A stretch of 59,996 bases of DNA from Gemmatimonadota bacterium (GTDB taxonomy: Bacteria > Gemmatimonadota > Gemmatimonadetes > Longimicrobiales > Gaopeijiaceae): contig JAURER010000018.1 in assembly GCA_030827315.1 (NCBI GenBank), forward strand, positions 1-59,996, given 5' to 3'. The position numbers and the translations under genes were made by a program. The notes below the pieces were generated by a model. The model worked only from the letters and a program-made list of their open reading frames with translations. It was not told the DNA's origin and searched no databases. Shown in pieces: positions 1 to 59,996 of the stretch; position 1 is the first letter of the stretch; each line of letters begins with the position of its first letter.

Positions 1-69
1 GAGAAGGTGACGGCGATCGAGAGGTCGCTCGGAGGACGAGGGGCGGGAACGCTCGTGGGCATCGTTCAT
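1..69 (-). CDS. Possible N-terminus of a divergent gene, cut by the window edge
   Basis: Reading leftward from an ATG at 69, 23 codons stay open to the window edge. The peptide contains DRRHLL near its end, which resembles the start of a twin-arginine signal. It would be transcribed divergently from the serine hydrolase at 232. No clear Shine-Dalgarno precedes the ATG and too little is visible to name a product, so this is a weak call. Confidence 0.25.
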   Translation of the reverse strand, partial: MNDAHERSRPSSSERPLDRRHLL

Positions 70-231
70 GGTCGGCTGGGCGCGGGTCTGGGCGACGGGG
101 GTTCGTCGGACTCGAGTAGAGTGCTGCGTGAGCCCGCCGGGCTCAAGGGAGAGCACCGCGAGGCGCGCACCCCACTGGCGCAGCCAGGCGATCCTGCGCC
201 AATTGCGCGATCTCTCGCAAGGAGCCGTCTC

Positions 232-1602
232 GTGAGCCTTCGCCATCCCGACAGCGACCATCGGCACCGGCCTGCCGGCCGACTGCGTCCATTGACGGCG
301 GCGGGTGCGCTGTTCTGTGCGGCACTCTCCCTCGCGCCGACGGTCACGCCGGCCAGCGCGCAAGAGCTGCCGGCGGCCGCACCGGAGTCCGTCGGGATGT
401 CGGCGGAGCGGCTCGAGCGTGTGGACTCGGTGATGCAGGGCCTCGTCGCCACGAGATACATCCCCGGCGCCGTGACCATGGTGCTGCGAGACGGCAAGGT
501 GGTGTACTCAAAGGCCGTGGGACATCGTGACATCGAATCCCGGGCGCAGATGCAGACCGACGCGATCTTCCGAATCGCCTCGCAGACCAAGGCGATCGTG
601 AGCGTTGCGATCATGATGCTCGAGGAGGAGGGGGCACTCCAGATCGCGTCTCCGGTCTCGAGGTATCTGCCCTCTTTCGAGCGAACGACAGTCGCCGTCC
701 CGCGACCGGAAGGCGGCTACGACGTGGTCGCCGCGAGACGCCCGATCACCCTCCGGGATCTTCTCACGCACACCGCGGGGATCGGTTATGGTTCCGGCCC
801 CGGCGGGGACCGCTGGGCCGAGGCGAGCATGACCGGGTGGTATTTCGCCCACAGGGACGAGCCGATCCGCGCGACGATCGACCGGATGCCAGCGCTCCCG
901 TTCCAGGCGCAGCCCGGCGAGGCCTACGTGTACGGCTACAACACCGACATCCTCGGCGCGGTCGTCGAGGCAGTCTCGGGAAGGGAGCTCGACGACTTCC
1001 TGCGGGAGCGCATCTTCGAGCCGCTCGACATGCGCGACACGCACTTCTACCTGCCCCCCGCCAAGCTCGCCCGCCTCGCGACCGTGTACGGCGCCCAGCG
1101 GACGGGCCGGGGATGGACGCTGACGCGGGCTCAGGACGGGGCGGGCATGCACGCCCAGGGCCAGTACGTCGAAGGCCCACGTCGGAGCTTTTCGGGCGGT
1201 GCCGGCCTGCTCTCCACGGCACGGGACTACAGCCGCTTCCTGCAGATGATGCTGAACGGAGGCGAACTCGACGGCGCGCGCATCCTTTCGCCGACGACCG
1301 TCGACCTCATGACGCGAAACCACGTCGGGCAGCTCTACGCGCAGGCGGGATCCGCAGGCATGGGCTTCGGACTGGGATTCAGCGTGCGCATGGATCCCGG
1401 CGCCGCAGGTGTCCACGGCTCGGTCGGCGAGTTCGGCTGGGGCGGCGCGTACCACTCCAGCTACTGGGTCGATCCCGTGGAGAATCTCGTAGTGGTCTAC
1501 TTCACGCAGGTGATTCCGGCCGCCGGCCGGGACGATCACGCGGCGCTGCGCTCCCTCGTCTACGCCGCGGTCACGCAGAGCCGTGCCCGCCCGATTCACT
1601 GA
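232..1602 (+). CDS. Serine hydrolase, class C beta-lactamase / penicillin-binding-protein-like
   Basis: An exported serine hydrolase of the beta-lactamase (PF00144) fold, about 456 aa. The GTG at 232 was chosen because AAGGAG lies about 7 nt upstream and the frame then begins with a signal peptide (hydrophobic stretch near residues 21-43, ending ASA-QE). The nucleophile motif SxxK is SQTK at residues 117-120. A YGYNTD segment sits where the family has its YxN motif, and HGSVGEFGWGG occupies the third active-site box. Family members are esterases, peptidases or D-aminopeptidases more often than true beta-lactamases, so the substrate is unknown. The open frame extends upstream to position 7, but that part lacks signal-peptide character. 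Confidence 0.85.
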   Translation: MSLRHPDSDHRHRPAGRLRPLTAAGALFCAALSLAPTVTPASAQELPAAAPESVGMSAERLERVDSVMQGLVATRYIPGAVTMVLRDGKVVYSKAVGHRDIESRAQMQTDAIFRIASQTKAIVSVAIMMLEEEGALQIASPVSRYLPSFERTTVAVPRPEGGYDVVAARRPITLRDLLTHTAGIGYGSGPGGDRWAEASMTGWYFAHRDEPIRATIDRMPALPFQAQPGEAYVYGYNTDILGAVVEAVSGRELDDFLRERIFEPLDMRDTHFYLPPAKLARLATVYGAQRTGRGWTLTRAQDGAGMHAQGQYVEGPRRSFSGGAGLLSTARDYSRFLQMMLNGGELDGARILSPTTVDLMTRNHVGQLYAQAGSAGMGFGLGFSVRMDPGAAGVHGSVGEFGWGGAYHSSYWVDPVENLVVVYFTQVIPAAGRDDHAALRSLVYAAVTQSRARPIH

Positions 1603-1631
1603 CGCCCGGCGTCAAGGGGAAGGAAGTTCAC

Positions 1632-1898
1632 TTGGTATTCGGCGACGATTCGGGGATGCGACGTAGCCGCGCGCTGCAGCAGATGATGGCCTTCGCGCGA
1701 GCCATCATCCAAGACGGCGAAGTCTCGGACACTGAGGCGACGGGGTTTCGCGCCTGGATCGATGCGAACCCGGACCTCCGGGTCCTCCCTTAACTCGACG
1801 AGATCTTCAACCTTCTCGTGAACTCCTTGGCCGACGGCCACCTTTCGGACGCCGACCGCGAGCAGCTCACGCGAGCGCTCGAACGCCCGGGAGGGTAG
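1632..1898 (+). pseudogene. Small acidic tandem-repeat protein interrupted by an in-frame TAA
   Basis: A TTG at 1632, with AAGGAAG five bases upstream, opens a frame of 53 codons that stops at TAA 1791-1793. The same frame continues for 34 sensible codons to TAG at 1896-1898. The two halves look like two related helical modules: DGEVSDTEATGFRAWID before the stop and DGHLSDADREQLTRALE after it. Together they form a typical two-repeat small protein of about 88 aa, like modules seen beside BRCT or TerB-like proteins. The stop falls just before PLDEIF-type sequence, so the gene is probably broken. TAA is not a recoding codon, so readthrough is unlikely. Function unknown. Confidence 0.5.
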
Positions 1899-1942
1899 CC
1901 GCCCCTTCCGACGGGTGTCACCGATGCCGCAACCGCGTCGTC

Positions 1943-2227
1943 TCAATCCTCGAGGAATTTCGTCGGCCCCCGGGTGTCCTGCACCCCGAGCGCGACCCCC
2001 GTGCCGACACCCGCCCCGAGCGCGAGTGCAGTCCCGGCTCCGACGATGGGCAGGACCGCGACCACGGGAGCCGCGACGACCACGGCGCCGACACCCGCCC
2101 AGACGCCCAGGAGCGGCCTCTCCACGATGGACGTGTACCGGAGGCGTCGCGCGACGAAGCCGCGTGCCTTCACGTGACTGTATATCCCTGCGGCTCCGGC
2201 GATGCCGGCGGCGATGAGGCCGAGCAT
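1943..2227 (-). CDS. Small glycine/alanine-rich membrane protein
   Basis: A 94-aa protein with a hydrophobic N-terminus (residues 1-16) and a long Gly/Ala/Val-rich hydrophobic region (about 38-82) resembling glycine-zipper membrane proteins. The ATG at 2227 is preceded by a G-rich Shine-Dalgarno (GGGGGGTAG). It lies 86 bases downstream of the SulP gene and could be the last gene of that operon. I do not recognise a family; function unknown. Confidence 0.6.
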   Translation of the reverse strand: MLGLIAAGIAGAAGIYSHVKARGFVARRLRYTSIVERPLLGVWAGVGAVVVAAPVVAVLPIVGAGTALALGAGVGTGVALGVQDTRGPTKFLED

Positions 2228-2313
2228 GGTCTACCCCCCGATTGACGGACTTCTCTCGAGCCGCGACTCCGGCCCTCGCTCGGGCCGAAGTTAGAGCCCG
2301 CGCGCACCGCACA

Positions 2314-3891
2314 CTACGGGCCCGCGACGCTTCCGGTTCCGCCCCGGCCGGACGCCCCCTCTCCCGGCTTTGCCTCCGGCGGACCGCGGGTGTCGATCCC
2401 CACGGCCGACAGCAGTCGCTTCGCGTGCCCGGGCACATCCTCGAGCACCATGTCGATCCCGGCGCGGCGGGCCTGCTCGAGCATCTCCGCGAGCGTGTAG
2501 GCCCCTGTGATGTCGATGCGCCCCAGACCCCCGCAGCGAACGACCACGCGGTCCACGTCGGGCTCGGCGGCCAGCCGGGCGAAGAGCTTGTCCTCGAGCG
2601 CAGGCGCCGAGCCGAACCAGAGGACCCCACTGGGCTCGAGTACGAGGGTGTCCTCGACTCGCTCCGCCGTGACATGGGGGGTGAGTTCTCTCCAGAGGTG
2701 AACCCCGGAGGCCAGCGCGATCCCGACGATGACCGCGTGATCCACCTTGGGCGCCAGAAGAAGGGTCGCGCCCCACGTCCCCCACGCCACGAGCGCCTGC
2801 GGCCGGGACACGCGCCACAGGCCGAGCAGCTGCCGAGGCCGGATCAGCTTCCAGACCGCCGCGATCACGATGCCCGAGAGGACGGCCCTGGGAAGGGGGC
2901 TGAGCACGGGAGCGAAGGGAAGGAAGCAGAGCACCGCGACCCCGGTGACGAGCCCGCTCCAGCGGCTTTCCGCGCCGGCGAGCCGATTGACGCTCGTGCG
3001 CGACAGAGAGCCGCCGATCGGGAAGCCGGAGCAGAGTCCGGCCACGGCGGTCGCCAGTCCCTTGGACAGAAATTCGCGATCGGCATCCCAGTGCTGCCGC
3101 TGCTCGGAAGCGAACACGCGCGCGATCGAGACGCCCTCGGCGAAGCCGATGACCGAAATCACCAGGCCGGGCACGATCAGAGAGGGAAGCCGTGACCACG
3201 GCAGGTCGAAGGAAACCGGGGGAAGCCCCGCCGGGATCGCACCGACGGTGGCGCCCTCGTAGCCGGTGACCACGGAAAAGACGAGCCCGACGGCCGCCGC
3301 GATCAGCACGCCGGGAACCAGCGGGTGAAGCTTGGCGGCGCCGATCACCACCGCGACCGTGAAGGCCGTCAGCCCGACGGCAGCCGGATCCCACGCCTCG
3401 GGGTGGGCGACCGCGAACCAGGCCCGCCCGAGCACTCCCGTCTCGGGCGACGCGACGCCGAAGGCACCCGGTAGCTGCGACGAGAGGATGAGGAGAGCCG
3501 CCGCAGACAGGAAGCCGGCCATCATCGAGTGGGACATGAGGTAGACCAGCCAACCGGCCTTCAGCATCCCGACCAGCATTCTGGCCACACCGACGACGAG
3601 CGCCAGGAGGGCGGCGAGGGCCGCGTACTCCGCGGTTCCGGCCGCAGCGAGCGGCATCAGCGCGCTGAGCGTCAGAAGTGACGTGAGGGCGACCGGGCCG
3701 GTCTGCATGTAGGGCGACGACGCGAAGAAGAAGGCGGCGATCACCGGAAAGGCCGACGCGTACAGGCCGTGCACGGGAGGGAGACCTGCCAGCTCCGCAT
3801 AGGCCATCGACTGCGGGATGAGGACCAGCGCGACACTGACGCCCGCCAGCACGTCCGCCCGGGACATGCGGCTCGGGGGAGCGGTCTTCAC
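2314..3891 (-). CDS. SulP-family anion transporter with C-terminal STAS domain
   Basis: An inner-membrane anion transporter, about 525 aa. The N-terminal half has the SulP signature (VALVLIPQSMAYAELAG near residue 20, then GLYASAFPVIAAFFFASSPY) and roughly a dozen hydrophobic segments. The last 110 residues form a STAS domain with the IDITGA motif. The GTG start at 3891 overlaps the TGA of the upstream chaperone gene (GTGA, 3888-3891), so translation is coupled. SulP proteins carry sulfate, bicarbonate or other oxyanions. Sitting last in a molybdopterin oxidoreductase operon, it may export sulfate or import the substrate oxyanion; this is inference from context. Confidence 0.9.
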   Translation of the reverse strand: MKTAPPSRMSRADVLAGVSVALVLIPQSMAYAELAGLPPVHGLYASAFPVIAAFFFASSPYMQTGPVALTSLLTLSALMPLAAAGTAEYAALAALLALVVGVARMLVGMLKAGWLVYLMSHSMMAGFLSAAALLILSSQLPGAFGVASPETGVLGRAWFAVAHPEAWDPAAVGLTAFTVAVVIGAAKLHPLVPGVLIAAAVGLVFSVVTGYEGATVGAIPAGLPPVSFDLPWSRLPSLIVPGLVISVIGFAEGVSIARVFASEQRQHWDADREFLSKGLATAVAGLCSGFPIGGSLSRTSVNRLAGAESRWSGLVTGVAVLCFLPFAPVLSPLPRAVLSGIVIAAVWKLIRPRQLLGLWRVSRPQALVAWGTWGATLLLAPKVDHAVIVGIALASGVHLWRELTPHVTAERVEDTLVLEPSGVLWFGSAPALEDKLFARLAAEPDVDRVVVRCGGLGRIDITGAYTLAEMLEQARRAGIDMVLEDVPGHAKRLLSAVGIDTRGPPEAKPGEGASGRGGTGSVAGP

Positions 3892-4832
3892 TGCGCCCCG
3901 GCCTCCTGGCGAGCGTGCTCCCCGCCTTCCGATTCCTCGGTCTCGAGTGACTCGACGGTACGCGCCGCCTCGTCGGCGAGCGACGAGAGCAGCCGCGACG
4001 CCTCGGCGGCCCGCCGGGCGAGCGCGGAGGCCGACGGGCCAAGTGTCGCCGCGCGAAGGTGATGGCCGCGCCCCTGCCTTCCCACCTCCCTGGACAGGGC
4101 CCGTAGTACCCGGGCCGCGTCCTGGGCGAGGAGCGACTCGAGGGCGTACCGTCGCTCCCCCGCCCGGAGCCCGAGCCCGAGGTCCCTGGCGACGGCCGCA
4201 AGATCCGCCCGGGTCAGGATGGCACCGCACCGGACGGGCGCGAGGAGGCCGGCGAGGAAGTCCTCGCCACCTTCGCGACGCGGGTCGGGGAGCGGCGGCG
4301 CGTCACGAAGATGCGCCGACACGGCCCGCGCGTCGTCCCTCGCCGAGAGCTCGGACAGCAGCGTCTTCGTCAGGAGGCCCGCCCACCCCGCGTACGCCCC
4401 GCTCGCCAGCTCCTCGACCCGATCCAGGAAGCCGAACACCCACGGCGTGAGGTGCTCGTCCATGAGCGCCGCCCGGCCCTGCCGCAGCAGCGTTCGCTCC
4501 GCGGGGTCGTCGACGACACGCTCCCGCTCGGCGAGCGAGGCGTAGAGTCCGAGAAGCGCCGCGAGATGATCCGGCTCGGCCGGTGGCGTGAGTCCCAGGG
4601 CCCGCCAGAAGCCCGCGATGCGTTCACGCGCGTCACCACCCATCATGCCTTCGGGACCGAGGTGCACCGACGCGTAGGGATAGAGCTGGAAGAGGAAGAC
4701 GTCCGAGTACTCGGCCGCGGTCGGCGCGCCCGGGAGCCCGAGGGCCTCGGCCACCGCCGCACCCGACGCGTCCGGAGGCTCCGCCATCACGGCGAGCCCC
4801 CGGAGGAGTTCGACCGGCGTGGGGTCAGGCAC
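3888..4832 (-). CDS. TorD/DmsD/NarJ-type chaperone for the molybdoenzyme
   Basis: An all-helical cytoplasmic protein of about 314 aa that should help cofactor insertion into the adjacent catalytic subunit. The family core is recognisable: an EPDHLAALLGLYASLAE segment, and DEHLTPWVFGFLDRVEE, the equivalent of the conserved hL.PW...F motif. The GTG at 4832 overlaps the stop of the catalytic subunit by 8 bases, and the gene's own TGA overlaps the SulP start, so it is locked into the operon. The family usually runs 200-250 aa; this one has an extra C-terminal helical region of about 90 residues that I cannot assign. Confidence 0.8.
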   Translation of the reverse strand: MPDPTPVELLRGLAVMAEPPDASGAAVAEALGLPGAPTAAEYSDVFLFQLYPYASVHLGPEGMMGGDARERIAGFWRALGLTPPAEPDHLAALLGLYASLAERERVVDDPAERTLLRQGRAALMDEHLTPWVFGFLDRVEELASGAYAGWAGLLTKTLLSELSARDDARAVSAHLRDAPPLPDPRREGGEDFLAGLLAPVRCGAILTRADLAAVARDLGLGLRAGERRYALESLLAQDAARVLRALSREVGRQGRGHHLRAATLGPSASALARRAAEASRLLSSLADEAARTVESLETEESEGGEHARQEAGAQ

Positions 4833-7746
4833 CGACGGGTTCGCGCTCGGGCAGCCGGTACGCCTCCCGTTCCGGGCGCACCGGACGGAGCATCCACCAC
4901 GGGCGACGCGTCCCGTCGGGCGAGTGTGCGGTCGCCCCGCGGGTCTGCTGGAGCCACTTCTCGTAAACGGCGCGGGATTTGCCGGTGTCCACGAATACGT
5001 CGCCGAACTCATCACCCGGCTGGGCGGGCTTCACCCGCACCGCCTGATGCCAGCAGTGCATCCCCGAGACGGGATCGGGGTGGACCCCGTGCGTCAGGTT
5101 CTGGTGCACGCCCACGTCCGTCCACCACACTCGAAGCGTGTCCGGATCGCTCGACTCGAACGGCCCGCCCCCCTTCTTGCGTCGCAGTCCCCACTGCGTC
5201 CCGTCGCGGTCCAGCGCGACCGTCATCATGCCGAGCCGCTGACCCTGATGGCCCTCTGGCTTCCAACGGCCCATGTGATGGCTGCACGCGAGCACGCCGG
5301 GGCGGATCCCCTCGGTGATCCACGCCTTGAGGACGAAGTGCCCCAGATCTGTCTCGACGCGCACGAGGTCTCCCGTCTTCGCGATCCCGAGCCGGGCCGC
5401 GTCGGCCGGATGGATCCAGAGCGGGTTCGTGTGCGCGATCTCGTCGAGCCACTTCGCGTTCGCGCTGCGCGTGTGGATCTGCACCGGCACGCGGAACGTC
5501 GTGATCAGAGGCATCTGATCGGAGTCCAGGTTCTGCCGGTGGACGTGGCTCTTGATGTACGTCGGCATCGCGAGCTCCGGCCACCCCCAGTCATGGAGCG
5601 TGCGTGACCAGAATTCCAGCTTGCCCGTGGGCGTCGGCCAGCCGCGCACGATCTCCCCGTCCACGCGCACGCCGACCCGGCGACGGCCCTCGGCATCAGG
5701 GTCGATCTTCGTGCCACCCGGCGCCTTGGGACTGGGCGGCAGGGGCGCGCGCGTGAACACCCGCCCATCCGCGTCGATACGGATGTCGTCGAGCTCCACG
5801 TCGGGAACTGGCTGTTCGTAAACCTTTCCGATCTTGCGCGCGACCTCGAAGGCTCCGTAGCGCCGCATGTAGTCGAGCGGCGTCAGCCCTTCCGCGGCGG
5901 CCGCCTGGGGGAGCCCCGGCACCGAATTCTCGAAGATCCACCCGTAGTACTCGTCGACCGTCATCTTCTCGCCTGGATTCTCGACCGACTCGAAGAACTG
6001 CCGGATGCCGAGCGAACCGTCGGGATCGATGCGCCAGGTGAGCTCGATCCAGAACTCGTTTTCCTCCCACACCTCGCCCGGATTCACCAGGCGTGTGTCG
6101 TGCACTGCCTCACCGAGCCGCGTTCGGGCCGCACGGAGCACCGGCTGGCGAAAGCCGATCCACTGCCCGTCGTACTGCTCGTAGGACGTGAGGTCGTGGC
6201 GCTCCGAAGAATGGCCCATGGGAAGTACGTAGTCCGCGAAATACGCCGTCTCGTTCCACGTGGGCGTCATGGCGACGTGCCGTCCGATGCGGTTCTCGTC
6301 CGTCAGCATCTCGATCCAGCTGAAGCCGTCGGGATTCGTCCACACCGGGTTGTAGACGCGCGTGAAGTAGACGTCAACGAAGGCGTCCTGATCCCGCATG
6401 AGATGCGGCATCAGGAATGACATCTCCATGAGCGCGAGCGGGTATCCGTCGGGCCAGAGCACGTCGTTCCACTTCCGTGGATGCTGATGCGGAAGCCGCG
6501 GAGGCTTCGGCACGAACTTGTTCCACGAGTTCGGGAAGAGTCCCCCCTCCGTGGCCAGGGACCCCAGGAGGGCGTTGAGCAGCGTAAGCGTCCGTGCCAC
6601 CTGCCATCCGCCCAGGTTGCCCGATCCCGCACTGCGCCAGTTGTGCGTGGCGAACCGGGTTCCGGCCGAGGCGACCACCTCCGCGACTTCCCGGAGCTTG
6701 CCCGCATCGACACCGGACTCCGCGGCGGCGAAGTCGAAGGTGTAGCTGGCATAGAGGTCGCGCAGGACTTCCTCGAAGCGCTCGAAGGTGGCGCTCGCCT
6801 CGCCGTGGACCTCGGCCATGAACTCCTGCCAGTTCCACCAGCGCCGCACATAGTCGCGGTCGTACCTGCCTTCAGCGATCATCCAGTTCGCGATGGCCAG
6901 GAAAATGGCCGCCTCCGAGCCGGGATAGGGCGCGAGCCAGAAGTCGGCGTGGGTCGACGTGTTGGACAGCCGGGTGTCGAGCACGATCAGTTTCGCGCCC
7001 CGCTTCTTACCCTCGATGATGCGCTGCGCGTGGGGGTTGAAGTAGTGCCCCGTCTCGAGGTGACTGCTCACCAGGAGGATGACGTCGGCGTTCTCGTGGT
7101 CCGGGCTCGGCCGGTCGATCCCCATCCAGTAGTGGTATCCGGCCCGCGCACCGCTCGAGCAGACGTTGGTGTGCGAATTGTGCCCGTCGACCGCCCAGGC
7201 GGCGAGCATGCGCTCGGTATAGCCATCCTCACCAGGGCGCCCCACATGGTACATCACCTGATCGTGACGCTCCTCCTCCATGGCCGTGCGGATGCGCGCG
7301 GCGAGGTCGTCGAGCGCCTCGTCCCAGGAGACCCTCTCCCACTTGCCTTCGCCCCGCTTTCCGGCGCGCTTGAGCGGGTAGAGAATCCGGTCCGGGTCGG
7401 TGATCTGGTTGATGGTGGCCGGGCCCTTGCCGCAGTTGCGCCCGCGCGAGCCGGGATGCTCCGGATTTCCCTCGAACTTGCGGACCTGGAGCGTATCGCG
7501 GTCCACGTACGCCAGGAGCCCGCACGCCGACTCACAGTTGAAGCAGGTCGTGGGCACGAGCATGTACCGCTTTTCCACCCTCTCGGGCCACGACTTCGAG
7601 TCCAGCTCGACCCAGTCGTTCCATCGCTCCTTTGGGGGAAACGCGGCCAGATGGATGCGGCTCGCACCGGGGTAAAACGTCTCGCCGCGGGCCTCCACCT
7701 CGGTCCGTGCGGCCGAAACGCGTCGGTTGAGTTCGTCGAGGGTCAT
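4825..7746 (-). CDS. Molybdopterin oxidoreductase catalytic subunit, DMSO reductase family (SoeA/PsrA-like)
   Basis: Catalytic subunit of a membrane-bound molybdenum enzyme, about 973 aa. Cys68, Cys71, Cys75 and Cys105 form the N-terminal [4Fe-4S] (FS0) site. Cys196 in TNVCSSG is the likely molybdenum ligand. The C-terminal domain contains the molydopterin-dinucleotide-binding segment around HIRTSANAK-like sequence. No twin-arginine signal precedes the FS0 motif, unlike periplasmic PsrA, PhsA or DmsA, so the subunit should stay in the cytoplasm, as described for the sulfite-oxidising SoeABC enzyme. The ATG overlaps the TGA of the FeS/NrfD gene (ATGA, 7743-7746). The downstream SulP gene supports a sulfur oxyanion substrate. 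Thiosulfate, polysulfide, tetrathionate or arsenite enzymes remain alternatives. Confidence 0.85.
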   Translation of the reverse strand: MTLDELNRRVSAARTEVEARGETFYPGASRIHLAAFPPKERWNDWVELDSKSWPERVEKRYMLVPTTCFNCESACGLLAYVDRDTLQVRKFEGNPEHPGSRGRNCGKGPATINQITDPDRILYPLKRAGKRGEGKWERVSWDEALDDLAARIRTAMEEERHDQVMYHVGRPGEDGYTERMLAAWAVDGHNSHTNVCSSGARAGYHYWMGIDRPSPDHENADVILLVSSHLETGHYFNPHAQRIIEGKKRGAKLIVLDTRLSNTSTHADFWLAPYPGSEAAIFLAIANWMIAEGRYDRDYVRRWWNWQEFMAEVHGEASATFERFEEVLRDLYASYTFDFAAAESGVDAGKLREVAEVVASAGTRFATHNWRSAGSGNLGGWQVARTLTLLNALLGSLATEGGLFPNSWNKFVPKPPRLPHQHPRKWNDVLWPDGYPLALMEMSFLMPHLMRDQDAFVDVYFTRVYNPVWTNPDGFSWIEMLTDENRIGRHVAMTPTWNETAYFADYVLPMGHSSERHDLTSYEQYDGQWIGFRQPVLRAARTRLGEAVHDTRLVNPGEVWEENEFWIELTWRIDPDGSLGIRQFFESVENPGEKMTVDEYYGWIFENSVPGLPQAAAAEGLTPLDYMRRYGAFEVARKIGKVYEQPVPDVELDDIRIDADGRVFTRAPLPPSPKAPGGTKIDPDAEGRRRVGVRVDGEIVRGWPTPTGKLEFWSRTLHDWGWPELAMPTYIKSHVHRQNLDSDQMPLITTFRVPVQIHTRSANAKWLDEIAHTNPLWIHPADAARLGIAKTGDLVRVETDLGHFVLKAWITEGIRPGVLACSHHMGRWKPEGHQGQRLGMMTVALDRDGTQWGLRRKKGGGPFESSDPDTLRVWWTDVGVHQNLTHGVHPDPVSGMHCWHQAVRVKPAQPGDEFGDVFVDTGKSRAVYEKWLQQTRGATAHSPDGTRRPWWMLRPVRPEREAYRLPEREPVGA

Positions 7747-9275
7747 GCGAGTGGCACCGATTGGCCCGCCTGAACGAAGGCGTGCTCGTAGAGGAAGAGA
7801 GAGACGAGTGCCGCGAACGCCGCGATCCCCGGCGTCGACACCGCGAAGAACAGCGCGAGGACGCCGAGCGGGACCGAGACCCAGAAGAAGTGCGCATACG
7901 CGCCCTTCGTCATCGCCCTCGCCGCGAGCGCGGCGTGTGCCGTGGGATGCCCCATCGACGCCTCGCCCAGCACGAGCAGAAGATGCAGGGCGAGTGCGAG
8001 CCGGAACGTGGCCGTGACCGGTCCCGGCACCCCGGACGAGGCCGTGAGGAGGAGCAGCACGGCCGCCCCGGCCATGATGGCCTGAATGAACAGGTGCGCC
8101 GGAAGGAGCGGGCTCTGCCAGAGATCCCTCGCACGTGCCTGGGCGAAGAGGTACGCCGTGTACACGGCGGCACCGGCGGCCAGCGGGCCGCCCACCCATC
8201 CGAGCAGGGGTGTCAGATCGGCCCGCCCGAGGAAGGTCGCCGCGAGGTGCGCCGCCAGCACGCCGCCGTACCCCGTGATGATGAAGCCGCCCCGAACGAG
8301 CCAGCTTCGCCACTGCGGCTTGAGCAGGACCATCCAGAAGCGCTCGGGGTGCTCGAGATCCCAGACGAGCAGGGCACCCGTCAGCATCAGCCCGATCATT
8401 GCCACGATCGGCGCCTGCAGCCCCCACAGGTCCGTCGTGAACGGGAGGAGCCCGAGGGCGCCCAGGAGCAGCGGTACGAGGTACGCACCCGCGGCGATCG
8501 ACTTCGTGAAGGTGTAGGCGCTCACGCGCCAGTCCCACGGGGCGCGGTGGAGCGTGTCGTAACTCACCACGGCGGCGGCGGAGCTATTCCAGGGCCCGGG
8601 GTGACCGGCGTGCACCTGGTGCGACACGTCGCCCTGCTCGCTCCAGAGGAAGAGTCCACCGTCCGGGCGGCGTGCCGCCAGCGGGTCGAGCGTTACCTGA
8701 TCGGCCCCCTTGTAGAAGAGCTTGGGGCGCGTCTCCTTTTCGGGTCGACGGACGGTGACCGCATCGCGGTAGATGATCTCGCTCACCGCGGAGAGCGGAT
8801 CGTTCATATCGCCCACGAGCAGTGCCTGCGTGGGGCACACCACGACGCAGGCGGGCTCGAGGCCGACGTCGATGCGGTGCGCGCAGAAGTTGCACTTCTC
8901 CGCGGATTTGTCTTCGGGATTGATGAAGATCGCGTCGTAGGGGCACGCAGCGATGCACGCCTTGCACCCGATGCAGATCGATTTGTCGAAGTCGACGATT
9001 CCGTCGGGGCGCTGGTGCATCGCGGCCGTCGGACAGGCGGCGACGCACGGCGGATCGAGGCACTGGTTGCAGCGCGTCACCTGAAAGGAACGACGAACCT
9101 GGGGGAAGTATCCCGTGTCGACGTATTTCACGTAGGTCCGCGTCACCGAGAGAGGCACCTCGTTCTCGGACTTGCACGCGGTGGTGCAGGCGTGACACCC
9201 GATGCAGCGGGTGTGATCGACGACCTTGGCCCACACCGGGGCGCGCTGGGGAGACGTCGCTGTGGTGAGTGTCAT
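7743..9275 (-). CDS. Fused four-cluster ferredoxin subunit and NrfD/PsrC membrane anchor
   Basis: A fusion of the usual B and C subunits, about 510 aa. Residues 20-150 hold four Cys clusters (C24/27/30/34, C69/72/77/81, C101/104/107/111, C128/131/143/147), consistent with four [4Fe-4S] centres that wire the active site to the membrane. From about residue 255 to the end there are some eight hydrophobic helices, including LVWDLEHPERFWMVLLKPQWRSW-type sequence, the hallmark of NrfD/PsrC/SoeC quinone-interacting anchors. No Tat signal is present, matching the catalytic subunit. The ATG at 9275 was chosen over upstream codons because family similarity begins there. It is the first gene of a four-gene coupled operon. 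Confidence 0.85.
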   Translation of the reverse strand: MTLTTATSPQRAPVWAKVVDHTRCIGCHACTTACKSENEVPLSVTRTYVKYVDTGYFPQVRRSFQVTRCNQCLDPPCVAACPTAAMHQRPDGIVDFDKSICIGCKACIAACPYDAIFINPEDKSAEKCNFCAHRIDVGLEPACVVVCPTQALLVGDMNDPLSAVSEIIYRDAVTVRRPEKETRPKLFYKGADQVTLDPLAARRPDGGLFLWSEQGDVSHQVHAGHPGPWNSSAAAVVSYDTLHRAPWDWRVSAYTFTKSIAAGAYLVPLLLGALGLLPFTTDLWGLQAPIVAMIGLMLTGALLVWDLEHPERFWMVLLKPQWRSWLVRGGFIITGYGGVLAAHLAATFLGRADLTPLLGWVGGPLAAGAAVYTAYLFAQARARDLWQSPLLPAHLFIQAIMAGAAVLLLLTASSGVPGPVTATFRLALALHLLLVLGEASMGHPTAHAALAARAMTKGAYAHFFWVSVPLGVLALFFAVSTPGIAAFAALVSLFLYEHAFVQAGQSVPLA

Positions 9276-9353
9276 GCGATGGCTCGAGAAAGTCCTTCGT
9301 GGCGCCCTCAACCTACGGCGGCGACACAGGAACTTCCATGGCGCCCGAGGACG

Positions 9354-10766
9354 TCATCGGGTCACGGCGTCGAGGAGGCCGTCCCAGATCCAGGCCCGGA
9401 CGTTTTCGGGCGTCCTGGCTCCCGCGCCGCCACCGTCCAGGGCCTCGCCGAGCAACGCGGCCACGTCCTCGAGGAGGAACTGGGAATCCGCGTCCCGTCC
9501 GGCAACCCCGGCCCCGATGGCGGAGGGGTTCGCCGCGTCGGTAGGCGCGCCCGGAACGAGCAGTCCTTCCACGTCCAGAAGCGCCTGGTGGCTCCCGATC
9601 GCCGCGGAAGCGAGCCTCTCCACCCGCCCGTAATGAGCGGAACGCTCCTCCGCCGTCCCGGCGAAGTCGAGCATGGCGAATTCGAGCCGCGCGACCGCAT
9701 CGTCGCCGCCCATACCCGCGTCTTCGAGGGCCGCCTCGTACGCGGCACGGTACCGGCCCTCGTCCTCGGCGCGCAACGCCCGAACGACGTCCAGATACGC
9801 CTGGAAGACGCCCGCCACCTCCGGATGCGCCGACGGGAGCGTGAGGTAGTCGGCCCGGGGCCACGCGTCCGGGATGGGCGGAAGATCGCGCAGCTCGGCC
9901 CGTGTGGCGCTGAGGAACCGCTCCTGTGCGCGCTCCCGCACGGCCGCCTCGGTGCTCGGTATGGCCGGCTCGCGCGCTGCAGGTGGTGCGCCTGGCCGGG
10001 GCTCCACGGGAATCGCCTCGCGGGACGCATCCGAGGGCGGCGCAGCCGGCCCTTCGTCCACCGCACGTCCAGCGAGTGCCACGCCGCCCGCGACGCCGCC
10101 CGCGACGCCGGCGACGACCACGACGATGCCGGCCATCTTCCGTGCGCCCCGACGCCCCGCCCGCACCGGGGGCTGCGACATGGGAAACCGCTCGAACGGC
10201 ATGTCTCGAACTGCGGAGGCGCGCACGGCCGGTTCGGCAACCAGGTCCGCCCGCGCCCCCGGCATCTCCATGCGAACGCCCCCGAAGCTTTCGGCCCGCC
10301 CGAACTCCCGTTCCGTTTCACGTTCGGCGGTCAGCTTCTCGACGAAGGCGCGCGTTGCCTCTTCCGGAGAAAGCTGTTGCTGCGGCACGAGCGCGAGTCC
10401 AAAAGTGTCTGCCGGCAGCCCGCCCGTCGCGTCGCCGGATTCGCTGACTGCATCCGTGCCCGCGGGCGACTTCGCCCCCGAGGGTTTCGACGGCGGGGCC
10501 AGACTCAGACCGAAGGCATCGTCGGCCGAGGGCTCCGGCGATGGGGCTGGCGGGGTGTCTGCGCCGGTCCGGGCGTGCTCGTTCGCGTACTCGATCTCGA
10601 GCACGATCGGGTGCGTCCGCGCGGGCGACCACGACGCGGTCTCGCCGTCATAGACGAGGTCGTCGGGCGACAGATCACCGGCGCGCACGAAGTCCTCGAA
10701 CATCTCGCGCGACCCGAACGAGAGCTCCTGGCCTCCCTGCGTACGAATTCGGAAGCGCATCTTCAT
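9354..10766 (-). CDS. Single-pass membrane protein with GYF_2-like N-terminal domain
   Basis: About 470 aa. The first 60 residues (RIRTQGGQELSFGSREMF then DLVYDGETASWSPA) resemble the short GYF_2/DUF4339 modules that precede membrane segments in many bacteria. A low-complexity Pro/Ala/Ser linker follows, then one hydrophobic helix near residues 190-210 (MAGIVVVVAGVAGGVAGG) and a helical C-terminal domain with no motif I recognise. The ATG at 10766 has GGGAGGGAG upstream. Topology suggests a cytoplasmic N-terminus and an exported C-terminus. Function unknown. Confidence 0.65.
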   Translation of the reverse strand: MKMRFRIRTQGGQELSFGSREMFEDFVRAGDLSPDDLVYDGETASWSPARTHPIVLEIEYANEHARTGADTPPAPSPEPSADDAFGLSLAPPSKPSGAKSPAGTDAVSESGDATGGLPADTFGLALVPQQQLSPEEATRAFVEKLTAERETEREFGRAESFGGVRMEMPGARADLVAEPAVRASAVRDMPFERFPMSQPPVRAGRRGARKMAGIVVVVAGVAGGVAGGVALAGRAVDEGPAAPPSDASREAIPVEPRPGAPPAAREPAIPSTEAAVRERAQERFLSATRAELRDLPPIPDAWPRADYLTLPSAHPEVAGVFQAYLDVVRALRAEDEGRYRAAYEAALEDAGMGGDDAVARLEFAMLDFAGTAEERSAHYGRVERLASAAIGSHQALLDVEGLLVPGAPTDAANPSAIGAGVAGRDADSQFLLEDVAALLGEALDGGGAGARTPENVRAWIWDGLLDAVTR

Positions 10767-10859
10767 CCGACGCTCCCTCCCCCCTTCGAGCGGTTGCCGG
10801 GGGACGAAACGGATGTTTCCCCCAGGCGCGCACAACCTAGATGTGCGCTCCCTTCAGGA

Positions 10860-11399
10860 TCAAGGGGAAATGCGCTCCGAGGCCTCTCTCTCGAGCTCGG
10901 CGATTACCTCGTCGACCTGCTTTCCCAGAGCGGCGCTGAAGAGGTGACGGTGCTCCTGGAACCACTTCGCCCACGACGGCGTCCGGAGATGGTCCTTGAG
11001 TGTCGACTGGTAGGCCGTCCACATCTGGGAGTCCAGCGTGCCGACCCGGTGCGAGTACTGCAGGTTGCCGAAGTGCCGGTAGACAGCCGTCATGTAGGAA
11101 TCCCAGCGGATCCTTTCCCCCGTGTCGAGCGTCTCGGGGTGCGCCTGCGCGCGGGCGAGGAACTCCGCGAACTCGCTGTCGCGAAACGCGTGCTCCGAAA
11201 GCCTGATGCTGTTCTGCACCATCGAATTGAAGGACGCCGCGCGAACGGACTGCGTGTTCTGCACCAGCTGTCTTCCCAGATAGACGAGCGAGACGACGAC
11301 GCCGATGGCGCCGATGAACTCGCCGAGATTCCCCAATGCTTCGAGCACGCTCCGTTCCACTTCAACGGGTTTCGTCAGACGCTGAAATATAGCGGACAT
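10860..11399 (-). CDS. Hypothetical protein with one N-terminal membrane helix
   Basis: A 179-aa protein with a hydrophobic helix near residues 22-42 (NLGEFIGAIGVVVSLVYLG) followed by a charged, Trp- and Tyr-containing helical domain. This architecture is common in marine and soil bacteria, where such proteins are annotated only as hypothetical. The ATG start overlaps the end of the next upstream gene by 38 bases and has no clear Shine-Dalgarno; a GTG at 11360 is an alternative start that would remove the overlap. Function unknown. Confidence 0.6.
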   Translation of the reverse strand: MSAIFQRLTKPVEVERSVLEALGNLGEFIGAIGVVVSLVYLGRQLVQNTQSVRAASFNSMVQNSIRLSEHAFRDSEFAEFLARAQAHPETLDTGERIRWDSYMTAVYRHFGNLQYSHRVGTLDSQMWTAYQSTLKDHLRTPSWAKWFQEHRHLFSAALGKQVDEVIAELEREASERISP

Positions 11400-11682
11400 A
11401 GGCGGCGAGTCTGCCCCCCTCGTTCTCCTTCCGGCGGCGCCGGATCACGCGCACCTGGCTCACGTGGTGCGCGGACGACACGAGAAAGAGCACGAGCGCC
11501 CCCGCGACCGTCCAACCGGGGAGAGGCTCCGCGGAGGCGGCCATCGCCGCGAGGGCGAGCGCCCCCACGAGCTCGAGAACCGTGCCGGGCAGAATCCCCA
11601 GGCCGACCCGATGACCGGAGCGCACCTTCACCACGCCCGAGGTCGCGAGCAGCGAAGCGAGCAGGAACGCGAGAAACGTCAC
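11362..11682 (-). CDS. Small membrane protein, DoxX/MauE-like
   Basis: A 106-aa protein with three or four hydrophobic helices and a basic C-terminus (VIRRRRKENEGG). The first helices (TFLAFLLASLLATSGVVKV, then LGILPGTVLELVGALALAAM) have the spacing of small DoxX or MauE-type membrane proteins, but the match is too loose to be firm. Its 3' end overlaps the following gene, so the two are probably co-transcribed. Confidence 0.55.
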   Translation of the reverse strand: MTFLAFLLASLLATSGVVKVRSGHRVGLGILPGTVLELVGALALAAMAASAEPLPGWTVAGALVLFLVSSAHHVSQVRVIRRRRKENEGGRLAAYVRYISASDETR

Positions 11683-11703
11683 CGTGGATCTGCGGGAGAG
11701 AGC

Positions 11704-12096
11704 TCAGCGCCCGAGCAGGTCGTCCACGAGGAAGAGATCCGTGAGCAGCGCGCGCACATGGACGCTCGCGTTCAGGTTGTCCACAAGCTGCGAGCTCACG
11801 CCCTGGCGCGCCGCGACCAGACGTACCGCCGCGAGCGCCGCCCGCGCGTCGCCGCGAACGACCCCTACCAGATCCGCCCACGCGGCAGCCGGATCACGCC
11901 CCGCGACGGCAGACTCGATCGCGTCGGCCAGACCGTCGAGCGCGTGCTCCGTCTTCACCAGGAAGTCCCGCAGCTGACCACCGCTCTTGGCCCCCTGGTC
12001 GGTCGTCAGGCCCTGGGCCGCGTACGCCAGGAAGAACTCGTAGCTCTCTTCGATCGCGTCAATGCGCGCCTTCACGTCGTCGACTGGCGTGGACAC
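11704..12096 (-). CDS. Small helical protein of unknown function
   Basis: A 130-aa soluble, Ala/Leu-rich protein predicted to be a helical bundle. The GTG start at 12096 has GGAG about 8 bases upstream. It begins just beyond the strong terminator that ends the aldehyde oxidoreductase operon, so it is likely a separate unit read together with the two genes that follow it leftward. It contains YEFFLAYAAQGL and LVDNLNASVHVRALLTDLFL; no family recognised. Confidence 0.55.
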   Translation of the reverse strand: MSTPVDDVKARIDAIEESYEFFLAYAAQGLTTDQGAKSGGQLRDFLVKTEHALDGLADAIESAVAGRDPAAAWADLVGVVRGDARAALAAVRLVAARQGVSSQLVDNLNASVHVRALLTDLFLVDDLLGR

Positions 12097-12146
12097 GGTT
12101 GCTCCGTCGGATGGGTTCAGGTTGTCGGCGCGGGCCTGCGCGGCCC

Positions 12147-12187
12147 TAAAAAGGCGGGGAGGCCGGGCGCGAAGCGCCCGGCCTCCC
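12147..12187 (-). terminator. Rho-independent terminator of the aldehyde oxidoreductase operon
   Basis: A perfect 14-bp stem (12157-12170 paired with 12174-12187) closes a 3-nt loop. Read on the minus strand, the stem is followed a few bases later by a TTTTT run at 12148-12152. It lies 20-60 bases beyond the stop of the cytochrome b gene. Confidence 0.85.
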
Positions 12188-12206
12188 GTCGTGCTCCAGC
12201 GGACCG

Positions 12207-13082
12207 TCAGTCGTCGCGGCGCGCGCTCGGCGAGGCATCGGCCAGGGCACCGGCACCGCCCGCGCCCGACACGCCTCCGCCCGCCTCGGTGACGTCCCAC
12301 TTGGCCGGATCGAAGTGCTCGAGATAATGCTCGCGATCGATCCAGCCGCGGATCATCGACCACGTCATCCAGTGCTTTTCCGGACGGAGCGCGAAGTAGA
12401 TGTGCGCGGCTACCAGCAGAATCAGCGACACGCCGGCGAGGCCGTGCACCACGTACATCGCGCCCCACACGGAGTCGCTGAACAGGTAGGGATTGCGCGT
12501 CCAGAAGGGCGTGTCGATCCGCACCATCATAAGGGCACCCGTCACGATCGCGGCCAGGGAGACCACCACGATAACGTGATGGTACATGCGGTGATCGAAC
12601 GGGTACTTGCCCGCCTTCGGAGGGGCGGGCGCCTTCGGCGAAAGGACGTGCCGGAGGGTCGCGATCCCCTCCCCCACGCCGAGCTGGAACATCGACCAGA
12701 AGTCCTGCCACCCGATCGCGTGGATCACGTGGTAGACGACCGTGGCGATGAGCACGACGCCCGCGATCCAGTGGATGGTGACCCACGGGAACTGCCACCC
12801 CATGACCGGAGCGAAGGCGGTGACGAGCAGGACCAGCATCGAGGCCGACATGGTCCAGTGAAAGATGCGCGCCGCCAGGGAATGGCGTTCGATCCGCTCC
12901 GGAATCCCGGGCGGTGCGGCGGCCGGTGTCCCGTGGCTCTCCGCCGGCCTCGTCCGCAGCCAGATGGCGTGCCCCGCAAGAAAGATGACGGCACCGACCA
13001 CGGCCGCCCACATGAGATCCCAGGAGACCCCGATCAGGACGTCCTGTCCCCACGGATTCGCTGCCCTGCGCCAGAATTCCAT
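12207..13082 (-). CDS. Cytochrome b561-type membrane subunit
   Basis: About 291 aa, with four or five membrane helices of the di-haem cytochrome b / formate dehydrogenase gamma family. Candidate haem ligands are the His residues in ERHSLAARIFHW, VTIHWIAG, VVYHVIHAIG and VVHGLAGVSLILLVAAHIYF. The start codon overlaps the stop of the FAD subunit gene by one base (TGATG). It probably passes electrons from the periplasmic aldehyde oxidoreductase into the quinone pool. Such a dedicated cytochrome b is not part of the classical E. coli PaoABC complex. A strong terminator follows directly. Confidence 0.85.
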   Translation of the reverse strand: MEFWRRAANPWGQDVLIGVSWDLMWAAVVGAVIFLAGHAIWLRTRPAESHGTPAAAPPGIPERIERHSLAARIFHWTMSASMLVLLVTAFAPVMGWQFPWVTIHWIAGVVLIATVVYHVIHAIGWQDFWSMFQLGVGEGIATLRHVLSPKAPAPPKAGKYPFDHRMYHHVIVVVSLAAIVTGALMMVRIDTPFWTRNPYLFSDSVWGAMYVVHGLAGVSLILLVAAHIYFALRPEKHWMTWSMIRGWIDREHYLEHFDPAKWDVTEAGGGVSGAGGAGALADASPSARRDD

Positions 13083-14080
13083 CAGGCGACGCTCCTTACG
13101 GCCCGACGGACCAGGTTGCGCATCATCGCGATCTTGTAGTCGTTGTGGCGGAGCGCGCGGGCGCCCTCGATGGCCGCTTCGCCTGCCGCGGCCGCCGTCG
13201 CTTCGTCACCCGTCGTCCCCACCACGATCCGCTCGGCGGCCTCCACGCGCACGGGGTACGGGGCGACGCCGTTGACCGCGATCCGCGCCGCGGTGATACG
13301 GTCGCCCTCCTTCTGGAACGCCGCCGCGACGCTCACCAGCTGGAAGTCCCAGGCGCCCCGGTCCCGCACCTTCTCGTAGTAGAATTCGGCGTTCGCCCAC
13401 GTCGACGGAATGTGGATGCGCGTGAGAAGGTCACGCTCCTTCATGACCGTCATGCGGGTGATGTCGATGGCGGGTCCGATGAAGAAATCCTCCGCATCGT
13501 AGACCTTCGGACCCTTCGAGCTCTCCACGATCATCTTGGCGTCCACCGCGATCAGCGCGGGCGCGGTGTCGGACGGGTTCACCGCGACGCACCGGCTGCG
13601 GCCCATGATGCAGTGCTCGCGGTTCATGGCCTGCGGCGCCGCCGCGTAGCAGGTATTGCCTCCCGCCCGATAGCACGGCCAGCCACTCCGGTAGTACCAG
13701 CAGCGCGTGTCCTGCGACACATTGCCGCCGAGCGTCCCCTGGTTCCGGATCTGGGGCGTGGCCACATGTTCGGCCGCGTCGGCCACGACGGACCACTCGG
13801 ACCGGATGCGCGCGTGTCGCACCACCTCCGTGAGCGTCGTCATGGCGCCGATCTCGAGTCCGTTGGTCACCTCGCGGATGCCGTGCATTTCCGCGATGCC
13901 ACCGAGATCGACCACCACCGACGGTCGCTTCACCCGGTCCTTGAACCAGTCGAACGAGTCGAGTCCCCCGGCGAGGACCCACGCCTCCCCACGGTGCTCG
14001 TCCAGCAGATTCAGCGCGGCTTCGACGCTCGTCGGCTGGAGGAGCTCGAACGCCGGAATCATGTCCCTGATCTTCGCCAT
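13082..14080 (-). CDS. FAD-binding medium subunit of a xanthine-oxidase-family enzyme, with extra FeS motif
   Basis: A 332-aa flavin subunit (CoxM/CutM family) with the FAD-binding segments VLAGGLDSF and IRNQGTLGGNVSQ. Between residues about 120 and 160 it carries an inserted Cys-rich region (CWYYRSGWPCYRAGGNTCY, later EHCIMGRSRC) like the [4Fe-4S]-binding insertion of PaoB (YagS) and of 4-hydroxybenzoyl-CoA reductase. That insertion, with the Tat signal on the small subunit, points to a PaoABC-type periplasmic aldehyde oxidoreductase. It lies 12 bases after the large subunit and overlaps the cytochrome b start. Confidence 0.88.
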   Translation of the reverse strand: MAKIRDMIPAFELLQPTSVEAALNLLDEHRGEAWVLAGGLDSFDWFKDRVKRPSVVVDLGGIAEMHGIREVTNGLEIGAMTTLTEVVRHARIRSEWSVVADAAEHVATPQIRNQGTLGGNVSQDTRCWYYRSGWPCYRAGGNTCYAAAPQAMNREHCIMGRSRCVAVNPSDTAPALIAVDAKMIVESSKGPKVYDAEDFFIGPAIDITRMTVMKERDLLTRIHIPSTWANAEFYYEKVRDRGAWDFQLVSVAAAFQKEGDRITAARIAVNGVAPYPVRVEAAERIVVGTTGDEATAAAAGEAAIEGARALRHNDYKIAMMRNLVRRAVRSVA

Positions 14081-14092
14081 TCTCGGTTCTCC

Positions 14093-16480
14093 CTAGCCCA
14101 CGTGCTGCTCGAGGCGTCCGACTCCGGTCCGCCCTTCGAGCTCCGCGAGGATGATGTCCGGCGTCAGAGGGGTACGGCACAGGCACCGCCCGCCCATCGC
14201 GTCCGCGACGGCGCAGGTGAGCGCCGCAGCGCCGGCGCCGACCGGCGGCTCGCCGATCCCCTTGGCTCCGACCGGCGTGGTCGGATCGGCGATTCCCACG
14301 GCGTCCCACTTCAGGTCCGGGGGCACGTCGAGCATGCCCGGCGGGCGCGCCGTATAGAGCCGGTTCGCGAACGGCACACCCCACTTCGGGTCGAAGACCC
14401 AGCGCTGCGTCATCGCCATCCCCATCCCCTGGATGCTGCCGCCCAGGACCTGGGCCCCGAGGCTGCGCGGATGGATGACCGTGCCGCAGTCGGTGATTCC
14501 GACGTATTCCTTGAGCGCGACGACGCCGGTCTCCTCGTCCAGCTCGACGAGCGCGAAGCCCGCGACCCAGGAGTAGACGTTGCCCTCGCCTCCGTAGTTG
14601 TCCCGGGCGACGCCCATGAGCCCCTGGCCCGCGAGCATCTGCGCCGCGGGGATCGTCTGCTCGTGGATGTCCTCCGGCAGGACGTGCCCGTCATAGCGGC
14701 CGCCCATCTGGATGGCGCGCTCCGCGACACGCCCGAGCGTCATGGTACCACCCGGCCCCGAAACCCGGCCGCCGTCGACGCGGTACGCCGACGGCGCACC
14801 GCCCATCGTGGCCGCCGCGACCTCGCGAACCTTTTGGAGCGCGTCCATGCCGGCCGCGTGGTTGGCGCGGGTGTGGGCGTGCGTGGTCTGGCTTCCGGCC
14901 TGGACCGTCGAGCGGGGCATCCCCTTGCTCGAGTCGCCCCACACGATCACCACATCGTCCCACGACAGCCCCAGCAGCTCCGCCGCGGGACGGGCGGTGT
15001 CGGCAATGGAGTGCGTGCCGAGATTCCCGATTCCCTGGTGGACGTAGAGCTTGCCGTCCGGCCGGATGATCATCAGCCCGTCCCGGTCACGCGATCCCGC
15101 GGTGTACGGGGACAGTCCGATGCCGACGCCGGTCACCCTGGACCCGTCGCGTCGACCCGAGAGGGCGACCTTCGCCGGCCAGTCGAACATCTCGGCGCCC
15201 CGCTCGAGCGCTTCGATCGCGTGCACGCTGGTCAGCGTCGAATCGCGCGGACCGAACTTCACGTCGCCGCGCGGGGCATTGAGCCGGTGCATCTCGAGTC
15301 GGTCGACGCCGAGCTCGCGGGCGGCCTTCTCGAGGATGGGCTCCATCATCGAGATGATCTGCGCACCGCCCGGACCGCGCTGCGCGGCCTTGGGCGGCGT
15401 GTTCGTGAACATGTCCACGGCCCGGAAGCGCATGTTCTGCGGCGTGTACGTCAGGTCCGCGATCATGCCGGCGGTGGCGTAGTCGCTCGCGCCGTACGGC
15501 CCACTCTCCTGGACGATGATCAGGTCGATCGCGTTGCACTTCCCGTTCGGGAGGAAGCCCATCTTCAGCCACGACTGGAACCCCGGCCGGGCTCGGCCGA
15601 TGTAGTTCTCCTCGTAGCGCGTGACGCGGAGCATGACCGGGCGGCCGATCTTCTTAGAGAAGATCGCCGGAACCTGCATGACCGTCGTGCCCGAGATCTT
15701 CGATCCGAATCCGCCGCCGCAGAACTCGGCGACGAAGGTGATATTCTCGGGATCCATGTCGAGCGCCGACGCGAGCGCGAACTTGGTCTGCTGCGTGCTC
15801 TGCGTGGACACGAACGCGAAGAGCCGGTCACCCTCCCAGTACGCCATGTTGGAGCGCGGCTCCATGGGATGGTGGGTGAGCGACTGGTGGACGATCGTCT
15901 CCTCGAGAACGAGGGCCGACTCGGCGAACGCCGCGTCGGGGTCGCCCTTGGTCCACTCGACCGGACAGCTCGGGTCGGGCATGCCGCCCGCGTCGATGAC
16001 CGCGAAATCCTCGGCTGTCCAGCGAAACTCGCTCCAGCCGTCCTGCCCGGAGAACTGATTGCCCTCCACGTAGGCGTTCGGCCCACCCGGACGGAGGCTG
16101 TCGAGCGGATCGATCACGAAGGGGAGCGGCTCGAAGTCGATCTCGATCGCCTCGATGGCGGCGGCGGCGGTCTCCTCGTCGACCGCGGCCACGGCGAGGA
16201 TCGGCTCTCCCTCGTAGCGCGGGTAGTCCGTGAGGCACGCCTCGCGAGGGCCGTCCCGCGACGGCACCTCGTCGGCACGCAGGATGTCGATGACCCCGGG
16301 CATGGCCAGCGCGCGTCTGGCGTCGACCCGACGCACGCGGGCGTGCGGCATGGGGCTCAGGAGGAGCTTCGCGAACACCATGCCCGGCGCGCGGAAGTCC
16401 TCGGCGTACCTCGCGCGGCCCGTGATCTTCGCGTGGAGATCCGGGGGCGCGATATCGGTTCCAACCAGCTTCTCGGCCAT
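14093..16480 (-). CDS. Molybdenum-binding large subunit of an aldehyde oxidoreductase (PaoC-like)
   Basis: About 795 aa, xanthine oxidase family. The N-terminal a/b-hammerhead (KITGRARYAEDF) is followed by the Mo-cofactor domain with GGGFGSK and AQRGPGGAQ. The catalytic base is the Glu of GAKGIGEPP near residue 745. It oxidises aldehydes or N-heterocycles with water as oxygen source; the substrate cannot be read from sequence. It has no signal of its own, so export would have to be by hitch-hiking with the Tat-bearing small subunit. It sits 12 bases downstream of that subunit. Confidence 0.9.
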   Translation of the reverse strand: MAEKLVGTDIAPPDLHAKITGRARYAEDFRAPGMVFAKLLLSPMPHARVRRVDARRALAMPGVIDILRADEVPSRDGPREACLTDYPRYEGEPILAVAAVDEETAAAAIEAIEIDFEPLPFVIDPLDSLRPGGPNAYVEGNQFSGQDGWSEFRWTAEDFAVIDAGGMPDPSCPVEWTKGDPDAAFAESALVLEETIVHQSLTHHPMEPRSNMAYWEGDRLFAFVSTQSTQQTKFALASALDMDPENITFVAEFCGGGFGSKISGTTVMQVPAIFSKKIGRPVMLRVTRYEENYIGRARPGFQSWLKMGFLPNGKCNAIDLIIVQESGPYGASDYATAGMIADLTYTPQNMRFRAVDMFTNTPPKAAQRGPGGAQIISMMEPILEKAARELGVDRLEMHRLNAPRGDVKFGPRDSTLTSVHAIEALERGAEMFDWPAKVALSGRRDGSRVTGVGIGLSPYTAGSRDRDGLMIIRPDGKLYVHQGIGNLGTHSIADTARPAAELLGLSWDDVVIVWGDSSKGMPRSTVQAGSQTTHAHTRANHAAGMDALQKVREVAAATMGGAPSAYRVDGGRVSGPGGTMTLGRVAERAIQMGGRYDGHVLPEDIHEQTIPAAQMLAGQGLMGVARDNYGGEGNVYSWVAGFALVELDEETGVVALKEYVGITDCGTVIHPRSLGAQVLGGSIQGMGMAMTQRWVFDPKWGVPFANRLYTARPPGMLDVPPDLKWDAVGIADPTTPVGAKGIGEPPVGAGAAALTCAVADAMGGRCLCRTPLTPDIILAELEGRTGVGRLEQHVG

Positions 16481-16492
16481 GATTCCCTCCCC

Positions 16493-17125
16493 TTACACGC
16501 TGCGTGCGAGCTCGGCCGCCCGCATCGCGCAGTTGAGGATCTTGTCGTAGTCGGCGCACCGGCAGAGGTTGCCCGATAGCGCGTGTGCCGCCTCTTCCCG
16601 GGTCGGATTCGGGTTGTCCTGCAGCATCGCGGTCATGCTCATGATGAAGCCGGGCGCGCAGAATGCGCACTGGAACCCGCCCTCGTCCATGACCGCCTTC
16701 TGCACGGTGCTCAGCTCACCGGTGTCCGGATCCTCGAGCCCCTCGATGGTGGTCACTGCCCGGCCCCGTACCTGGTGGGTCAGCATCGAACAGCCGTACT
16801 GAGCGACCCCGTCGACGAGAACCGTGCAGGCGCCGCACTCCGCTCGGTCGCAGCCGAGCTTGGTGCCCGTGAGCCCGAGCTTGTAGCGCAGCGTCATCGC
16901 GAGCGTCTCGTGCGGCAGCACGTCGACTCGACGCACCTGCCCGTTGACGTTCAGCGAGAGCAGACGCTCCGTCGCCGTCTGGAACGCGGCGGCGCCCAGG
17001 AGCGGCGTTCCCCGGAAGAGATAACCGGTCGACGAGACGGTCGCGCCGGTCGCGATCACGCCCTTGATGAAGGTTCGCCTCGAGTATTTCTGCTCCAGCA
17101 CACCGAGGGCTTCGGACTGGTCCAT
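16493..17125 (-). CDS. Tat-exported [2Fe-2S] small subunit of the aldehyde oxidoreductase (PaoA-like)
   Basis: A 210-aa protein with a textbook twin-arginine motif (SRRTFIK, residues 15-21) and a hydrophobic h-region. Two [2Fe-2S] centres follow: a plant-ferredoxin-type cluster in CDRAECGACT...C and the family-specific helical cluster in CAFCAPGF...CRCADYDK. The ATG at 17125 has GGAGT seven bases upstream. It is the first gene of a four-gene operon (small, large, FAD, cytochrome b). The promoter must lie in the roughly 100 bases upstream, which I could not resolve. Confidence 0.92.
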   Translation of the reverse strand: MDQSEALGVLEQKYSRRTFIKGVIATGATVSSTGYLFRGTPLLGAAAFQTATERLLSLNVNGQVRRVDVLPHETLAMTLRYKLGLTGTKLGCDRAECGACTVLVDGVAQYGCSMLTHQVRGRAVTTIEGLEDPDTGELSTVQKAVMDEGGFQCAFCAPGFIMSMTAMLQDNPNPTREEAAHALSGNLCRCADYDKILNCAMRAAELARSV

Positions 17126-17229
17126 CGATCACTCCTGCGCGTGTGGCCCCTGCGATCGCGGCAAGATAGGGACCGGGCCGAAAACGCGCGAGGAGCTTCG
17201 CACCCGAAACGGGGCGTCTCGACGAGGGC

Positions 17230-18369
17230 TCACCCCATCCGGCCGAAAAGGTCGATGTGCGCCTCCACGATTCTCCGCCGCGCCTCTTCGTCCGGCTCGA
17301 GCGACCAGTCCCCCGCGACGCTCGTGCCACCCAGCGCGATTCCGTCGGCGCGGGGAGACATGTGAACGAAGCCGCCGGCGGTCGGCGAGGCCGCGCCGAA
17401 GGTCGAGTAGTCCACCTCCGGCTGAGGCATGAGCAGCGTCAGCTGCCCCTTCAGCGGGATGAGCTCCGGGTCGTCCACGAGGTCACGCGCGCCGAGCCCC
17501 GTGCAGTTGACTACGACCGGCTGGTCGAGCGCGGCGAGCTCGGCCTTCGACCCGAACCTGCGGATGACGATGGAGCCGCCGGCGTCCCGAACGTCGGCAA
17601 CGAGCCGGTCGAGGTAGATCGACGGTTCGATGCGAAGGGAGGGACGCAGCACGGCCCACGGCGTGGGGAACGGATGCTCCCCGGGCCCCAGGATCGTGGC
17701 GCCGGCCTGCAGATCGTCGGGCAGCAGCGACGCACCCTCACCCTCCGCGTCGTCGGGACGCGTGCCCCGGAGTGCGTAGCCGTCCAGCCAGGACACGCCG
17801 TACCCACGCCCGACGAGGAGCTGGAGTTCCGTGTACGCGATGCGCGCGGCCCGGCGAAAGTCGGCGTCCCAGGCGGGCGTGCGCCGGTCGTCCTCGACGA
17901 GCCCCGAGGTGGGTGTCCAGCCCGCCAGCGACATGTTCGACGTGGTGTTGGGCGGGACCTCGGCGGCGTAAATGGTCACGTCGAATCCGCGGCGCTGAAG
18001 CTGCCGGGCCGTGGTGAGCCCCGCGACGCCGCACCCGATGACCGCAGCCACCCGCGTTTCACGGGCGAGCGCGAGTTCCGCCGCCATCTGCGCGGTACCC
18101 CAGGACAGCGACATGCCCGAGCCGCCGTGTCCGTAGTTGTGGACGAGCAGCGTGTCGTCGAGGCGCTCGGGGCGGAGAACGAAGCCCGAGGGTCTGTGGG
18201 GCCTGTGCCCCACGGTGGTGCGGATCACGCGGTCCCACGAGGCGAACACGGGTGCGAGATCCCGACGGGGACGCGCGACCCCGATGGCTCCGCCACGCGG
18301 CGCGCAGCCGGCGACGCCGAGCCCCAGCACACCCAGCCCCGCCCTCCTCAGTAGCGTCCGTCTGTCCAT
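17230..18369 (-). CDS. Tat-dependent D-amino-acid-oxidase-like flavoenzyme with permuted domain order
   Basis: A 379-aa FAD oxidoreductase of the DAO family. The N-terminus (DRRTLLRRAGLGVLGLGVAGC) is a Tat signal with a lipobox-like Cys22. The FAD dinucleotide motif GCGVAG lies at residues 112-117 and is followed by a DAAO-like body ending near SPRADGIALGGT and the C-terminus. The block that closes ordinary D-amino-acid oxidases (GHRPHRPSG then HNYGHGGSG) is here at residues 54-85, ahead of the FAD motif. The order therefore looks circularly permuted. The protein is probably periplasmic or membrane-tethered and oxidises amino or imino acids. Start chosen for the Tat signal. Confidence 0.85.
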   Translation of the reverse strand: MDRRTLLRRAGLGVLGLGVAGCAPRGGAIGVARPRRDLAPVFASWDRVIRTTVGHRPHRPSGFVLRPERLDDTLLVHNYGHGGSGMSLSWGTAQMAAELALARETRVAAVIGCGVAGLTTARQLQRRGFDVTIYAAEVPPNTTSNMSLAGWTPTSGLVEDDRRTPAWDADFRRAARIAYTELQLLVGRGYGVSWLDGYALRGTRPDDAEGEGASLLPDDLQAGATILGPGEHPFPTPWAVLRPSLRIEPSIYLDRLVADVRDAGGSIVIRRFGSKAELAALDQPVVVNCTGLGARDLVDDPELIPLKGQLTLLMPQPEVDYSTFGAASPTAGGFVHMSPRADGIALGGTSVAGDWSLEPDEEARRRIVEAHIDLFGRMG

Positions 18370-19283
18370 GCGCCCTGCCTCGCTGGTCGAGTTCTGCCGA
18401 GGCCGGTCGGGGTGGAGATGCCCGACGCCGAGCCTCCCGTCTCCGTCCAGCCGCCTGCACGGTGCGCCGCAATCGGCGGCCCGGCAAGCCACCCCGAGTT
18501 CCCGGATGATTCGGCCCGCGGCCCGCAGCCGCAGTCCCCGCATGCGGGGTCGCGCGGGCGCGGGGATCACGCTCCTGACAGCAGGTGTGTCCCTGGCGCG
18601 CAACGGAGGCGACGCGGAACTATTTCGAGTTCTCGAGCGCGGTCGGTTTCTCCGGGAGGACTCAAGCGGGCCGCCTGAGGCGGACTTGGTGGGACCGGTC
18701 ATGGGCGGCGGCATCGGGGCCTGCGCCGGCCTGCTGGAGGGCCTGGGCACGTCGGCCCAGCCCTCCGGAAACCCGGCCGATCTCGGATCCCGGAGGTCGA
18801 AAGCCCCGTTCACGCCCGGTCAGGCGGTTGGATTTCCTGTCCCTCGCCTTCTTGCCGGGATGGCCATCGGACGGGACCTCGTGCCGGGTGCGCTCGAGCC
18901 AGACGCGACCGCAGCTTCCCCGGAGGTGCCGGACGGTCCGCTGCAGCCGACCAGGGCCAAGGCCAGAAGAACCAGGCGTGGTCTCATGGGGATCATCTTG
19001 CAACCCTCCGGTCGACGTGTCGGGCCCGCGCGCCCTCCGCCGCGATGCGCGCCGCGCGGGTCCTCGCGCAGAACACACTCGAGGGGGTCAAGGCGCGCCG
19101 CTCCCGGAAGATCTGGCGGCGAGCCCCGCGCCGTCCCGGGCGCCGGCTTCGACCCCGGGCAAGGTCGCGCTGAACGCCTTCGAAGCCCCCGCCGGAGGCA
19201 GCCGCCGCATGGCGAGAATCGTCTCGCATCCCCAGAATCCAGTCGTCGATCCTCAGCCCCCTCCCACGTCCGAGGTCCTCCCG
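18370..19283. other. Long sparsely coding stretch upstream of two divergent genes
   Basis: About 900 bases without a firmly supported gene. It must hold the promoters for the flavoenzyme (leftward) and the cupin lipoprotein (rightward). The only plausible coding piece is a short lipoprotein-like frame on the minus strand at 18820-18996. I see no tRNA, array or long repeat in it. Confidence 0.5.
18820..18996 (-). CDS. Possible small or truncated lipoprotein
   Basis: A frame of 58 codons starting at ATG 18996 (or 18987). It encodes a convincing lipoprotein signal (RLVLLALALVGC) and then a short Ser/Gly/Ala-rich tail before a TGA at 18820-18822. Sequence beyond the stop does not resume in an obvious family in any frame, so this may be either a genuinely tiny lipoprotein or the 5' remnant of a longer gene. 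Confidence 0.35.
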   Translation of the reverse strand: MIPMRPRLVLLALALVGCSGPSGTSGEAAVASGSSAPGTRSRPMAIPARRRGTGNPTA

Positions 19284-19715
19284 ATGCTCCGATCCCTCTC
19301 CACGCTCGTCACGCTGGCGCTCCTCGCCTCCGCATGCGGCCCGACTCCCGAGGGCGGTGTCACCGAGGACGAAACGACGGACGCCGACGGGGCCGCCGTC
19401 CTGGAGGAAGTCACCCGTCGCGTCCCCCAGTTCGAAAACGAGCACGTCGAGGTATGGAAGAGCATCATCCTGCCCAACCAGCCGCTGACGATGCATCGGC
19501 ATGACCACCCGCGGGCCCTCATCGCGCTGAAGGGAGGCACGCTCACCGTGACCACGGACCAGGGACGGACGTACGACATGACCTGGGAAACGGGGAGTGC
19601 GTACTGGCTCGAAGCGGATCCTCCGGGCGAGATGCACGGCGACGTGAACGAAGGGCCCGAGCCCGTCGAGGTGATCGTGGTCCAGCTCAAGAACGTGGGT
19701 GCGGAAGGGAGCTGA
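19284..19715 (+). CDS. Cupin-domain lipoprotein
   Basis: A 143-aa protein with a lipoprotein signal (LVTLALLASAC). A single small cupin barrel follows, with the metal-binding His pair in TMHRHDHPRALIALKGG and the second motif near GEMHGDVNEG. The ATG at 19284 has GAGGT about 8 bases upstream. It should be anchored in the envelope facing the periplasm. The ligand or reaction is unknown; small cupins of this kind bind metals or act as dioxygenases or isomerases. Confidence 0.75.
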   Translation: MLRSLSTLVTLALLASACGPTPEGGVTEDETTDADGAAVLEEVTRRVPQFENEHVEVWKSIILPNQPLTMHRHDHPRALIALKGGTLTVTTDQGRTYDMTWETGSAYWLEADPPGEMHGDVNEGPEPVEVIVVQLKNVGAEGS

Positions 19716-19766
19716 TTCCGGCGGCCGGGCGTTCGGGAACGGATCCACCCCGGGGGTGAAGGTCGG

Positions 19767-20612
19767 CTACGAAGCCAACCCTCGTCGCGCTCCCGGCAGC
19801 GCACCTCTGCCCCTGCGTGCGATCACGAGCGTCCGAACCAGCACACCCCGGTCGATCCCCTCCACCATCCGGGCCTTCTTGCTCAGCTCCTCCTCGTAGA
19901 CCGCGTCGCCCTCCGTCAGCCTGATCGCCTCGGAAGCACCCTCGAGCGCGGTGATCGTCCGTTCCGCGACGGCCCGGAGCCCGTGGGTCCAGTCCACGAC
20001 GTGAAGCGGTTCCAGTCCCACGGTGGCCGCCATCTCCACGAGGGCCCCATCGGCGTGCACGTCGGCCGGTCCCAGCACGGCGGCCAGCTCCGCGTCGGCC
20101 GCGCTCAGACCCGGTGGACACTCGATGGCCACCGCCGCGAGAAGCCCGCCAGGCCGCAGGACCCTCGCACATTCTCTCAACACGGAGAGCTTGTCCTGCA
20201 GTCAGCAGAGCACATCCGCGTGGCTGGCCGCGTCGAAGCAGGCGTCCCGGAAGGGGAGCAGGCGCCCGTCCGCGCACACGACCGCAGCGGCGCCCTCCGA
20301 CCGCACCACCTCGACCCGGGCGTCCCGGAGCGCGAGCAGGGGCAGGTCCGTGCTCACGAGGTCGCACCCGGTGCGCTCGGCGATCCTCGCGCCGGGCCAC
20401 CCCCGGCCCGACCCCAGATCGAGGAGCCTCATCCCTGGTCCGAGGCGCAGAAGTCCCGCCAGCCTGTCGGCCTGGGCCACGGTGGTGTACCCGTTCGCCA
20501 CCGCAGAGCCGAGCACGGCGGCGCGTACCTCCTTTGCCGCATCCGAAGAGAGTCGGGCGTACTTGTACGCGTACGATTCGCTCGTCGCCTGGCCCTTCGC
20601 GCGCTCGCTCAT
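19767..20612 (-). CDS. Class I SAM-dependent methyltransferase, probable selenoprotein (in-frame UGA = Sec137)
   Basis: Read straight through one in-frame TGA (20204-20202), this is a complete 281-residue Rossmann methyltransferase: SAM motif I LLDLGSGRGWPG, an acidic motif STDLPL, motif II/III ADGRLLPF, then DVLC-[UGA]-LQDKLSVLRECARVLRPGG, the usual post-motif IV region. Both halves are in the same frame without indels, and the fold is split through its catalytic core if UGA terminates. A SECIS-like hairpin follows the UGA. Sec137 would sit directly after Cys136, giving a Cys-Sec pair in the active-site loop, reminiscent of thiol-dependent methyltransferases acting on metalloids or thiols. 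The substrate is unknown. A nonsense mutation or sequencing error is the alternative. Confidence 0.7.
20156..20204 (-). promoter_or_regulatory. Candidate Sec UGA codon and bacterial SECIS hairpin (methyltransferase)
   Basis: UGA occupies 20204-20202. Twelve bases later a 5-bp stem CTCTC (20189-20185) pairs with GAGAG (20178-20174) around the 6-nt loop CGTGTT. There are 17 nt between the UGA and the loop. A further 7-bp outer helix GCAGGAC/GTCCTGC (20199-20193 with 20162-20156) can enclose it. A G near the 5' side of the apical loop and this spacing fit the known bacterial SECIS pattern recognised by SelB. Confidence 0.65.
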
Positions 20613-20699
20613 GCTCCGGATCTTATCAGGAGAAGGGCGTCCACGCCCGGGGGGCCCGAGGCCCGGCGCGCGGCCGGCAACTGACACCGGCGCGCGGGA

Positions 20700-22652
<1,953 letters not shown>

Positions 22653-22719
22653 GGCCGCGAATCTAACGTCGCGCGGCGGCACGCCCACGGGGCCGAGCCG
22701 CGACCCCGCCCATCGGCGG

Positions 22720-23173
22720 TCACTCGGTGTGTGACAGGTGGCCCTCTTCCCGGTACTTCCCGAGCTTCCGGTGGCTGGTCCTGCGGTTGATGCCCAGCAG
22801 CTCCGCGGTGAGGGACTGCTGCCACCGGTTGGCCTCGAGCGTCGACAGCAGGTACTCGCGCTCGAGCCGCTCCTCCGTCTCCCGGACCGGGAAGCTCGAA
22901 GGGGAAGTGGTCTCGCCCGGCGTACGTGATCACGGAGCGCTCCACGCAGTTCTCGAGCTCCCGAACGTTGCCCGGCCACTCGTACGTCATCATGCGGGCG
23001 AGCGTCTCGGCAGAGAGTCGAGGTGGCTTCAGGTCGTGCTCCTCCTCGGAGCGGGCGAGGAAGTGACCCGTCAGAAGCGCGATGTCCTCGCGGCGCTCCC
23101 GAAGCAGAGGTACGGCGATGGCGAAGACGTTGAGGCGGAAGTACAGGTCTTCCCTGAACTCGCCCGGGTCCAC
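22720..23173 (-). pseudogene. Remnant of a sigma-54-dependent (NtrC-type) response regulator
   Basis: The C-terminal third of an enhancer-binding protein survives: GEFREDLYFRLNVFAIAVPLLRER...DIALLTGHFL, then YEWPGNVRELENCVERSVI from the AAA+ domain. After a frameshift near 22895-22905 comes the Fis-type helix-turn-helix (LEREYLLSTLEANRWQQS, then LLGINRRT), ending at TGA 22720-22722. The Walker A, Walker B and GAFTGA portions are missing upstream, where the sequence changes character abruptly. It is therefore a truncated, frameshifted pseudogene. Confidence 0.75.
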
Positions 23174-23267
23174 TGCGTCGTCCCATCTCCGCCCTCATCA
23201 GCGAGTCCATCGCCTGGAGCGAGCCGGGCGACAGGGCAACGGTACGCACGGACCGGGGGGCGGAGGC

Positions 23268-23495
23268 GTCGACTTCGAGGTACGCGGGCCGGGGTCGGGT
23301 GTCCCCGACGCGGAGCTCAGATCCATCCTTGACGAGGCCCGCGGGGCCAGCGGCTCCGACCTGGCGTCCTGGCACGCGGCCGGTCTCGCACTGATCACGG
23401 GATCCGAGCTCGTGCGCGGGCACGGCGCCGAGCTGCAGGTGGAGACGCAGGACGACAGGGACCGCAGCTACCGCTTCTCGCTGGCCTCCCACTGA
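23268..23495 (+). pseudogene. Remnant of a sensor histidine kinase ATPase domain
   Basis: About 75 codons on the plus strand resemble the end of a HATPase_c domain: VDFEVRGPGSGVPDAELRSI (the D-x-GPG-x-G box), then GLALITGSELVRGHGAELQVET and RFSLASH before TGA. The rest of the kinase (PAS, HisKA, N box) is absent. It abuts the regulator remnant head to head, so the two probably derive from one dismantled and rearranged two-component locus. Confidence 0.5.
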
Positions 23496-23590
23496 CCCGA
23501 CCGACGGCGCAGACGCTGCGCCTGAGGACGGGCTCCGGCAACCGGCACGCGCCCGGCGGCGTCAGGACAATCGAGTCCTGGGAGGCGTCG

Positions 23591-24952
23591 TCACAGGAGC
23601 GGAGCCACGAGCGACACCACGAGCTCCCGCAGCCGCTCGCGGAAGGGGCGCGTACGGTGAACGTCGAGCGTGAGCTCACGGGCGTATTCGAGGTCCGCGA
23701 GGAAGATGGAATCCATCGCCTGGCCGAATCCCGGGTCATGCACGACCAGCGACCACTCCTCGTTCAATCGCAATGAACGGCGGTCGAAGTTCAGGCTGCC
23801 CACGGTGGCCCACACCCCGTCCGCGACGAGGGCCTTGGCGTGGAGCATGGAGGGCTGGTACTCCCAGATCCGTACCCCGCCCTCGAGCAGCTCGTCGAAG
23901 TACATCTGGCCGGCCCACTTGGTGCTCGCATGATCGGTGCGCGGGCCCGGCAGCAGAATCCGCACGTCCACCCCGCGCCGCGCGGCCTCGACGAGCAGCA
24001 GGCGCAGCGGCGCGGACGGTACGAAATACGCGTTCGTCACGTAGAGGCTCTCGCGCGCGCCGGCGATCGTGAGGGCCAGAAAGCGCTGCGCGGTGGTTGT
24101 TCCGAGCCCCGGTCGCGATGCGAGCACGCCCGCCTCCATGGGACCGGATCCCTCCGATGCACCGGAAGGAAGCAGGTCCTCGTCCGGAACCAGATCGCCC
24201 GTCGCCTCGGCCCACGACGACACGAACGCCGCCTGGATCCCGGCGACCGCCGGCCCGGTGAAGCGCACGCTCATCTCGCGCCACACGCCGAGTTCGCCCG
24301 AACCGATCCAGCGGTCCGCGAGGCCGAAGCCGCCCGTGTACGCGACGCGACCGTCGATGACCACCGAGCGCGCGTGGTTGCGGTGTTGCGCGCGATGGAG
24401 CGAATACCAGCGGATCGGCCGAAACTCCGCCGCCGCGCCCCCCACCCGCGCCAGGACGGGCCGGAGCGCACGCACGTACTTCCGGCACCCGTAGCCGTCG
24501 CCGAGGAACCGGACGTGGACCCCTCGTCGGGCGGCCGCGAGCAGGGCTTCGGTGAAGCTGGCGGACAGCGTGCCGGGGTCGCAGAAGTAGATCAGGAAGG
24601 TGATCGACGCGCGCGCCGAAGCCAGGTCGTCGAGCATGCGCGGATAGACGTCACCGTCCGCGATGATCTCGACGGAATTTCCCTCGCTGAAAGGGATCTC
24701 GGCGAGCGTCCCCACACGGGCCGCCCAGGCGGCCTGACCGGGCGCGGGCAGGGGCTGCTCGAGCGGAACCGCGTCGATGGACGAGCCCCGGACCGCGTCG
24801 GCCAGACGGTGCACCAGAGCGCCCAGGCCGACGAGGAGGACCGCGGCGAATCCCCAGGCGACGCGAACGCGGCGCCGCGCGCGTTCCTGTCCGGACCGCG
24901 CGGGGGTCTCCGGTGTAGCAGCACTGGATTCTCTCACACCGTCGGACGTCAT
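23591..24952 (-). CDS. Phospholipase D / cardiolipin-synthase-like protein
   Basis: A 453-aa membrane-anchored protein with one N-terminal helix (residues 31-50) and two PLD half-domains. The second catalytic motif is intact (H371-A-K373-x4-D378, followed by GSLNFDRRS). In the first the Lys is replaced by Arg (H193-A-R195-x4-D200). Domain order and the two motifs match bacterial cardiolipin synthases, which join two phosphatidylglycerols or transfer phosphatidyl groups. The Arg substitution keeps charge, so activity is uncertain rather than excluded. It is divergent from, and its start codon touches, the EEP-family gene. Confidence 0.85.
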   Translation of the reverse strand: MTSDGVRESSAATPETPARSGQERARRRVRVAWGFAAVLLVGLGALVHRLADAVRGSSIDAVPLEQPLPAPGQAAWAARVGTLAEIPFSEGNSVEIIADGDVYPRMLDDLASARASITFLIYFCDPGTLSASFTEALLAAARRGVHVRFLGDGYGCRKYVRALRPVLARVGGAAAEFRPIRWYSLHRAQHRNHARSVVIDGRVAYTGGFGLADRWIGSGELGVWREMSVRFTGPAVAGIQAAFVSSWAEATGDLVPDEDLLPSGASEGSGPMEAGVLASRPGLGTTTAQRFLALTIAGARESLYVTNAYFVPSAPLRLLLVEAARRGVDVRILLPGPRTDHASTKWAGQMYFDELLEGGVRIWEYQPSMLHAKALVADGVWATVGSLNFDRRSLRLNEEWSLVVHDPGFGQAMDSIFLADLEYARELTLDVHRTRPFRERLRELVVSLVAPLL

Positions 24953-26031
24953 TGGACTCACGGACAGGGGCCCGCCGCCACGGATCTCACCTGCAAGGTC
25001 GCGGTCGCAGCCAGCGCGGGCCATGGGTGTGCTTCGCCCTCGTCGTCGGAGCCGCGACGGTGACCGCCTGCTCATGGGGTCCTCGGCCTCCGCAGGCCCG
25101 TCCGACCGCCGGCTGGGGAAGCCCCGGTGCAGAGAGCCGGGCCGCACGCTTCGAACCCCTCGGGGTCGTGCGTGCGACGGACTCGGTTCTCGTGGTCACG
25201 TGGAACGTGCACGCCGGGGGTGGCGACATTCCCGCTCTGGTCGGCGGGATCCATGCAGGAGCGTTCTCCGGTGGACGGCCGCCGGGAGCGTTCGCCGTTC
25301 TCCTCCAGGAGGCCCATCGCTCGGGTACGGACGCCCTGCCACCGGGGCCGGGCCACGACGGACAGGCGCTTCACCACGCGCCCCCGTCCGGGCGTCGATC
25401 CGACATCGTGGAAGTGGCACGAGCGCTCGGACTGCACATGGCCTACGCACCGGCGGAGCCCAACGGCCGACCTTCCCCGGACGCGCCCGTCGAGGATCGC
25501 GGCGTGGCGATCCTGTCGTCCCATCCCCTCCGAAACGTCCGCGTGGTGGAGTTGCCGCGCGAGCGCCAGCGCCGCGTGGCGCTCGTGGCGACCATGGCCG
25601 GCATGCAGCGGGACGGGAGCCCCTGGGAGCTTCGCGTGGCCACGGCGCACCTCGAGAACCGCGCCCGATGGAGCCGGGTCTTCGACTCCTTCGGCCCCGC
25701 CCGGGGACGTCAGGCCCAGGCGCTCGTCGACGCGCTCGGGAGCGGGCCGGTCGTCCTGGGCGCCGACCTGAATACGTGGGCTCCGGAATTCGTCGAGCCC
25801 GCGCTCGCGGTCATGGCTCGGCACTTCCCGGACTCGCCGCGACCCGCCGGCGCGACCTTCTCGGTGCTCGGCGTCGGGCGTACCCTCGATCACCTCCTCT
25901 TTCGACTGGACGCAGGACAGCACGCCCGGGTGGTCGTGGCGGACGACCGTTACGGTTCGGACCATGCGCCGGTCGTGGGCATCGTCGGCCTGGCCCCACG
26001 GGCCGAGGTGGTCATCGACGGGGCTCGATGA
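24952..26031 (+). CDS. Endonuclease/exonuclease/phosphatase-family exported protein
   Basis: About 359 aa with the EEP fold motifs in order: VTWNVHAG, VLLQEAH, RGVAILSSHPL, VATAHLEN, VLGADLNTW, and TLDHLLF...YGSDHAP (Asp-His catalytic pair). The N-terminus holds a hydrophobic segment ending in a lipobox-like VTAC, so the protein is probably a lipoprotein or secreted. The start is uncertain: TTG 24952 gives a basic n-region, while GTG 25027 gives a very short signal. Neither has a good Shine-Dalgarno. Substrates of the family include nucleic acids, phosphoinositides and sphingomyelin; none can be chosen here. The last 20 bases overlap the 3' end of the convergent gene. Confidence 0.8.
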   Translation: MDSRTGARRHGSHLQGRGRSQRGPWVCFALVVGAATVTACSWGPRPPQARPTAGWGSPGAESRAARFEPLGVVRATDSVLVVTWNVHAGGGDIPALVGGIHAGAFSGGRPPGAFAVLLQEAHRSGTDALPPGPGHDGQALHHAPPSGRRSDIVEVARALGLHMAYAPAEPNGRPSPDAPVEDRGVAILSSHPLRNVRVVELPRERQRRVALVATMAGMQRDGSPWELRVATAHLENRARWSRVFDSFGPARGRQAQALVDALGSGPVVLGADLNTWAPEFVEPALAVMARHFPDSPRPAGATFSVLGVGRTLDHLLFRLDAGQHARVVVADDRYGSDHAPVVGIVGLAPRAEVVIDGAR

Positions 26032-26529
26032 TCTGACGGAAGGTGATCTCGAAGTCGAGACCGCGTTCCTCGTCGTCGCCCAGCCGAAGTGCAGGGCGAC
26101 ATACGTGTGGATGCTCGGATCGACGAGGGCGTAGCGAAGCTCCCGGTCGTGTGATCCGTCCACGGAGATCGGCATGGGCGCCTGCTGGTTCCCGAACGAA
26201 CCGATCAGCCGAACGTCAGCCGGCGTCACCACGACCCGGTCGCTGCGGTGATTCTCCACCGTGATCCAGGAGGTCGGGAGCGGCCGGTCGCCGCCGGGCT
26301 CCGGCAGCAAGACGCCCTCCGCGGAGACCACCAGACCGTCCCGCTCCACGGACACGAGTCCGGACTCCACGTCGACGCGAGCCTCCGCGGGCTGCACGCC
26401 CGGCCTGAGGAGAACGTCCTCCCGGGCACCGCACGCCGGACCGACGGCGGCGAAGGAGACGAGGACGAGCGCAACGAACTCGCGCGGGACTGACTTTCTC
26501 GAGGCGGGAAGGGACGAGGGGATACGCAT
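26012..26529 (-). pseudogene. Lipoprotein gene with a one-base frameshift near its 3' end
   Basis: From ATG 26529 the frame encodes a lipoprotein signal (VALVLVSFAAVGPAC) and a beta-rich domain ending in SIHTYVALHFG. At about 26083-26088 one base appears to be missing; the neighbouring frame continues as RLGDDEERGLDFEITFRQII and stops at TGA 26012-26014. Read with the shift repaired, the product is about 172 aa with a natural end. Without repair, the frame runs into antisense sequence of the neighbouring gene. It could be a real mutation or an assembly error. Function unknown. Confidence 0.6.
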
Positions 26530-26691
26530 GACAACCTTCTGCGGCGCGGTCCCTCCGACGGGACCCCACGCACGAGCAGGTCGCAACGAACATGCCACCG
26601 CGCTCCCGTCGACGCCCCCCGAAGGCCGCGCGATCGGCCGCGCCGTCCGTGCCCGCATGCCCCCGGCCGGGACACGATGTCCCCCAGCGAC

Positions 26692-27705
26692 CTACGCTCG
26701 GGGCAGGTCGACCTCGAGGAGCTCCATGTCGGCGTGTGCGGCGATCGAAGCCGCGCCGAGCACGGCGGGCAGGAGCACGGTGTCCCCGGCGTGGACGGCG
26801 AGCTCGTGTCCGGCGCCCCCCCACCGGATCACGCCGCGGCCGCGCACGATCATGAGGATCTCGAGCGCGTCGCCCGTGCGGGGGAGCCCATCCCCCTCGG
26901 AGAGGTCCCATCGACGGATCCCGAAGTGCTCGCACGCGACGAGTTGCGTGCCGCGCTGGCCGGCCTCCTCGAGACGGGTACCGGGCTCGAACGCCGACGC
27001 GTCGACGGGGCCGAAGTCCATGCATTCCAAGGCCTGACCGACGTGCAGTTCCCGGTCGGTACGCCCCCAGTCGTAGACCCGGAACGTGGTGTCGGACGGC
27101 GTCTGCACCTCGGCCACGACGACGCCGGCGCCGAGGGCGTGGCACGTGCCGCTCGGGAGGTAATGGCATTCCCCGGCTCGCGCAGGCACGGGAATCAGCA
27201 GATCCACCACGCTGCCGTTACCGACCGCGGCCGCGAACGCCGCGGGCGTGGTGCCGGCCCGTACGCCCTTGTAGATCACCGAGTCGGGCTCTGCCTCCAC
27301 GACGTACCACGCCTCGGACTTGAGGTGCGCGTCCGGATGCGTCTCGACGTACGCCGGCGACGGGTGCACCTGCACCGAGAGATTCTCCCTAGCGTCGAGA
27401 TACTTGAGCAGGAGTGGGAATCCGCCCGACGGGGTCGGCGCCACGTCGCCCGTCACGAGCCTGCCGAAGTCGCGCACGACCTCCCGGAGCGTTCGCTCCC
27501 GGAGGGGCCCGTTGCGGATCCGCGAGTGCGCACCCCCACCCCCTCCGCCCGACGGGCTGGTGGCGTCGAGGTCCGCGAGTTCCCACGACTCTCCGATGCG
27601 CGTGTCCGCGCCACCCGGTAGCACGCGGCCCAGTCGTTCGAGCGCACGCCCTCCCCACACCTTCTCCTTGTAGATCGGTTCGAGAACGAGCGGGTAGAGG
27701 GCCAT
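26692..27705 (-). CDS. manA: Mannose-6-phosphate isomerase, type I
   Basis: A 337-aa cytosolic zinc enzyme that interconverts mannose-6-phosphate and fructose-6-phosphate. Characteristic segments are LEPIYKEKVWGG at the N-terminus and the zinc ligands in LSVQVHPS (Gln-x-His) and KSEAWYVVEAE (Glu). LPSGTCHALGAGVVVAEVQTPSDTTFRVYDWGR forms the substrate-site strand region. Length and motif order fit bacterial class I PMI. It supplies mannose precursors for surface glycans. The gene stands alone, 150 bases beyond the creatininase-like gene. Confidence 0.9.
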   Translation of the reverse strand: MALYPLVLEPIYKEKVWGGRALERLGRVLPGGADTRIGESWELADLDATSPSGGGGGGAHSRIRNGPLRERTLREVVRDFGRLVTGDVAPTPSGGFPLLLKYLDARENLSVQVHPSPAYVETHPDAHLKSEAWYVVEAEPDSVIYKGVRAGTTPAAFAAAVGNGSVVDLLIPVPARAGECHYLPSGTCHALGAGVVVAEVQTPSDTTFRVYDWGRTDRELHVGQALECMDFGPVDASAFEPGTRLEEAGQRGTQLVACEHFGIRRWDLSEGDGLPRTGDALEILMIVRGRGVIRWGGAGHELAVHAGDTVLLPAVLGAASIAAHADMELLEVDLPRA

Positions 27706-27799
27706 GCAACGCCGGGTCAGAGAAGCGGGTCGAGAACGTCGACGAGTCGATCCATCTCGTCGACGACGCTGGACGGGACCACGCCGACCCGTCCGCCAG

Positions 27800-27842
27800 C
27801 CCCGGGGGAGCGACCGCGCACGCGGTCGGGATCCCCCGGGGC
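27800..27842. repeat. GC-rich near-perfect inverted repeat between two genes
   Basis: CCCCGGGGGA at 27800-27809 and CGACCGCG at 27811-27818 pair with their complements immediately to the right, around a 2-nt centre, with a small asymmetric interruption. The element lies 20 bases beyond the stop of the creatininase-like gene. Without a U-tract it is either a terminator-like hairpin acting on that gene or a REP-like element. The remaining sequence up to ManA (27717-27799) encodes only a short tail-like peptide of no clear family. Confidence 0.5.
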
Positions 27843-27861
27843 GAGGGGACGGGTTCCCACG

Positions 27862-29631
27862 CTAGCGACCGGCGATCCGATCCCGGATGATCCCCGCGGT
27901 GCGCACCGACCGGGCATCGGCGATCTCCTCGGCCCAGCCGAGAACCTGCGGCAGGTTCGAGATGTCGACCCCGTTGATCGTCGCCTGACGCGTCGCCACG
28001 CGCTCGGCCCACCGCACGGAGCGGACGTCGTCGAGCATCATGTTCATGGTGATGTTCGGGTCGTCGTGCAGTCCGTCGCTCGGCTGATCATCGCTCGTCA
28101 CGCCGAGCTCACGCAGGACGTTCCGAGACCCCTCCGGCCGCCGGTAGTACTCCCCGATGAAGTGGGCCCGGCCCTTGCCCGCCCACTTGGCCGTGAGCGC
28201 CGCGGCCACGTTCTCCATGCCGCTCTGGTTGCCACCACTGTCCCCGATGAAGACGATGTTCTCGAAGCCGTGCTGGTGCAGGCTTTCCGCCAGGTCCGTG
28301 AGCACCGCTTCGAACGTTTCCTGCCGGAGGCTGATCGTTCCGGGACTCGTCATGTGTCCGCTCGGAGGATCGATGCGGCCCTCGGGAACGAGTTCGAGCA
28401 CGGGCGCGCAGAGCGCGTTGCCCAGGGCGGCCGCGATGCGCGGGCAGTTGGCGCGGAGCACGTAGTTATGCTTGCCCGTCACGAGCCACGGGCCGTTGGG
28501 CTCGACGCCGCCCGTCGCGATGATCGCGGTGGTCTTGCCTGCCGCCAGAGCGTCGCGGACGTCCATCCACGTCATCTCCTCGATCCAGAGCGTCTCCACC
28601 GGCGGGAGCGGGTTCGGCGTGTCGGCGCAGTTGTAGACGTTGTCCGCGCAGCGGCCGCCGCCCATGTCGCGAGGATCCGGCTGCGGGCGCTGGAAGCCGG
28701 CCGGCGGTCCGCCGCCACCCCCGCGCCGGGCCTCCCGCGGCTGCGGCGGCACGGTGCCGCCGTCGGCGATGGCGCGCCGGATGTAGAACGCCGTCTGCGC
28801 CGCGCGGTACTCCACGACCTGCCGAGCGGTCTCGAGATTGCGCACGCGGTCGGATACGTCGACACCGTTGATGCTCGCCGCACCCGCGGCGACGCGCTCG
28901 GCGAAGCGGATCGAGAACGGATCGTCGGCGAACATGTTCATGGTGATGACGGGATCGTCGTGCAGTCCGTCACTCTCCGCGTCCGCGAAGCCACGGCTGG
29001 CCATGTAGGCCGAAACCGAGGCGTAGTCGTAGTACTCGGGGATGTGCGCGACGACCACGTCGTCCCACATCGCGTTGAGCGTGGCGGCGACGTTCCGCAT
29101 TCCGGTCTGGTTCCCGCCCGAGTCCCCGAAGAAGATGATGTTGCGGAAACCGTGCATCTTAAGGCTGTGGGCGACGTCGGTGAGCATCGCCTCGAACGTG
29201 TCCTGCCTCATCGAGATCGTGCCCGGGCTCACCATGTGTCCGGTGGGCGGGTCGATGTCGCCCTCCGGCACGAGCTTGATGATGGGGGCGCACAGGGCAT
29301 TGCCGAGCTCGTGCGCCACGGCGGTGCAGTTGGCGCGAAGCACGAAGTTGTGCTTGCCCGTAGCCAGCCACGGTCCGTTGGGCTCGACGCCGCCCGTGGT
29401 GATGAGCGCGGTCGTCCTGCCCGCCGCCAGCGCGTCGCGGACGTCCATCCACGTCATCTCCTCGATCCACACCGTGCTCGCGGCCGGAAGGGGATTCGGT
29501 GTCTGCGCGCAGTTGTAGACGTTGTCGGCGCAGTCGCCACCGCCCATCGAGTTCGGATCGCGCGACTGTTGCGCCTGGGCCGGAGCCGCCACCACCACGA
29601 GGGCGACGGCCGCGAGGAGGCTCTTGTTCAT
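27862..29631 (-). CDS. Exported protein with two tandem creatininase-like domains
   Basis: A 589-aa secreted protein (signal peptide cleaved near AQAQQ) made of two near-identical halves, about residues 45-290 and 330-585. Each has WIEEMTWMDVRDALAAG, a GGVEPNGPWL.TGKHN box, GHM.SPGTIS, a GDSGGNQ.GM box and SDGLHDDP.ITMNM. The fold is that of creatininase/FAPy deformylase hydrolases. The canonical EQH and Asp metal ligands are replaced (EPN, and His in TGKHN), so the metal site is altered or uses other residues. A low-complexity Arg/Gly/Pro linker joins the halves. Probably a periplasmic amidohydrolase relative arising by internal duplication. Confidence 0.85.
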   Translation of the reverse strand: MNKSLLAAVALVVVAAPAQAQQSRDPNSMGGGDCADNVYNCAQTPNPLPAASTVWIEEMTWMDVRDALAAGRTTALITTGGVEPNGPWLATGKHNFVLRANCTAVAHELGNALCAPIIKLVPEGDIDPPTGHMVSPGTISMRQDTFEAMLTDVAHSLKMHGFRNIIFFGDSGGNQTGMRNVAATLNAMWDDVVVAHIPEYYDYASVSAYMASRGFADAESDGLHDDPVITMNMFADDPFSIRFAERVAAGAASINGVDVSDRVRNLETARQVVEYRAAQTAFYIRRAIADGGTVPPQPREARRGGGGGPPAGFQRPQPDPRDMGGGRCADNVYNCADTPNPLPPVETLWIEEMTWMDVRDALAAGKTTAIIATGGVEPNGPWLVTGKHNYVLRANCPRIAAALGNALCAPVLELVPEGRIDPPSGHMTSPGTISLRQETFEAVLTDLAESLHQHGFENIVFIGDSGGNQSGMENVAAALTAKWAGKGRAHFIGEYYRRPEGSRNVLRELGVTSDDQPSDGLHDDPNITMNMMLDDVRSVRWAERVATRQATINGVDISNLPQVLGWAEEIADARSVRTAGIIRDRIAGR

Positions 29632-29746
29632 TGGGGCTGCATCTCCACGAGACGTGTTGAAGTCGCAGGAGACTGCGGCGCGTCGGGCCGGCGCGCCAGA
29701 GGGGGGCAGATCCCCGTCTGCGGAGACTCCGCGGCAGCCCGGCGGC

Positions 29747-31363
29747 CTAGGGGTCGAGCCTCCCCGGCGGGGTGCCGCACATGTCGCCCCAGCCGCGGCT
29801 GCACGCGAGCGCGTAGAGGGCGGCGGGATCTCGTTCCGTGACCTCGCCCTTGCTTCCGCGAATCACCACGGGAAGATCCTCGATGGGTGGCGGAGCCTGG
29901 GCGAAATCGGCGCTCCCGGTCGCGAGGCGGAGCAGGTTCTCGCACCCGGAGCCGAAACCGAGATCGCAGGCACGGCCGAACTCGGCGCGAGCGGCCTGCG
30001 CCTCCCCCAGCTTCGACGCGAGCGTGATGCCGCGCTCGTTGCAGGCCCAGCCCGACCCGCGCGCGCAGTGCACCCCTTCCATCTGCACCACGTTGCGGCA
30101 GGCGCGCTCGCTCCCCGCCTCACAGGCCTGCTGCCAGAACGGGAGATACTGGCCCGGATTGTGGTCGTCGAGCCCCCCGACCGAGCCGAGCCCGGCGAAC
30201 ATCACGGCCCAGAGTCCCGCCGTGGCCAGACGGGGCGGCGAGAAGCCGACCGCCCCGAGAATGCGGGCAGGCTCCAGACCGCGCAGGAACGGCAGCGCCG
30301 CCCACGCGTCGATCCTGCGGACCATCAGGTTCAGGATCGGGATGGGCAGCAGCTTGTCGTAGAACGAGGGCGCGCCCGTCGCCTCGAGGATCGCGGCCAG
30401 CGCGATCGTGAACGACGCGTACAGGACGCCGAACATCACCTTCCCCTGCTCCGTCCGGGGCGACGTCGCCGGATCGGTGAACAGGAGGTGCATGCCCAGG
30501 AAGACCGCGATGGGGATGAACGCGTCGCGGAAGAAGAACTCGCCGGTGACTCCGAAATACAGGAGGCTCCACACATAGGCCGTGGTCACCGCCCCGATGG
30601 TCATCGTCGCGACGCCGAACAGGATCTGCGCCGGCAGCGTCACGAGAAAGACCGCGATGTAGATGTGCGGCGGATTGAACAGCGTCTGCGCGATCTCGAG
30701 CCCGTACGTCGCGTTCGTGGTGCCGGTCAGGATGAGCGCCAGTGAGACGACGGCGAGCGGGAACGACGAAGGATTGAAGATGTGCCGGCGCCGTCCGTCA
30801 CGCTCCCAGTGAATGAATGCCTTCGCCGCGAACCCGAGCGCCACGATCACGAACTGCCAGTAGTACCAGTCCGGCCGGAACCACATGAAGAAATTGATGC
30901 TGAACAGGATCGGAAACGGACCGAATCCGATGCGGTAGTCGTCGCGCCCGAACCATTGCAGGAGTGCGTCGAAACCGAAGGCGAAGAGCAGCTGCCCGAG
31001 GAGCAGCACCAGGTTGCCGTACACCGGGCTCACGTGCCATCCCCAATACAGCATGAGGCTGCCCTGAGCGCACATCTGAAGCCAGTGCGGCGTCTTGATC
31101 TCGGTCTGGATCGTCAGCGCGCGGCCCGATCGACGGGCGCTGAAGAAGAGGGCGAGTGCGCCCGCCACCAGAACGGCCGCGGCACCGAAGAAGCTCTGGA
31201 CGATGACCGGCTCGCGACTGATCTGCGGAAAGACCGTCGTGATGGAGGCGAGCGCCGCTGCGAAACCCACCGGTACGAGCGCGGCCTGCGCGGTGGAAAG
31301 TCCCCTGGGAATCGTTCGAAACTCCTGTAGGCCAGACCCCGGATCCGCGGAGAATCTACTCAC
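29747..31363 (-). CDS. NqrB/RnfD-like membrane protein with Cys-rich C-terminal tail
   Basis: About 538 aa. Residues 15-400 hold roughly ten membrane helices and the RnfD/NqrB-type segments HIFNPSSFPLAVVSLALILTG, FNPPHIYIAVFLVTLPAQ and GMHLLFTDPATSPRT. The flavinylation motif of true NqrB/RnfD (S/T-x-A-T) is not evident and no other Rnf/Nqr genes are nearby. After the last helix comes an exported tail with Sel1-like Cys repeats (QQACEAGSERACRN, GWACNERG, RACDLGFGSGCENL, ALACSRGWGDMCG). A GTG at 31363 is the most upstream sensible start but lacks a Shine-Dalgarno. Role unknown; possibly a redox-linked membrane protein. Confidence 0.7.
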   Translation of the reverse strand: MSRFSADPGSGLQEFRTIPRGLSTAQAALVPVGFAAALASITTVFPQISREPVIVQSFFGAAAVLVAGALALFFSARRSGRALTIQTEIKTPHWLQMCAQGSLMLYWGWHVSPVYGNLVLLLGQLLFAFGFDALLQWFGRDDYRIGFGPFPILFSINFFMWFRPDWYYWQFVIVALGFAAKAFIHWERDGRRRHIFNPSSFPLAVVSLALILTGTTNATYGLEIAQTLFNPPHIYIAVFLVTLPAQILFGVATMTIGAVTTAYVWSLLYFGVTGEFFFRDAFIPIAVFLGMHLLFTDPATSPRTEQGKVMFGVLYASFTIALAAILEATGAPSFYDKLLPIPILNLMVRRIDAWAALPFLRGLEPARILGAVGFSPPRLATAGLWAVMFAGLGSVGGLDDHNPGQYLPFWQQACEAGSERACRNVVQMEGVHCARGSGWACNERGITLASKLGEAQAARAEFGRACDLGFGSGCENLLRLATGSADFAQAPPPIEDLPVVIRGSKGEVTERDPAALYALACSRGWGDMCGTPPGRLDP

Positions 31364-31509
31364 ACGCAGCCCGGATGAGTATCGTGGTGCGGGCGCCCTC
31401 CCGGCGCGGTCGACCCCCGACCTTGCGGTGCGGAGAGGGAGAGGCACAATACCCGCCAACGTCTATCACCGGCGGAAGCCCCGCCACACCCCATGACCCG
31501 TGACATGCC

Positions 31510-34500
31510 ATGAAGCGTAAAGTACACGCTGCCGCCGCACTCGTTTCCCTGCTGGTCACGCCGGTGGCCGGCTGGGCGCGGCAGGCGCCCGACCTGGAAT
31601 CCGCGCTGAGCCGCCTGGAGTACCGGGAGATCGGGCCGGCGCTCATGGGCGGGCGGATTTCCGACCTGGCCGTCGTCGAGGCCACGCCGCAGGTCTTCTT
31701 CCTCGGCACCGGGAGCGGCGGCCTGTGGAAGACCGAGAATCACGGCACGTCCTGGACACCGCTCTTCGACGACCAGCCGACGAGCTCCATCGGCGATGTC
31801 ACCGTGCACCAGGAGAACCCGAACCTCGTCTGGGTCGGCACCGGCGAGCCGCAGAACCGGCAGTCTTCCCCCTGGGGCAACGGCGTCTACAGATCGACGG
31901 ACGGCGGGAACAGCTGGACGCACATGGGGCTGGAGGCGACGAAGCACATCGGCAGGATTCTGATTCACCCCCGCAATCCGGACGTCGTCTACGTCGCCGC
32001 GGTGGGAGACCTGTGGGCGGCGAACCCGGAGCGGGGCGTCTACCGCACCACCGACGGAGGCGCCAGCTGGGCTCGCGTCCTCTACGTCGACGACAACACG
32101 GGGGCCATCGACCTCGCCATGGACCCCTCGGACCCCAAGACCATCTTCGCGGCGATGTACCAGCGGCGCCGGACGGGGTTCGGCTTCAACGGAGGAGGAC
32201 CCGGCAGCGGCCTCTACCGGACGGTGGACGGCGGCGAGAGCTGGACCGAGCTGACCGACGGCCTTCCGACCGGGAACAAGGGCCGAATCGGCCTGGACGT
32301 CTTCCGCGGAGACGGCAACGTCGTGTACGCGCTCGTCGAGGCGGACGCTCGCTCGTCAGGTCAGGGCTTCGGCGGCGGGGGCACCAGCCGGAGCGGCCTG
32401 TTCCGGTCCACCGACCGGGGAGACAGCTGGGAGAAGATGTCGGACACGAATCCGCGCCCCATGTATTACTCCCAGGTGCGCATCGATCCGAGCAACCCCG
32501 ACCGGGTCTACGTGCTCGGCAGCGCGCTGATGGTGTCCGACGACGCCGGTCGCACCTTCCGCAGCGACGGAGCCACGCAGATTCACGTCGACCATCACGC
32601 GCTCTGGATCAATCCGGAAGATCCGAATCACCTCATTCTCGGAAGCGACGGTGGCGTGTCCGCGTCGTGGGACGGCACGGCGCACTGGCGGATGTTCGAC
32701 AATCTGGCCCTGGGTCAGTTCTATACGATCGCATATGACATGCGCGACCCCTACTACGTTTGCGGGGGCCTCCAGGACAACGATGCGTGGTGCGGGCCGT
32801 CGAACACGCGTTCCTTCCACGGCATACGCAATCAGGACTGGTACGAGACCGCCTATGGCGACGGCTTCTGGACCGTGGTCGATCCCACGGACTCCACGAT
32901 CGTCTTCTCGGAATCCCAAAATGGAAACATGAACCGGTACGACCTGATCACCGGCGAGAAGACGCCCATGCGCCCCATCACGGGGCCGCGCGAGAACGGC
33001 GACAGCGCCAAGGAGTACCGCTTCAACTGGAACTCGCCGCTCCTCGTCTCACGGCACGACCCAGCCACGATCTTCCTGGGCGGCAACTATCTGATGCGCT
33101 CCCGCGACCGGGGCATCTCGTGGGAGGAGGTCGGCGGATTCGACCTCACGAAGCAGATCGACCGAGACGAACTCGAGATCATGGGCGTGCCCGGCACCGA
33201 GCCAATGATGTCGATCCACGACGGCACGTCGAACTACGGGAATCTCACGACCGTCGCCGAATCGCACTTCAGCCCGGACGTGATCTGGGTCGGCACCGAC
33301 GACGGGAACGTGCAGGTCACGACCGACGGGGGAACGACGTGGACCAACGTCGCCGGCAACATCCCCGGACTGCCCGAGCGGACGTACGTGAGCCGGCTCG
33401 CACCGTCGGCCCACGTGGCGGAGCGCGTCTACGCGACATTCGACGGACACCGTAACGGCGACTACTCCGCGTACGTCTACGTTACGGAGAACAACGGGCG
33501 GAGCTGGAGCAGGATCGACGCCGGGCTGCCGCACGGGTGGTCGGTCAACGTCATCACCGAGCATCACCGCGCGGCGAATCTCCTCTTCGTGGGCAACGAG
33601 ATCGGGGTCTACGTCTCCATCGATCGCGGGGCGAGCTGGGCCCGTCTCAAGGGCAACCTGCCAACCGTGCCCGTCGACGACATCGCGATCCACCCCCGGG
33701 AAAACGACCTCATTCTGGGCACCCATGGCCGAAGCGCGTGGATCATGGACGACATCTCACCGCTCGAGCACCTGTCGCGCGACGTCATGGCCGGGGCGGG
33801 ACACGTCTTCCCCATGAAGCAGACGACGATGTGGGCGCAAAAGGGCGACTGGCCCTTCTACGGCGCAACCTACTCCGCGCCGAATCCCCCGCGCGCGACG
33901 CGTGTCCGGTACTGGCTCCGCGATGCCGTGGACGACGGTGTCGAGCTGGCCATCACGGACGCGGCGGGCGGCGTAGTCCGTACCCTCGAGGGCCCGGGGG
34001 AACCCGGTATTCACGAGATCCTGTGGGACTGGCGGCACGAGGCGCCGTACGAAGTCGAGCCCGGCTCCGGTGGTGGCGGTCGCTTCGGCGGCGCTCCCGA
34101 GGGACCGGTGGTGATGCCGGGCACGTACACCGTGACCCTGGCGCTGGGTGACGAACGCTGGAGTGCCGAGGCGCGCATCGAGGCGGACCCGCGCCGTCCG
34201 ATGACGATGGCCGATCGTCGCGCCCGCCAGGACGTGCTGATGGCACTGCACGCGCTCGCGAAACCGCTCAACGACGCGGTCACGCGCGCGCGCCACCTGT
34301 CCGGCCTGCTCGACGACACCGAGGACCTGCTCGACGGACACGAGGGGGCACCCGAGTCGCTCACGTCGGAGTTCGACGCGATCCGAGAAGAGCTCGAGGC
34401 GATTCAGGCCGGACTCCAGGAGGCGCGCGGATGGACGGGCGTAGCAGCCGGCATCCAGGGCTCCTCCACGCTCCCGACCGACGATCAGCTTTGGCAGGTG

Positions 34501-34653
34501 GACACAGCGTGGGAGGCACTACCCCCACTCGTCGAGCGCCTCAACGTGCTCATCGCAACACGCGTCCCTGCACTCAACGCCGAGCTGGACGCGGAAGGCG
34601 TGCGGCCCGATCCGGGCGAGGCTCTGGAGGTACCCCGGCGCTCGGGGCGCTGA
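31510..34653 (+). CDS. Secreted sortilin/VPS10-like BNR-repeat protein
   Basis: A 1047-aa secreted protein with a signal peptide (VTPVAGWA-RQ) and a beta-propeller body of glycosidase-like Asp-box/BNR repeats (SxDGGxxW: STDGGNSW, TTDGGASW, TVDGGESW, STDRGDSW, TTDGGTTW, SIDRGASW). A C-terminal immunoglobulin-like and helical region follows. Proteins of this architecture are abundant in Gemmatimonadota, Acidobacteriota and Bacteroidota and are annotated as WD40/YVTN/BNR-like or glycosyl hydrolase, without proven activity. It is probably an outer-surface or secreted protein. It is divergent from the NqrB-like gene. Confidence 0.85.
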   Translation: MKRKVHAAAALVSLLVTPVAGWARQAPDLESALSRLEYREIGPALMGGRISDLAVVEATPQVFFLGTGSGGLWKTENHGTSWTPLFDDQPTSSIGDVTVHQENPNLVWVGTGEPQNRQSSPWGNGVYRSTDGGNSWTHMGLEATKHIGRILIHPRNPDVVYVAAVGDLWAANPERGVYRTTDGGASWARVLYVDDNTGAIDLAMDPSDPKTIFAAMYQRRRTGFGFNGGGPGSGLYRTVDGGESWTELTDGLPTGNKGRIGLDVFRGDGNVVYALVEADARSSGQGFGGGGTSRSGLFRSTDRGDSWEKMSDTNPRPMYYSQVRIDPSNPDRVYVLGSALMVSDDAGRTFRSDGATQIHVDHHALWINPEDPNHLILGSDGGVSASWDGTAHWRMFDNLALGQFYTIAYDMRDPYYVCGGLQDNDAWCGPSNTRSFHGIRNQDWYETAYGDGFWTVVDPTDSTIVFSESQNGNMNRYDLITGEKTPMRPITGPRENGDSAKEYRFNWNSPLLVSRHDPATIFLGGNYLMRSRDRGISWEEVGGFDLTKQIDRDELEIMGVPGTEPMMSIHDGTSNYGNLTTVAESHFSPDVIWVGTDDGNVQVTTDGGTTWTNVAGNIPGLPERTYVSRLAPSAHVAERVYATFDGHRNGDYSAYVYVTENNGRSWSRIDAGLPHGWSVNVITEHHRAANLLFVGNEIGVYVSIDRGASWARLKGNLPTVPVDDIAIHPRENDLILGTHGRSAWIMDDISPLEHLSRDVMAGAGHVFPMKQTTMWAQKGDWPFYGATYSAPNPPRATRVRYWLRDAVDDGVELAITDAAGGVVRTLEGPGEPGIHEILWDWRHEAPYEVEPGSGGGGRFGGAPEGPVVMPGTYTVTLALGDERWSAEARIEADPRRPMTMADRRARQDVLMALHALAKPLNDAVTRARHLSGLLDDTEDLLDGHEGAPESLTSEFDAIREELEAIQAGLQEARGWTGVAAGIQGSSTLPTDDQLWQVDTAWEALPPLVERLNVLIATRVPALNAELDAEGVRPDPGEALEVPRRSGR

Positions 34654-34729
34654 GGTACGCACCCGGTACGATCCGGGGAGGCGGGCCGGGCCCAGCATCC
34701 CGGCCCGCCCCGATCGCCGGTGCGGGCGA

Positions 34730-34974
34730 GATTCCGACGACTTCGGCGTTGGTGACCGGGGTGAAGTGACGGTACCACATCCTCACCGCCGGGAAGCCAT
34801 CCGGGGCCGCCAGGCAAACGACTTCGTCCGCGCGCCAGGGGCGCCTCGAACACGTCCGGTGAAGCGGCCGGGCAGGCACATCGTGCGCCGCGCGTCGAGT
34901 GCGGCGCGAGCGGTGGGGCCCGTGGCGATGCCGTCGTTCCAGTCCCGGCCGAGGACCACGGCGGACGGACTCCG
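34730..34974 (-). pseudogene. Remnant of a phosphoribosyltransferase-domain protein
   Basis: On the minus strand, a PRPP-binding-like segment AVVLGRDWNDGIATGPTARAAL is readable in one frame. The typical ending ADEVVCLAAPDGFPAVRMWY, then HFTPVTNAEVVGI, is readable in another, with a frameshift and degraded sequence between them. This pairing is the C-terminal half of the PRTase-domain proteins often fused to dienelactone hydrolase or erythromycin-esterase domains. No start, no N-terminal half. It sits next to a tRNA gene and a partial tRNA repeat. Confidence 0.5.
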
Positions 34975-34999
34975 GCCTTCGGTCGCTCGGCCTCCGTGA

Positions 35000-35020
35000 T
35001 GGAGCCGATCGGGATCGAAC
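35000..35020 (-). repeat. Partial duplicate of the tRNA-Ala 3' end
   Basis: A 21-base stretch matches the 3' 21 bases of the adjacent tRNA-Ala (35024-35044) at 20 of 21 positions, with a 24-base period. It covers the acceptor 3' strand and most of the T arm. This looks like an integration or recombination scar, or a slipped duplication. Confidence 0.7.
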
Positions 35021-35023
35021 GAG

Positions 35024-35096
35024 TGGAGCCAATCGGGATCGAACCGATGACCTCCTGGTTGCAAACCAGGCGCTCTCCCAGCTGAGCTATGGCCCC
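35024..35096 (-). tRNA. tRNA-Ala (anticodon UGC)
   Basis: A 73-base cloverleaf: acceptor GGGGCCA pairs with TGGCTCC (one G-U), the D arm is GCTC...GAGC, the anticodon stem is CCTGG/CCAGG with loop TTTGCAA (anticodon TGC), and the T arm is ATCGG-TTCGATC-CCGAT. CCA is not encoded. Coordinates run from the 5' G at 35096 to the discriminator A at 35024. Confidence 0.95.
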
Positions 35097-35344
35097 GCAG
35101 CGGGCTAAGATAGCCCGCGGCCGCGCTCGCTGGTAGGCGACACGAGACCGGCCCACCGGGGCCAGGGGTCGAACCGGTCGGCGCGCGCCTGGTCCACGGG
35201 AGAGACGGCGTTCCGCCGGTGCCCCGACCAACCCGACGACGCGAGGCTCACGGACCCGCGATGGGTCTTCGGCGTACGACCTTGAACCGCGACGCTCGCG
35301 GAACCCGCAAGCGCGGCGAAGGCTGATTCAGTCAGGAGTCCGAC

Positions 35345-36217
35345 GTGACCAGAACCTTCTTATCCCGGGCCGTGGCAGTCACCCTGCTCGCCGCGCTCTC
35401 GACCACGGCGGTGACCGCTCAGGAGGAGCCCGCCGACTTCGCCTGGGCAAACTCGACGGAACTGTCGTTCGTGACCGCCGCCGGTAATGCGACGTCCAGC
35501 ACGCTCGGCCTGAAGTCGACGCTGGAGGGCACGGGGCCGGTGAACGAGTTCAAGTTCGAGATCGGTGGCATACGGGCGTCGTCCACGGTCACGGACCGCT
35601 CCGCGATCGGAGCGTCTTCGGCACCCGGTGACTACGTGATCACCGAGACGGACCGCGAAGTGAAAGCGGCCGAAAACTACTTCGCTCTCGGGCGCTATGA
35701 CCGGAACATCGGCTCGAACTACTTCCTCTTCGGCGGCGCGGGATGGGAGCGCAATACGTTCGCCGGCTTCAACCATCGTGTCTCGCTGGTCGCCGGCTTC
35801 GGTGACGCCTGGGTGGACAACGACCGGACGCTGTTCAAGACGGACATCGGTGGGACGTACACGATCCAGAAAGACGTGGAGCCCACACCCGGCCGGGACG
35901 AGGCGTTCGGTGGTCTCCGTGCGACGGTCGAGTTCAATCGCGCCCTGACGGAGAACACGGACTTCGAGTCGATGCTCGTCGCCGACGAGAACCTCCAGAA
36001 CACCGAGGATCTTCGTCTCGACGGCATTGCCTCCATCCAGGTCTCAATGAGCCGGGGTCTCGCGCTGAAGGCGTCATACCGAGTCCTCTTCGACAACGAT
36101 CCGGCGCTGATCTCCGTTCCTCTCAGGAGCGCGGGTGGCGCGGCGATCGGCGACGTGACCGTGCTGAACGGCAAGGCCGACACCTTTTTCACGGTCTCCC
36201 TCGTCATCAAGCTGTGA
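35345..36217 (+). CDS. DUF481 / YdiY-like outer-membrane beta-barrel
   Basis: A 290-aa exported protein (signal cleaved near VTAQ-EE) with alternating amphipathic strands and a C-terminal aromatic-type ending (FFTVSLVIKL). ANSTELSFVTAAGNATSSTLGLKS at the mature N-terminus and the GRYDRNIGSNYFLFGGAGWERN segment are typical of the DUF481 (salt-induced YdiY) family. It is a monocistronic outer-membrane protein; function uncertain in the family as a whole. Confidence 0.85.
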   Translation: MTRTFLSRAVAVTLLAALSTTAVTAQEEPADFAWANSTELSFVTAAGNATSSTLGLKSTLEGTGPVNEFKFEIGGIRASSTVTDRSAIGASSAPGDYVITETDREVKAAENYFALGRYDRNIGSNYFLFGGAGWERNTFAGFNHRVSLVAGFGDAWVDNDRTLFKTDIGGTYTIQKDVEPTPGRDEAFGGLRATVEFNRALTENTDFESMLVADENLQNTEDLRLDGIASIQVSMSRGLALKASYRVLFDNDPALISVPLRSAGGAAIGDVTVLNGKADTFFTVSLVIKL

Positions 36218-36290
36218 GGCGCGGGCACGGTTGTCCGGCAGGGCTCCTCCGTGCGCGGCACCGAACTCACCTCGGGGAATAGGAGGCGGA

Positions 36291-36443
36291 GTGCTCGGCT
36301 GGATCCGGAACGCCCGGATCGATCTGCGGACCGGTCTGGCGGTGATCGCGCTGGCGCTTGCCGCCTGGGCGGTCGTGGTCTACGTGAACGTCCGGGAGTT
36401 CGTCCCCGCGGAACTCACCCGGCCGGCGGTTCCGCCGGATTGA
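36291..36443 (+). CDS. Small single-pass membrane protein
   Basis: A 50-aa protein starting at GTG 36291, four bases after a perfect AGGAGG (36281-36286). One membrane helix (TGLAVIALALAAWAVVVYVN) is preceded by a basic stretch (RNARIDLR), so the N-terminus should face the cytoplasm. The last 29 bases overlap the end of the convergent receiver-domain gene. No family recognised, but the ribosome-binding site makes it a likely real gene. Confidence 0.6.
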   Translation: MLGWIRNARIDLRTGLAVIALALAAWAVVVYVNVREFVPAELTRPAVPPD

Positions 36444-36864
36444 GGGGCGAGCCGACCCATTGATCGACGATAGAGCGAACGACGCTGGCCAGCGCAGCGA
36501 AATCATCGGGCTTTCGATGGAAGGTCTTCGCTCCGAGCTGGAGCGATCGTGCCTCGTGATCACTTCCCTCGGACGACGTCAGAACGACGACCGGGACGGT
36601 GACCGGAGGACGCTGACTCCGCATCCACTCGAGCACGGCGAAGCCATCCACCTCGGGCATCAGCAGATCGAGGACGATCAGATCCGGGATCGGGTGCGAG
36701 CGCCGATCCTGGAAGGGAGGCGTTCCCGCGAGGTATGCGATCCCCTCGCGACCGTCCCCGGCCACCCGCACGTCGAGTCCCGGTGCGGCGCGCCGCGCGG
36801 CCACCCGAATCAGGAGCGCCTGGTCGCGCGCGTCTTCGATGACGAGAAGTGTGCGATCATTCAT
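36415..36864 (-). CDS. Stand-alone response-regulator receiver domain
   Basis: A 149-aa CheY-like protein. Acidic residues E10 and D11, phospho-acceptor D66 in LIVLDLLMPEVDG, the Thr/Ser of VVLTSS and the Lys of FHRKP make a complete phosphorylation site. The form resembles the Rcp1-type single-domain receivers that act with phytochrome-like or hybrid kinases. No output domain and no kinase gene is adjacent, so its partner lies elsewhere. Confidence 0.88.
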   Translation of the reverse strand: MNDRTLLVIEDARDQALLIRVAARRAAPGLDVRVAGDGREGIAYLAGTPPFQDRRSHPIPDLIVLDLLMPEVDGFAVLEWMRSQRPPVTVPVVVLTSSEGSDHEARSLQLGAKTFHRKPDDFAALASVVRSIVDQWVGSPLNPAEPPAG

Positions 36865-37058
36865 GGGACATTCTGCGGGACCCCTGGGTGGCCTCCGACG
36901 CTCGGCGGAAGTCGCTCGCCGGCCGTAGAACGACAAGATGGCGCGGGGCGTTTCGTGGCGCCACATCGCTGCTGGACGCCGCCGACAGCAGATGCGCGGC
37001 CGGGCCCCTCTCCAGTACCTTTCACGTGCGAGTGCCCACGTTCGTCCCGGAGGCTCGG

Positions 37059-37925
37059 ATGGCCAGTAAAGAGATGACCCCACGCCAGCTCAAACGCGAG
37101 CTCGGAAAGTCGAAGGCCGCCCACGAGAAGGCGGAGTCGCGGCTGAAGAAGTCGAGGGACGCCCAGCAGAAGCTCGAAGCGAGTCTCAGGAAGGCGAAGG
37201 AAGCTCAGGAAAAGACGAAGGGCCAACTCAGAAAAGTCGAGGCCAGGCTCAAGAAGGCCGAAGCCGACAGGACCAGGGCGATGACGCGTCTCGAGGCTGA
37301 AAAGTCCAGGACGAAGGCGGCTCGCGAACGGGAAGCCGAGGCCCGCAAGCGGGCATCCCAGGCGCGCCGCAAGGCGACCGCGAAGCAGGTGAAGGCGGAG
37401 GCCTCGATGGCCGCGACGAAGGTCGTGGCGTCCGTGGCCGGCAGCGCGGCGAAGCGCGAGGCGAGGAAGGCCGCTCGAAAGGCGAAGGCGGTCGCGAAAG
37501 ACGTGGCAGGGGCGGCCACCGCAGCGGCGAAGACTGCCCGCCGCGAGGCTCCCGCGCGCAGCAAGGCTGCCCGGGAAAAGGCCCGCACGGTCGCGACCAA
37601 GGCACGGAGGGTCGCCCGGGACGCGAAGATCGTGGCACAAGGCGTGAAGGCCGGCGCGGCGGCGGCACGTGACGAATTCGAACGAGGCCGGGAAGACGCC
37701 CGCCGGGAGCTGGCCGCGAAGAAGCGAAAGGCCGCCGCCCGCAAAAAGGCCGTTGCCAGGAAGGCGGCGGCCCCGGAGGCAGGAGCCGGAAGGAAGACCG
37801 CGAGCCGCAAGGGCGCGCCGAAGAAACGGGCCGCAGCGAAGAAGAAGAAGAAGACCGCGACCGTTACCGGAGACGGCCCGGAGGCCGTCGCCCCCGAAAT
37901 CCCGCCCACGAGCGGCCCCACCTGA
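37059..37925 (+). CDS. Lys/Ala-rich histone H1-like or coiled-coil protein
   Basis: A 288-aa, strongly basic protein. Residues 10-110 form a continuous charged coiled coil (repeated KxxE/RKAE heptads). Residues about 120-270 are Ala/Lys/Arg-rich with AAKKRKAAARKKA- and RKAARKAK-type blocks resembling the C-terminal tails of histone H1 and bacterial HU extensions. It may bind DNA or polyphosphate-like anions. GGAGG lies five bases before the ATG at 37059. Low complexity prevents family assignment. Confidence 0.7.
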   Translation: MASKEMTPRQLKRELGKSKAAHEKAESRLKKSRDAQQKLEASLRKAKEAQEKTKGQLRKVEARLKKAEADRTRAMTRLEAEKSRTKAAREREAEARKRASQARRKATAKQVKAEASMAATKVVASVAGSAAKREARKAARKAKAVAKDVAGAATAAAKTARREAPARSKAAREKARTVATKARRVARDAKIVAQGVKAGAAAARDEFERGREDARRELAAKKRKAAARKKAVARKAAAPEAGAGRKTASRKGAPKKRAAAKKKKKTATVTGDGPEAVAPEIPPTSGPT

Positions 37926-37967
37926 TCCGCCCACGTCGACCCGCACCCACTTCCACCGAAGAGCCCC

Positions 37968-39533
37968 ATGAGACCGTCCGCCCGACTCCTCGCCACGGCG
38001 AGCATCGCCATGCTGGCTTCGGCGTCCGCCCTCTCCGCCCAGTCCGGTCCCGAGGTCGCGCGGGCGTACCGAGAGGCCCACGAACCGGAACTGGTCCGTG
38101 ACTTCGCCGAGCTCCTCAGCTATCCGAACCGCGCGTTCACGCCGGAGATCCGTGAGGCAGCGCTCTACATCCGCGACGAGATGCGCGCCGTGGGCGTCGA
38201 CACGGAGCTCGTGGAGATCGAGGGCGCGTCTCCTCTCGTGCTCGGTGTCCTGGAGGTGCCGGGCGCCTCGCGCACCCTCGGTATCTACGTCCACTACGAC
38301 GGTCAGCCCGTCGATCCGTCCAACTGGACCCACGACCCCTTCGACCCGACGCTGTACACGAGGGCGATGGAAGCGGGTGGTACGCCGATCGACCTTCCGA
38401 CCGACGGCGCCGCGGTGGATCCCGAATGGCGTCTGTACGCCCGCTCGGCTGGAGACGACAAGGCACCGATCGCCGCGATCCTCCCGGTCCTGCGCTCGTT
38501 TCGTGAATCCGGGGTGACCCCGACGTCGAACCTCGTTTTCATGTTCGACGGCGAGGAGGAGGCGGGTTCGCGAAATCTGCAGCAGTACATGGAGATGTCG
38601 GCCGACGTTCTCGACGACATCGACGTGTGGCTCTTCTTCGACGGCCCCGCGCACGCGAGCGGTCGACCGCAGGTCACGTTCGGCGTGCGCGGTTCGTTCG
38701 GCATGGAGGTCACGGTCTACGGCGCCACGCGGAACCTGCACTCCGGGCATTACGGAAACTGGGCGCCCGACACGGGAAACATCCTGGCGCACCTCCTCGC
38801 GTCCATGAAGGACGATGCCGGCAACGTCCTGGTCGACGGGTGGTACGACACCTTCGAGCCGATCGGCGCCGAGGAGCGCTCTGCGCTCGATGCGATGCCC
38901 GACTGGGACGACGAGCTCAAGCGCGAGCTCGGGCTCGTTCGCACGGAAGGTGAGCCCGAGAGCCTGCCCGAGCGACTGCTCGTGCCGGCCCTCAACGTTC
39001 GGGGCATCACGAGCGGAAACACCGGGTCCCTGGCCCAGAACGTGATCCCCAATGAAGCCGTCGCGGCGCTCGGGATCCGCATGGTGAAAGGCAACACCTC
39101 CGAGCAGCTCCGGGAGCTGATCGTGCGCCACATCGAGCGTCAGGGCTTCCACGTGGTCGAGGAGGATCCCGACTTGGAGACGCGCCTCCGCTACCCGCGC
39201 ATCGCGAAGGTGACCGGTGGCCGGGGAGGGTCGGTCGCGGCGCGGACCTCGATGGCCGACCCATACGCGCAGAGCGTCCTCGCCGCAGCCCACCGGGCAG
39301 CCGACCGCGCGTTCGGCGAAGGCAGCCTGGTCGTGGCACCCGGAATGGGAGGGACCCTGCCCCTGAACCTGTTCACCGACGTCGCGGGCAAGCCCGCGGT
39401 GGTGGTGCCGGTCGCGAACCACGACAACAACCAACACGCCCCGGACGAGAACCTCCGGATCGCGAACCTCTGGTACGCGATCGATCTGTACGCCGCGCTC
39501 ATGACGATGCCGGTTACCGTCTTCGTGCCGTGA
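37968..39533 (+). CDS. Exported M20-family metallopeptidase
   Basis: A 521-aa protein with a signal peptide (SASALSAQ). Metal and catalytic residues are visible: YVHYDGQPV (His and Asp), the Asp of SAGDDKAP, DGEEEAGS (Glu-Glu), and NLHSGHYGNWAPD in the dimerisation domain. The C-terminal His is in ANHDNNQHAPDENL. The family hydrolyses dipeptides or acylated amino acids; a periplasmic dipeptidase is most likely. Sequence from start to end is intact. Confidence 0.9.
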   Translation: MRPSARLLATASIAMLASASALSAQSGPEVARAYREAHEPELVRDFAELLSYPNRAFTPEIREAALYIRDEMRAVGVDTELVEIEGASPLVLGVLEVPGASRTLGIYVHYDGQPVDPSNWTHDPFDPTLYTRAMEAGGTPIDLPTDGAAVDPEWRLYARSAGDDKAPIAAILPVLRSFRESGVTPTSNLVFMFDGEEEAGSRNLQQYMEMSADVLDDIDVWLFFDGPAHASGRPQVTFGVRGSFGMEVTVYGATRNLHSGHYGNWAPDTGNILAHLLASMKDDAGNVLVDGWYDTFEPIGAEERSALDAMPDWDDELKRELGLVRTEGEPESLPERLLVPALNVRGITSGNTGSLAQNVIPNEAVAALGIRMVKGNTSEQLRELIVRHIERQGFHVVEEDPDLETRLRYPRIAKVTGGRGGSVAARTSMADPYAQSVLAAAHRAADRAFGEGSLVVAPGMGGTLPLNLFTDVAGKPAVVVPVANHDNNQHAPDENLRIANLWYAIDLYAALMTMPVTVFVP

Positions 39534-39660
39534 GGGTCCGGGCAGGACCTGCACGCGAGCGCGGCGTCACGGCAGACCTGAGGGGAGGTCGGGCGTCTCC
39601 CTCGTGAGCTGGCGCGCGTAGGCCTCGGCGCCCAACGAGCGTGGCGCGCCCAGCCAGAGC

Positions 39661-40683
39661 TCAGTTGCCGAGCTGGAAGGTGAAGAGCAATCGGTGCGCG
39701 AGCTCGTCCTGGAGCGGGACCATCCAGTTCGCCTGAAGGGTGGCCACGCTCGTGGGCCAGGCGTTGAATCCAAGCACGACGTAGTCGTTGGCTTCGCCCT
39801 GACTGGGGTCACGATAGCGATCCCAGCGCGCCAGCAGCTGCGTCCGTACCGTCGTCATCCACCCGGCCGTCAGGTAGTGCCCCAGCGCATTGAAGTCGGC
39901 CCCCACGTCCGGCTGCCACGCGCCCCGGTGGATCTCGCCGTCGAGCATGAGCGGGCCCATCTCCAGGCGCGCGTCGAGGCCCAGCAGCTTCCCCTGGCCC
40001 CGGTACCCGGCTCCACCACCGGTGAGGAACGGCTGGATGGCCTCGTCCTGGCCGAGCGCGCCCTGGACCGCCACCTGGAGCGTGCCCTCGCCGACCTCAA
40101 TCCCTGCCACCTTCACGCGGGCGATCCCGACGAGGGGCTCGCCGTCGCCCTCTGCGATGCGACGCCCGGTGAACACGCCGGATGACCAGGAGAGCGCGTC
40201 CGTGATCTGCCCCCCCAACTGGATCCCCGTCTGGCGGTTGGGCCCGATGTCGTTGATGACGCGCGAACGGAATGCGAAATCCAGGTCCCGGGCGTAGAGA
40301 ATGAACTCCTCGCTGTAGAACGGCTTGAAACGTCCCGCCCAGGCGTAGAAGCGGGGGCTGTGCGTCCACCCCACACGTGCGTCCAGGAGGACGCTGGGCG
40401 CGGCGAAGTTCGTCTGGACGAGGTAACTGAAGCCCCCGTCGAGGTCACCCTCGAGACGAAGGCGCACCTGACTCGCGGTGACCCGGGTCCGGGCCTCCTC
40501 GAGGCCCGCGTCGGCGTTGATGCGTGTGAGGAAGCGCAGCCGCATGGCCGGCTGGCTGAAGACGGACCGAGCCTGCGCGAGGAGGGGCTCCTGGTCCTGC
40601 GCAGCGGCGGACGAGGCTAGGAAGCCGATGCCCGTGGCCGCGATCAGGACGGGGAGGCAGAAGAGCGATCGAGTGCGTGGCAT
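39661..40683 (-). CDS. Porin, phosphate-selective OprO/OprP-like
   Basis: A 340-aa outer-membrane barrel with a signal peptide (SSAAAQ-DQ), alternating amphipathic strands and a terminal hydrophobic strand (HRLLFTFQLGN). The segments FSYLVQTNFAAPSVLLDARVGW and YAWAGRFKPFYSEEFILYARD are typical of the porin O/P superfamily. Specificity for phosphate is not established by the sequence. Confidence 0.8.
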   Translation of the reverse strand: MPRTRSLFCLPVLIAATGIGFLASSAAAQDQEPLLAQARSVFSQPAMRLRFLTRINADAGLEEARTRVTASQVRLRLEGDLDGGFSYLVQTNFAAPSVLLDARVGWTHSPRFYAWAGRFKPFYSEEFILYARDLDFAFRSRVINDIGPNRQTGIQLGGQITDALSWSSGVFTGRRIAEGDGEPLVGIARVKVAGIEVGEGTLQVAVQGALGQDEAIQPFLTGGGAGYRGQGKLLGLDARLEMGPLMLDGEIHRGAWQPDVGADFNALGHYLTAGWMTTVRTQLLARWDRYRDPSQGEANDYVVLGFNAWPTSVATLQANWMVPLQDELAHRLLFTFQLGN

Positions 40684-40864
40684 CGGTGTACTCCGGCGAC
40701 GGGGAGCGGGGCGCAGGTGCCCCGGCTCGAGAGATCAGCATCAATTTAAGTGACCCCAAGCCGTCCGACGCGTCCCCCCGGCCGGGCCGGGGTAGCCGTG
40801 AGGCTACGGGCTCCCGATATTGCGCGACTATGCTGACCCTTCCGAACCCCAGGAGAACGACACG

Positions 40865-41452
40865 ATGCGCAGAGTCATGTGCGTCGCGCTTCTCGCGGGA
40901 GCGATCGTGACGGGCGCGCCGGTCGACGCCGGTGCTCAGGACGGCGGCCTTTTGGCCGTGGGCGAGATGGCCCCGGACTTCGAGCTCCCCGGAGCGACGA
41001 GGTACGGAGTGCTGGATCAGCCCGTACGCCTGAGCGACTACCGCGGCGAAACGGTCGTCCTCGCGTTCTTCTTCCGCGTCCGAACGCGTGGCTGAACAGT
41101 CCAGATGAGAGCGTACCGTGATCAGTACGCAAGCCTCTTCAACGAAGGACGCAACGTCGTCGTCATGGGCATCTCCAACGACGCGCCCGAGGAGGGCGCG
41201 TCCTGGCTCAAGGACGAGGACTTCCCGTACCTGTTCCTGAGTGACGCCGAGAACAACGGTGCCACGTACACCGCCTTCGGTGGTGGACTCCGGGACAACA
41301 ACATGGTCGACAGCCGGGCCGTGATCGTGGTCGGACCGGACGGTCGCATCGCGCACGTCATCGCGGCGTTCAACCAGAACGATCCGATGGCGTACGAGGA
41401 GCTGGCGGCCGCGGTCGATCGGGTGACGCCGGAGCCGGACGAGGGCGGCTGA
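40865..41452 (+). CDS. Exported peroxiredoxin, probable selenoprotein (in-frame UGA = Sec77)
   Basis: Read through TGA 41093-41095, this is a complete 195-residue peroxiredoxin. A signal peptide (residues 1-26, ending DAGAQ) is followed by APDFELPG and VRLSDYRGETVVLAFFFRVRTRG-[UGA]-TVQMRAYRDQY, then GISNDAPEEG, FLSDAENN and VVGPDGRIAHVI. The UGA is exactly at the peroxidatic Cys of the TxxC motif (FFxxxxTPGCT in PrxQ/BCP). The mature protein has no other Cys, so without Sec77 it would have no redox residue. A hairpin follows at SECIS distance. The product would be a periplasmic 1-Sec peroxiredoxin reducing peroxides. The nearby CcdA/TlpA pair, though separately transcribed, could feed electrons to it. 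Confidence 0.85.
41093..41130 (+). promoter_or_regulatory. Candidate Sec UGA codon and bacterial SECIS hairpin (peroxiredoxin)
   Basis: UGA at 41093-41095 is followed after 15 nt by a perfect 6-bp stem GCGTAC (41111-41116) / GTACGC (41125-41130) around the 8-nt loop CGTGATCA. There are 21 nt between UGA and loop, and a G at loop position 2. A short GAG/CTC lower helix (41107-41109 with 41135-41137) is possible. The loop start CGUG is the same as in the methyltransferase hairpin. Confidence 0.75.
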
Positions 41453-41500
41453 GCCCCGCAGTCTTCGACTTCCGGTGGAAACGGAGACCTAGACACGGCG

Positions 41501-41533
41501 AAGGGCCCGGCGGGAGAATCCGCCGGGCCCTTT
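41501..41533 (+). terminator. Rho-independent terminator between peroxiredoxin and TlpA-like genes
   Basis: AAGGGCCCGGCGG (41501-41513) pairs with CCGCCGGGCCCTT (41520-41532) around a 6-nt loop, followed by a short T run. It lies 50 bases after the peroxiredoxin stop and may also serve the convergent TlpA-like gene. Confidence 0.8.
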
Positions 41534-41609
41534 CGCGTCTCCGCCAGTGCGGATCCGGCGCCCGGCAGGCAGGCGGCCTGCGTGGGGGGAGCTCGGTGGG
41601 CCCGGAGGC

Positions 41610-42140
41610 TCAGCCTCCCGCCAGCGCCCGCACCGCCGAGACCAGGTCCTGATCGGTGCCGACGCCTGTATAGGCGACCTTCCCCTTGGCATCGAGCATG
41701 ACGACGATCGAGGTGGTGGTGGCGTTGTAGGCGCGCACCGCGGCACCCCGCGCGTCGAACAGATACGGATACCCGGGATCGTGCTCCTCCAGATGCCGCC
41801 GGACGCGTCGCACGCTCTGCGACACGCCCACCGCGACGGCGATCACGCTCACGCGATCACCCCACGTGGCCTGGAGGCGGTCCAACTGGGGCTGGAGCGC
41901 CTCGCACTGTTCGCACCACGTCGCCCAGAACTCGATGACCGCCGGCTTTCCCGGCTCGACGAAGTCGAGGAGTCGCACCGCGTTCCCGTCGAGGTCTTCG
42001 AGCTCCGCGTTCGGGCCCGGCGTGCCGAGTGCCAGCGAGACACCGCCCGACTGAGCCTGCGCACCGAAGGGGAGCAGGACCATGAAAGCCAGCGCGAGGG
42101 CGGCCGCTCTCGCGGCGTGAAGATACGTCCCTTGATTCAT
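41610..42140 (-). CDS. TlpA/ResA-like thioredoxin-fold protein
   Basis: A 176-aa exported thioredoxin-fold protein (signal cleaved near GAQAQ). The active site is WCEQC in EFWATWCEQCEAL, with the cis-Pro region near TTTSIVVMLDAKG. TlpA/ResA proteins keep periplasmic thiols reduced, for instance on apocytochrome c. It starts 17 bases after the CcdA-like gene, with which it forms an operon, so CcdA would be its electron donor. Confidence 0.88.
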   Translation of the reverse strand: MNQGTYLHAARAAALALAFMVLLPFGAQAQSGGVSLALGTPGPNAELEDLDGNAVRLLDFVEPGKPAVIEFWATWCEQCEALQPQLDRLQATWGDRVSVIAVAVGVSQSVRRVRRHLEEHDPGYPYLFDARGAAVRAYNATTTSIVVMLDAKGKVAYTGVGTDQDLVSAVRALAGG

Positions 42141-42157
42141 CGCACTCCCGAACCTGG

Positions 42158-42886
42158 TCAGAGGTTGTAGCCAGCCGTCACGAAGTAGTACTCCGCCATC
42201 GCGATCATGATCACCGCGGCGATGCGCTTCACCCAGACCATCCACCTTCCCGAGCGCGGAAGCAGCGCCAGCGTACCGGAGAAGAGCCCCACGGCAACGA
42301 GAAGCGCCGTCATGCCGAGTGAGAACACGAAGAGGTAGGCGAAACCCATGAGGCCGGCCTGGGTCGCGGCGACCCACGTGAGCACGACGGCGAACGCCGG
42401 CGCCCCGCACGGCGCGGCCACCACCCCCGACATGGCGCCCATGAGGAAGACGGCGCCGTACGAGCCGCCCTCGCTCGAGCTCGCTCGCTCGAGCAGGCGG
42501 CGCGGCACCGGAACCGGAAGCACGTCGAGCATCGTCAGGGCGAAGAGGAGCAGAAGGTTGCCGATCGCGAAGAGCGCCCAGGGGTTCGCACTGACGGTGC
42601 CGAAGAGCTGGCCTGTCAGCCCGGCGATCGCACCCAGCGTGGCGTAGAGCGCGGCCAGACCGACCGCGTACGTGAGGGTGAGACCGACCGTGCGCGACTT
42701 CGGCTGGTCCTCGCGCGCGGTTCCGGCGATGACCGCGCTGGTGATCGGGATCATCGGGTAGACGCACGGGGTGAGGCTCGTGAGCAGGCCGGCCACGAAC
42801 ATCGCACCCAGCGCGAGAAGCGGGCTGCCGGACAGCGCCTCGGCGAGACCGCCGGGAGGTTCGATCTGCAGGAGGGTCAGCGTCAT
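42158..42886 (-). CDS. CcdA/DsbD-type transmembrane thiol electron carrier
   Basis: A 242-aa inner-membrane protein with six hydrophobic helices and the two redox-active Cys of this family: SLTPCVYPMIPIT in the first helix and VAAPCGAPAF in the fourth. It carries reducing equivalents from cytoplasmic thioredoxin to periplasmic thioredoxin-like partners. Transcribed first, then the TlpA-like gene 17 bases later. Confidence 0.9.
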   Translation of the reverse strand: MTLTLLQIEPPGGLAEALSGSPLLALGAMFVAGLLTSLTPCVYPMIPITSAVIAGTAREDQPKSRTVGLTLTYAVGLAALYATLGAIAGLTGQLFGTVSANPWALFAIGNLLLLFALTMLDVLPVPVPRRLLERASSSEGGSYGAVFLMGAMSGVVAAPCGAPAFAVVLTWVAATQAGLMGFAYLFVFSLGMTALLVAVGLFSGTLALLPRSGRWMVWVKRIAAVIMIAMAEYYFVTAGYNL

Positions 42887-43058
42887 CGCTCGGGTGGTTG
42901 GGGAGACTCGGTGAAGGTGCAGCCGCGGAGCCCGGCGGTCCAACCCCCCCTCGTCTCGCCCGGTTCCGTCCGGCGTCGGACACGCCACGGAGCGACGCCT
43001 GCCCGACGAGCGCCAGGCGCCTGTTGGCGGCCGGCATCTCCGACGCCACCTTTGCCCG

Positions 43059-44150
43059 ATGCACCAGCATATGCGTCTAGCGAACATCATCGGACGACAC
43101 GGGGCCGGGCAGGTGCGAACCAGGGCGGCCTGGCTCGTGGGTCCCCTTCTTGTGGCCCTCGCCTCCTGCGGGAGCGAGCCGCCGCCGGCACTCACCGTCG
43201 GGCCGCTCGCCTGGACGGAATCGGACCTGCTGGGTCTGAGTGACGCGCGCCGCCGGACGCTGGCCGATCTCGCGGCCTTCGGCCTGAGCGTGGCGGATTC
43301 GTCGACCAGCGCCCTCGGTGCGCTCCTGGTGCAGGAATGGGTGGACGACCGCCGGATCGAGATCCTGGCCGCCGAGCTCGCCCTGGAGGCGAACGGTATC
43401 GGTGACGACGTGCTGGAAGCGCGCTACCTGACGGATCCTCGGTGGGAGCTCGTGGTCCGGCACATCCTCTTCTTCAGCGAGCGTTGGCGCTCCGCGGACC
43501 ACCGCGCGGAGGCGGAGGCCAAGGCCCGGCGCGCCATGGACGCGCTCCGGGCGGGAGCGGACTTCGCGGAAACCGCCGCCGCCCTGTCCGAGGAGCCCGG
43601 CGCAGAAGGCCGGCAGGGCCTGCTCACGCCAGGGCGAGAAGGGTCGTGGGTACCCGAGTTCTGGGCCGCCGCCCTCGCCCTCGAGCCGAGCGAGATCAGC
43701 CCCGTCACCGAGACGCAGTACGGCTACCACATCCTGCGCCTGGAGGACCGCCGCGTCGTACCCTTCGAGGAGGCCCGTTCGGCGATGGTCCGCCGCCTCG
43801 CGACGCAGATCGCTGACCCGCCCGTGGTCCTCGACGCGTGGCTCGCGCAGGAGGGCGCGACCGACGACGACCGTCGCGCCCTCACTCTGGCCGAGGCCGG
43901 CCGCCGAGGCATCCAGCTTGCCGACGGCGAACGGGCCGAAGTCGCACGCCGGTGGGACGACATCGTGTACCGACTCTCCACGACGCTCGGCTTCCGCTAC
44001 GGCGCCTCTCCGGCGCAGGTCGCGGAGGCCTCGCTCGCTGCGCTGTCCGACCCGGCGCAGGGTGCGAACCTCGCCCGCTCCGAGCTGGCCGAGCACCGGT
44101 CGCTCCTCGAGGCGCGCCACCCCGCCAGCTTCACGGGCGCCGAACGCTGA
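43059..44150 (+). CDS. Parvulin-type peptidyl-prolyl isomerase lipoprotein
   Basis: A 363-aa protein with a lipoprotein signal (LLVALASC), a SurA/PrsA-like helical N-terminal domain, and a PpiC rotamase domain: VRHILFF, AMDALRAGADFAETAAALSEEPGA, then LEPSEISPVTETQYGYHILRLEDRR. A C-terminal helical domain follows. It should assist folding of outer-membrane or periplasmic proteins. ATG 43071 is an alternative start. An M50-like protease gene follows about 95 bases later. Confidence 0.88.
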   Translation: MHQHMRLANIIGRHGAGQVRTRAAWLVGPLLVALASCGSEPPPALTVGPLAWTESDLLGLSDARRRTLADLAAFGLSVADSSTSALGALLVQEWVDDRRIEILAAELALEANGIGDDVLEARYLTDPRWELVVRHILFFSERWRSADHRAEAEAKARRAMDALRAGADFAETAAALSEEPGAEGRQGLLTPGREGSWVPEFWAAALALEPSEISPVTETQYGYHILRLEDRRVVPFEEARSAMVRRLATQIADPPVVLDAWLAQEGATDDDRRALTLAEAGRRGIQLADGERAEVARRWDDIVYRLSTTLGFRYGASPAQVAEASLAALSDPAQGANLARSELAEHRSLLEARHPASFTGAER

Positions 44151-44244
44151 TGCCGACGAGGGAATCGATGACCCGCGGCAACCGCAGGTCCATGAGCGCC
44201 ATCTCACGGTCGAAAACGAACGCCCTCCCCTGCCCTCCCGCACC

Positions 44245-44907
44245 ATGAAGAGAAAGATCCGTTTCCTGCTCGGCTTCGGCCTCTTCTTCGCAGGGCTGTG
44301 GTTCCTCTGGGATACGCCGGTGGTGTATCCGCTCAAGATCTTCGTGGTCCTCCTGCACGAGGCGAGTCATGCGCTCGCCGTCGTGTCGACGGGCGGCACG
44401 CTGGAGCGCATCACGCTGAGCCCGTACCAGGGCGGCGCCACGTATTTTCGCGGCGGCAACGCCCTGCTGGCGCTGTCGGCGGGATACCTGGGCAGCCTCC
44501 TGTGGGGCGGCCTGATGTTCACGGCGGCCCGGAACCGCCGGGTTCGTGCGGACTGGGTCAACGGCTTCATCGGCGTCACGGTCATCCTGCTGACCGTGTT
44601 CTTCATCCGGAACACGTTTGGTCTGGTGTTCGGGATCTTCTTCGGCGTAGCGATGGTGGCCGCCTCGCAGCGGATCGGCGGAAGCTGGAACCGGAGGCTC
44701 CTTCTCGCCCTCGGGCTTACCAGCGCGCTCTACGCGATCCTCGACATCAAGAGCGACGTGCTCGACCGCCCGGAGCTGGAGTCGGACGCCCACATGCTCG
44801 CCGAGCTCACCGGGGTTGGGACCACCACGACGTGGGGGATCCTCTGGATCACGATCGCGGTCGCGTTCGCGACGTGGCTCATGCTGCGGGCCTGGGACGA
44901 CGCCTGA
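44245..44907 (+). CDS. M50B-like membrane metallopeptidase
   Basis: A 220-aa protein with about six membrane helices and the zinc motif HEASH (H38-H42) in a helix (FVVLLHEASHALAVVSTGG). A GGNALLALSAGYLGSLLWGG segment follows, typical of the M50B-like family in which the peptidase domain is reduced. Members are presumed intramembrane or membrane-embedded proteases. It follows the parvulin gene and could be co-transcribed. Confidence 0.82.
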   Translation: MKRKIRFLLGFGLFFAGLWFLWDTPVVYPLKIFVVLLHEASHALAVVSTGGTLERITLSPYQGGATYFRGGNALLALSAGYLGSLLWGGLMFTAARNRRVRADWVNGFIGVTVILLTVFFIRNTFGLVFGIFFGVAMVAASQRIGGSWNRRLLLALGLTSALYAILDIKSDVLDRPELESDAHMLAELTGVGTTTTWGILWITIAVAFATWLMLRAWDDA

Positions 44908-45217
44908 AGCCCGCCCGGGCGGCCCTGCCCCGCGCGCGCTGCCACCCGCACGGCGCGTCGGTTTGGCGGGACGGCCCGACGCGGTCCCCGACGCCTCCGT
45001 CCATACCACATCTCGTGGCGTCGTGTCCTCCCCCTACCACGGTTCGTACGCTGGGGTTGCATCGCCCCCACCCGATCTCTTATCATGCCCACGTTCGAAA
45101 CGGCAACGTTCGAACTGGGCCCGGATCAGCCGCCACAGAAGGCACCGATCGGGGACCGCGGGCCTCGAGCCCGCTGGCGTAGGCGCCCTACTTTCCACCC
45201 GAAACAGGAGGTGATCC

Positions 45218-45280
45218 TTGTCTAGTCCGAGTACCCTGTCCAGCCTGGCACGGGCAAGCGATCGCCGGATCGGCTTCTAA
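45218..45280 (+). CDS. Very short ORF behind a perfect 12-base Shine-Dalgarno
   Basis: TTG 45218 lies six bases after AGGAGG within AGGAGGTGATCC (45206-45217), the full complement of the 16S rRNA 3' end. The frame encodes 20 residues, rich in Ser, Ala and Arg, and stops at TAA 45278-45280. A weak hairpin covers the stop codon, and a strong terminator follows about 65 bases later. The peptide has no recognisable family. The site could also be an RNA element that mimics or sequesters the ribosome. Confidence 0.35.
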   Translation: MSSPSTLSSLARASDRRIGF

Positions 45281-45343
45281 AGCCGGACCGCATCACAACG
45301 CTGTTCGCGCCGTACCCGGCTTCGCGCTGGGCTGCGACAGTGA

Positions 45344-45382
45344 GACGCCACCGGAGAAAGGTCCGGTGGCGTCTTTTTTTTT
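45344..45382 (+). terminator. Strong rho-independent terminator
   Basis: GACGCCACCGGA (45344-45355) pairs perfectly with TCCGGTGGCGTC (45362-45373) around a 6-nt loop, followed by nine T residues (45374-45382). Its orientation serves rightward transcription from the small unit upstream. The leftward FG-GAP gene ends immediately beside it. Confidence 0.93.
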
Positions 45383-45383
45383 C

Positions 45384-46559
45384 TCACGCCCCGGGGCCCC
45401 GGGCGGGCGAGCCGAAGTACAGCATGTTTCTGGCCTCGGACCGGGCCATCGCGATGTCGAGAAGCCCGTCCCCGTCGAGATCGCCGACAGCGAAGCCGTA
45501 CGCCACGCCCTCGTCGTCTCCGAACGGCACAGGCGTGAACACGCCCGGCCCGTCGTTGAAGTACGCGATCGGGCGCGATTCCACGTACCCGACGACGATG
45601 TCCGGCCGGTTGTCGCGATCCAGATCGGCGACCGTGATCGCATAGGGTCTCACCGCGGCGGAGCCGATCGGCTCTCCCGACGCGTACGTGCCGTCGGGGC
45701 GGCCGCGCAGGAGGGCCGGTCCGCTCCGCTCGTCGATAACCGCCAGGTCGAGGATGCCGTCTCCGTCGAAGTCGGCGGCCTCCGCGCTGCGGATCTCCGC
45801 ATCGGGCGGGCCGAATGGGCGCCGCTGCCCGAAGCCGCCGGCTCCGTCGTTGAGGTAGATGTAGCTCTGGCCGCCGTCCCGGTGGGGCACGGCGAGGTCC
45901 AGCACCCCGTCGCCGTCGAAGTCCGCCGGTGAGATGGTCGTGGCGGATCCCTCGGCGAACCCGATGCACTCGGCGGCGAAGGCGCCGCCCCCGACACCAA
46001 AACAGAGCTGGCTGACGGCGGCTCCGCGCCCATCCCGATTGGCGAGCACGACGTCGGGCAGAGCGTCGCCGTTCAGGTCGGCGATGCGGATGTGCCGCGT
46101 GGACCACTCGGCCTCGCCGAAGGTCGACCCGACCGAGAAGCGACCCCGCCCGTCGTTAAGGTGCACGACCTTGGGGTCGGGGTCGTCGTTACTGACCACG
46201 ACGTCGAGGTCGCCGTCCCCGTCGATGTCGACCAGCACGCCGGAGTACGAACGGTCCGGCGTGTCGCCGACGGGGTACGCCGGCTCGAAGGAGCCTCTCC
46301 CGTCTCCGAGAAGGACGAGGTCCACGAGGGGCCAGTGCCGTCCCTTCACCAGCACCAGGTCCGGGTGGCCGTCCGCGTTCACGTCTCCGATGCTCACGTT
46401 GGCCGACGTCGCGCCGGAGTCCTCGAGCGCGAGCGCCCGCTCGAAGCTGCGCGAACCCGGCGCGTGCGAGGCGTCGGCGGGGTCCGGTACTCCGGGAGCG
46501 CATGCGGCCAGCGTCCACGCGCCCAGCAACGCCAGAGGGAGAGCACGCCTGACGGTCAT
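45384..46559 (-). CDS. FG-GAP/VCBS-repeat lipoprotein
   Basis: A 391-aa lipoprotein (LLGAWTLAAC) with seven or so FG-GAP/VCBS repeats of the form DxNxDGxxD: GDVNADGHPDL, DIDGDGDLD, DLNGDALPD, DFDGDGVLD, DFDGDGILD, DLDRDNRPD, DLDGDGLLD. These are calcium-binding loops of an integrin-like beta-propeller. It is probably on the cell surface. Its ATG overlaps the TGA of the redoxin gene (ATGA, 46556-46559), so the two are co-translated. Confidence 0.88.
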   Translation of the reverse strand: MTVRRALPLALLGAWTLAACAPGVPDPADASHAPGSRSFERALALEDSGATSANVSIGDVNADGHPDLVLVKGRHWPLVDLVLLGDGRGSFEPAYPVGDTPDRSYSGVLVDIDGDGDLDVVVSNDDPDPKVVHLNDGRGRFSVGSTFGEAEWSTRHIRIADLNGDALPDVVLANRDGRGAAVSQLCFGVGGGAFAAECIGFAEGSATTISPADFDGDGVLDLAVPHRDGGQSYIYLNDGAGGFGQRRPFGPPDAEIRSAEAADFDGDGILDLAVIDERSGPALLRGRPDGTYASGEPIGSAAVRPYAITVADLDRDNRPDIVVGYVESRPIAYFNDGPGVFTPVPFGDDEGVAYGFAVGDLDGDGLLDIAMARSEARNMLYFGSPARGPGA

Positions 46560-47140
46560 GACGTGTACCACTCGGGTGCGTTGCCCGGCTTCCACTTGAT
46601 GTTGCAGCCGACGCTGGGCATCTGCTCGGCGTCCGGCGTCCGGCCCCGAAGCAGGGCATCGCACGCCGCACGCAGGTCGGCGCCCGTGACCGGGGCGTCG
46701 AGCGACGGGCGGCTCGAGTCGAACTGGCCGCGGTACACGAGTCGGCGTTCGGCATCGAAGAGGAAGAAGTCGGGCGTGCAGGCCGCCCGGTACGCCTTCA
46801 CGACCTCCTGGGTCTCGTCGAACAGGTACGGGAAGGTGTATCCGCGGAGCCGGACCTCCTCGACCATCCTGTCGGGATGGTCGTCCGGATACTTCGAGAC
46901 GTCGTTGGCGTTGATCGCGACGACGGCGATGCCGCGGGCCTTGTAGTCGCGCGCGAAGTCGGCCAGCCCGGCGGCGATGTGCTGCACGAAGGGACAGTGA
47001 TTGGAGAGCACCATCACGACGACCGCGGGCGCCTCCCGGAAGTCGTCGAGGGATATCGTCCGGCCCGTCGCGGGCTCCGGGAGCGAGAAATCCGGAGCTT
47101 CGGTGCCGAGTGCGAGCATGGTGGACGCGACTTTCACCAC
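46556..47140 (-). CDS. Thioredoxin-fold redoxin with an NHCPFV motif
   Basis: A 194-aa redoxin-domain protein without a signal peptide. The fold start is GTEAPDFSLPEPATGRTISLDDF, then VMVLSNHCPFVQHIAAGL, where the Cys occupies the thioredoxin active-site position without a second Cys in CxxC spacing. ACTPDFFLFDAERRLVYRG follows near the cis-Pro region. This subfamily is widespread and uncharacterised; a peroxiredoxin or thiol reductase role is likely. The start is GTG 47140 (or GTG 47137), behind a GGGAGGG. Confidence 0.82.
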   Translation of the reverse strand: MVKVASTMLALGTEAPDFSLPEPATGRTISLDDFREAPAVVVMVLSNHCPFVQHIAAGLADFARDYKARGIAVVAINANDVSKYPDDHPDRMVEEVRLRGYTFPYLFDETQEVVKAYRAACTPDFFLFDAERRLVYRGQFDSSRPSLDAPVTGADLRAACDALLRGRTPDAEQMPSVGCNIKWKPGNAPEWYTS

Positions 47141-47446
47141 GAAAGAACCCTCCCGTCATGCCGATCGAAATGTGGACGATGCTTCACGCACAGGGACCCC
47201 TCTGGCGCCACCAGGTGCCAGGCGGTCAACCGGAAAGACGGGCGCACCGCCGCGAGGACTCCGGGAAGTCCACGCCCATCGCGACGGCGGTCGCCGAGCC
47301 GAACAACGCCGCCAGCACCAGGGAGTACGGATCGGTTCATCCCGTGACCCGAGGCGTCGGTGCGGTCGTCACCGAGGTCGTCACGATCCCCGACGCCACC
47401 GCGCGCGGCGTTCGAACCGAGTGCGGTCGCCCGGGTACGTGCGGAC
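47141..47446. other. Intergenic region between divergent genes
   Basis: About 300 bases that must contain the promoters for the redoxin gene (leftward) and the cobalamin-binding-like gene (rightward). A hydrophobic stretch (YSLVLAALFGSATAVAMGV) is readable on the minus strand near 47250-47335, but it is flanked by stops and lacks a start. I see no cobalamin riboswitch features and no terminator. Confidence 0.4.
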
Positions 47447-48241
47447 ATGAGAATCGTGTCCCTCGCCTGCTCCAACACCGAGATCGTCTGCGCCCTCGGG
47501 TGCTCCGAGCTGCTCGTCGGGGTGGACGACCACTCGGACTTCCCCGAGGTCGTGGTCGAGCGGCTCCCGAAGGTCGGTCCGGACCTCGAGATCGACGTCG
47601 ACCGCGTTGCGGCGCTCGAGCCCGACCTGGTGCTCGCGACGCTCACCGTTCCCGGTCACGAGAAGGTCGTGGAGCGCCTGGAGGCGGCCGGGCTTCCGTA
47701 CATCGCCCCGGAGCCCGTATCGCTGGAGGACGTGTACCGGGACATCCTCGACATCGGGGAAAGACTCGGCGTCCCCGATCGCGCCAGGCGACGGGTGGGG
47801 GAGATGCGATCGGAGATCGACGCGGGGTCCGAGGCAGCTCCCGCCGACGCCGCCGGCCGGCCCTCGATCATGATCCAGTGGTGGCCGAAGCCCGTGATCA
47901 CGCCGGGGCGCCGCTCGTGGGCCTCCGACGTCGTGCGCGCGGCAGGGGGGCGGGCACTCCTGGCGCACGAGGAGCTCAAGAGCCGACCCATGAGCGACGA
48001 CGAGGTCGCCGAGCTCGCGCCGGACGCGGTGGTCCTGTCGTGGTGCGGCGTGTCCCCGTCGAAGTACCGTCCCGACGTCGTGCTCCGGAACGACCGTTGG
48101 CAGGAGCTGGAATTCGTGCGGAACAAGAACGTCTTCTGCATCGGCGAGCCGTACCTCGGCCGGCCGGGCCCCCGCCTGGTCGAGGGCTTCCGCCGCCTGC
48201 GGGACGTGGTGCGTGCGGTATCGCCCGAACCGTCGCCCTGA
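47447..48241 (+). CDS. Periplasmic-binding-protein-fold (BtuF-like) cobalamin-binding protein
   Basis: A 264-aa class III substrate-binding fold: IVSLACSNTEIVCALGCSELLVGVDDHSDFP at the N-terminus, ALEPDLVLATL, and a C-terminal lobe with RPMSDDEVAELAPDAVVLSWCG. This is the BtuF/FepB family that delivers vitamin B12 or chelates to ABC importers. There is no signal peptide or lipobox at the ATG 47447, and no ABC permease nearby. Many orphan copies in databases lack a signal, so it may act in the cytoplasm or have a mis-set start. Confidence 0.75.
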   Translation: MRIVSLACSNTEIVCALGCSELLVGVDDHSDFPEVVVERLPKVGPDLEIDVDRVAALEPDLVLATLTVPGHEKVVERLEAAGLPYIAPEPVSLEDVYRDILDIGERLGVPDRARRRVGEMRSEIDAGSEAAPADAAGRPSIMIQWWPKPVITPGRRSWASDVVRAAGGRALLAHEELKSRPMSDDEVAELAPDAVVLSWCGVSPSKYRPDVVLRNDRWQELEFVRNKNVFCIGEPYLGRPGPRLVEGFRRLRDVVRAVSPEPSP

Positions 48242-48336
48242 CGGGCGGACGCCCCGCGACCTCGAGGGTGTCGCTCCGACTGGCGCCGGCTCCGACTCTC
48301 CGGTAGGGTGAAGCGCACCCGTCTTCCGGAGCCTGC

Positions 48337-49611
48337 ATGAGTACCCTCGACCGTCGCACCTTCGCCCGACTCTTCGCGCTCGGAGGCTCCGCCGCCCTCC
48401 TCGGACACCCCGCGGTCGCGGAGGCCGCGCCCGGCTCCCTGCGCCTTTCCCTGCCCGGCTCGGGCACGGCCGACTGGGCCTCGATCCGCGCTCAGTTCCT
48501 CATGCCCCCGGACGTGGCCGTGCTCAACGCCGCCAACCTCTGCCCCGCTCCGCGCGCGGTGCTCGACGAGGTGTCCCGGTTCACGGAGCGGCTCGACACC
48601 GAGCCGTTCCCGGGCTTCCGGAGCGAGCTCCTCTCGTTCAAGGAGCGCACCCGCGACGCACTCGCCGCGCACCTCAGGGTCACGCCGGAGGAGATCCTGA
48701 TCACGCGCAACACCAGCGAGGCGAACAACTGGGTCTCGAACGGCCTCGAGCTCGGCCCCGGGGACGAGGTGCTGATCTTTTCGGACAACCATCCGAGCAA
48801 CAACCAGGCGTGGAAGGCGAAGGGCGAGCGCTTCGGCTACAGCGTGCGCGAGGTGGCGCAGGTCAATCCGCACCCGGGTCACGAGTACTACCTCGAAGCC
48901 TTCCGGCGGGCCATCACGCCGAACACGCGCGTGCTCGCCTTCATGCAGCACACGAACACGGTCGGCGACGTCTTCCCCGCGCGCGAGCTCTGCGCGCTGG
49001 CCCGGGAGCACGGCATCGTGTCCCTCATCGACGGAGCGCAATCGTTCGGGCTGATGGACGTCGATCTCTCCGACTGGCAGCCGGACTTCTTTTCGGGAAG
49101 CGCGCACAAGTGGCCCTGCGGGCCGAAGGAGACGGGCGTTCTCTTCGTGAACCGGCGCATCCACGACCGCTTCTGGCCCTCGATGTACAGTGCGTACCCC
49201 GGAGGCCGGGGGCTGTCGCGAACCCACGAGGGAATGGGCCAGCGCGACACGCCGGCCGTGCGCGCGTTCGGCTCGCAGATCGAATTCCTCTCGGCCATCG
49301 GGCAGGCGGAGATCGAGGCACGCAGCCGTGAACTCACGACCATGCTCTTCGAGGAGCTCTCGGCCATCGAGGGCGTACATCTCTGGACCTCGCCGCACGC
49401 GGAGCGCCGCGGCGCCGTCGTGACCTTCCGTCCGGGCGAGCTCGACACCCGGCGCGTGCTCGCCGCGCTCGAGGAGGACGGCGTGGTCGCGGCCTCCCGC
49501 GGCGGCGAAGACCGCCCCGGAATCCGCTTCTCGCCGCACTTCTACAACACGGAAGCCGACGTGGAGCGTGGAGTCGAGGCGATCGGCCGCTACATGCGCT
49601 CGGGGCTGTAG
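48337..49611 (+). CDS. Tat-exported class V aminotransferase (cysteine desulfurase fold)
   Basis: A 424-aa PLP enzyme with a twin-arginine signal (DRRTFARLFALGGSAALL). The fold-type I core is clear: ITRNTSEANNW, SDNHPSNNQAW, SLIDGAQSFGLMDVDL and the Schiff-base Lys258 in SGSAHKWPCGP. Relatives include isopenicillin-N epimerase and cysteine desulfurases, but the desulfurase catalytic loop Cys is not obvious. Export of a folded PLP protein through Tat implies a periplasmic amino-acid or amine reaction. Confidence 0.87.
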   Translation: MSTLDRRTFARLFALGGSAALLGHPAVAEAAPGSLRLSLPGSGTADWASIRAQFLMPPDVAVLNAANLCPAPRAVLDEVSRFTERLDTEPFPGFRSELLSFKERTRDALAAHLRVTPEEILITRNTSEANNWVSNGLELGPGDEVLIFSDNHPSNNQAWKAKGERFGYSVREVAQVNPHPGHEYYLEAFRRAITPNTRVLAFMQHTNTVGDVFPARELCALAREHGIVSLIDGAQSFGLMDVDLSDWQPDFFSGSAHKWPCGPKETGVLFVNRRIHDRFWPSMYSAYPGGRGLSRTHEGMGQRDTPAVRAFGSQIEFLSAIGQAEIEARSRELTTMLFEELSAIEGVHLWTSPHAERRGAVVTFRPGELDTRRVLAALEEDGVVAASRGGEDRPGIRFSPHFYNTEADVERGVEAIGRYMRSGL

Positions 49612-49716
49612 TCCCCTCCCCCGGCGTCGTGCGATCGCGCCACACTCGCTGACCGACACTGCCCTGCCCGTGCCCTGGAAGGTGCGCCGGCCCTGCCGGA
49701 CTCAGGAGAACGACTC

Positions 49717-50790
49717 ATGACGCCCCCGCTTCGCACTCGAGGATTCCACCACATCACCATGGTGTCCACCGACGCCCGGCGGACGCTCGCGTTCTACGGC
49801 GACCTTCTGGGCCTCGGGCTGGTGAAGAAGACAGTCAACTTCGACGATCCCGGAGCCTACCACCTGTACTTCGGCGACGAGCGCGGCCGGCCGGGCACCA
49901 TCCTGACCTTCTTCGAGTGGAAGAACGCGCGGCCGGGCCAGTGGGGCGTCGGAAGCGTGCACCATCTCGCCCTCGGCGTGGCCACCCCGGAGGCCCAGCT
50001 CCGCTGGAAGCGCCGCCTGACGGATGCGGGCGTGAGGGTCACGGGTCCGCTCGACCGCGGCTACTTCCGCAGCCTCTACTTCTCCGACCCCGACGGGCAG
50101 ATCCTGGAGATCGCGACCGCGGGCCCCGGCTACGCGATCGACGAGCCCGCCGAAGCGCTGGGCAGGGAACTGCTGGTGCCGCCCGTGGAACGCCTTCTCG
50201 AAGGCCGCGACACGGCTGTCATCGAGGCGTCGACGCACCCGGAGCCGGTCCCCCGGATCACGCCGGACATGCGCCTGCAGGGGATCCACCACATCAGCGG
50301 GATCACGGACGACCTCGCGCGGGCCGGTGACTTCTACGAAGGGGCCCTGGGCCTGTCCCTCGTCAAGAAGACGTACAATCAGGACGACGCCGCTACGAAG
50401 CACTACTTCTGGGCGCACTACGAGGAGGGCGAGGTGGCGCCCCACTCCGCCATGACCCTCTTCGGGTGGGAGGGGAGCGACTTCTTCGCCCGGCCCGGGG
50501 CGGGCCTCACCCACCACGTCGCGTTTCGGGCCGACGACGCCGACCAGCAGCGCGCATGGAGGGAACACCTCCTCACGCTGGACCTCGACGTGAGTCCAGT
50601 CATGGACCGCTCGTACTTCCAGAGCATCTACTTTCGGGCGCCGGACGGACTCCTCGTCGAGATCGCGACCGACGGTCCGGGCTTCGCCATCGACGAAGAC
50701 GAGGACGCCCTCGGTGGCCGGCTCACGCTGCCCGCCTGGCTGGAGCCCCGTCGCGAGACCATCGAGCGCACGCTGACGGTTCTCCCCTGA
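49717..50790 (+). CDS. Ring-cleaving dioxygenase of the VOC family (MhqO/LinE-like)
   Basis: A 357-aa cytosolic protein of two vicinal-oxygen-chelate modules (about 1-150 and 185-340). Iron ligands are likely the His in GFHHITMVS and GIHHISGIT, the His in GLTHHVAF and the Glu in GLLVEIATDGPGF. Family members are quinol or hydroquinone 1,2-dioxygenases, often involved in quinone detoxification. The Shine-Dalgarno is a GGAG ahead of the ATG. No pathway partners are adjacent. Confidence 0.85.
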   Translation: MTPPLRTRGFHHITMVSTDARRTLAFYGDLLGLGLVKKTVNFDDPGAYHLYFGDERGRPGTILTFFEWKNARPGQWGVGSVHHLALGVATPEAQLRWKRRLTDAGVRVTGPLDRGYFRSLYFSDPDGQILEIATAGPGYAIDEPAEALGRELLVPPVERLLEGRDTAVIEASTHPEPVPRITPDMRLQGIHHISGITDDLARAGDFYEGALGLSLVKKTYNQDDAATKHYFWAHYEEGEVAPHSAMTLFGWEGSDFFARPGAGLTHHVAFRADDADQQRAWREHLLTLDLDVSPVMDRSYFQSIYFRAPDGLLVEIATDGPGFAIDEDEDALGGRLTLPAWLEPRRETIERTLTVLP

Positions 50791-50857
50791 GTCGCGGACA
50801 CCGGGACGGGCACCGTGCCGCGCTCGCCCCCCGTCCGGCCGCGGCGCCGAAACGCCC

Positions 50858-50899
50858 GGCCCGACCTCAGCGGCCCGACCTCAGCGGCCCGACCTCAGC
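50858..50899. repeat. Three tandem 14-bp repeats at the 3' end of the AttH-like gene
   Basis: The unit GGCCCGACCTCAGC occurs three times without change (50858-50871, 50872-50885, 50886-50899), and a partial fourth follows. The stop codon of the minus-strand gene lies in the last copy, and each unit carries the same CGCTGA. Because the unit is not a multiple of three but already contains the stop, copy number does not affect the protein. Confidence 0.9.
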
Positions 50900-52160
50900 G
50901 GCCCGCGCCCGCGTATCCGGTCAGTTCCACGTACCCTCGTCCCGTCACGGCCTCGCCCCCCTCACCCTTCCCGGACACGCGCACGGAGCCCTCCCAGTAG
51001 CGAAACGCGACGCGCAGCTCCTGGTCGAGGACGGCCGGCTCGACGGCCAGGTCCCAGCCCCGCTGCGGCACGCGTACGCGCCACCCCGAGGGGTACACCG
51101 ATCCGTCGACCGGTGACGCCCAGGTGCCGGTGGGCTGGACCTCCACGTCCGTCCCCCATGACAGCGCGACGCGGCGGCCCTCCGGATCAACGAGCACGCC
51201 ATCGCTGAACACGTCGGCGGTCCCGTCCGAGCGCCGCAGCTGGTACACCATCACCTCCCATCCGTCGTCGAGCTGGAGCGCGAACCAGTCCCAGCCGACC
51301 TGCCCTTCCGACAGCGCGGATGTCGACCACTCGCGGTCGAGCCACGCCAGGCCCGCGACGGCGACCGTGTCCCCATCCTTCACGATCCGCCCCGAAGCGG
51401 GCATGCGCGTGTGTGCGTAGTAATGGGAAGCGTTTCCGGGCTCCGGTCCCTTCCGGCTGAGCCCGGCGTCACCCTGTCGCACGTGGAGTTTCCCCGCTTC
51501 GAGCACGAGCTCGAGCTCGACGCCGTCCTGGTCGGCCGAGAGCCGGAGGGGAAACACGCCGGCCGCCGGATCCCGACCCGCCCCCCGGTCGGCTCGAAGA
51601 GGGGCGCGCTCCGCGTCCCCGGATTCCACCGACTCCAGGCGCCAGTCTTCCAGCCACACCCTGAACGGTCGGGCCGACGCGCCGGCGAGGCCACCGCCGC
51701 CCCGAGCGAAGATCTCCGCGGCCCGGAAGTCTTCGCCGTCGACGTCGGTGAGCGCGAAGTGTCCCATGTACGCCTGGTTGGTGGCCCACGACGAGGGGCC
51801 ACCAGGCGGCGTGGGCGCGAGCGCGCTCCGGAAGATGGTGAACTGGAAGCCGAACGGGCGCCCGTCGTCCGTCTCGAGATTCCCCGTGACGTACCACCAC
51901 TCGGTTCGGAACGCCTCGTGCGGACCGTGGTCCTCGGGGAAGACGAAGTCGCGCACGGCGAGCGCGCGCGCGTATCCTGCCGTGTCGAGTCCGCCCAGGG
52001 TCTCGACCAGCGAGAGCGTCCTCTCCGCGTCGGATTCTTCCGCCCCCTGTTCCACCACGCCCCCGCACGCGGAGGCCGCCGCGAGGAGCGCGACGAACGG
52101 CCATCGTCCCCCGAGGCCGTGACGGCGTCCGATCACCTTTGCGATGGGCCGCACCGTCAC
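50895..52160 (-). CDS. AttH/CrtC-like lipocalin-family lipoprotein
   Basis: A 421-aa lipoprotein (LLAAASAC) of the CrtC/AttH (carotenoid 1,2-hydratase-like) beta-barrel family: PEDHGPHEAFRTEWWYVTGNL, FGFQFTIFR, HYYAHTRM and AWLDREWSTSALSEGQVGWDWFALQLDDG. Its GTG start overlaps the stop of the ABC permease gene (GTGA, 52157-52160). In AttEFGH-type loci this protein accompanies a MacB/LolCDE-like ABC transporter; it is presumed to accept or chaperone a lipid or hydrophobic cargo in the periplasm. Confidence 0.87.
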   Translation of the reverse strand: MTVRPIAKVIGRRHGLGGRWPFVALLAAASACGGVVEQGAEESDAERTLSLVETLGGLDTAGYARALAVRDFVFPEDHGPHEAFRTEWWYVTGNLETDDGRPFGFQFTIFRSALAPTPPGGPSSWATNQAYMGHFALTDVDGEDFRAAEIFARGGGGLAGASARPFRVWLEDWRLESVESGDAERAPLRADRGAGRDPAAGVFPLRLSADQDGVELELVLEAGKLHVRQGDAGLSRKGPEPGNASHYYAHTRMPASGRIVKDGDTVAVAGLAWLDREWSTSALSEGQVGWDWFALQLDDGWEVMVYQLRRSDGTADVFSDGVLVDPEGRRVALSWGTDVEVQPTGTWASPVDGSVYPSGWRVRVPQRGWDLAVEPAVLDQELRVAFRYWEGSVRVSGKGEGGEAVTGRGYVELTGYAGAGR

Positions 52161-54703
52161 TCCCCCCTGAGCGCGAGGGCCGGCGCGGCACGCGCCATCC
52201 GCCAGGCGGGCCACAGCCCGGCGAGAAGCGCACCCACCACGGCGAGCGCCACGGCCTGAATCAGCACGTCGGGCCCCACCTGCATGTGCAGCGTCCATCC
52301 GAACGAGCGCTTGTTCACCACGAAGATCATGACCGTCGACAGAACGAGACCCATGGGGATCGCGAGGACGCCCGACGCGAGCCCGATGAGACCCGTCTGC
52401 GCGAGCACAAGCCGCCAGAGCTGCCCCGGCGTCAGCCCCTGGGCGCGCATGAGCGCCAGCTCCCTCGCCTTTTCCAGCTGTAGCGCCGCGAGGGCGCTCA
52501 GCACCCCGACGAACGCGACGATGAAGGCGAGAAGCCTCAGGACGGCGGTCACGCGGAAGGTCCGGTCGAACACTTCCAGGGAAGCCGAACGAAGCGTGTC
52601 GTTCGTGCGGACGATCACGGCACGTCCGGGCGGAACGAGGGCGAGAAGTTCCTCCACCACGGCCTCCGAATCGGCGCCCGGGTCGAGAAAGAGTCCGAGC
52701 GAGGTGATACCTGGATCGTCGAGGAGTCGATCGTAGGCGACACGCGCCATCATCACGGTCCCCTGCTCCGACCCGTAATCGTAGAAGACTCCGGCGATCG
52801 GCACCGCCGAGGGTCCGTCACGGCCGGTGACCACGATGTCGTCACCGGACTCGAGCCCCCGCCGGTACGCGTATGGCTCCGAGACGATCACCCCGTCTCC
52901 GTTCCGAAACGCGGCCATGATCTCCTCGGGGCGTCCATCGAGGAAGTCGAATGCGGATTCGCCACGGGGATCCAGGTCGAGCGCGACCAGCCGGAAGGCG
53001 TCTCCACCCCGCACGACGTCGAAGCCCCGGTACGTGCTGTGGCCGGTGACGGCGGGATGGGCGACGAAGGCGTCGACCACCTCCGGCCAGAGGGTACCCG
53101 AAGCCCGCGACGCCGTCGGGCCGGGAAGCGAGACGTACACGTCGGCCCGCAGCGTTCCGTCGAGCCAGCGTGTGAGCGTGCCCCGAAAGCTTTGGATCAT
53201 CACGCCGAGGCCCACCGTCACGGAGACCGCGACCACGAGCGCGGCGACGGCCGGCGCGGTGCGGCTGAGGGAGCTGCCGACGGCACGGCCGGCCATTACC
53301 CCGAGCGTACCACCGAGCGCGCGCAGGACCGGCCGGAGGATGGACATGACCAGGAGGGTCCCGGCCGGGGTGACCAGGGCCATGCCGGTGATGACGAAGA
53401 AAAGCGCCGTGAAGCTGACCAGGAGGGAGCGCGTCGGCGCGAGCAGGATCAAACCCCCGGCCAGGCACAGCCCGACGCCCGCGAGGGCCGCGAGCGGAAC
53501 GAGCCGACGGACGCGATCCTCGACCTCCGAGCGGAGTGCGGCCACGCGCGGGTTGGCGCCGGCGGCCTCCAGGGCGGGCGGCAGTGCCGCGAGGAGTGTC
53601 GCGCCCAGTCCGAGCGCCGCCGCCTTCACGACGAGCGCGGGTTCGATGTCGACGCTGCTCACCGACACGGAGAAATACAGGTCGTTGATGGTGCGCGAGA
53701 CCATGCCTACGAGTCCCCGCGCGAGCACGAGCCCCGCCGCGACCCCGAGCACCGCCCCCGCCGTGCCGATCCAGAAGGCCTCCCGGAGGATCATGCCGAC
53801 CACTTCTCCCCGGGTCACGCCAAGCGCCCGAAGGCGCCCGAGGATCCCCCGCCTCTGGACGACGGAAAACGTCACCGAGTTGTAGATGAGGAACATCCCG
53901 AAGATGAGCGCCAGCAGGCTGAGCGCCGTCAGGTTCACGTCGAAGGCGGCGATCATCCCCGTCATCGTCTCCGACCGCGTCCCGACGGCCTCGACTCCGA
54001 CCCCGGCGGGGATCGCAGAACGGACCCGTTCGAGCGTCACGTCGGACGCCTCGCCCTCCTCGATCCGCAGTTCGATTCGCGAGAGGAGACCGGGCATGCG
54101 AAGAACCTCCTGGCCTCCCGCGATGTCCATCAGCACGACGTCCGACAGCCCCGCACGGGCCAGGTCATCGCCCGGGGCGATCAGGCCAACCACCGGGAGG
54201 AACCACGACTCGCCTTCGACGAGCAAGGGGAGCGTGTCACCGACGGCCAGCCCCGCGCGATCGGCGACCGGCGAAGAGAGCACGACACCGGTGCGCACGG
54301 CGATGATGCCCCCGACGTCGAGTCCGGAGTCACCACCAGCCACCCAGGGGCGGAACGGTCCTTCGGAGAAGGGGTCGACCCCGAGGATTCGGAGTGCGCG
54401 GCCCGGTACGAGGGGCGATTGCGCGTACCCCTCCACCACCGGGGCCGCCGCCGACACGTCCTCGTCGATCCGGAGCTTCAGAAGCACAGCCTCGTCGAGG
54501 GTGCCGATGTCGCTTACCACGACGTGGGTGGCGCGGCCAGACACGGTCTCCGCCGAAATCCGGAAGCCGGTCTGCGCGCTCCTGATGGCGATGTCGATGG
54601 AGAGCACGACGGCCACGCCGAGCGCCACGCCGAGCACGGCGAGCACGAGCTGCAGCCTGTGCTGCGTCAGGTAGCGCAGGCTCGCCAGGGGAAGAAGTCG
54701 CAC
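52157..54703 (-). CDS. FtsX-family ABC transporter permease (AttF/G or Lol-like, fused)
   Basis: An 848-aa inner-membrane protein with two FtsX/MacB permease modules. There is one N-terminal helix, a large periplasmic domain (about 45-240) and three helices (NLTALSLLALIFGMFLIYN onward). A central pair of helices, a second periplasmic domain and three final helices follow. It pairs with the ATPase encoded three bases upstream. Such systems extract or move lipids, lipoproteins or peptides by a mechanotransmission mechanism and do not usually transport across the inner membrane. Confidence 0.9.
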   Translation of the reverse strand: MRLLPLASLRYLTQHRLQLVLAVLGVALGVAVVLSIDIAIRSAQTGFRISAETVSGRATHVVVSDIGTLDEAVLLKLRIDEDVSAAAPVVEGYAQSPLVPGRALRILGVDPFSEGPFRPWVAGGDSGLDVGGIIAVRTGVVLSSPVADRAGLAVGDTLPLLVEGESWFLPVVGLIAPGDDLARAGLSDVVLMDIAGGQEVLRMPGLLSRIELRIEEGEASDVTLERVRSAIPAGVGVEAVGTRSETMTGMIAAFDVNLTALSLLALIFGMFLIYNSVTFSVVQRRGILGRLRALGVTRGEVVGMILREAFWIGTAGAVLGVAAGLVLARGLVGMVSRTINDLYFSVSVSSVDIEPALVVKAAALGLGATLLAALPPALEAAGANPRVAALRSEVEDRVRRLVPLAALAGVGLCLAGGLILLAPTRSLLVSFTALFFVITGMALVTPAGTLLVMSILRPVLRALGGTLGVMAGRAVGSSLSRTAPAVAALVVAVSVTVGLGVMIQSFRGTLTRWLDGTLRADVYVSLPGPTASRASGTLWPEVVDAFVAHPAVTGHSTYRGFDVVRGGDAFRLVALDLDPRGESAFDFLDGRPEEIMAAFRNGDGVIVSEPYAYRRGLESGDDIVVTGRDGPSAVPIAGVFYDYGSEQGTVMMARVAYDRLLDDPGITSLGLFLDPGADSEAVVEELLALVPPGRAVIVRTNDTLRSASLEVFDRTFRVTAVLRLLAFIVAFVGVLSALAALQLEKARELALMRAQGLTPGQLWRLVLAQTGLIGLASGVLAIPMGLVLSTVMIFVVNKRSFGWTLHMQVGPDVLIQAVALAVVGALLAGLWPAWRMARAAPALALRGE

Positions 54704-54706
54704 GCG

Positions 54707-55387
54707 CTAGACCTCGACGAGCTTCCCGTGATCCACTGTCAGGATCCGGTCCATGCGGCCGGCGAGCTCGCGCGAGTGGGTCACCACCATGAGCGTCGCT
54801 CCCGCATCCCGTACGAGCGCCTCGAGGAGTTCCACGACCCGCTCGCCGGTGTCCTGATCCAGGTTGCCGGTCGGCTCGTCCGCGAGCAGCAGATCGGGTC
54901 CGTGAATGAGCGCACGCGCGATCGCCACCCGCTGCTGCTCTCCGCCGGACAGGCGGTCGGGGAAGGCGGCGGCACGATCCTCCAGTCCGACCGAGGCGAG
55001 CAGCGCCAGCGCGCGTTCACGGCCACGCTCCGAGCCCGTCAGCTCGAGTGGCAGGAGGAGGTTCTCCAGCACCGTGAGCGTTGGGAGGAGATTGAAGAAC
55101 TGGAAGACGAAGCCGACGTGCGAACGCCGAAAGAGCGTCCGGTCGCGTTCCGACAGGGTCGCAAGGTCTCTACCGCCGACGCGGATCGTGCCCGAATCGG
55201 GTAGGTCGATTCCGGACACGAGGTTGAGCAGCGTGGACTTCCCGGAGCCGGAGGGTCCGAGGATGGCGACGCGCTCTCCCGCGCGGACCACGGCCGAGGC
55301 GCCGCGCAGGACGGCGTGCGTCCGCTCCCCTTCCCGGTAGCTCTTGTCGACGTCGATCAATTCGATCGACGGTCCCTTCGGATTCAA
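54707..55387 (-). CDS. LolD/MacB-type ABC transporter ATPase
   Basis: A 226-aa nucleotide-binding protein: Walker [10 protein letters not shown], the Q-loop in [16 protein letters not shown] (family-typical for LolD/MacB), signature [15 protein letters not shown], Walker [13 protein letters not shown], and the H-loop VVTHSRELA. It begins the operon ATPase - permease - AttH-like lipoprotein, with only three bases to the permease gene. Confidence 0.93.
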
Positions 55388-55408
55388 GCGGGGAGCGTCT
55401 CCCGGTCC

Positions 55409-55894
55409 TCAGCCCCCCTTGCCCTCCAGCTGCTGCGGAAGGGTCGAAAGCTCGAGTACCCTGTACCGGCGTTCCCCGACGGGCAACTGAATGCCCACCT
55501 CTTCGCCTTCCCTGGCGCCGAGGAGGCCCCGCCCGATCGGCGACGCGAGTGAAACCTGACCCGCGTCGAGGTCGATGAAATCGCCGGCCGTGATCGTGAA
55601 GGTGAAGTCCTCTTCCATGCCGAGGTCGCGGATCTTCACCCTGGAGCCGAAGCCTACCCGGTCGTAGGGCATTTCGTTCACGTCGATCTTGGACAGCTCC
55701 GTCATTCTCGACGTGAGATGATTCAGGCGCGCCTCGACGAAGCCCTGGCGCTCTTTCGCGGCCTTGAACTCGGCGTTCTCACGGAGGTCGCCGTGCTCCA
55801 TGGCGGTCTTGATCCGGGCGGGAAGCTCGACGTTGAGTTCCTGCATGAGATTCTCGATCTCGGCCTCAATCTTCTCTCGGATTTCCTGGAGCAT
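55409..55894 (-). CDS. greA: Transcription elongation factor GreA
   Basis: A 161-aa protein with the N-terminal coiled coil carrying the acidic tip (HGDLRENAEFKAAKERQGFVEARL) that reaches RNA polymerase's active site. A C-terminal FKBP-like domain follows (SRVKIRDLGMEEDFTFTI, SLASPIGRGLLG). It rescues backtracked polymerase by stimulating transcript cleavage. Length matches the family (about 158). Confidence 0.95.
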   Translation of the reverse strand: MLQEIREKIEAEIENLMQELNVELPARIKTAMEHGDLRENAEFKAAKERQGFVEARLNHLTSRMTELSKIDVNEMPYDRVGFGSRVKIRDLGMEEDFTFTITAGDFIDLDAGQVSLASPIGRGLLGAREGEEVGIQLPVGERRYRVLELSTLPQQLEGKGG

Positions 55895-56189
55895 GGGAGC
55901 ACCTCGGTGCCTGGGGGCGCCACCGGACGTCGGTCACGGGCGGGTCGGGAACGGAAAGCGAGCGCCGCCCCAGAGGTCTGGGACGGCGCACGGGACCAAG
56001 GATATGCGCTGCGGCACCGCCGCGGTAGCGCCACGCGCATGCCGCGGTCAGCTCAGGGCCCTGACTCGGGCAGAACGCTCGACCGGACTCGAGGGTGCGA
56101 TGCAGGTGGAGCGTGCCCGACGGACGCAAGAAAGGGAGGGAGACACGGCAACGCCCCTCGCCCTCGGACAGGGCCCGCCCCACGGTCGG

Positions 56190-56681
56190 TCAGCTGCGTG
56201 GGTCTGACTCCGCGAGCACCTTGTCCCGCCGGTCGTCACGGTCGGCCTTCACGGCGGCGCGCACCTGCGGATACTTAAGGCCGAGAATCTGCCCGGCACA
56301 GATGGCGGCGTTGACAGCACCGTGCTTGCCGATGGCGAACGTCGCGACCGGAATACCGCTGGGCATCTGGACCGTCGAGAGCAGCGAGTCGAGGCCGTCG
56401 AGCGACCAGCCCTTCACAGGCACCGCGAGAATCGGGAGTGTGGTCTTCGAAGCGAGCACGCCGGCGAGGTGCGCTGCGCCGCCGGCAGCCGCAATGATGA
56501 GCTCCAGACCCCGCTCTTCAGCGGACCGCGAGAACTCGATCGCCACGTCGGGCGTGCGGTGGGCAGACATGACACGGACCTCGGAATCGATACCGAGCGC
56601 ATCCAGCGTCGCTACCGTGTGCTGCATCGTATCCCAGTCGGACTTCGATCCCATGACTACACCGACCACCGGCCTGGACAT
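56190..56681 (-). CDS. purE: N5-carboxyaminoimidazole ribonucleotide mutase
   Basis: A 163-aa class I PurE. MGSKSDWDTM is the substrate-binding motif, MSAHRTP contains the catalytic His, and IIAAAGGAAHLAGVLAS and PVKGWSLDGLDSLLSTVQMP complete the active site. It converts N5-CAIR to CAIR in purine synthesis. A GGGAGAAG precedes the ATG at 56681. No purK follows within the window; 295 bases separate it from greA. Confidence 0.95.
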   Translation of the reverse strand: MSRPVVGVVMGSKSDWDTMQHTVATLDALGIDSEVRVMSAHRTPDVAIEFSRSAEERGLELIIAAAGGAAHLAGVLASKTTLPILAVPVKGWSLDGLDSLLSTVQMPSGIPVATFAIGKHGAVNAAICAGQILGLKYPQVRAAVKADRDDRRDKVLAESDPRS

Positions 56682-57142
56682 CTTTTGCTTCTCCCGTTTC
56701 CCGAGCGAGTGTGATCCTGCAGTGCGAAACTGCCGCGGGACGTTGCCTGAAGGTCGGACGAGGGTCAAGGGATCACGGGTGGTGGTCGCGAGGAGCGGTG
56801 AGCCAGGCGGTCGAGCAGGGTCACCCTGAACGAACGCCGACGTCACGACGCTTCTGCCGCGGGTCGCCGAGGCCGGGCACTCAGTGGTCCCCACGCGGGC
56901 CGAAATCCGAGTCGTGCATCGGCGCCGCGCGCCGGCGGCACACCCGCCCCGCGACCGTGCCTGCCCACGACGCTTCGGTTTATAAACTTTAATACTTGTA
57001 TTTTTAGCGCGACGGGGGACATCTTGCTACGTGGTCGCCCCAGAGGCGGAATGGCGGCACGCTCCGCAATTCCTCGTGTTCGAATTGCCGTGACATTAAC
57101 GGGGAGCGCATGGTGCGCCCCCGCATGGTCGAAGGAGATTCC
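56682..57142. other. Divergent promoter region with an isolated AT-rich block
   Basis: 460 bases without a supported gene between purE and the outer-membrane protein gene. Most of it is GC-rich and featureless; the exception is the AT-rich block near 56978-57007. Confidence 0.5.
56978..57007 (+). promoter_or_regulatory. AT-rich promoter-like block
   Basis: About 30 bases of almost pure A/T (including the palindrome GTTTATAAAC at 56978-56987, then TTTAATACTTGTATTTTTA) stand out in the GC-rich background, 135 bases upstream of the outer-membrane protein gene. It is a likely promoter or protein-binding site; exact boxes cannot be assigned. Confidence 0.45.
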
Positions 57143-58177
57143 ATGGTTCGCAGGAGCCTGATTGCAGCAGCACTCTTCTCGGTCGCCGCACCGTTGGCCG
57201 CCCAAAGTCCGGTGGCGCAGCCGGGCGAGTGGACGTGGTCGCTGAATCGTCCGGATGCCCTCGCGCCCATCGGAGTCTTCGGCGCCCGGGCCATGGAGAA
57301 GGGCGAGTTCCAGGTCTCGTACCGCTACCAGCAGTCGAACTGGCAGGGCGTGTACTTCAACACGGATTCGCTGTCTCTTCTCGACGTCCTCGTCCTCTAC
57401 GACGACGCACCGCAGACGCGTCGAGACCTGCGTCACCGGGTTCGCTTCGAGTACGGGGTCTCGGAGCGTCTGACGCTCGTGGCTCGTGGCGAGTACGCGG
57501 TGATCCAGCGGCAGACCTTCGCGAACAACGCCCCCTTCCGCTATGGCATCGAGGCCCTCGGAGATGTCGAAGTGGGTGCGCTCCTGCAGGCGTACGCGCA
57601 GGGACCGTACCGTATGATCCTGCAGGGTGGCGCGATCATCCCGACAGGAAAGGCGGCTACGTACGCGGACACGACCCGGGCCAAGACCGGTACCGAGGTC
57701 GCCCTCCCCTATGACATGCGTCCGGGCTCCGGGACCTTCGCCGCGATCGGCGGCGTCACGGGCACCGTTCAGAACGAGGTCGGCTCTCTCGGCGTGCAGT
57801 TCCGGATCCGTGCCGACTTCGGCTTCAACGATTTCGACTACCGCCTCGGCCAGCAGTACGAGGCCAACGGCTGGGCGGCGTACAAGATCAACTCGGTCTT
57901 CAGCGTTTCGGGCGGCGTCCGGTGGGAGAACTTCCGCCCGATCGAGGGTCGGGACACACGCCTCTACACCTTCGGCGACCCGCAGAACTGGGCCTCCCAG
58001 CTGTCGGGCCAGCGGGCGCACATGCCGCTCGGAGTGAACATGCTCATGCCCGCAGGCAGCCCGCTCGCCGGGCACCGGTTTGCGGCCGAGATGGTATATA
58101 CGCTGCACCACAACTACGACGCCCCCCAGATGGGCATGGACTGGGGCTTCAACCTCGGGTACTTCGTGTCGTTCTGA
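57143..58177 (+). CDS. Outer-membrane beta-barrel protein (phenol-transport-like)
   Basis: A 344-aa exported protein with a signal peptide (APLAAQ-SP). A chain of amphipathic strands such as FQVSYRYQQSNWQG, RHRVRFEYGVSERLTLVARGEY and GGVRWENFRPIEG leads to the terminal aromatic strand GFNLGYFVSF. This matches the transporter/MetA-pathway type of outer-membrane protein. The start at 57143 has AAGGAG five bases upstream. A terminator follows. Cargo unknown. Confidence 0.82.
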   Translation: MVRRSLIAAALFSVAAPLAAQSPVAQPGEWTWSLNRPDALAPIGVFGARAMEKGEFQVSYRYQQSNWQGVYFNTDSLSLLDVLVLYDDAPQTRRDLRHRVRFEYGVSERLTLVARGEYAVIQRQTFANNAPFRYGIEALGDVEVGALLQAYAQGPYRMILQGGAIIPTGKAATYADTTRAKTGTEVALPYDMRPGSGTFAAIGGVTGTVQNEVGSLGVQFRIRADFGFNDFDYRLGQQYEANGWAAYKINSVFSVSGGVRWENFRPIEGRDTRLYTFGDPQNWASQLSGQRAHMPLGVNMLMPAGSPLAGHRFAAEMVYTLHHNYDAPQMGMDWGFNLGYFVSF

Positions 58178-58198
58178 ACGTTGCCGACCAGAAACGCA

Positions 58199-58230
58199 AA
58201 GGGGTCCGGGGCTGACGCCCCGGACCCCTT
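58199..58230. terminator. Bidirectional terminator between convergent genes
   Basis: AAGGGGTCCGGGGC (58199-58212) pairs with GCCCCGGACCCCTT (58217-58230) around a TGAC loop. It lies 21 bases after the outer-membrane protein stop and 37 bases beyond the tyrS stop, so it can end both transcripts; the T tracts are short on both sides. Confidence 0.82.
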
Positions 58231-58266
58231 CGTTCTGCCCCCTGCCTCCGACCGAGCGGAGGTGGC

Positions 58267-59547
58267 TCAGCGCACGACCGCGACCAGGTGGTAGCTCTTC
58301 TTTCCCTTCCTCAGGAGAACGAAGCGCCCCTCGATGGCATCGTCGACGGTGATGGCGCGGGCAGCGTCGTCGACCCGCGCGTTGTTTACGTACACCCCTC
58401 CGCCTTCGATGGCGCGTCGCGCGTCACCCTTGGAAGAAGCCAGCCCGGTTTCGGCGAGTAGCTCGACCAGGGGCCGCCCCTCGCCTGCGAGACCCGTGGC
58501 CGGCACCTCCGACGACGGCACGTCCGCGAAGACGTCGGCGATCTCGTCCGCGGCCAGCCCCTCGATGTCGCCGCTGAACAGCGCCCGCGTCGCTCGCTCC
58601 GCCGCGGCCAGGCCCGTCTCGCCATGCAGCCGACGCGTCACGTCCTCGGCGAGCGCGCGCTGCGCCGCGCGCCGTTGCGGCTCGGCGGCCAGTGACTCGG
58701 CCAGTTCCGTCACACGCGCCGCGGGCAGGAGGGTGAAATACCGGAGGTATCGGACCGCATCCTCGTCCTGGACGTTGATCCAGTACTGGTAGAATCGGAA
58801 CGGCGATGTCAGCTCGGGATCGAGCCATACGTTGCCCGCCTCGGACTTGCCGAACTTCGTTCCCGAGGCGTTGGTCACGAGCGGAAAGACGACACCGAAC
58901 GCCCGACCTCCCTCCACCCGCCGGACGAGGTCGATACCGGCCGTGATGTTGCCCCACTGATCGCTCCCACCCATCTGGACGGTGCACCCCTCGCGCCGGT
59001 AGAGCTCCAGGAAGTCGTACGACTGGAGCAGCGCGTAGGAGAACTCCGTGTAAGAAATCCCGCTGTCCTCGTTTTCGAGGCGTCGCTTCACCGATTCCTT
59101 GGCCATGAGCTGGTTGACCGAGAAGTGCTTGCCGATGTCGCGAAGGAAGTCGACCAGGCTCAGACTTCCCAGCCAGTCGAGGTTGTTGCGCATGCGAGCG
59201 GGGTTCGTCTTGACCTCGAAGTCGAGAAAGTGCTCGAGCTGGCGGCGGATCCCGTCGGCGTTCTCCGCGGCCATCTCCCGGGTCAGCAGCTGGCGTTCGG
59301 CGGTCTTGCCCGAGGGATCCCCGATGAGCCCCGTGCCCCCGCCGACCAGCGCGAGCGGCGTGTGGCCGGCTCTCTGGGCGTGCACGAGCCCCATGATCGG
59401 CACCAGGCTGCCGAGGTGGAGGCTCGCGGCGGTCGGGTCGAACCCGATGTAGATCGTGCGGGGAGCGCCGGCGAGATGCTCGGCCACTCCCTCGGTCGCG
59501 TCCTGGAGCAGGTCGCGGGCCCGGAACTCGTCGAGGAGTGAAGTCAT
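58267..59547 (-). CDS. tyrS: Tyrosyl-tRNA synthetase
   Basis: A 426-aa class Ic aminoacyl-tRNA synthetase. The HIGH-type motif is HLGSL (residues near 44), the KMSKS motif is KFGKS, and GGSDQWGNI and YTEFSYALLQSYDFLEL are tyrosine-binding segments. A C-terminal S4 RNA-binding domain (SSKGDARRAIEGGGVYVNN) ends the protein. Length is typical. It charges tRNA-Tyr. Confidence 0.96.
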   Translation of the reverse strand: MTSLLDEFRARDLLQDATEGVAEHLAGAPRTIYIGFDPTAASLHLGSLVPIMGLVHAQRAGHTPLALVGGGTGLIGDPSGKTAERQLLTREMAAENADGIRRQLEHFLDFEVKTNPARMRNNLDWLGSLSLVDFLRDIGKHFSVNQLMAKESVKRRLENEDSGISYTEFSYALLQSYDFLELYRREGCTVQMGGSDQWGNITAGIDLVRRVEGGRAFGVVFPLVTNASGTKFGKSEAGNVWLDPELTSPFRFYQYWINVQDEDAVRYLRYFTLLPAARVTELAESLAAEPQRRAAQRALAEDVTRRLHGETGLAAAERATRALFSGDIEGLAADEIADVFADVPSSEVPATGLAGEGRPLVELLAETGLASSKGDARRAIEGGGVYVNNARVDDAARAITVDDAIEGRFVLLRKGKKSYHLVAVVR

Positions 59548-59596
59548 GTCGGGAAGGCTACGCCAGGCGGCGGACGGGTCAACCCTCCGGGGCGGC

Positions 59597-59996
59597 TCAC
59601 CACCCCATGCGCCGGCGCAGCGCGATGACGTGCCCTTCGTGGTGAACGCAGTGCCAGCCGTAGACCTCGAGGAGTCGGTCCACCGTCACCGCCCCCAGTT
59701 CGGGATGGTCGACGGTCCGGGCAAAGGCCTCCGGCGGCAGCGAACGAAGGAAGTGGACCCACCGGGCATGCAAGCCATCCAGAACCCCGAGCGACGGCTC
59801 GACCGGGCCCGTGCGGGCGTCCTCCAGCTCGGCCCAGGCGTCCTGGTCGTAGGTGCAGATCCGGGGATGCTCCTCGGTGACCGCCAGGCGAAAGCGGAGG
59901 TAGGAATTCAGGTGCGAGTCCGCCAGGTGGTGCACCAGCTGCCGCACCGTCCACCCTCCGTCGCGGTAGCACGTGTCGAGCTGGCCGTCGTCGAGC
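59597..59996 (-). CDS. DinB/YfiT-family metal-binding protein, 5' end beyond the window
   Basis: The visible 132 codons of a four-helix DinB-fold protein; the start lies past the window edge. Metal-binding His residues appear in VRQLVHHLADSHLN and WHCVHHEGHVIALRRRMGW, with GGWTVRQLVHH typical of the YfiT/BstA (bacillithiol or mycothiol S-transferase-like) group. Function is probably thiol transfer or metal-dependent hydrolysis; the exact substrate is not predictable. Confidence 0.82.
   Translation of the reverse strand, partial: LDDGQLDTCYRDGGWTVRQLVHHLADSHLNSYLRFRLAVTEEHPRICTYDQDAWAELEDARTGPVEPSLGVLDGLHARWVHFLRSLPPEAFARTVDHPELGAVTVDRLLEVYGWHCVHHEGHVIALRRRMGW

Follow-up and report, generated by a model that had tools for sequence, protein, structure and literature searches.

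We analysed a 59,996-nt window from the genome of a Gemmatimonadota bacterium (3.07 Mb, 98% complete, 99 contigs), and the gene of interest lies on its forward strand at 40865-41452, just downstream of AGGAGA, a possible Shine-Dalgarno sequence. The frame has a sole internal stop, TGA at 41093-41095 (codon 77, + strand), and runs to its true terminator at 41450-41452 (+), which is likewise TGA and lacks a hairpin. Standard annotation would end the gene at the internal UGA. Read through that codon, it encodes 195 residues with selenocysteine as U77, and the read-through protein matches the Pfam families AhpC-TSA (1.6e-22) and Redoxin (1.8e-16), contains an AhpC/TSA domain (PF00578; 80.1 bits, cut-off 26), and aligns with solved BCP proteins such that codon 77 falls on the catalytic Cys column (TRG-U-TVQ versus T..CT). 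An earlier note on this DNA had placed the only in-frame stop at the peroxidatic Cys, with frame and homology continuing to the natural end, and the PDB alignments and domain matches bear this out. Two separate proteins, one of 76 aa followed by a 115-aa frame from ATG 41105, were considered and rejected. The divergent upstream neighbour, at 39661-40683 (-), encodes a Porin_O_P-like outer-membrane protein that only close relatives keep. Elsewhere in the window are a further AhpC/TSA protein gene with no in-frame stop (46733-47107, -) and, at 5275-7551 (-), a 1252-aa frame that weakly matches a formate dehydrogenase alpha family and is molybdopterin oxidoreductase-like.

The window protein scores 38.2 bits against the PrxU equivalog NF040737 (curated cut-off 270) and 58.2 and 37.5 bits against the BCP/PrxQ thiol peroxidase models NF006960 and NF053650 (cut-offs 140 and 260), in each case well short of the cut-off. 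The nearest folds to its AlphaFold model (pLDDT 89.6) are peroxiredoxins, the best match being Mycobacterium tuberculosis AhpE (Z 23.3, 1.7 Å over 150 residues, 27% identity), with Bcp4 at Z 22.1 and other peroxiredoxins within about 1 Z of AhpE. In the alignment of homologues, the Arg of SRAVIVV never varies and Thr(-3) hardly does. The description of this protein as PrxQ/BCP-type in the earlier note was thus loose: it is a peroxiredoxin, but the BCP, PrxQ, and PrxU cut-offs are far from reached and its fold is nearest to that of the 1-Cys AhpE.

The in-frame TGA is a widely shared character of this gene. When a collection of 84,980 genomes was searched with patterns that left out the TGA codon itself, 71 Gemmatimonadota sequences, counting the window's own, spanned the codon: 70 with TGA and one with TGC. 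Independent assemblies of many genomes share the same TGA, which excludes a sequencing error at 41093. Proteins as distant as about 45% identity still have the TGA form, with the frame unbroken beyond it, and all 22 of the non-TGA copies retrieved carry TGC or TGT precisely at codon 77. Three records named Gammaproteobacteria (L037, L039, and L040) hold this Gemmatimonadota-type gene at 79% identity and are probably misnamed or mixed assemblies.

Absence of the machinery for selenocysteine insertion had been named beforehand as something that would refute a selenoprotein; selA (518.5 bits), selB (344.7 bits), selD (386.6 bits), and a tRNA-Sec with anticodon TCA (68.8 bits) are all present in the genome, each over its cut-off. 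We also surveyed 150 Gemmatimonadota genomes, each at least 90% complete, of which 112 have a strong tRNA-Sec match. The TGA form occurs in about two thirds of the sample (102/150), and 96 of these 102 genomes have a strong tRNA-Sec, versus 2 of the 21 genomes whose only form lacks TGA and carries Cys, the other 19 being without one (Fisher p 3e-15, with relatedness ignored). Among single-contig genomes, tRNA-Sec accompanies the TGA form in 6/6, and a strong match accompanies the Cys-only form in 0/4. Six genomes have the TGA form without a strong match; in two of them the tRNA-Sec match is weak or truncated where a contig ends, and the others are multi-contig assemblies. Together with the features of a Sec peroxiredoxin, namely UGA at the peroxidatic Cys, T at -3 (TRGU), and homologues with Cys at the same codon, this comparative evidence makes it almost certain that UGA-77 is decoded as selenocysteine at the peroxidatic position.

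Following the UGA on the same strand is a hairpin (41111-41130, +; DNA GCGUACCGUGAUCAGUACGC) with a perfect 6-bp stem, GCGUAC/GUACGC, and an 8-nt loop, CGUGAUCA (41117-41124). The stem begins 15 nt past the UGA, where the earlier note had seen it, and the loop 21 nt past it. The bSECIS model specifies a loop of 3-9 nt, a stem of 4-16 bp, a G in the first two loop positions, a distance of 16-37 nt from the UGA, and an energy of at most -7.5 kcal/mol (PMC13188914). The 8-nt loop, 6-bp stem, G at the second loop position, and 21-nt distance all lie within these constraints, and the energy is -8.5 kcal/mol with flanks and -7.0 kcal/mol for the bare 20-mer. By single-strand folding statistics this energy is ordinary for the composition (z 0.15), and covariation is uninformative because the stem shows no variation across Sec genes. 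It is codon-level conservation, not folding energy, that sets the hairpin beyond chance. Across 70 Sec genes, the hairpin codons GCG, TAC, CAG, and TAC are invariant and CGT (68/70) and GAT (69/70) nearly so, although in the rest of these genes CGT and GAT account for just 17-18% of the codons for Arg and Asp; synonymous sites within the hairpin are near frozen, while the flanking codons vary freely.

Of 47 distinct Sec sequences, 44 contain the exact 20-mer; of 22 Cys sequences, none does. Because the hairpin is lost in the Cys forms even though the residues it encodes (AYRDQY and variants) are largely kept, selection acts on the RNA itself. The SECIS reading proposed earlier is thereby strengthened, as is the identity of the residue, since the Cys homologues have their Cys at this very codon. 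In four genomes a hairpin-bearing Sec copy adjoins a Cys copy that has no hairpin; these tandem pairs, all from Gemmatimonadota, are at L142, L147, L150, and L156.

Other selenoprotein genes were seen in the same genome. A second Sec peroxiredoxin (G000:C66:5511-5987; L105) is 58% identical to the first and shares both its TGA and its 20-nt hairpin; the N-terminal SLALGC might act as a lipoprotein signal. Another TGA-containing gene, Prx-like and of the UxxC type (GHWUPYC; G000:C99:25366-25770; L158), has a lipoprotein-like start and lies about 2 kb from selD (G000:C99:22175-23098; L018), which itself has TGA at its catalytic position (GUACK) and a different hairpin past the UGA. The gene for the formate dehydrogenase alpha subunit, FdhA (G000:C41:90811-92811; L169), has its TGA where Sec is usually found (SRA-U-HAP). 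Searching this genome with a covariance model built on the hairpin recovered only the two Prx copies, and thus the hairpins of its other selenoprotein genes differ from this one.

The first 24 codons (40865-40936, +) encode what we read by eye as a signal peptide, MRRVMCVALLAGAIVTGAPVDAGA, with the predicted cut before Q; A24-Q25 at this cut are at least 90% conserved among 43 homologues. On this basis, the protein is very probably sent to the periplasm. Its only other Cys is residue 6, within the signal peptide, so the mature protein is free of further Cys, as previously noted. A further Cys beyond residue 30 was found in 0 of 105 Sec sequences (some of them duplicates) and in 1 of 23 non-TGA sequences, which upholds the description of a 1-Sec enzyme without a resolving Cys. 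With no other Cys in the chain, the oxidised selenol needs a partner to reduce it. Taking these features together, we put the probability that the gene product is an exported Sec peroxiredoxin at roughly 0.9.

A candidate electron donor is encoded next to the gene. At 41610-42140 (-) is an exported TlpA/ResA-like thioredoxin (Pfam Redoxin 5e-17, and Thioredoxin) with the motif WCEQC, followed at 42158-42886 (-) by a DsbD/CcdA-type transmembrane electron transporter (Pfam DsbD_TM 1.8e-46) with the membrane Cys motifs TPCVYP and APCGAP. Among the 68 loci with enough flanking sequence, a TlpA-like gene lies beside the Sec gene in 50, with WCxxC in all, and both genes are nearby in 48, not always arranged alike. 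Outside close relatives, the TlpA/DsbD pair is kept where the M20 peptidase, porin, and PPIase genes no longer adjoin the locus. The pair is present at all three loci of 60-70% identity and at one of eight below 60%, and none was found within the 1.5-kb flanks of the fetched Cys-bearing loci. In the window the TlpA-like gene is convergent with the Sec gene, and such convergence means that the Sec gene and the TlpA/DsbD genes share no transcript, with the possible exception of locus L078, where they are on the same strand. The conserved neighbourhood gives about even odds that the TlpA-like thioredoxin, reduced from the cytoplasm via the neighbouring transporter, is the donor.

The active-site motif itself differs between the two forms. 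At position -7 of PxxxTxxC, Phe stands in 70 of 77 distinct Sec proteins, as it does in the window protein, with Tyr in two and Pro in five, whereas all 22 distinct Cys proteins retain Pro. The PxxxTxxU motif includes this Pro, while the tables of a review define the family by TxxU only (PMC13188914); the missing Pro thus marks a variant of the Sec-Prx (TxxU) family, and membership is not excluded. The tree is weakly supported and has five Sec/Cys and four Pro changes, so few that a sign test has no power to separate a link between Sec and the Pro-to-Phe change from shared phylogeny.

We propose that the hairpin after UGA-77 would recruit SelB with Sec-tRNA, placing selenocysteine at the peroxidatic position, and that the signal peptide would direct the protein to the periplasm. 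There, the selenol would likely reduce peroxides, forming a selenenic acid, and be regenerated by a separate protein or small thiol. If the neighbouring genes supply that partner, electrons would pass from the cytoplasm through the DsbD/CcdA-type transporter to the TlpA-like thioredoxin and on to the oxidised Sec peroxiredoxin.

Several other readings of the locus deserve consideration. A single substitution can turn TGC or TGT into an in-frame TGA, and so a nonsense mutation or sequencing error might have broken an ordinary Cys peroxiredoxin gene. This is hardly credible for a form found in 102 of the 150 genomes and down to about 45% identity with its frame intact beyond the TGA; this form also goes together with tRNA-Sec and a conserved hairpin, and the independent assemblies already refute a broken gene. 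Decoding of UGA as some other residue, by genome-wide reassignment or natural suppression, has a similarly negligible chance of being correct. Several genes of this genome are open in frame with TGA, in line with such decoding, but the gene's own terminator is a TGA without a hairpin, and hence UGA is not recoded genome-wide; the stop codons of 104 Sec homologues are TAG in 67, TGA in 27, and TAA in 10. Furthermore, the genome has tRNA-Sec and SelB, and the non-TGA copies carry Cys at the codon and no other residue.

Granting selenocysteine, two alternatives concern what the enzyme does and how it is recycled. Its reductant may be a small thiol or another periplasmic thioredoxin instead of the neighbouring TlpA/DsbD pair, which is a serious contender, if a slightly less probable one than the neighbouring thioredoxin. 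AhpE is regenerated by mycothiol/mycoredoxin, and the window protein has an AhpE-like fold and no resolving Cys; the TlpA/DsbD genes are convergent with it and are absent from most of the deep-branching loci and from every Cys locus retrieved. Against this, 48 of the 68 loci retain both genes nearby, not always in one arrangement, while other neighbours are lost outside close relatives. It is also conceivable, though unlikely, that the selenoenzyme is mainly a thiol oxidase, a chaperone-like protein, or a peroxide-signalling protein and not a scavenging peroxidase. Many peroxiredoxins double as relays, and most Sec proteins have Phe in the Pro position of PxxxTxxC; the near-invariant Thr(-3), the invariant Arg of SRAVIVV, and the standard peroxiredoxin fold all favour a scavenging peroxidase.

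Sec peroxiredoxins of the TxxU type are a long-known family (PMC1088965, PMC2398784, PMC5029168, PMC13188914). The window protein shares the PF00578 domain and TxxU site with its members, such as Eubacterium acidaminophilum PrxU (PMC13188914, PMC2398784), as well as Sec in place of the peroxidatic Cys, a bacterial SECIS just past the UGA, and Cys homologues. It differs in scoring far under the curated PrxU cut-off (38 versus 270 bits), in its signal peptide, its lack of a resolving Cys, and a near-invariant SECIS sequence of its own, and in having Phe, as most members of this variant do, for the Pro of PxxxTxxU. M. tuberculosis AhpE, a 1-Cys enzyme, is alike in fold and in its single catalytic residue, whereas the window protein has Sec for Cys and a signal peptide; the Z-score of Bcp4 is close. 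The Prx-like UxxC selenoproteins likewise combine an AhpC/TSA domain with Sec, and one is encoded in this genome, but their Sec belongs to a UxxC pair, in contrast to the TxxU site of the window protein, which lacks a second Cys. The ScsB-TlpA-PprX pathway that deals with peroxide in the Caulobacter envelope (Cho et al. 2012, as described in PMC5403849 and PMC9144841) is similar in its exported peroxiredoxin with adjoining genes for a TlpA-like protein and a DsbD-superfamily transporter; here, in contrast, the enzyme has Sec, the transporter is of the short DsbD_TM/CcdA type, and electron transfer is read from gene neighbourhood. By analogy, the TlpA and DsbD neighbours suggest a comparable transmembrane electron supply. 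A search of the open-licence literature found no selenoprotein studies of Gemmatimonadota. Because the protein is far under the PrxU, BCP, and PrxQ cut-offs, exported, and phylum-wide, what is new is an exported, phylum-wide Gemmatimonadota variant of the known Sec peroxiredoxin (TxxU) family.

Aerobic bacteria rarely keep selenoproteins, according to a 2026 review (PMC13188914). The haem-copper oxidase gene in this genome suggests that the organism respires oxygen, yet 112 of the 150 phylum genomes have a strong tRNA-Sec and 102 encode the exported Sec peroxidase. We tentatively suggest that a largely respiring phylum may keep its costly Sec machinery largely to make an exported peroxidase with one selenol, refuelled across the membrane by DsbD and TlpA, with an active site retuned for Sec by the change from Pro to Phe. 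The finding raises the question of how an oxidised selenol is recycled outside the cytoplasm, and the natural Sec/Cys pairs, some of them adjacent in one genome, offer material for asking why selenocysteine persists.
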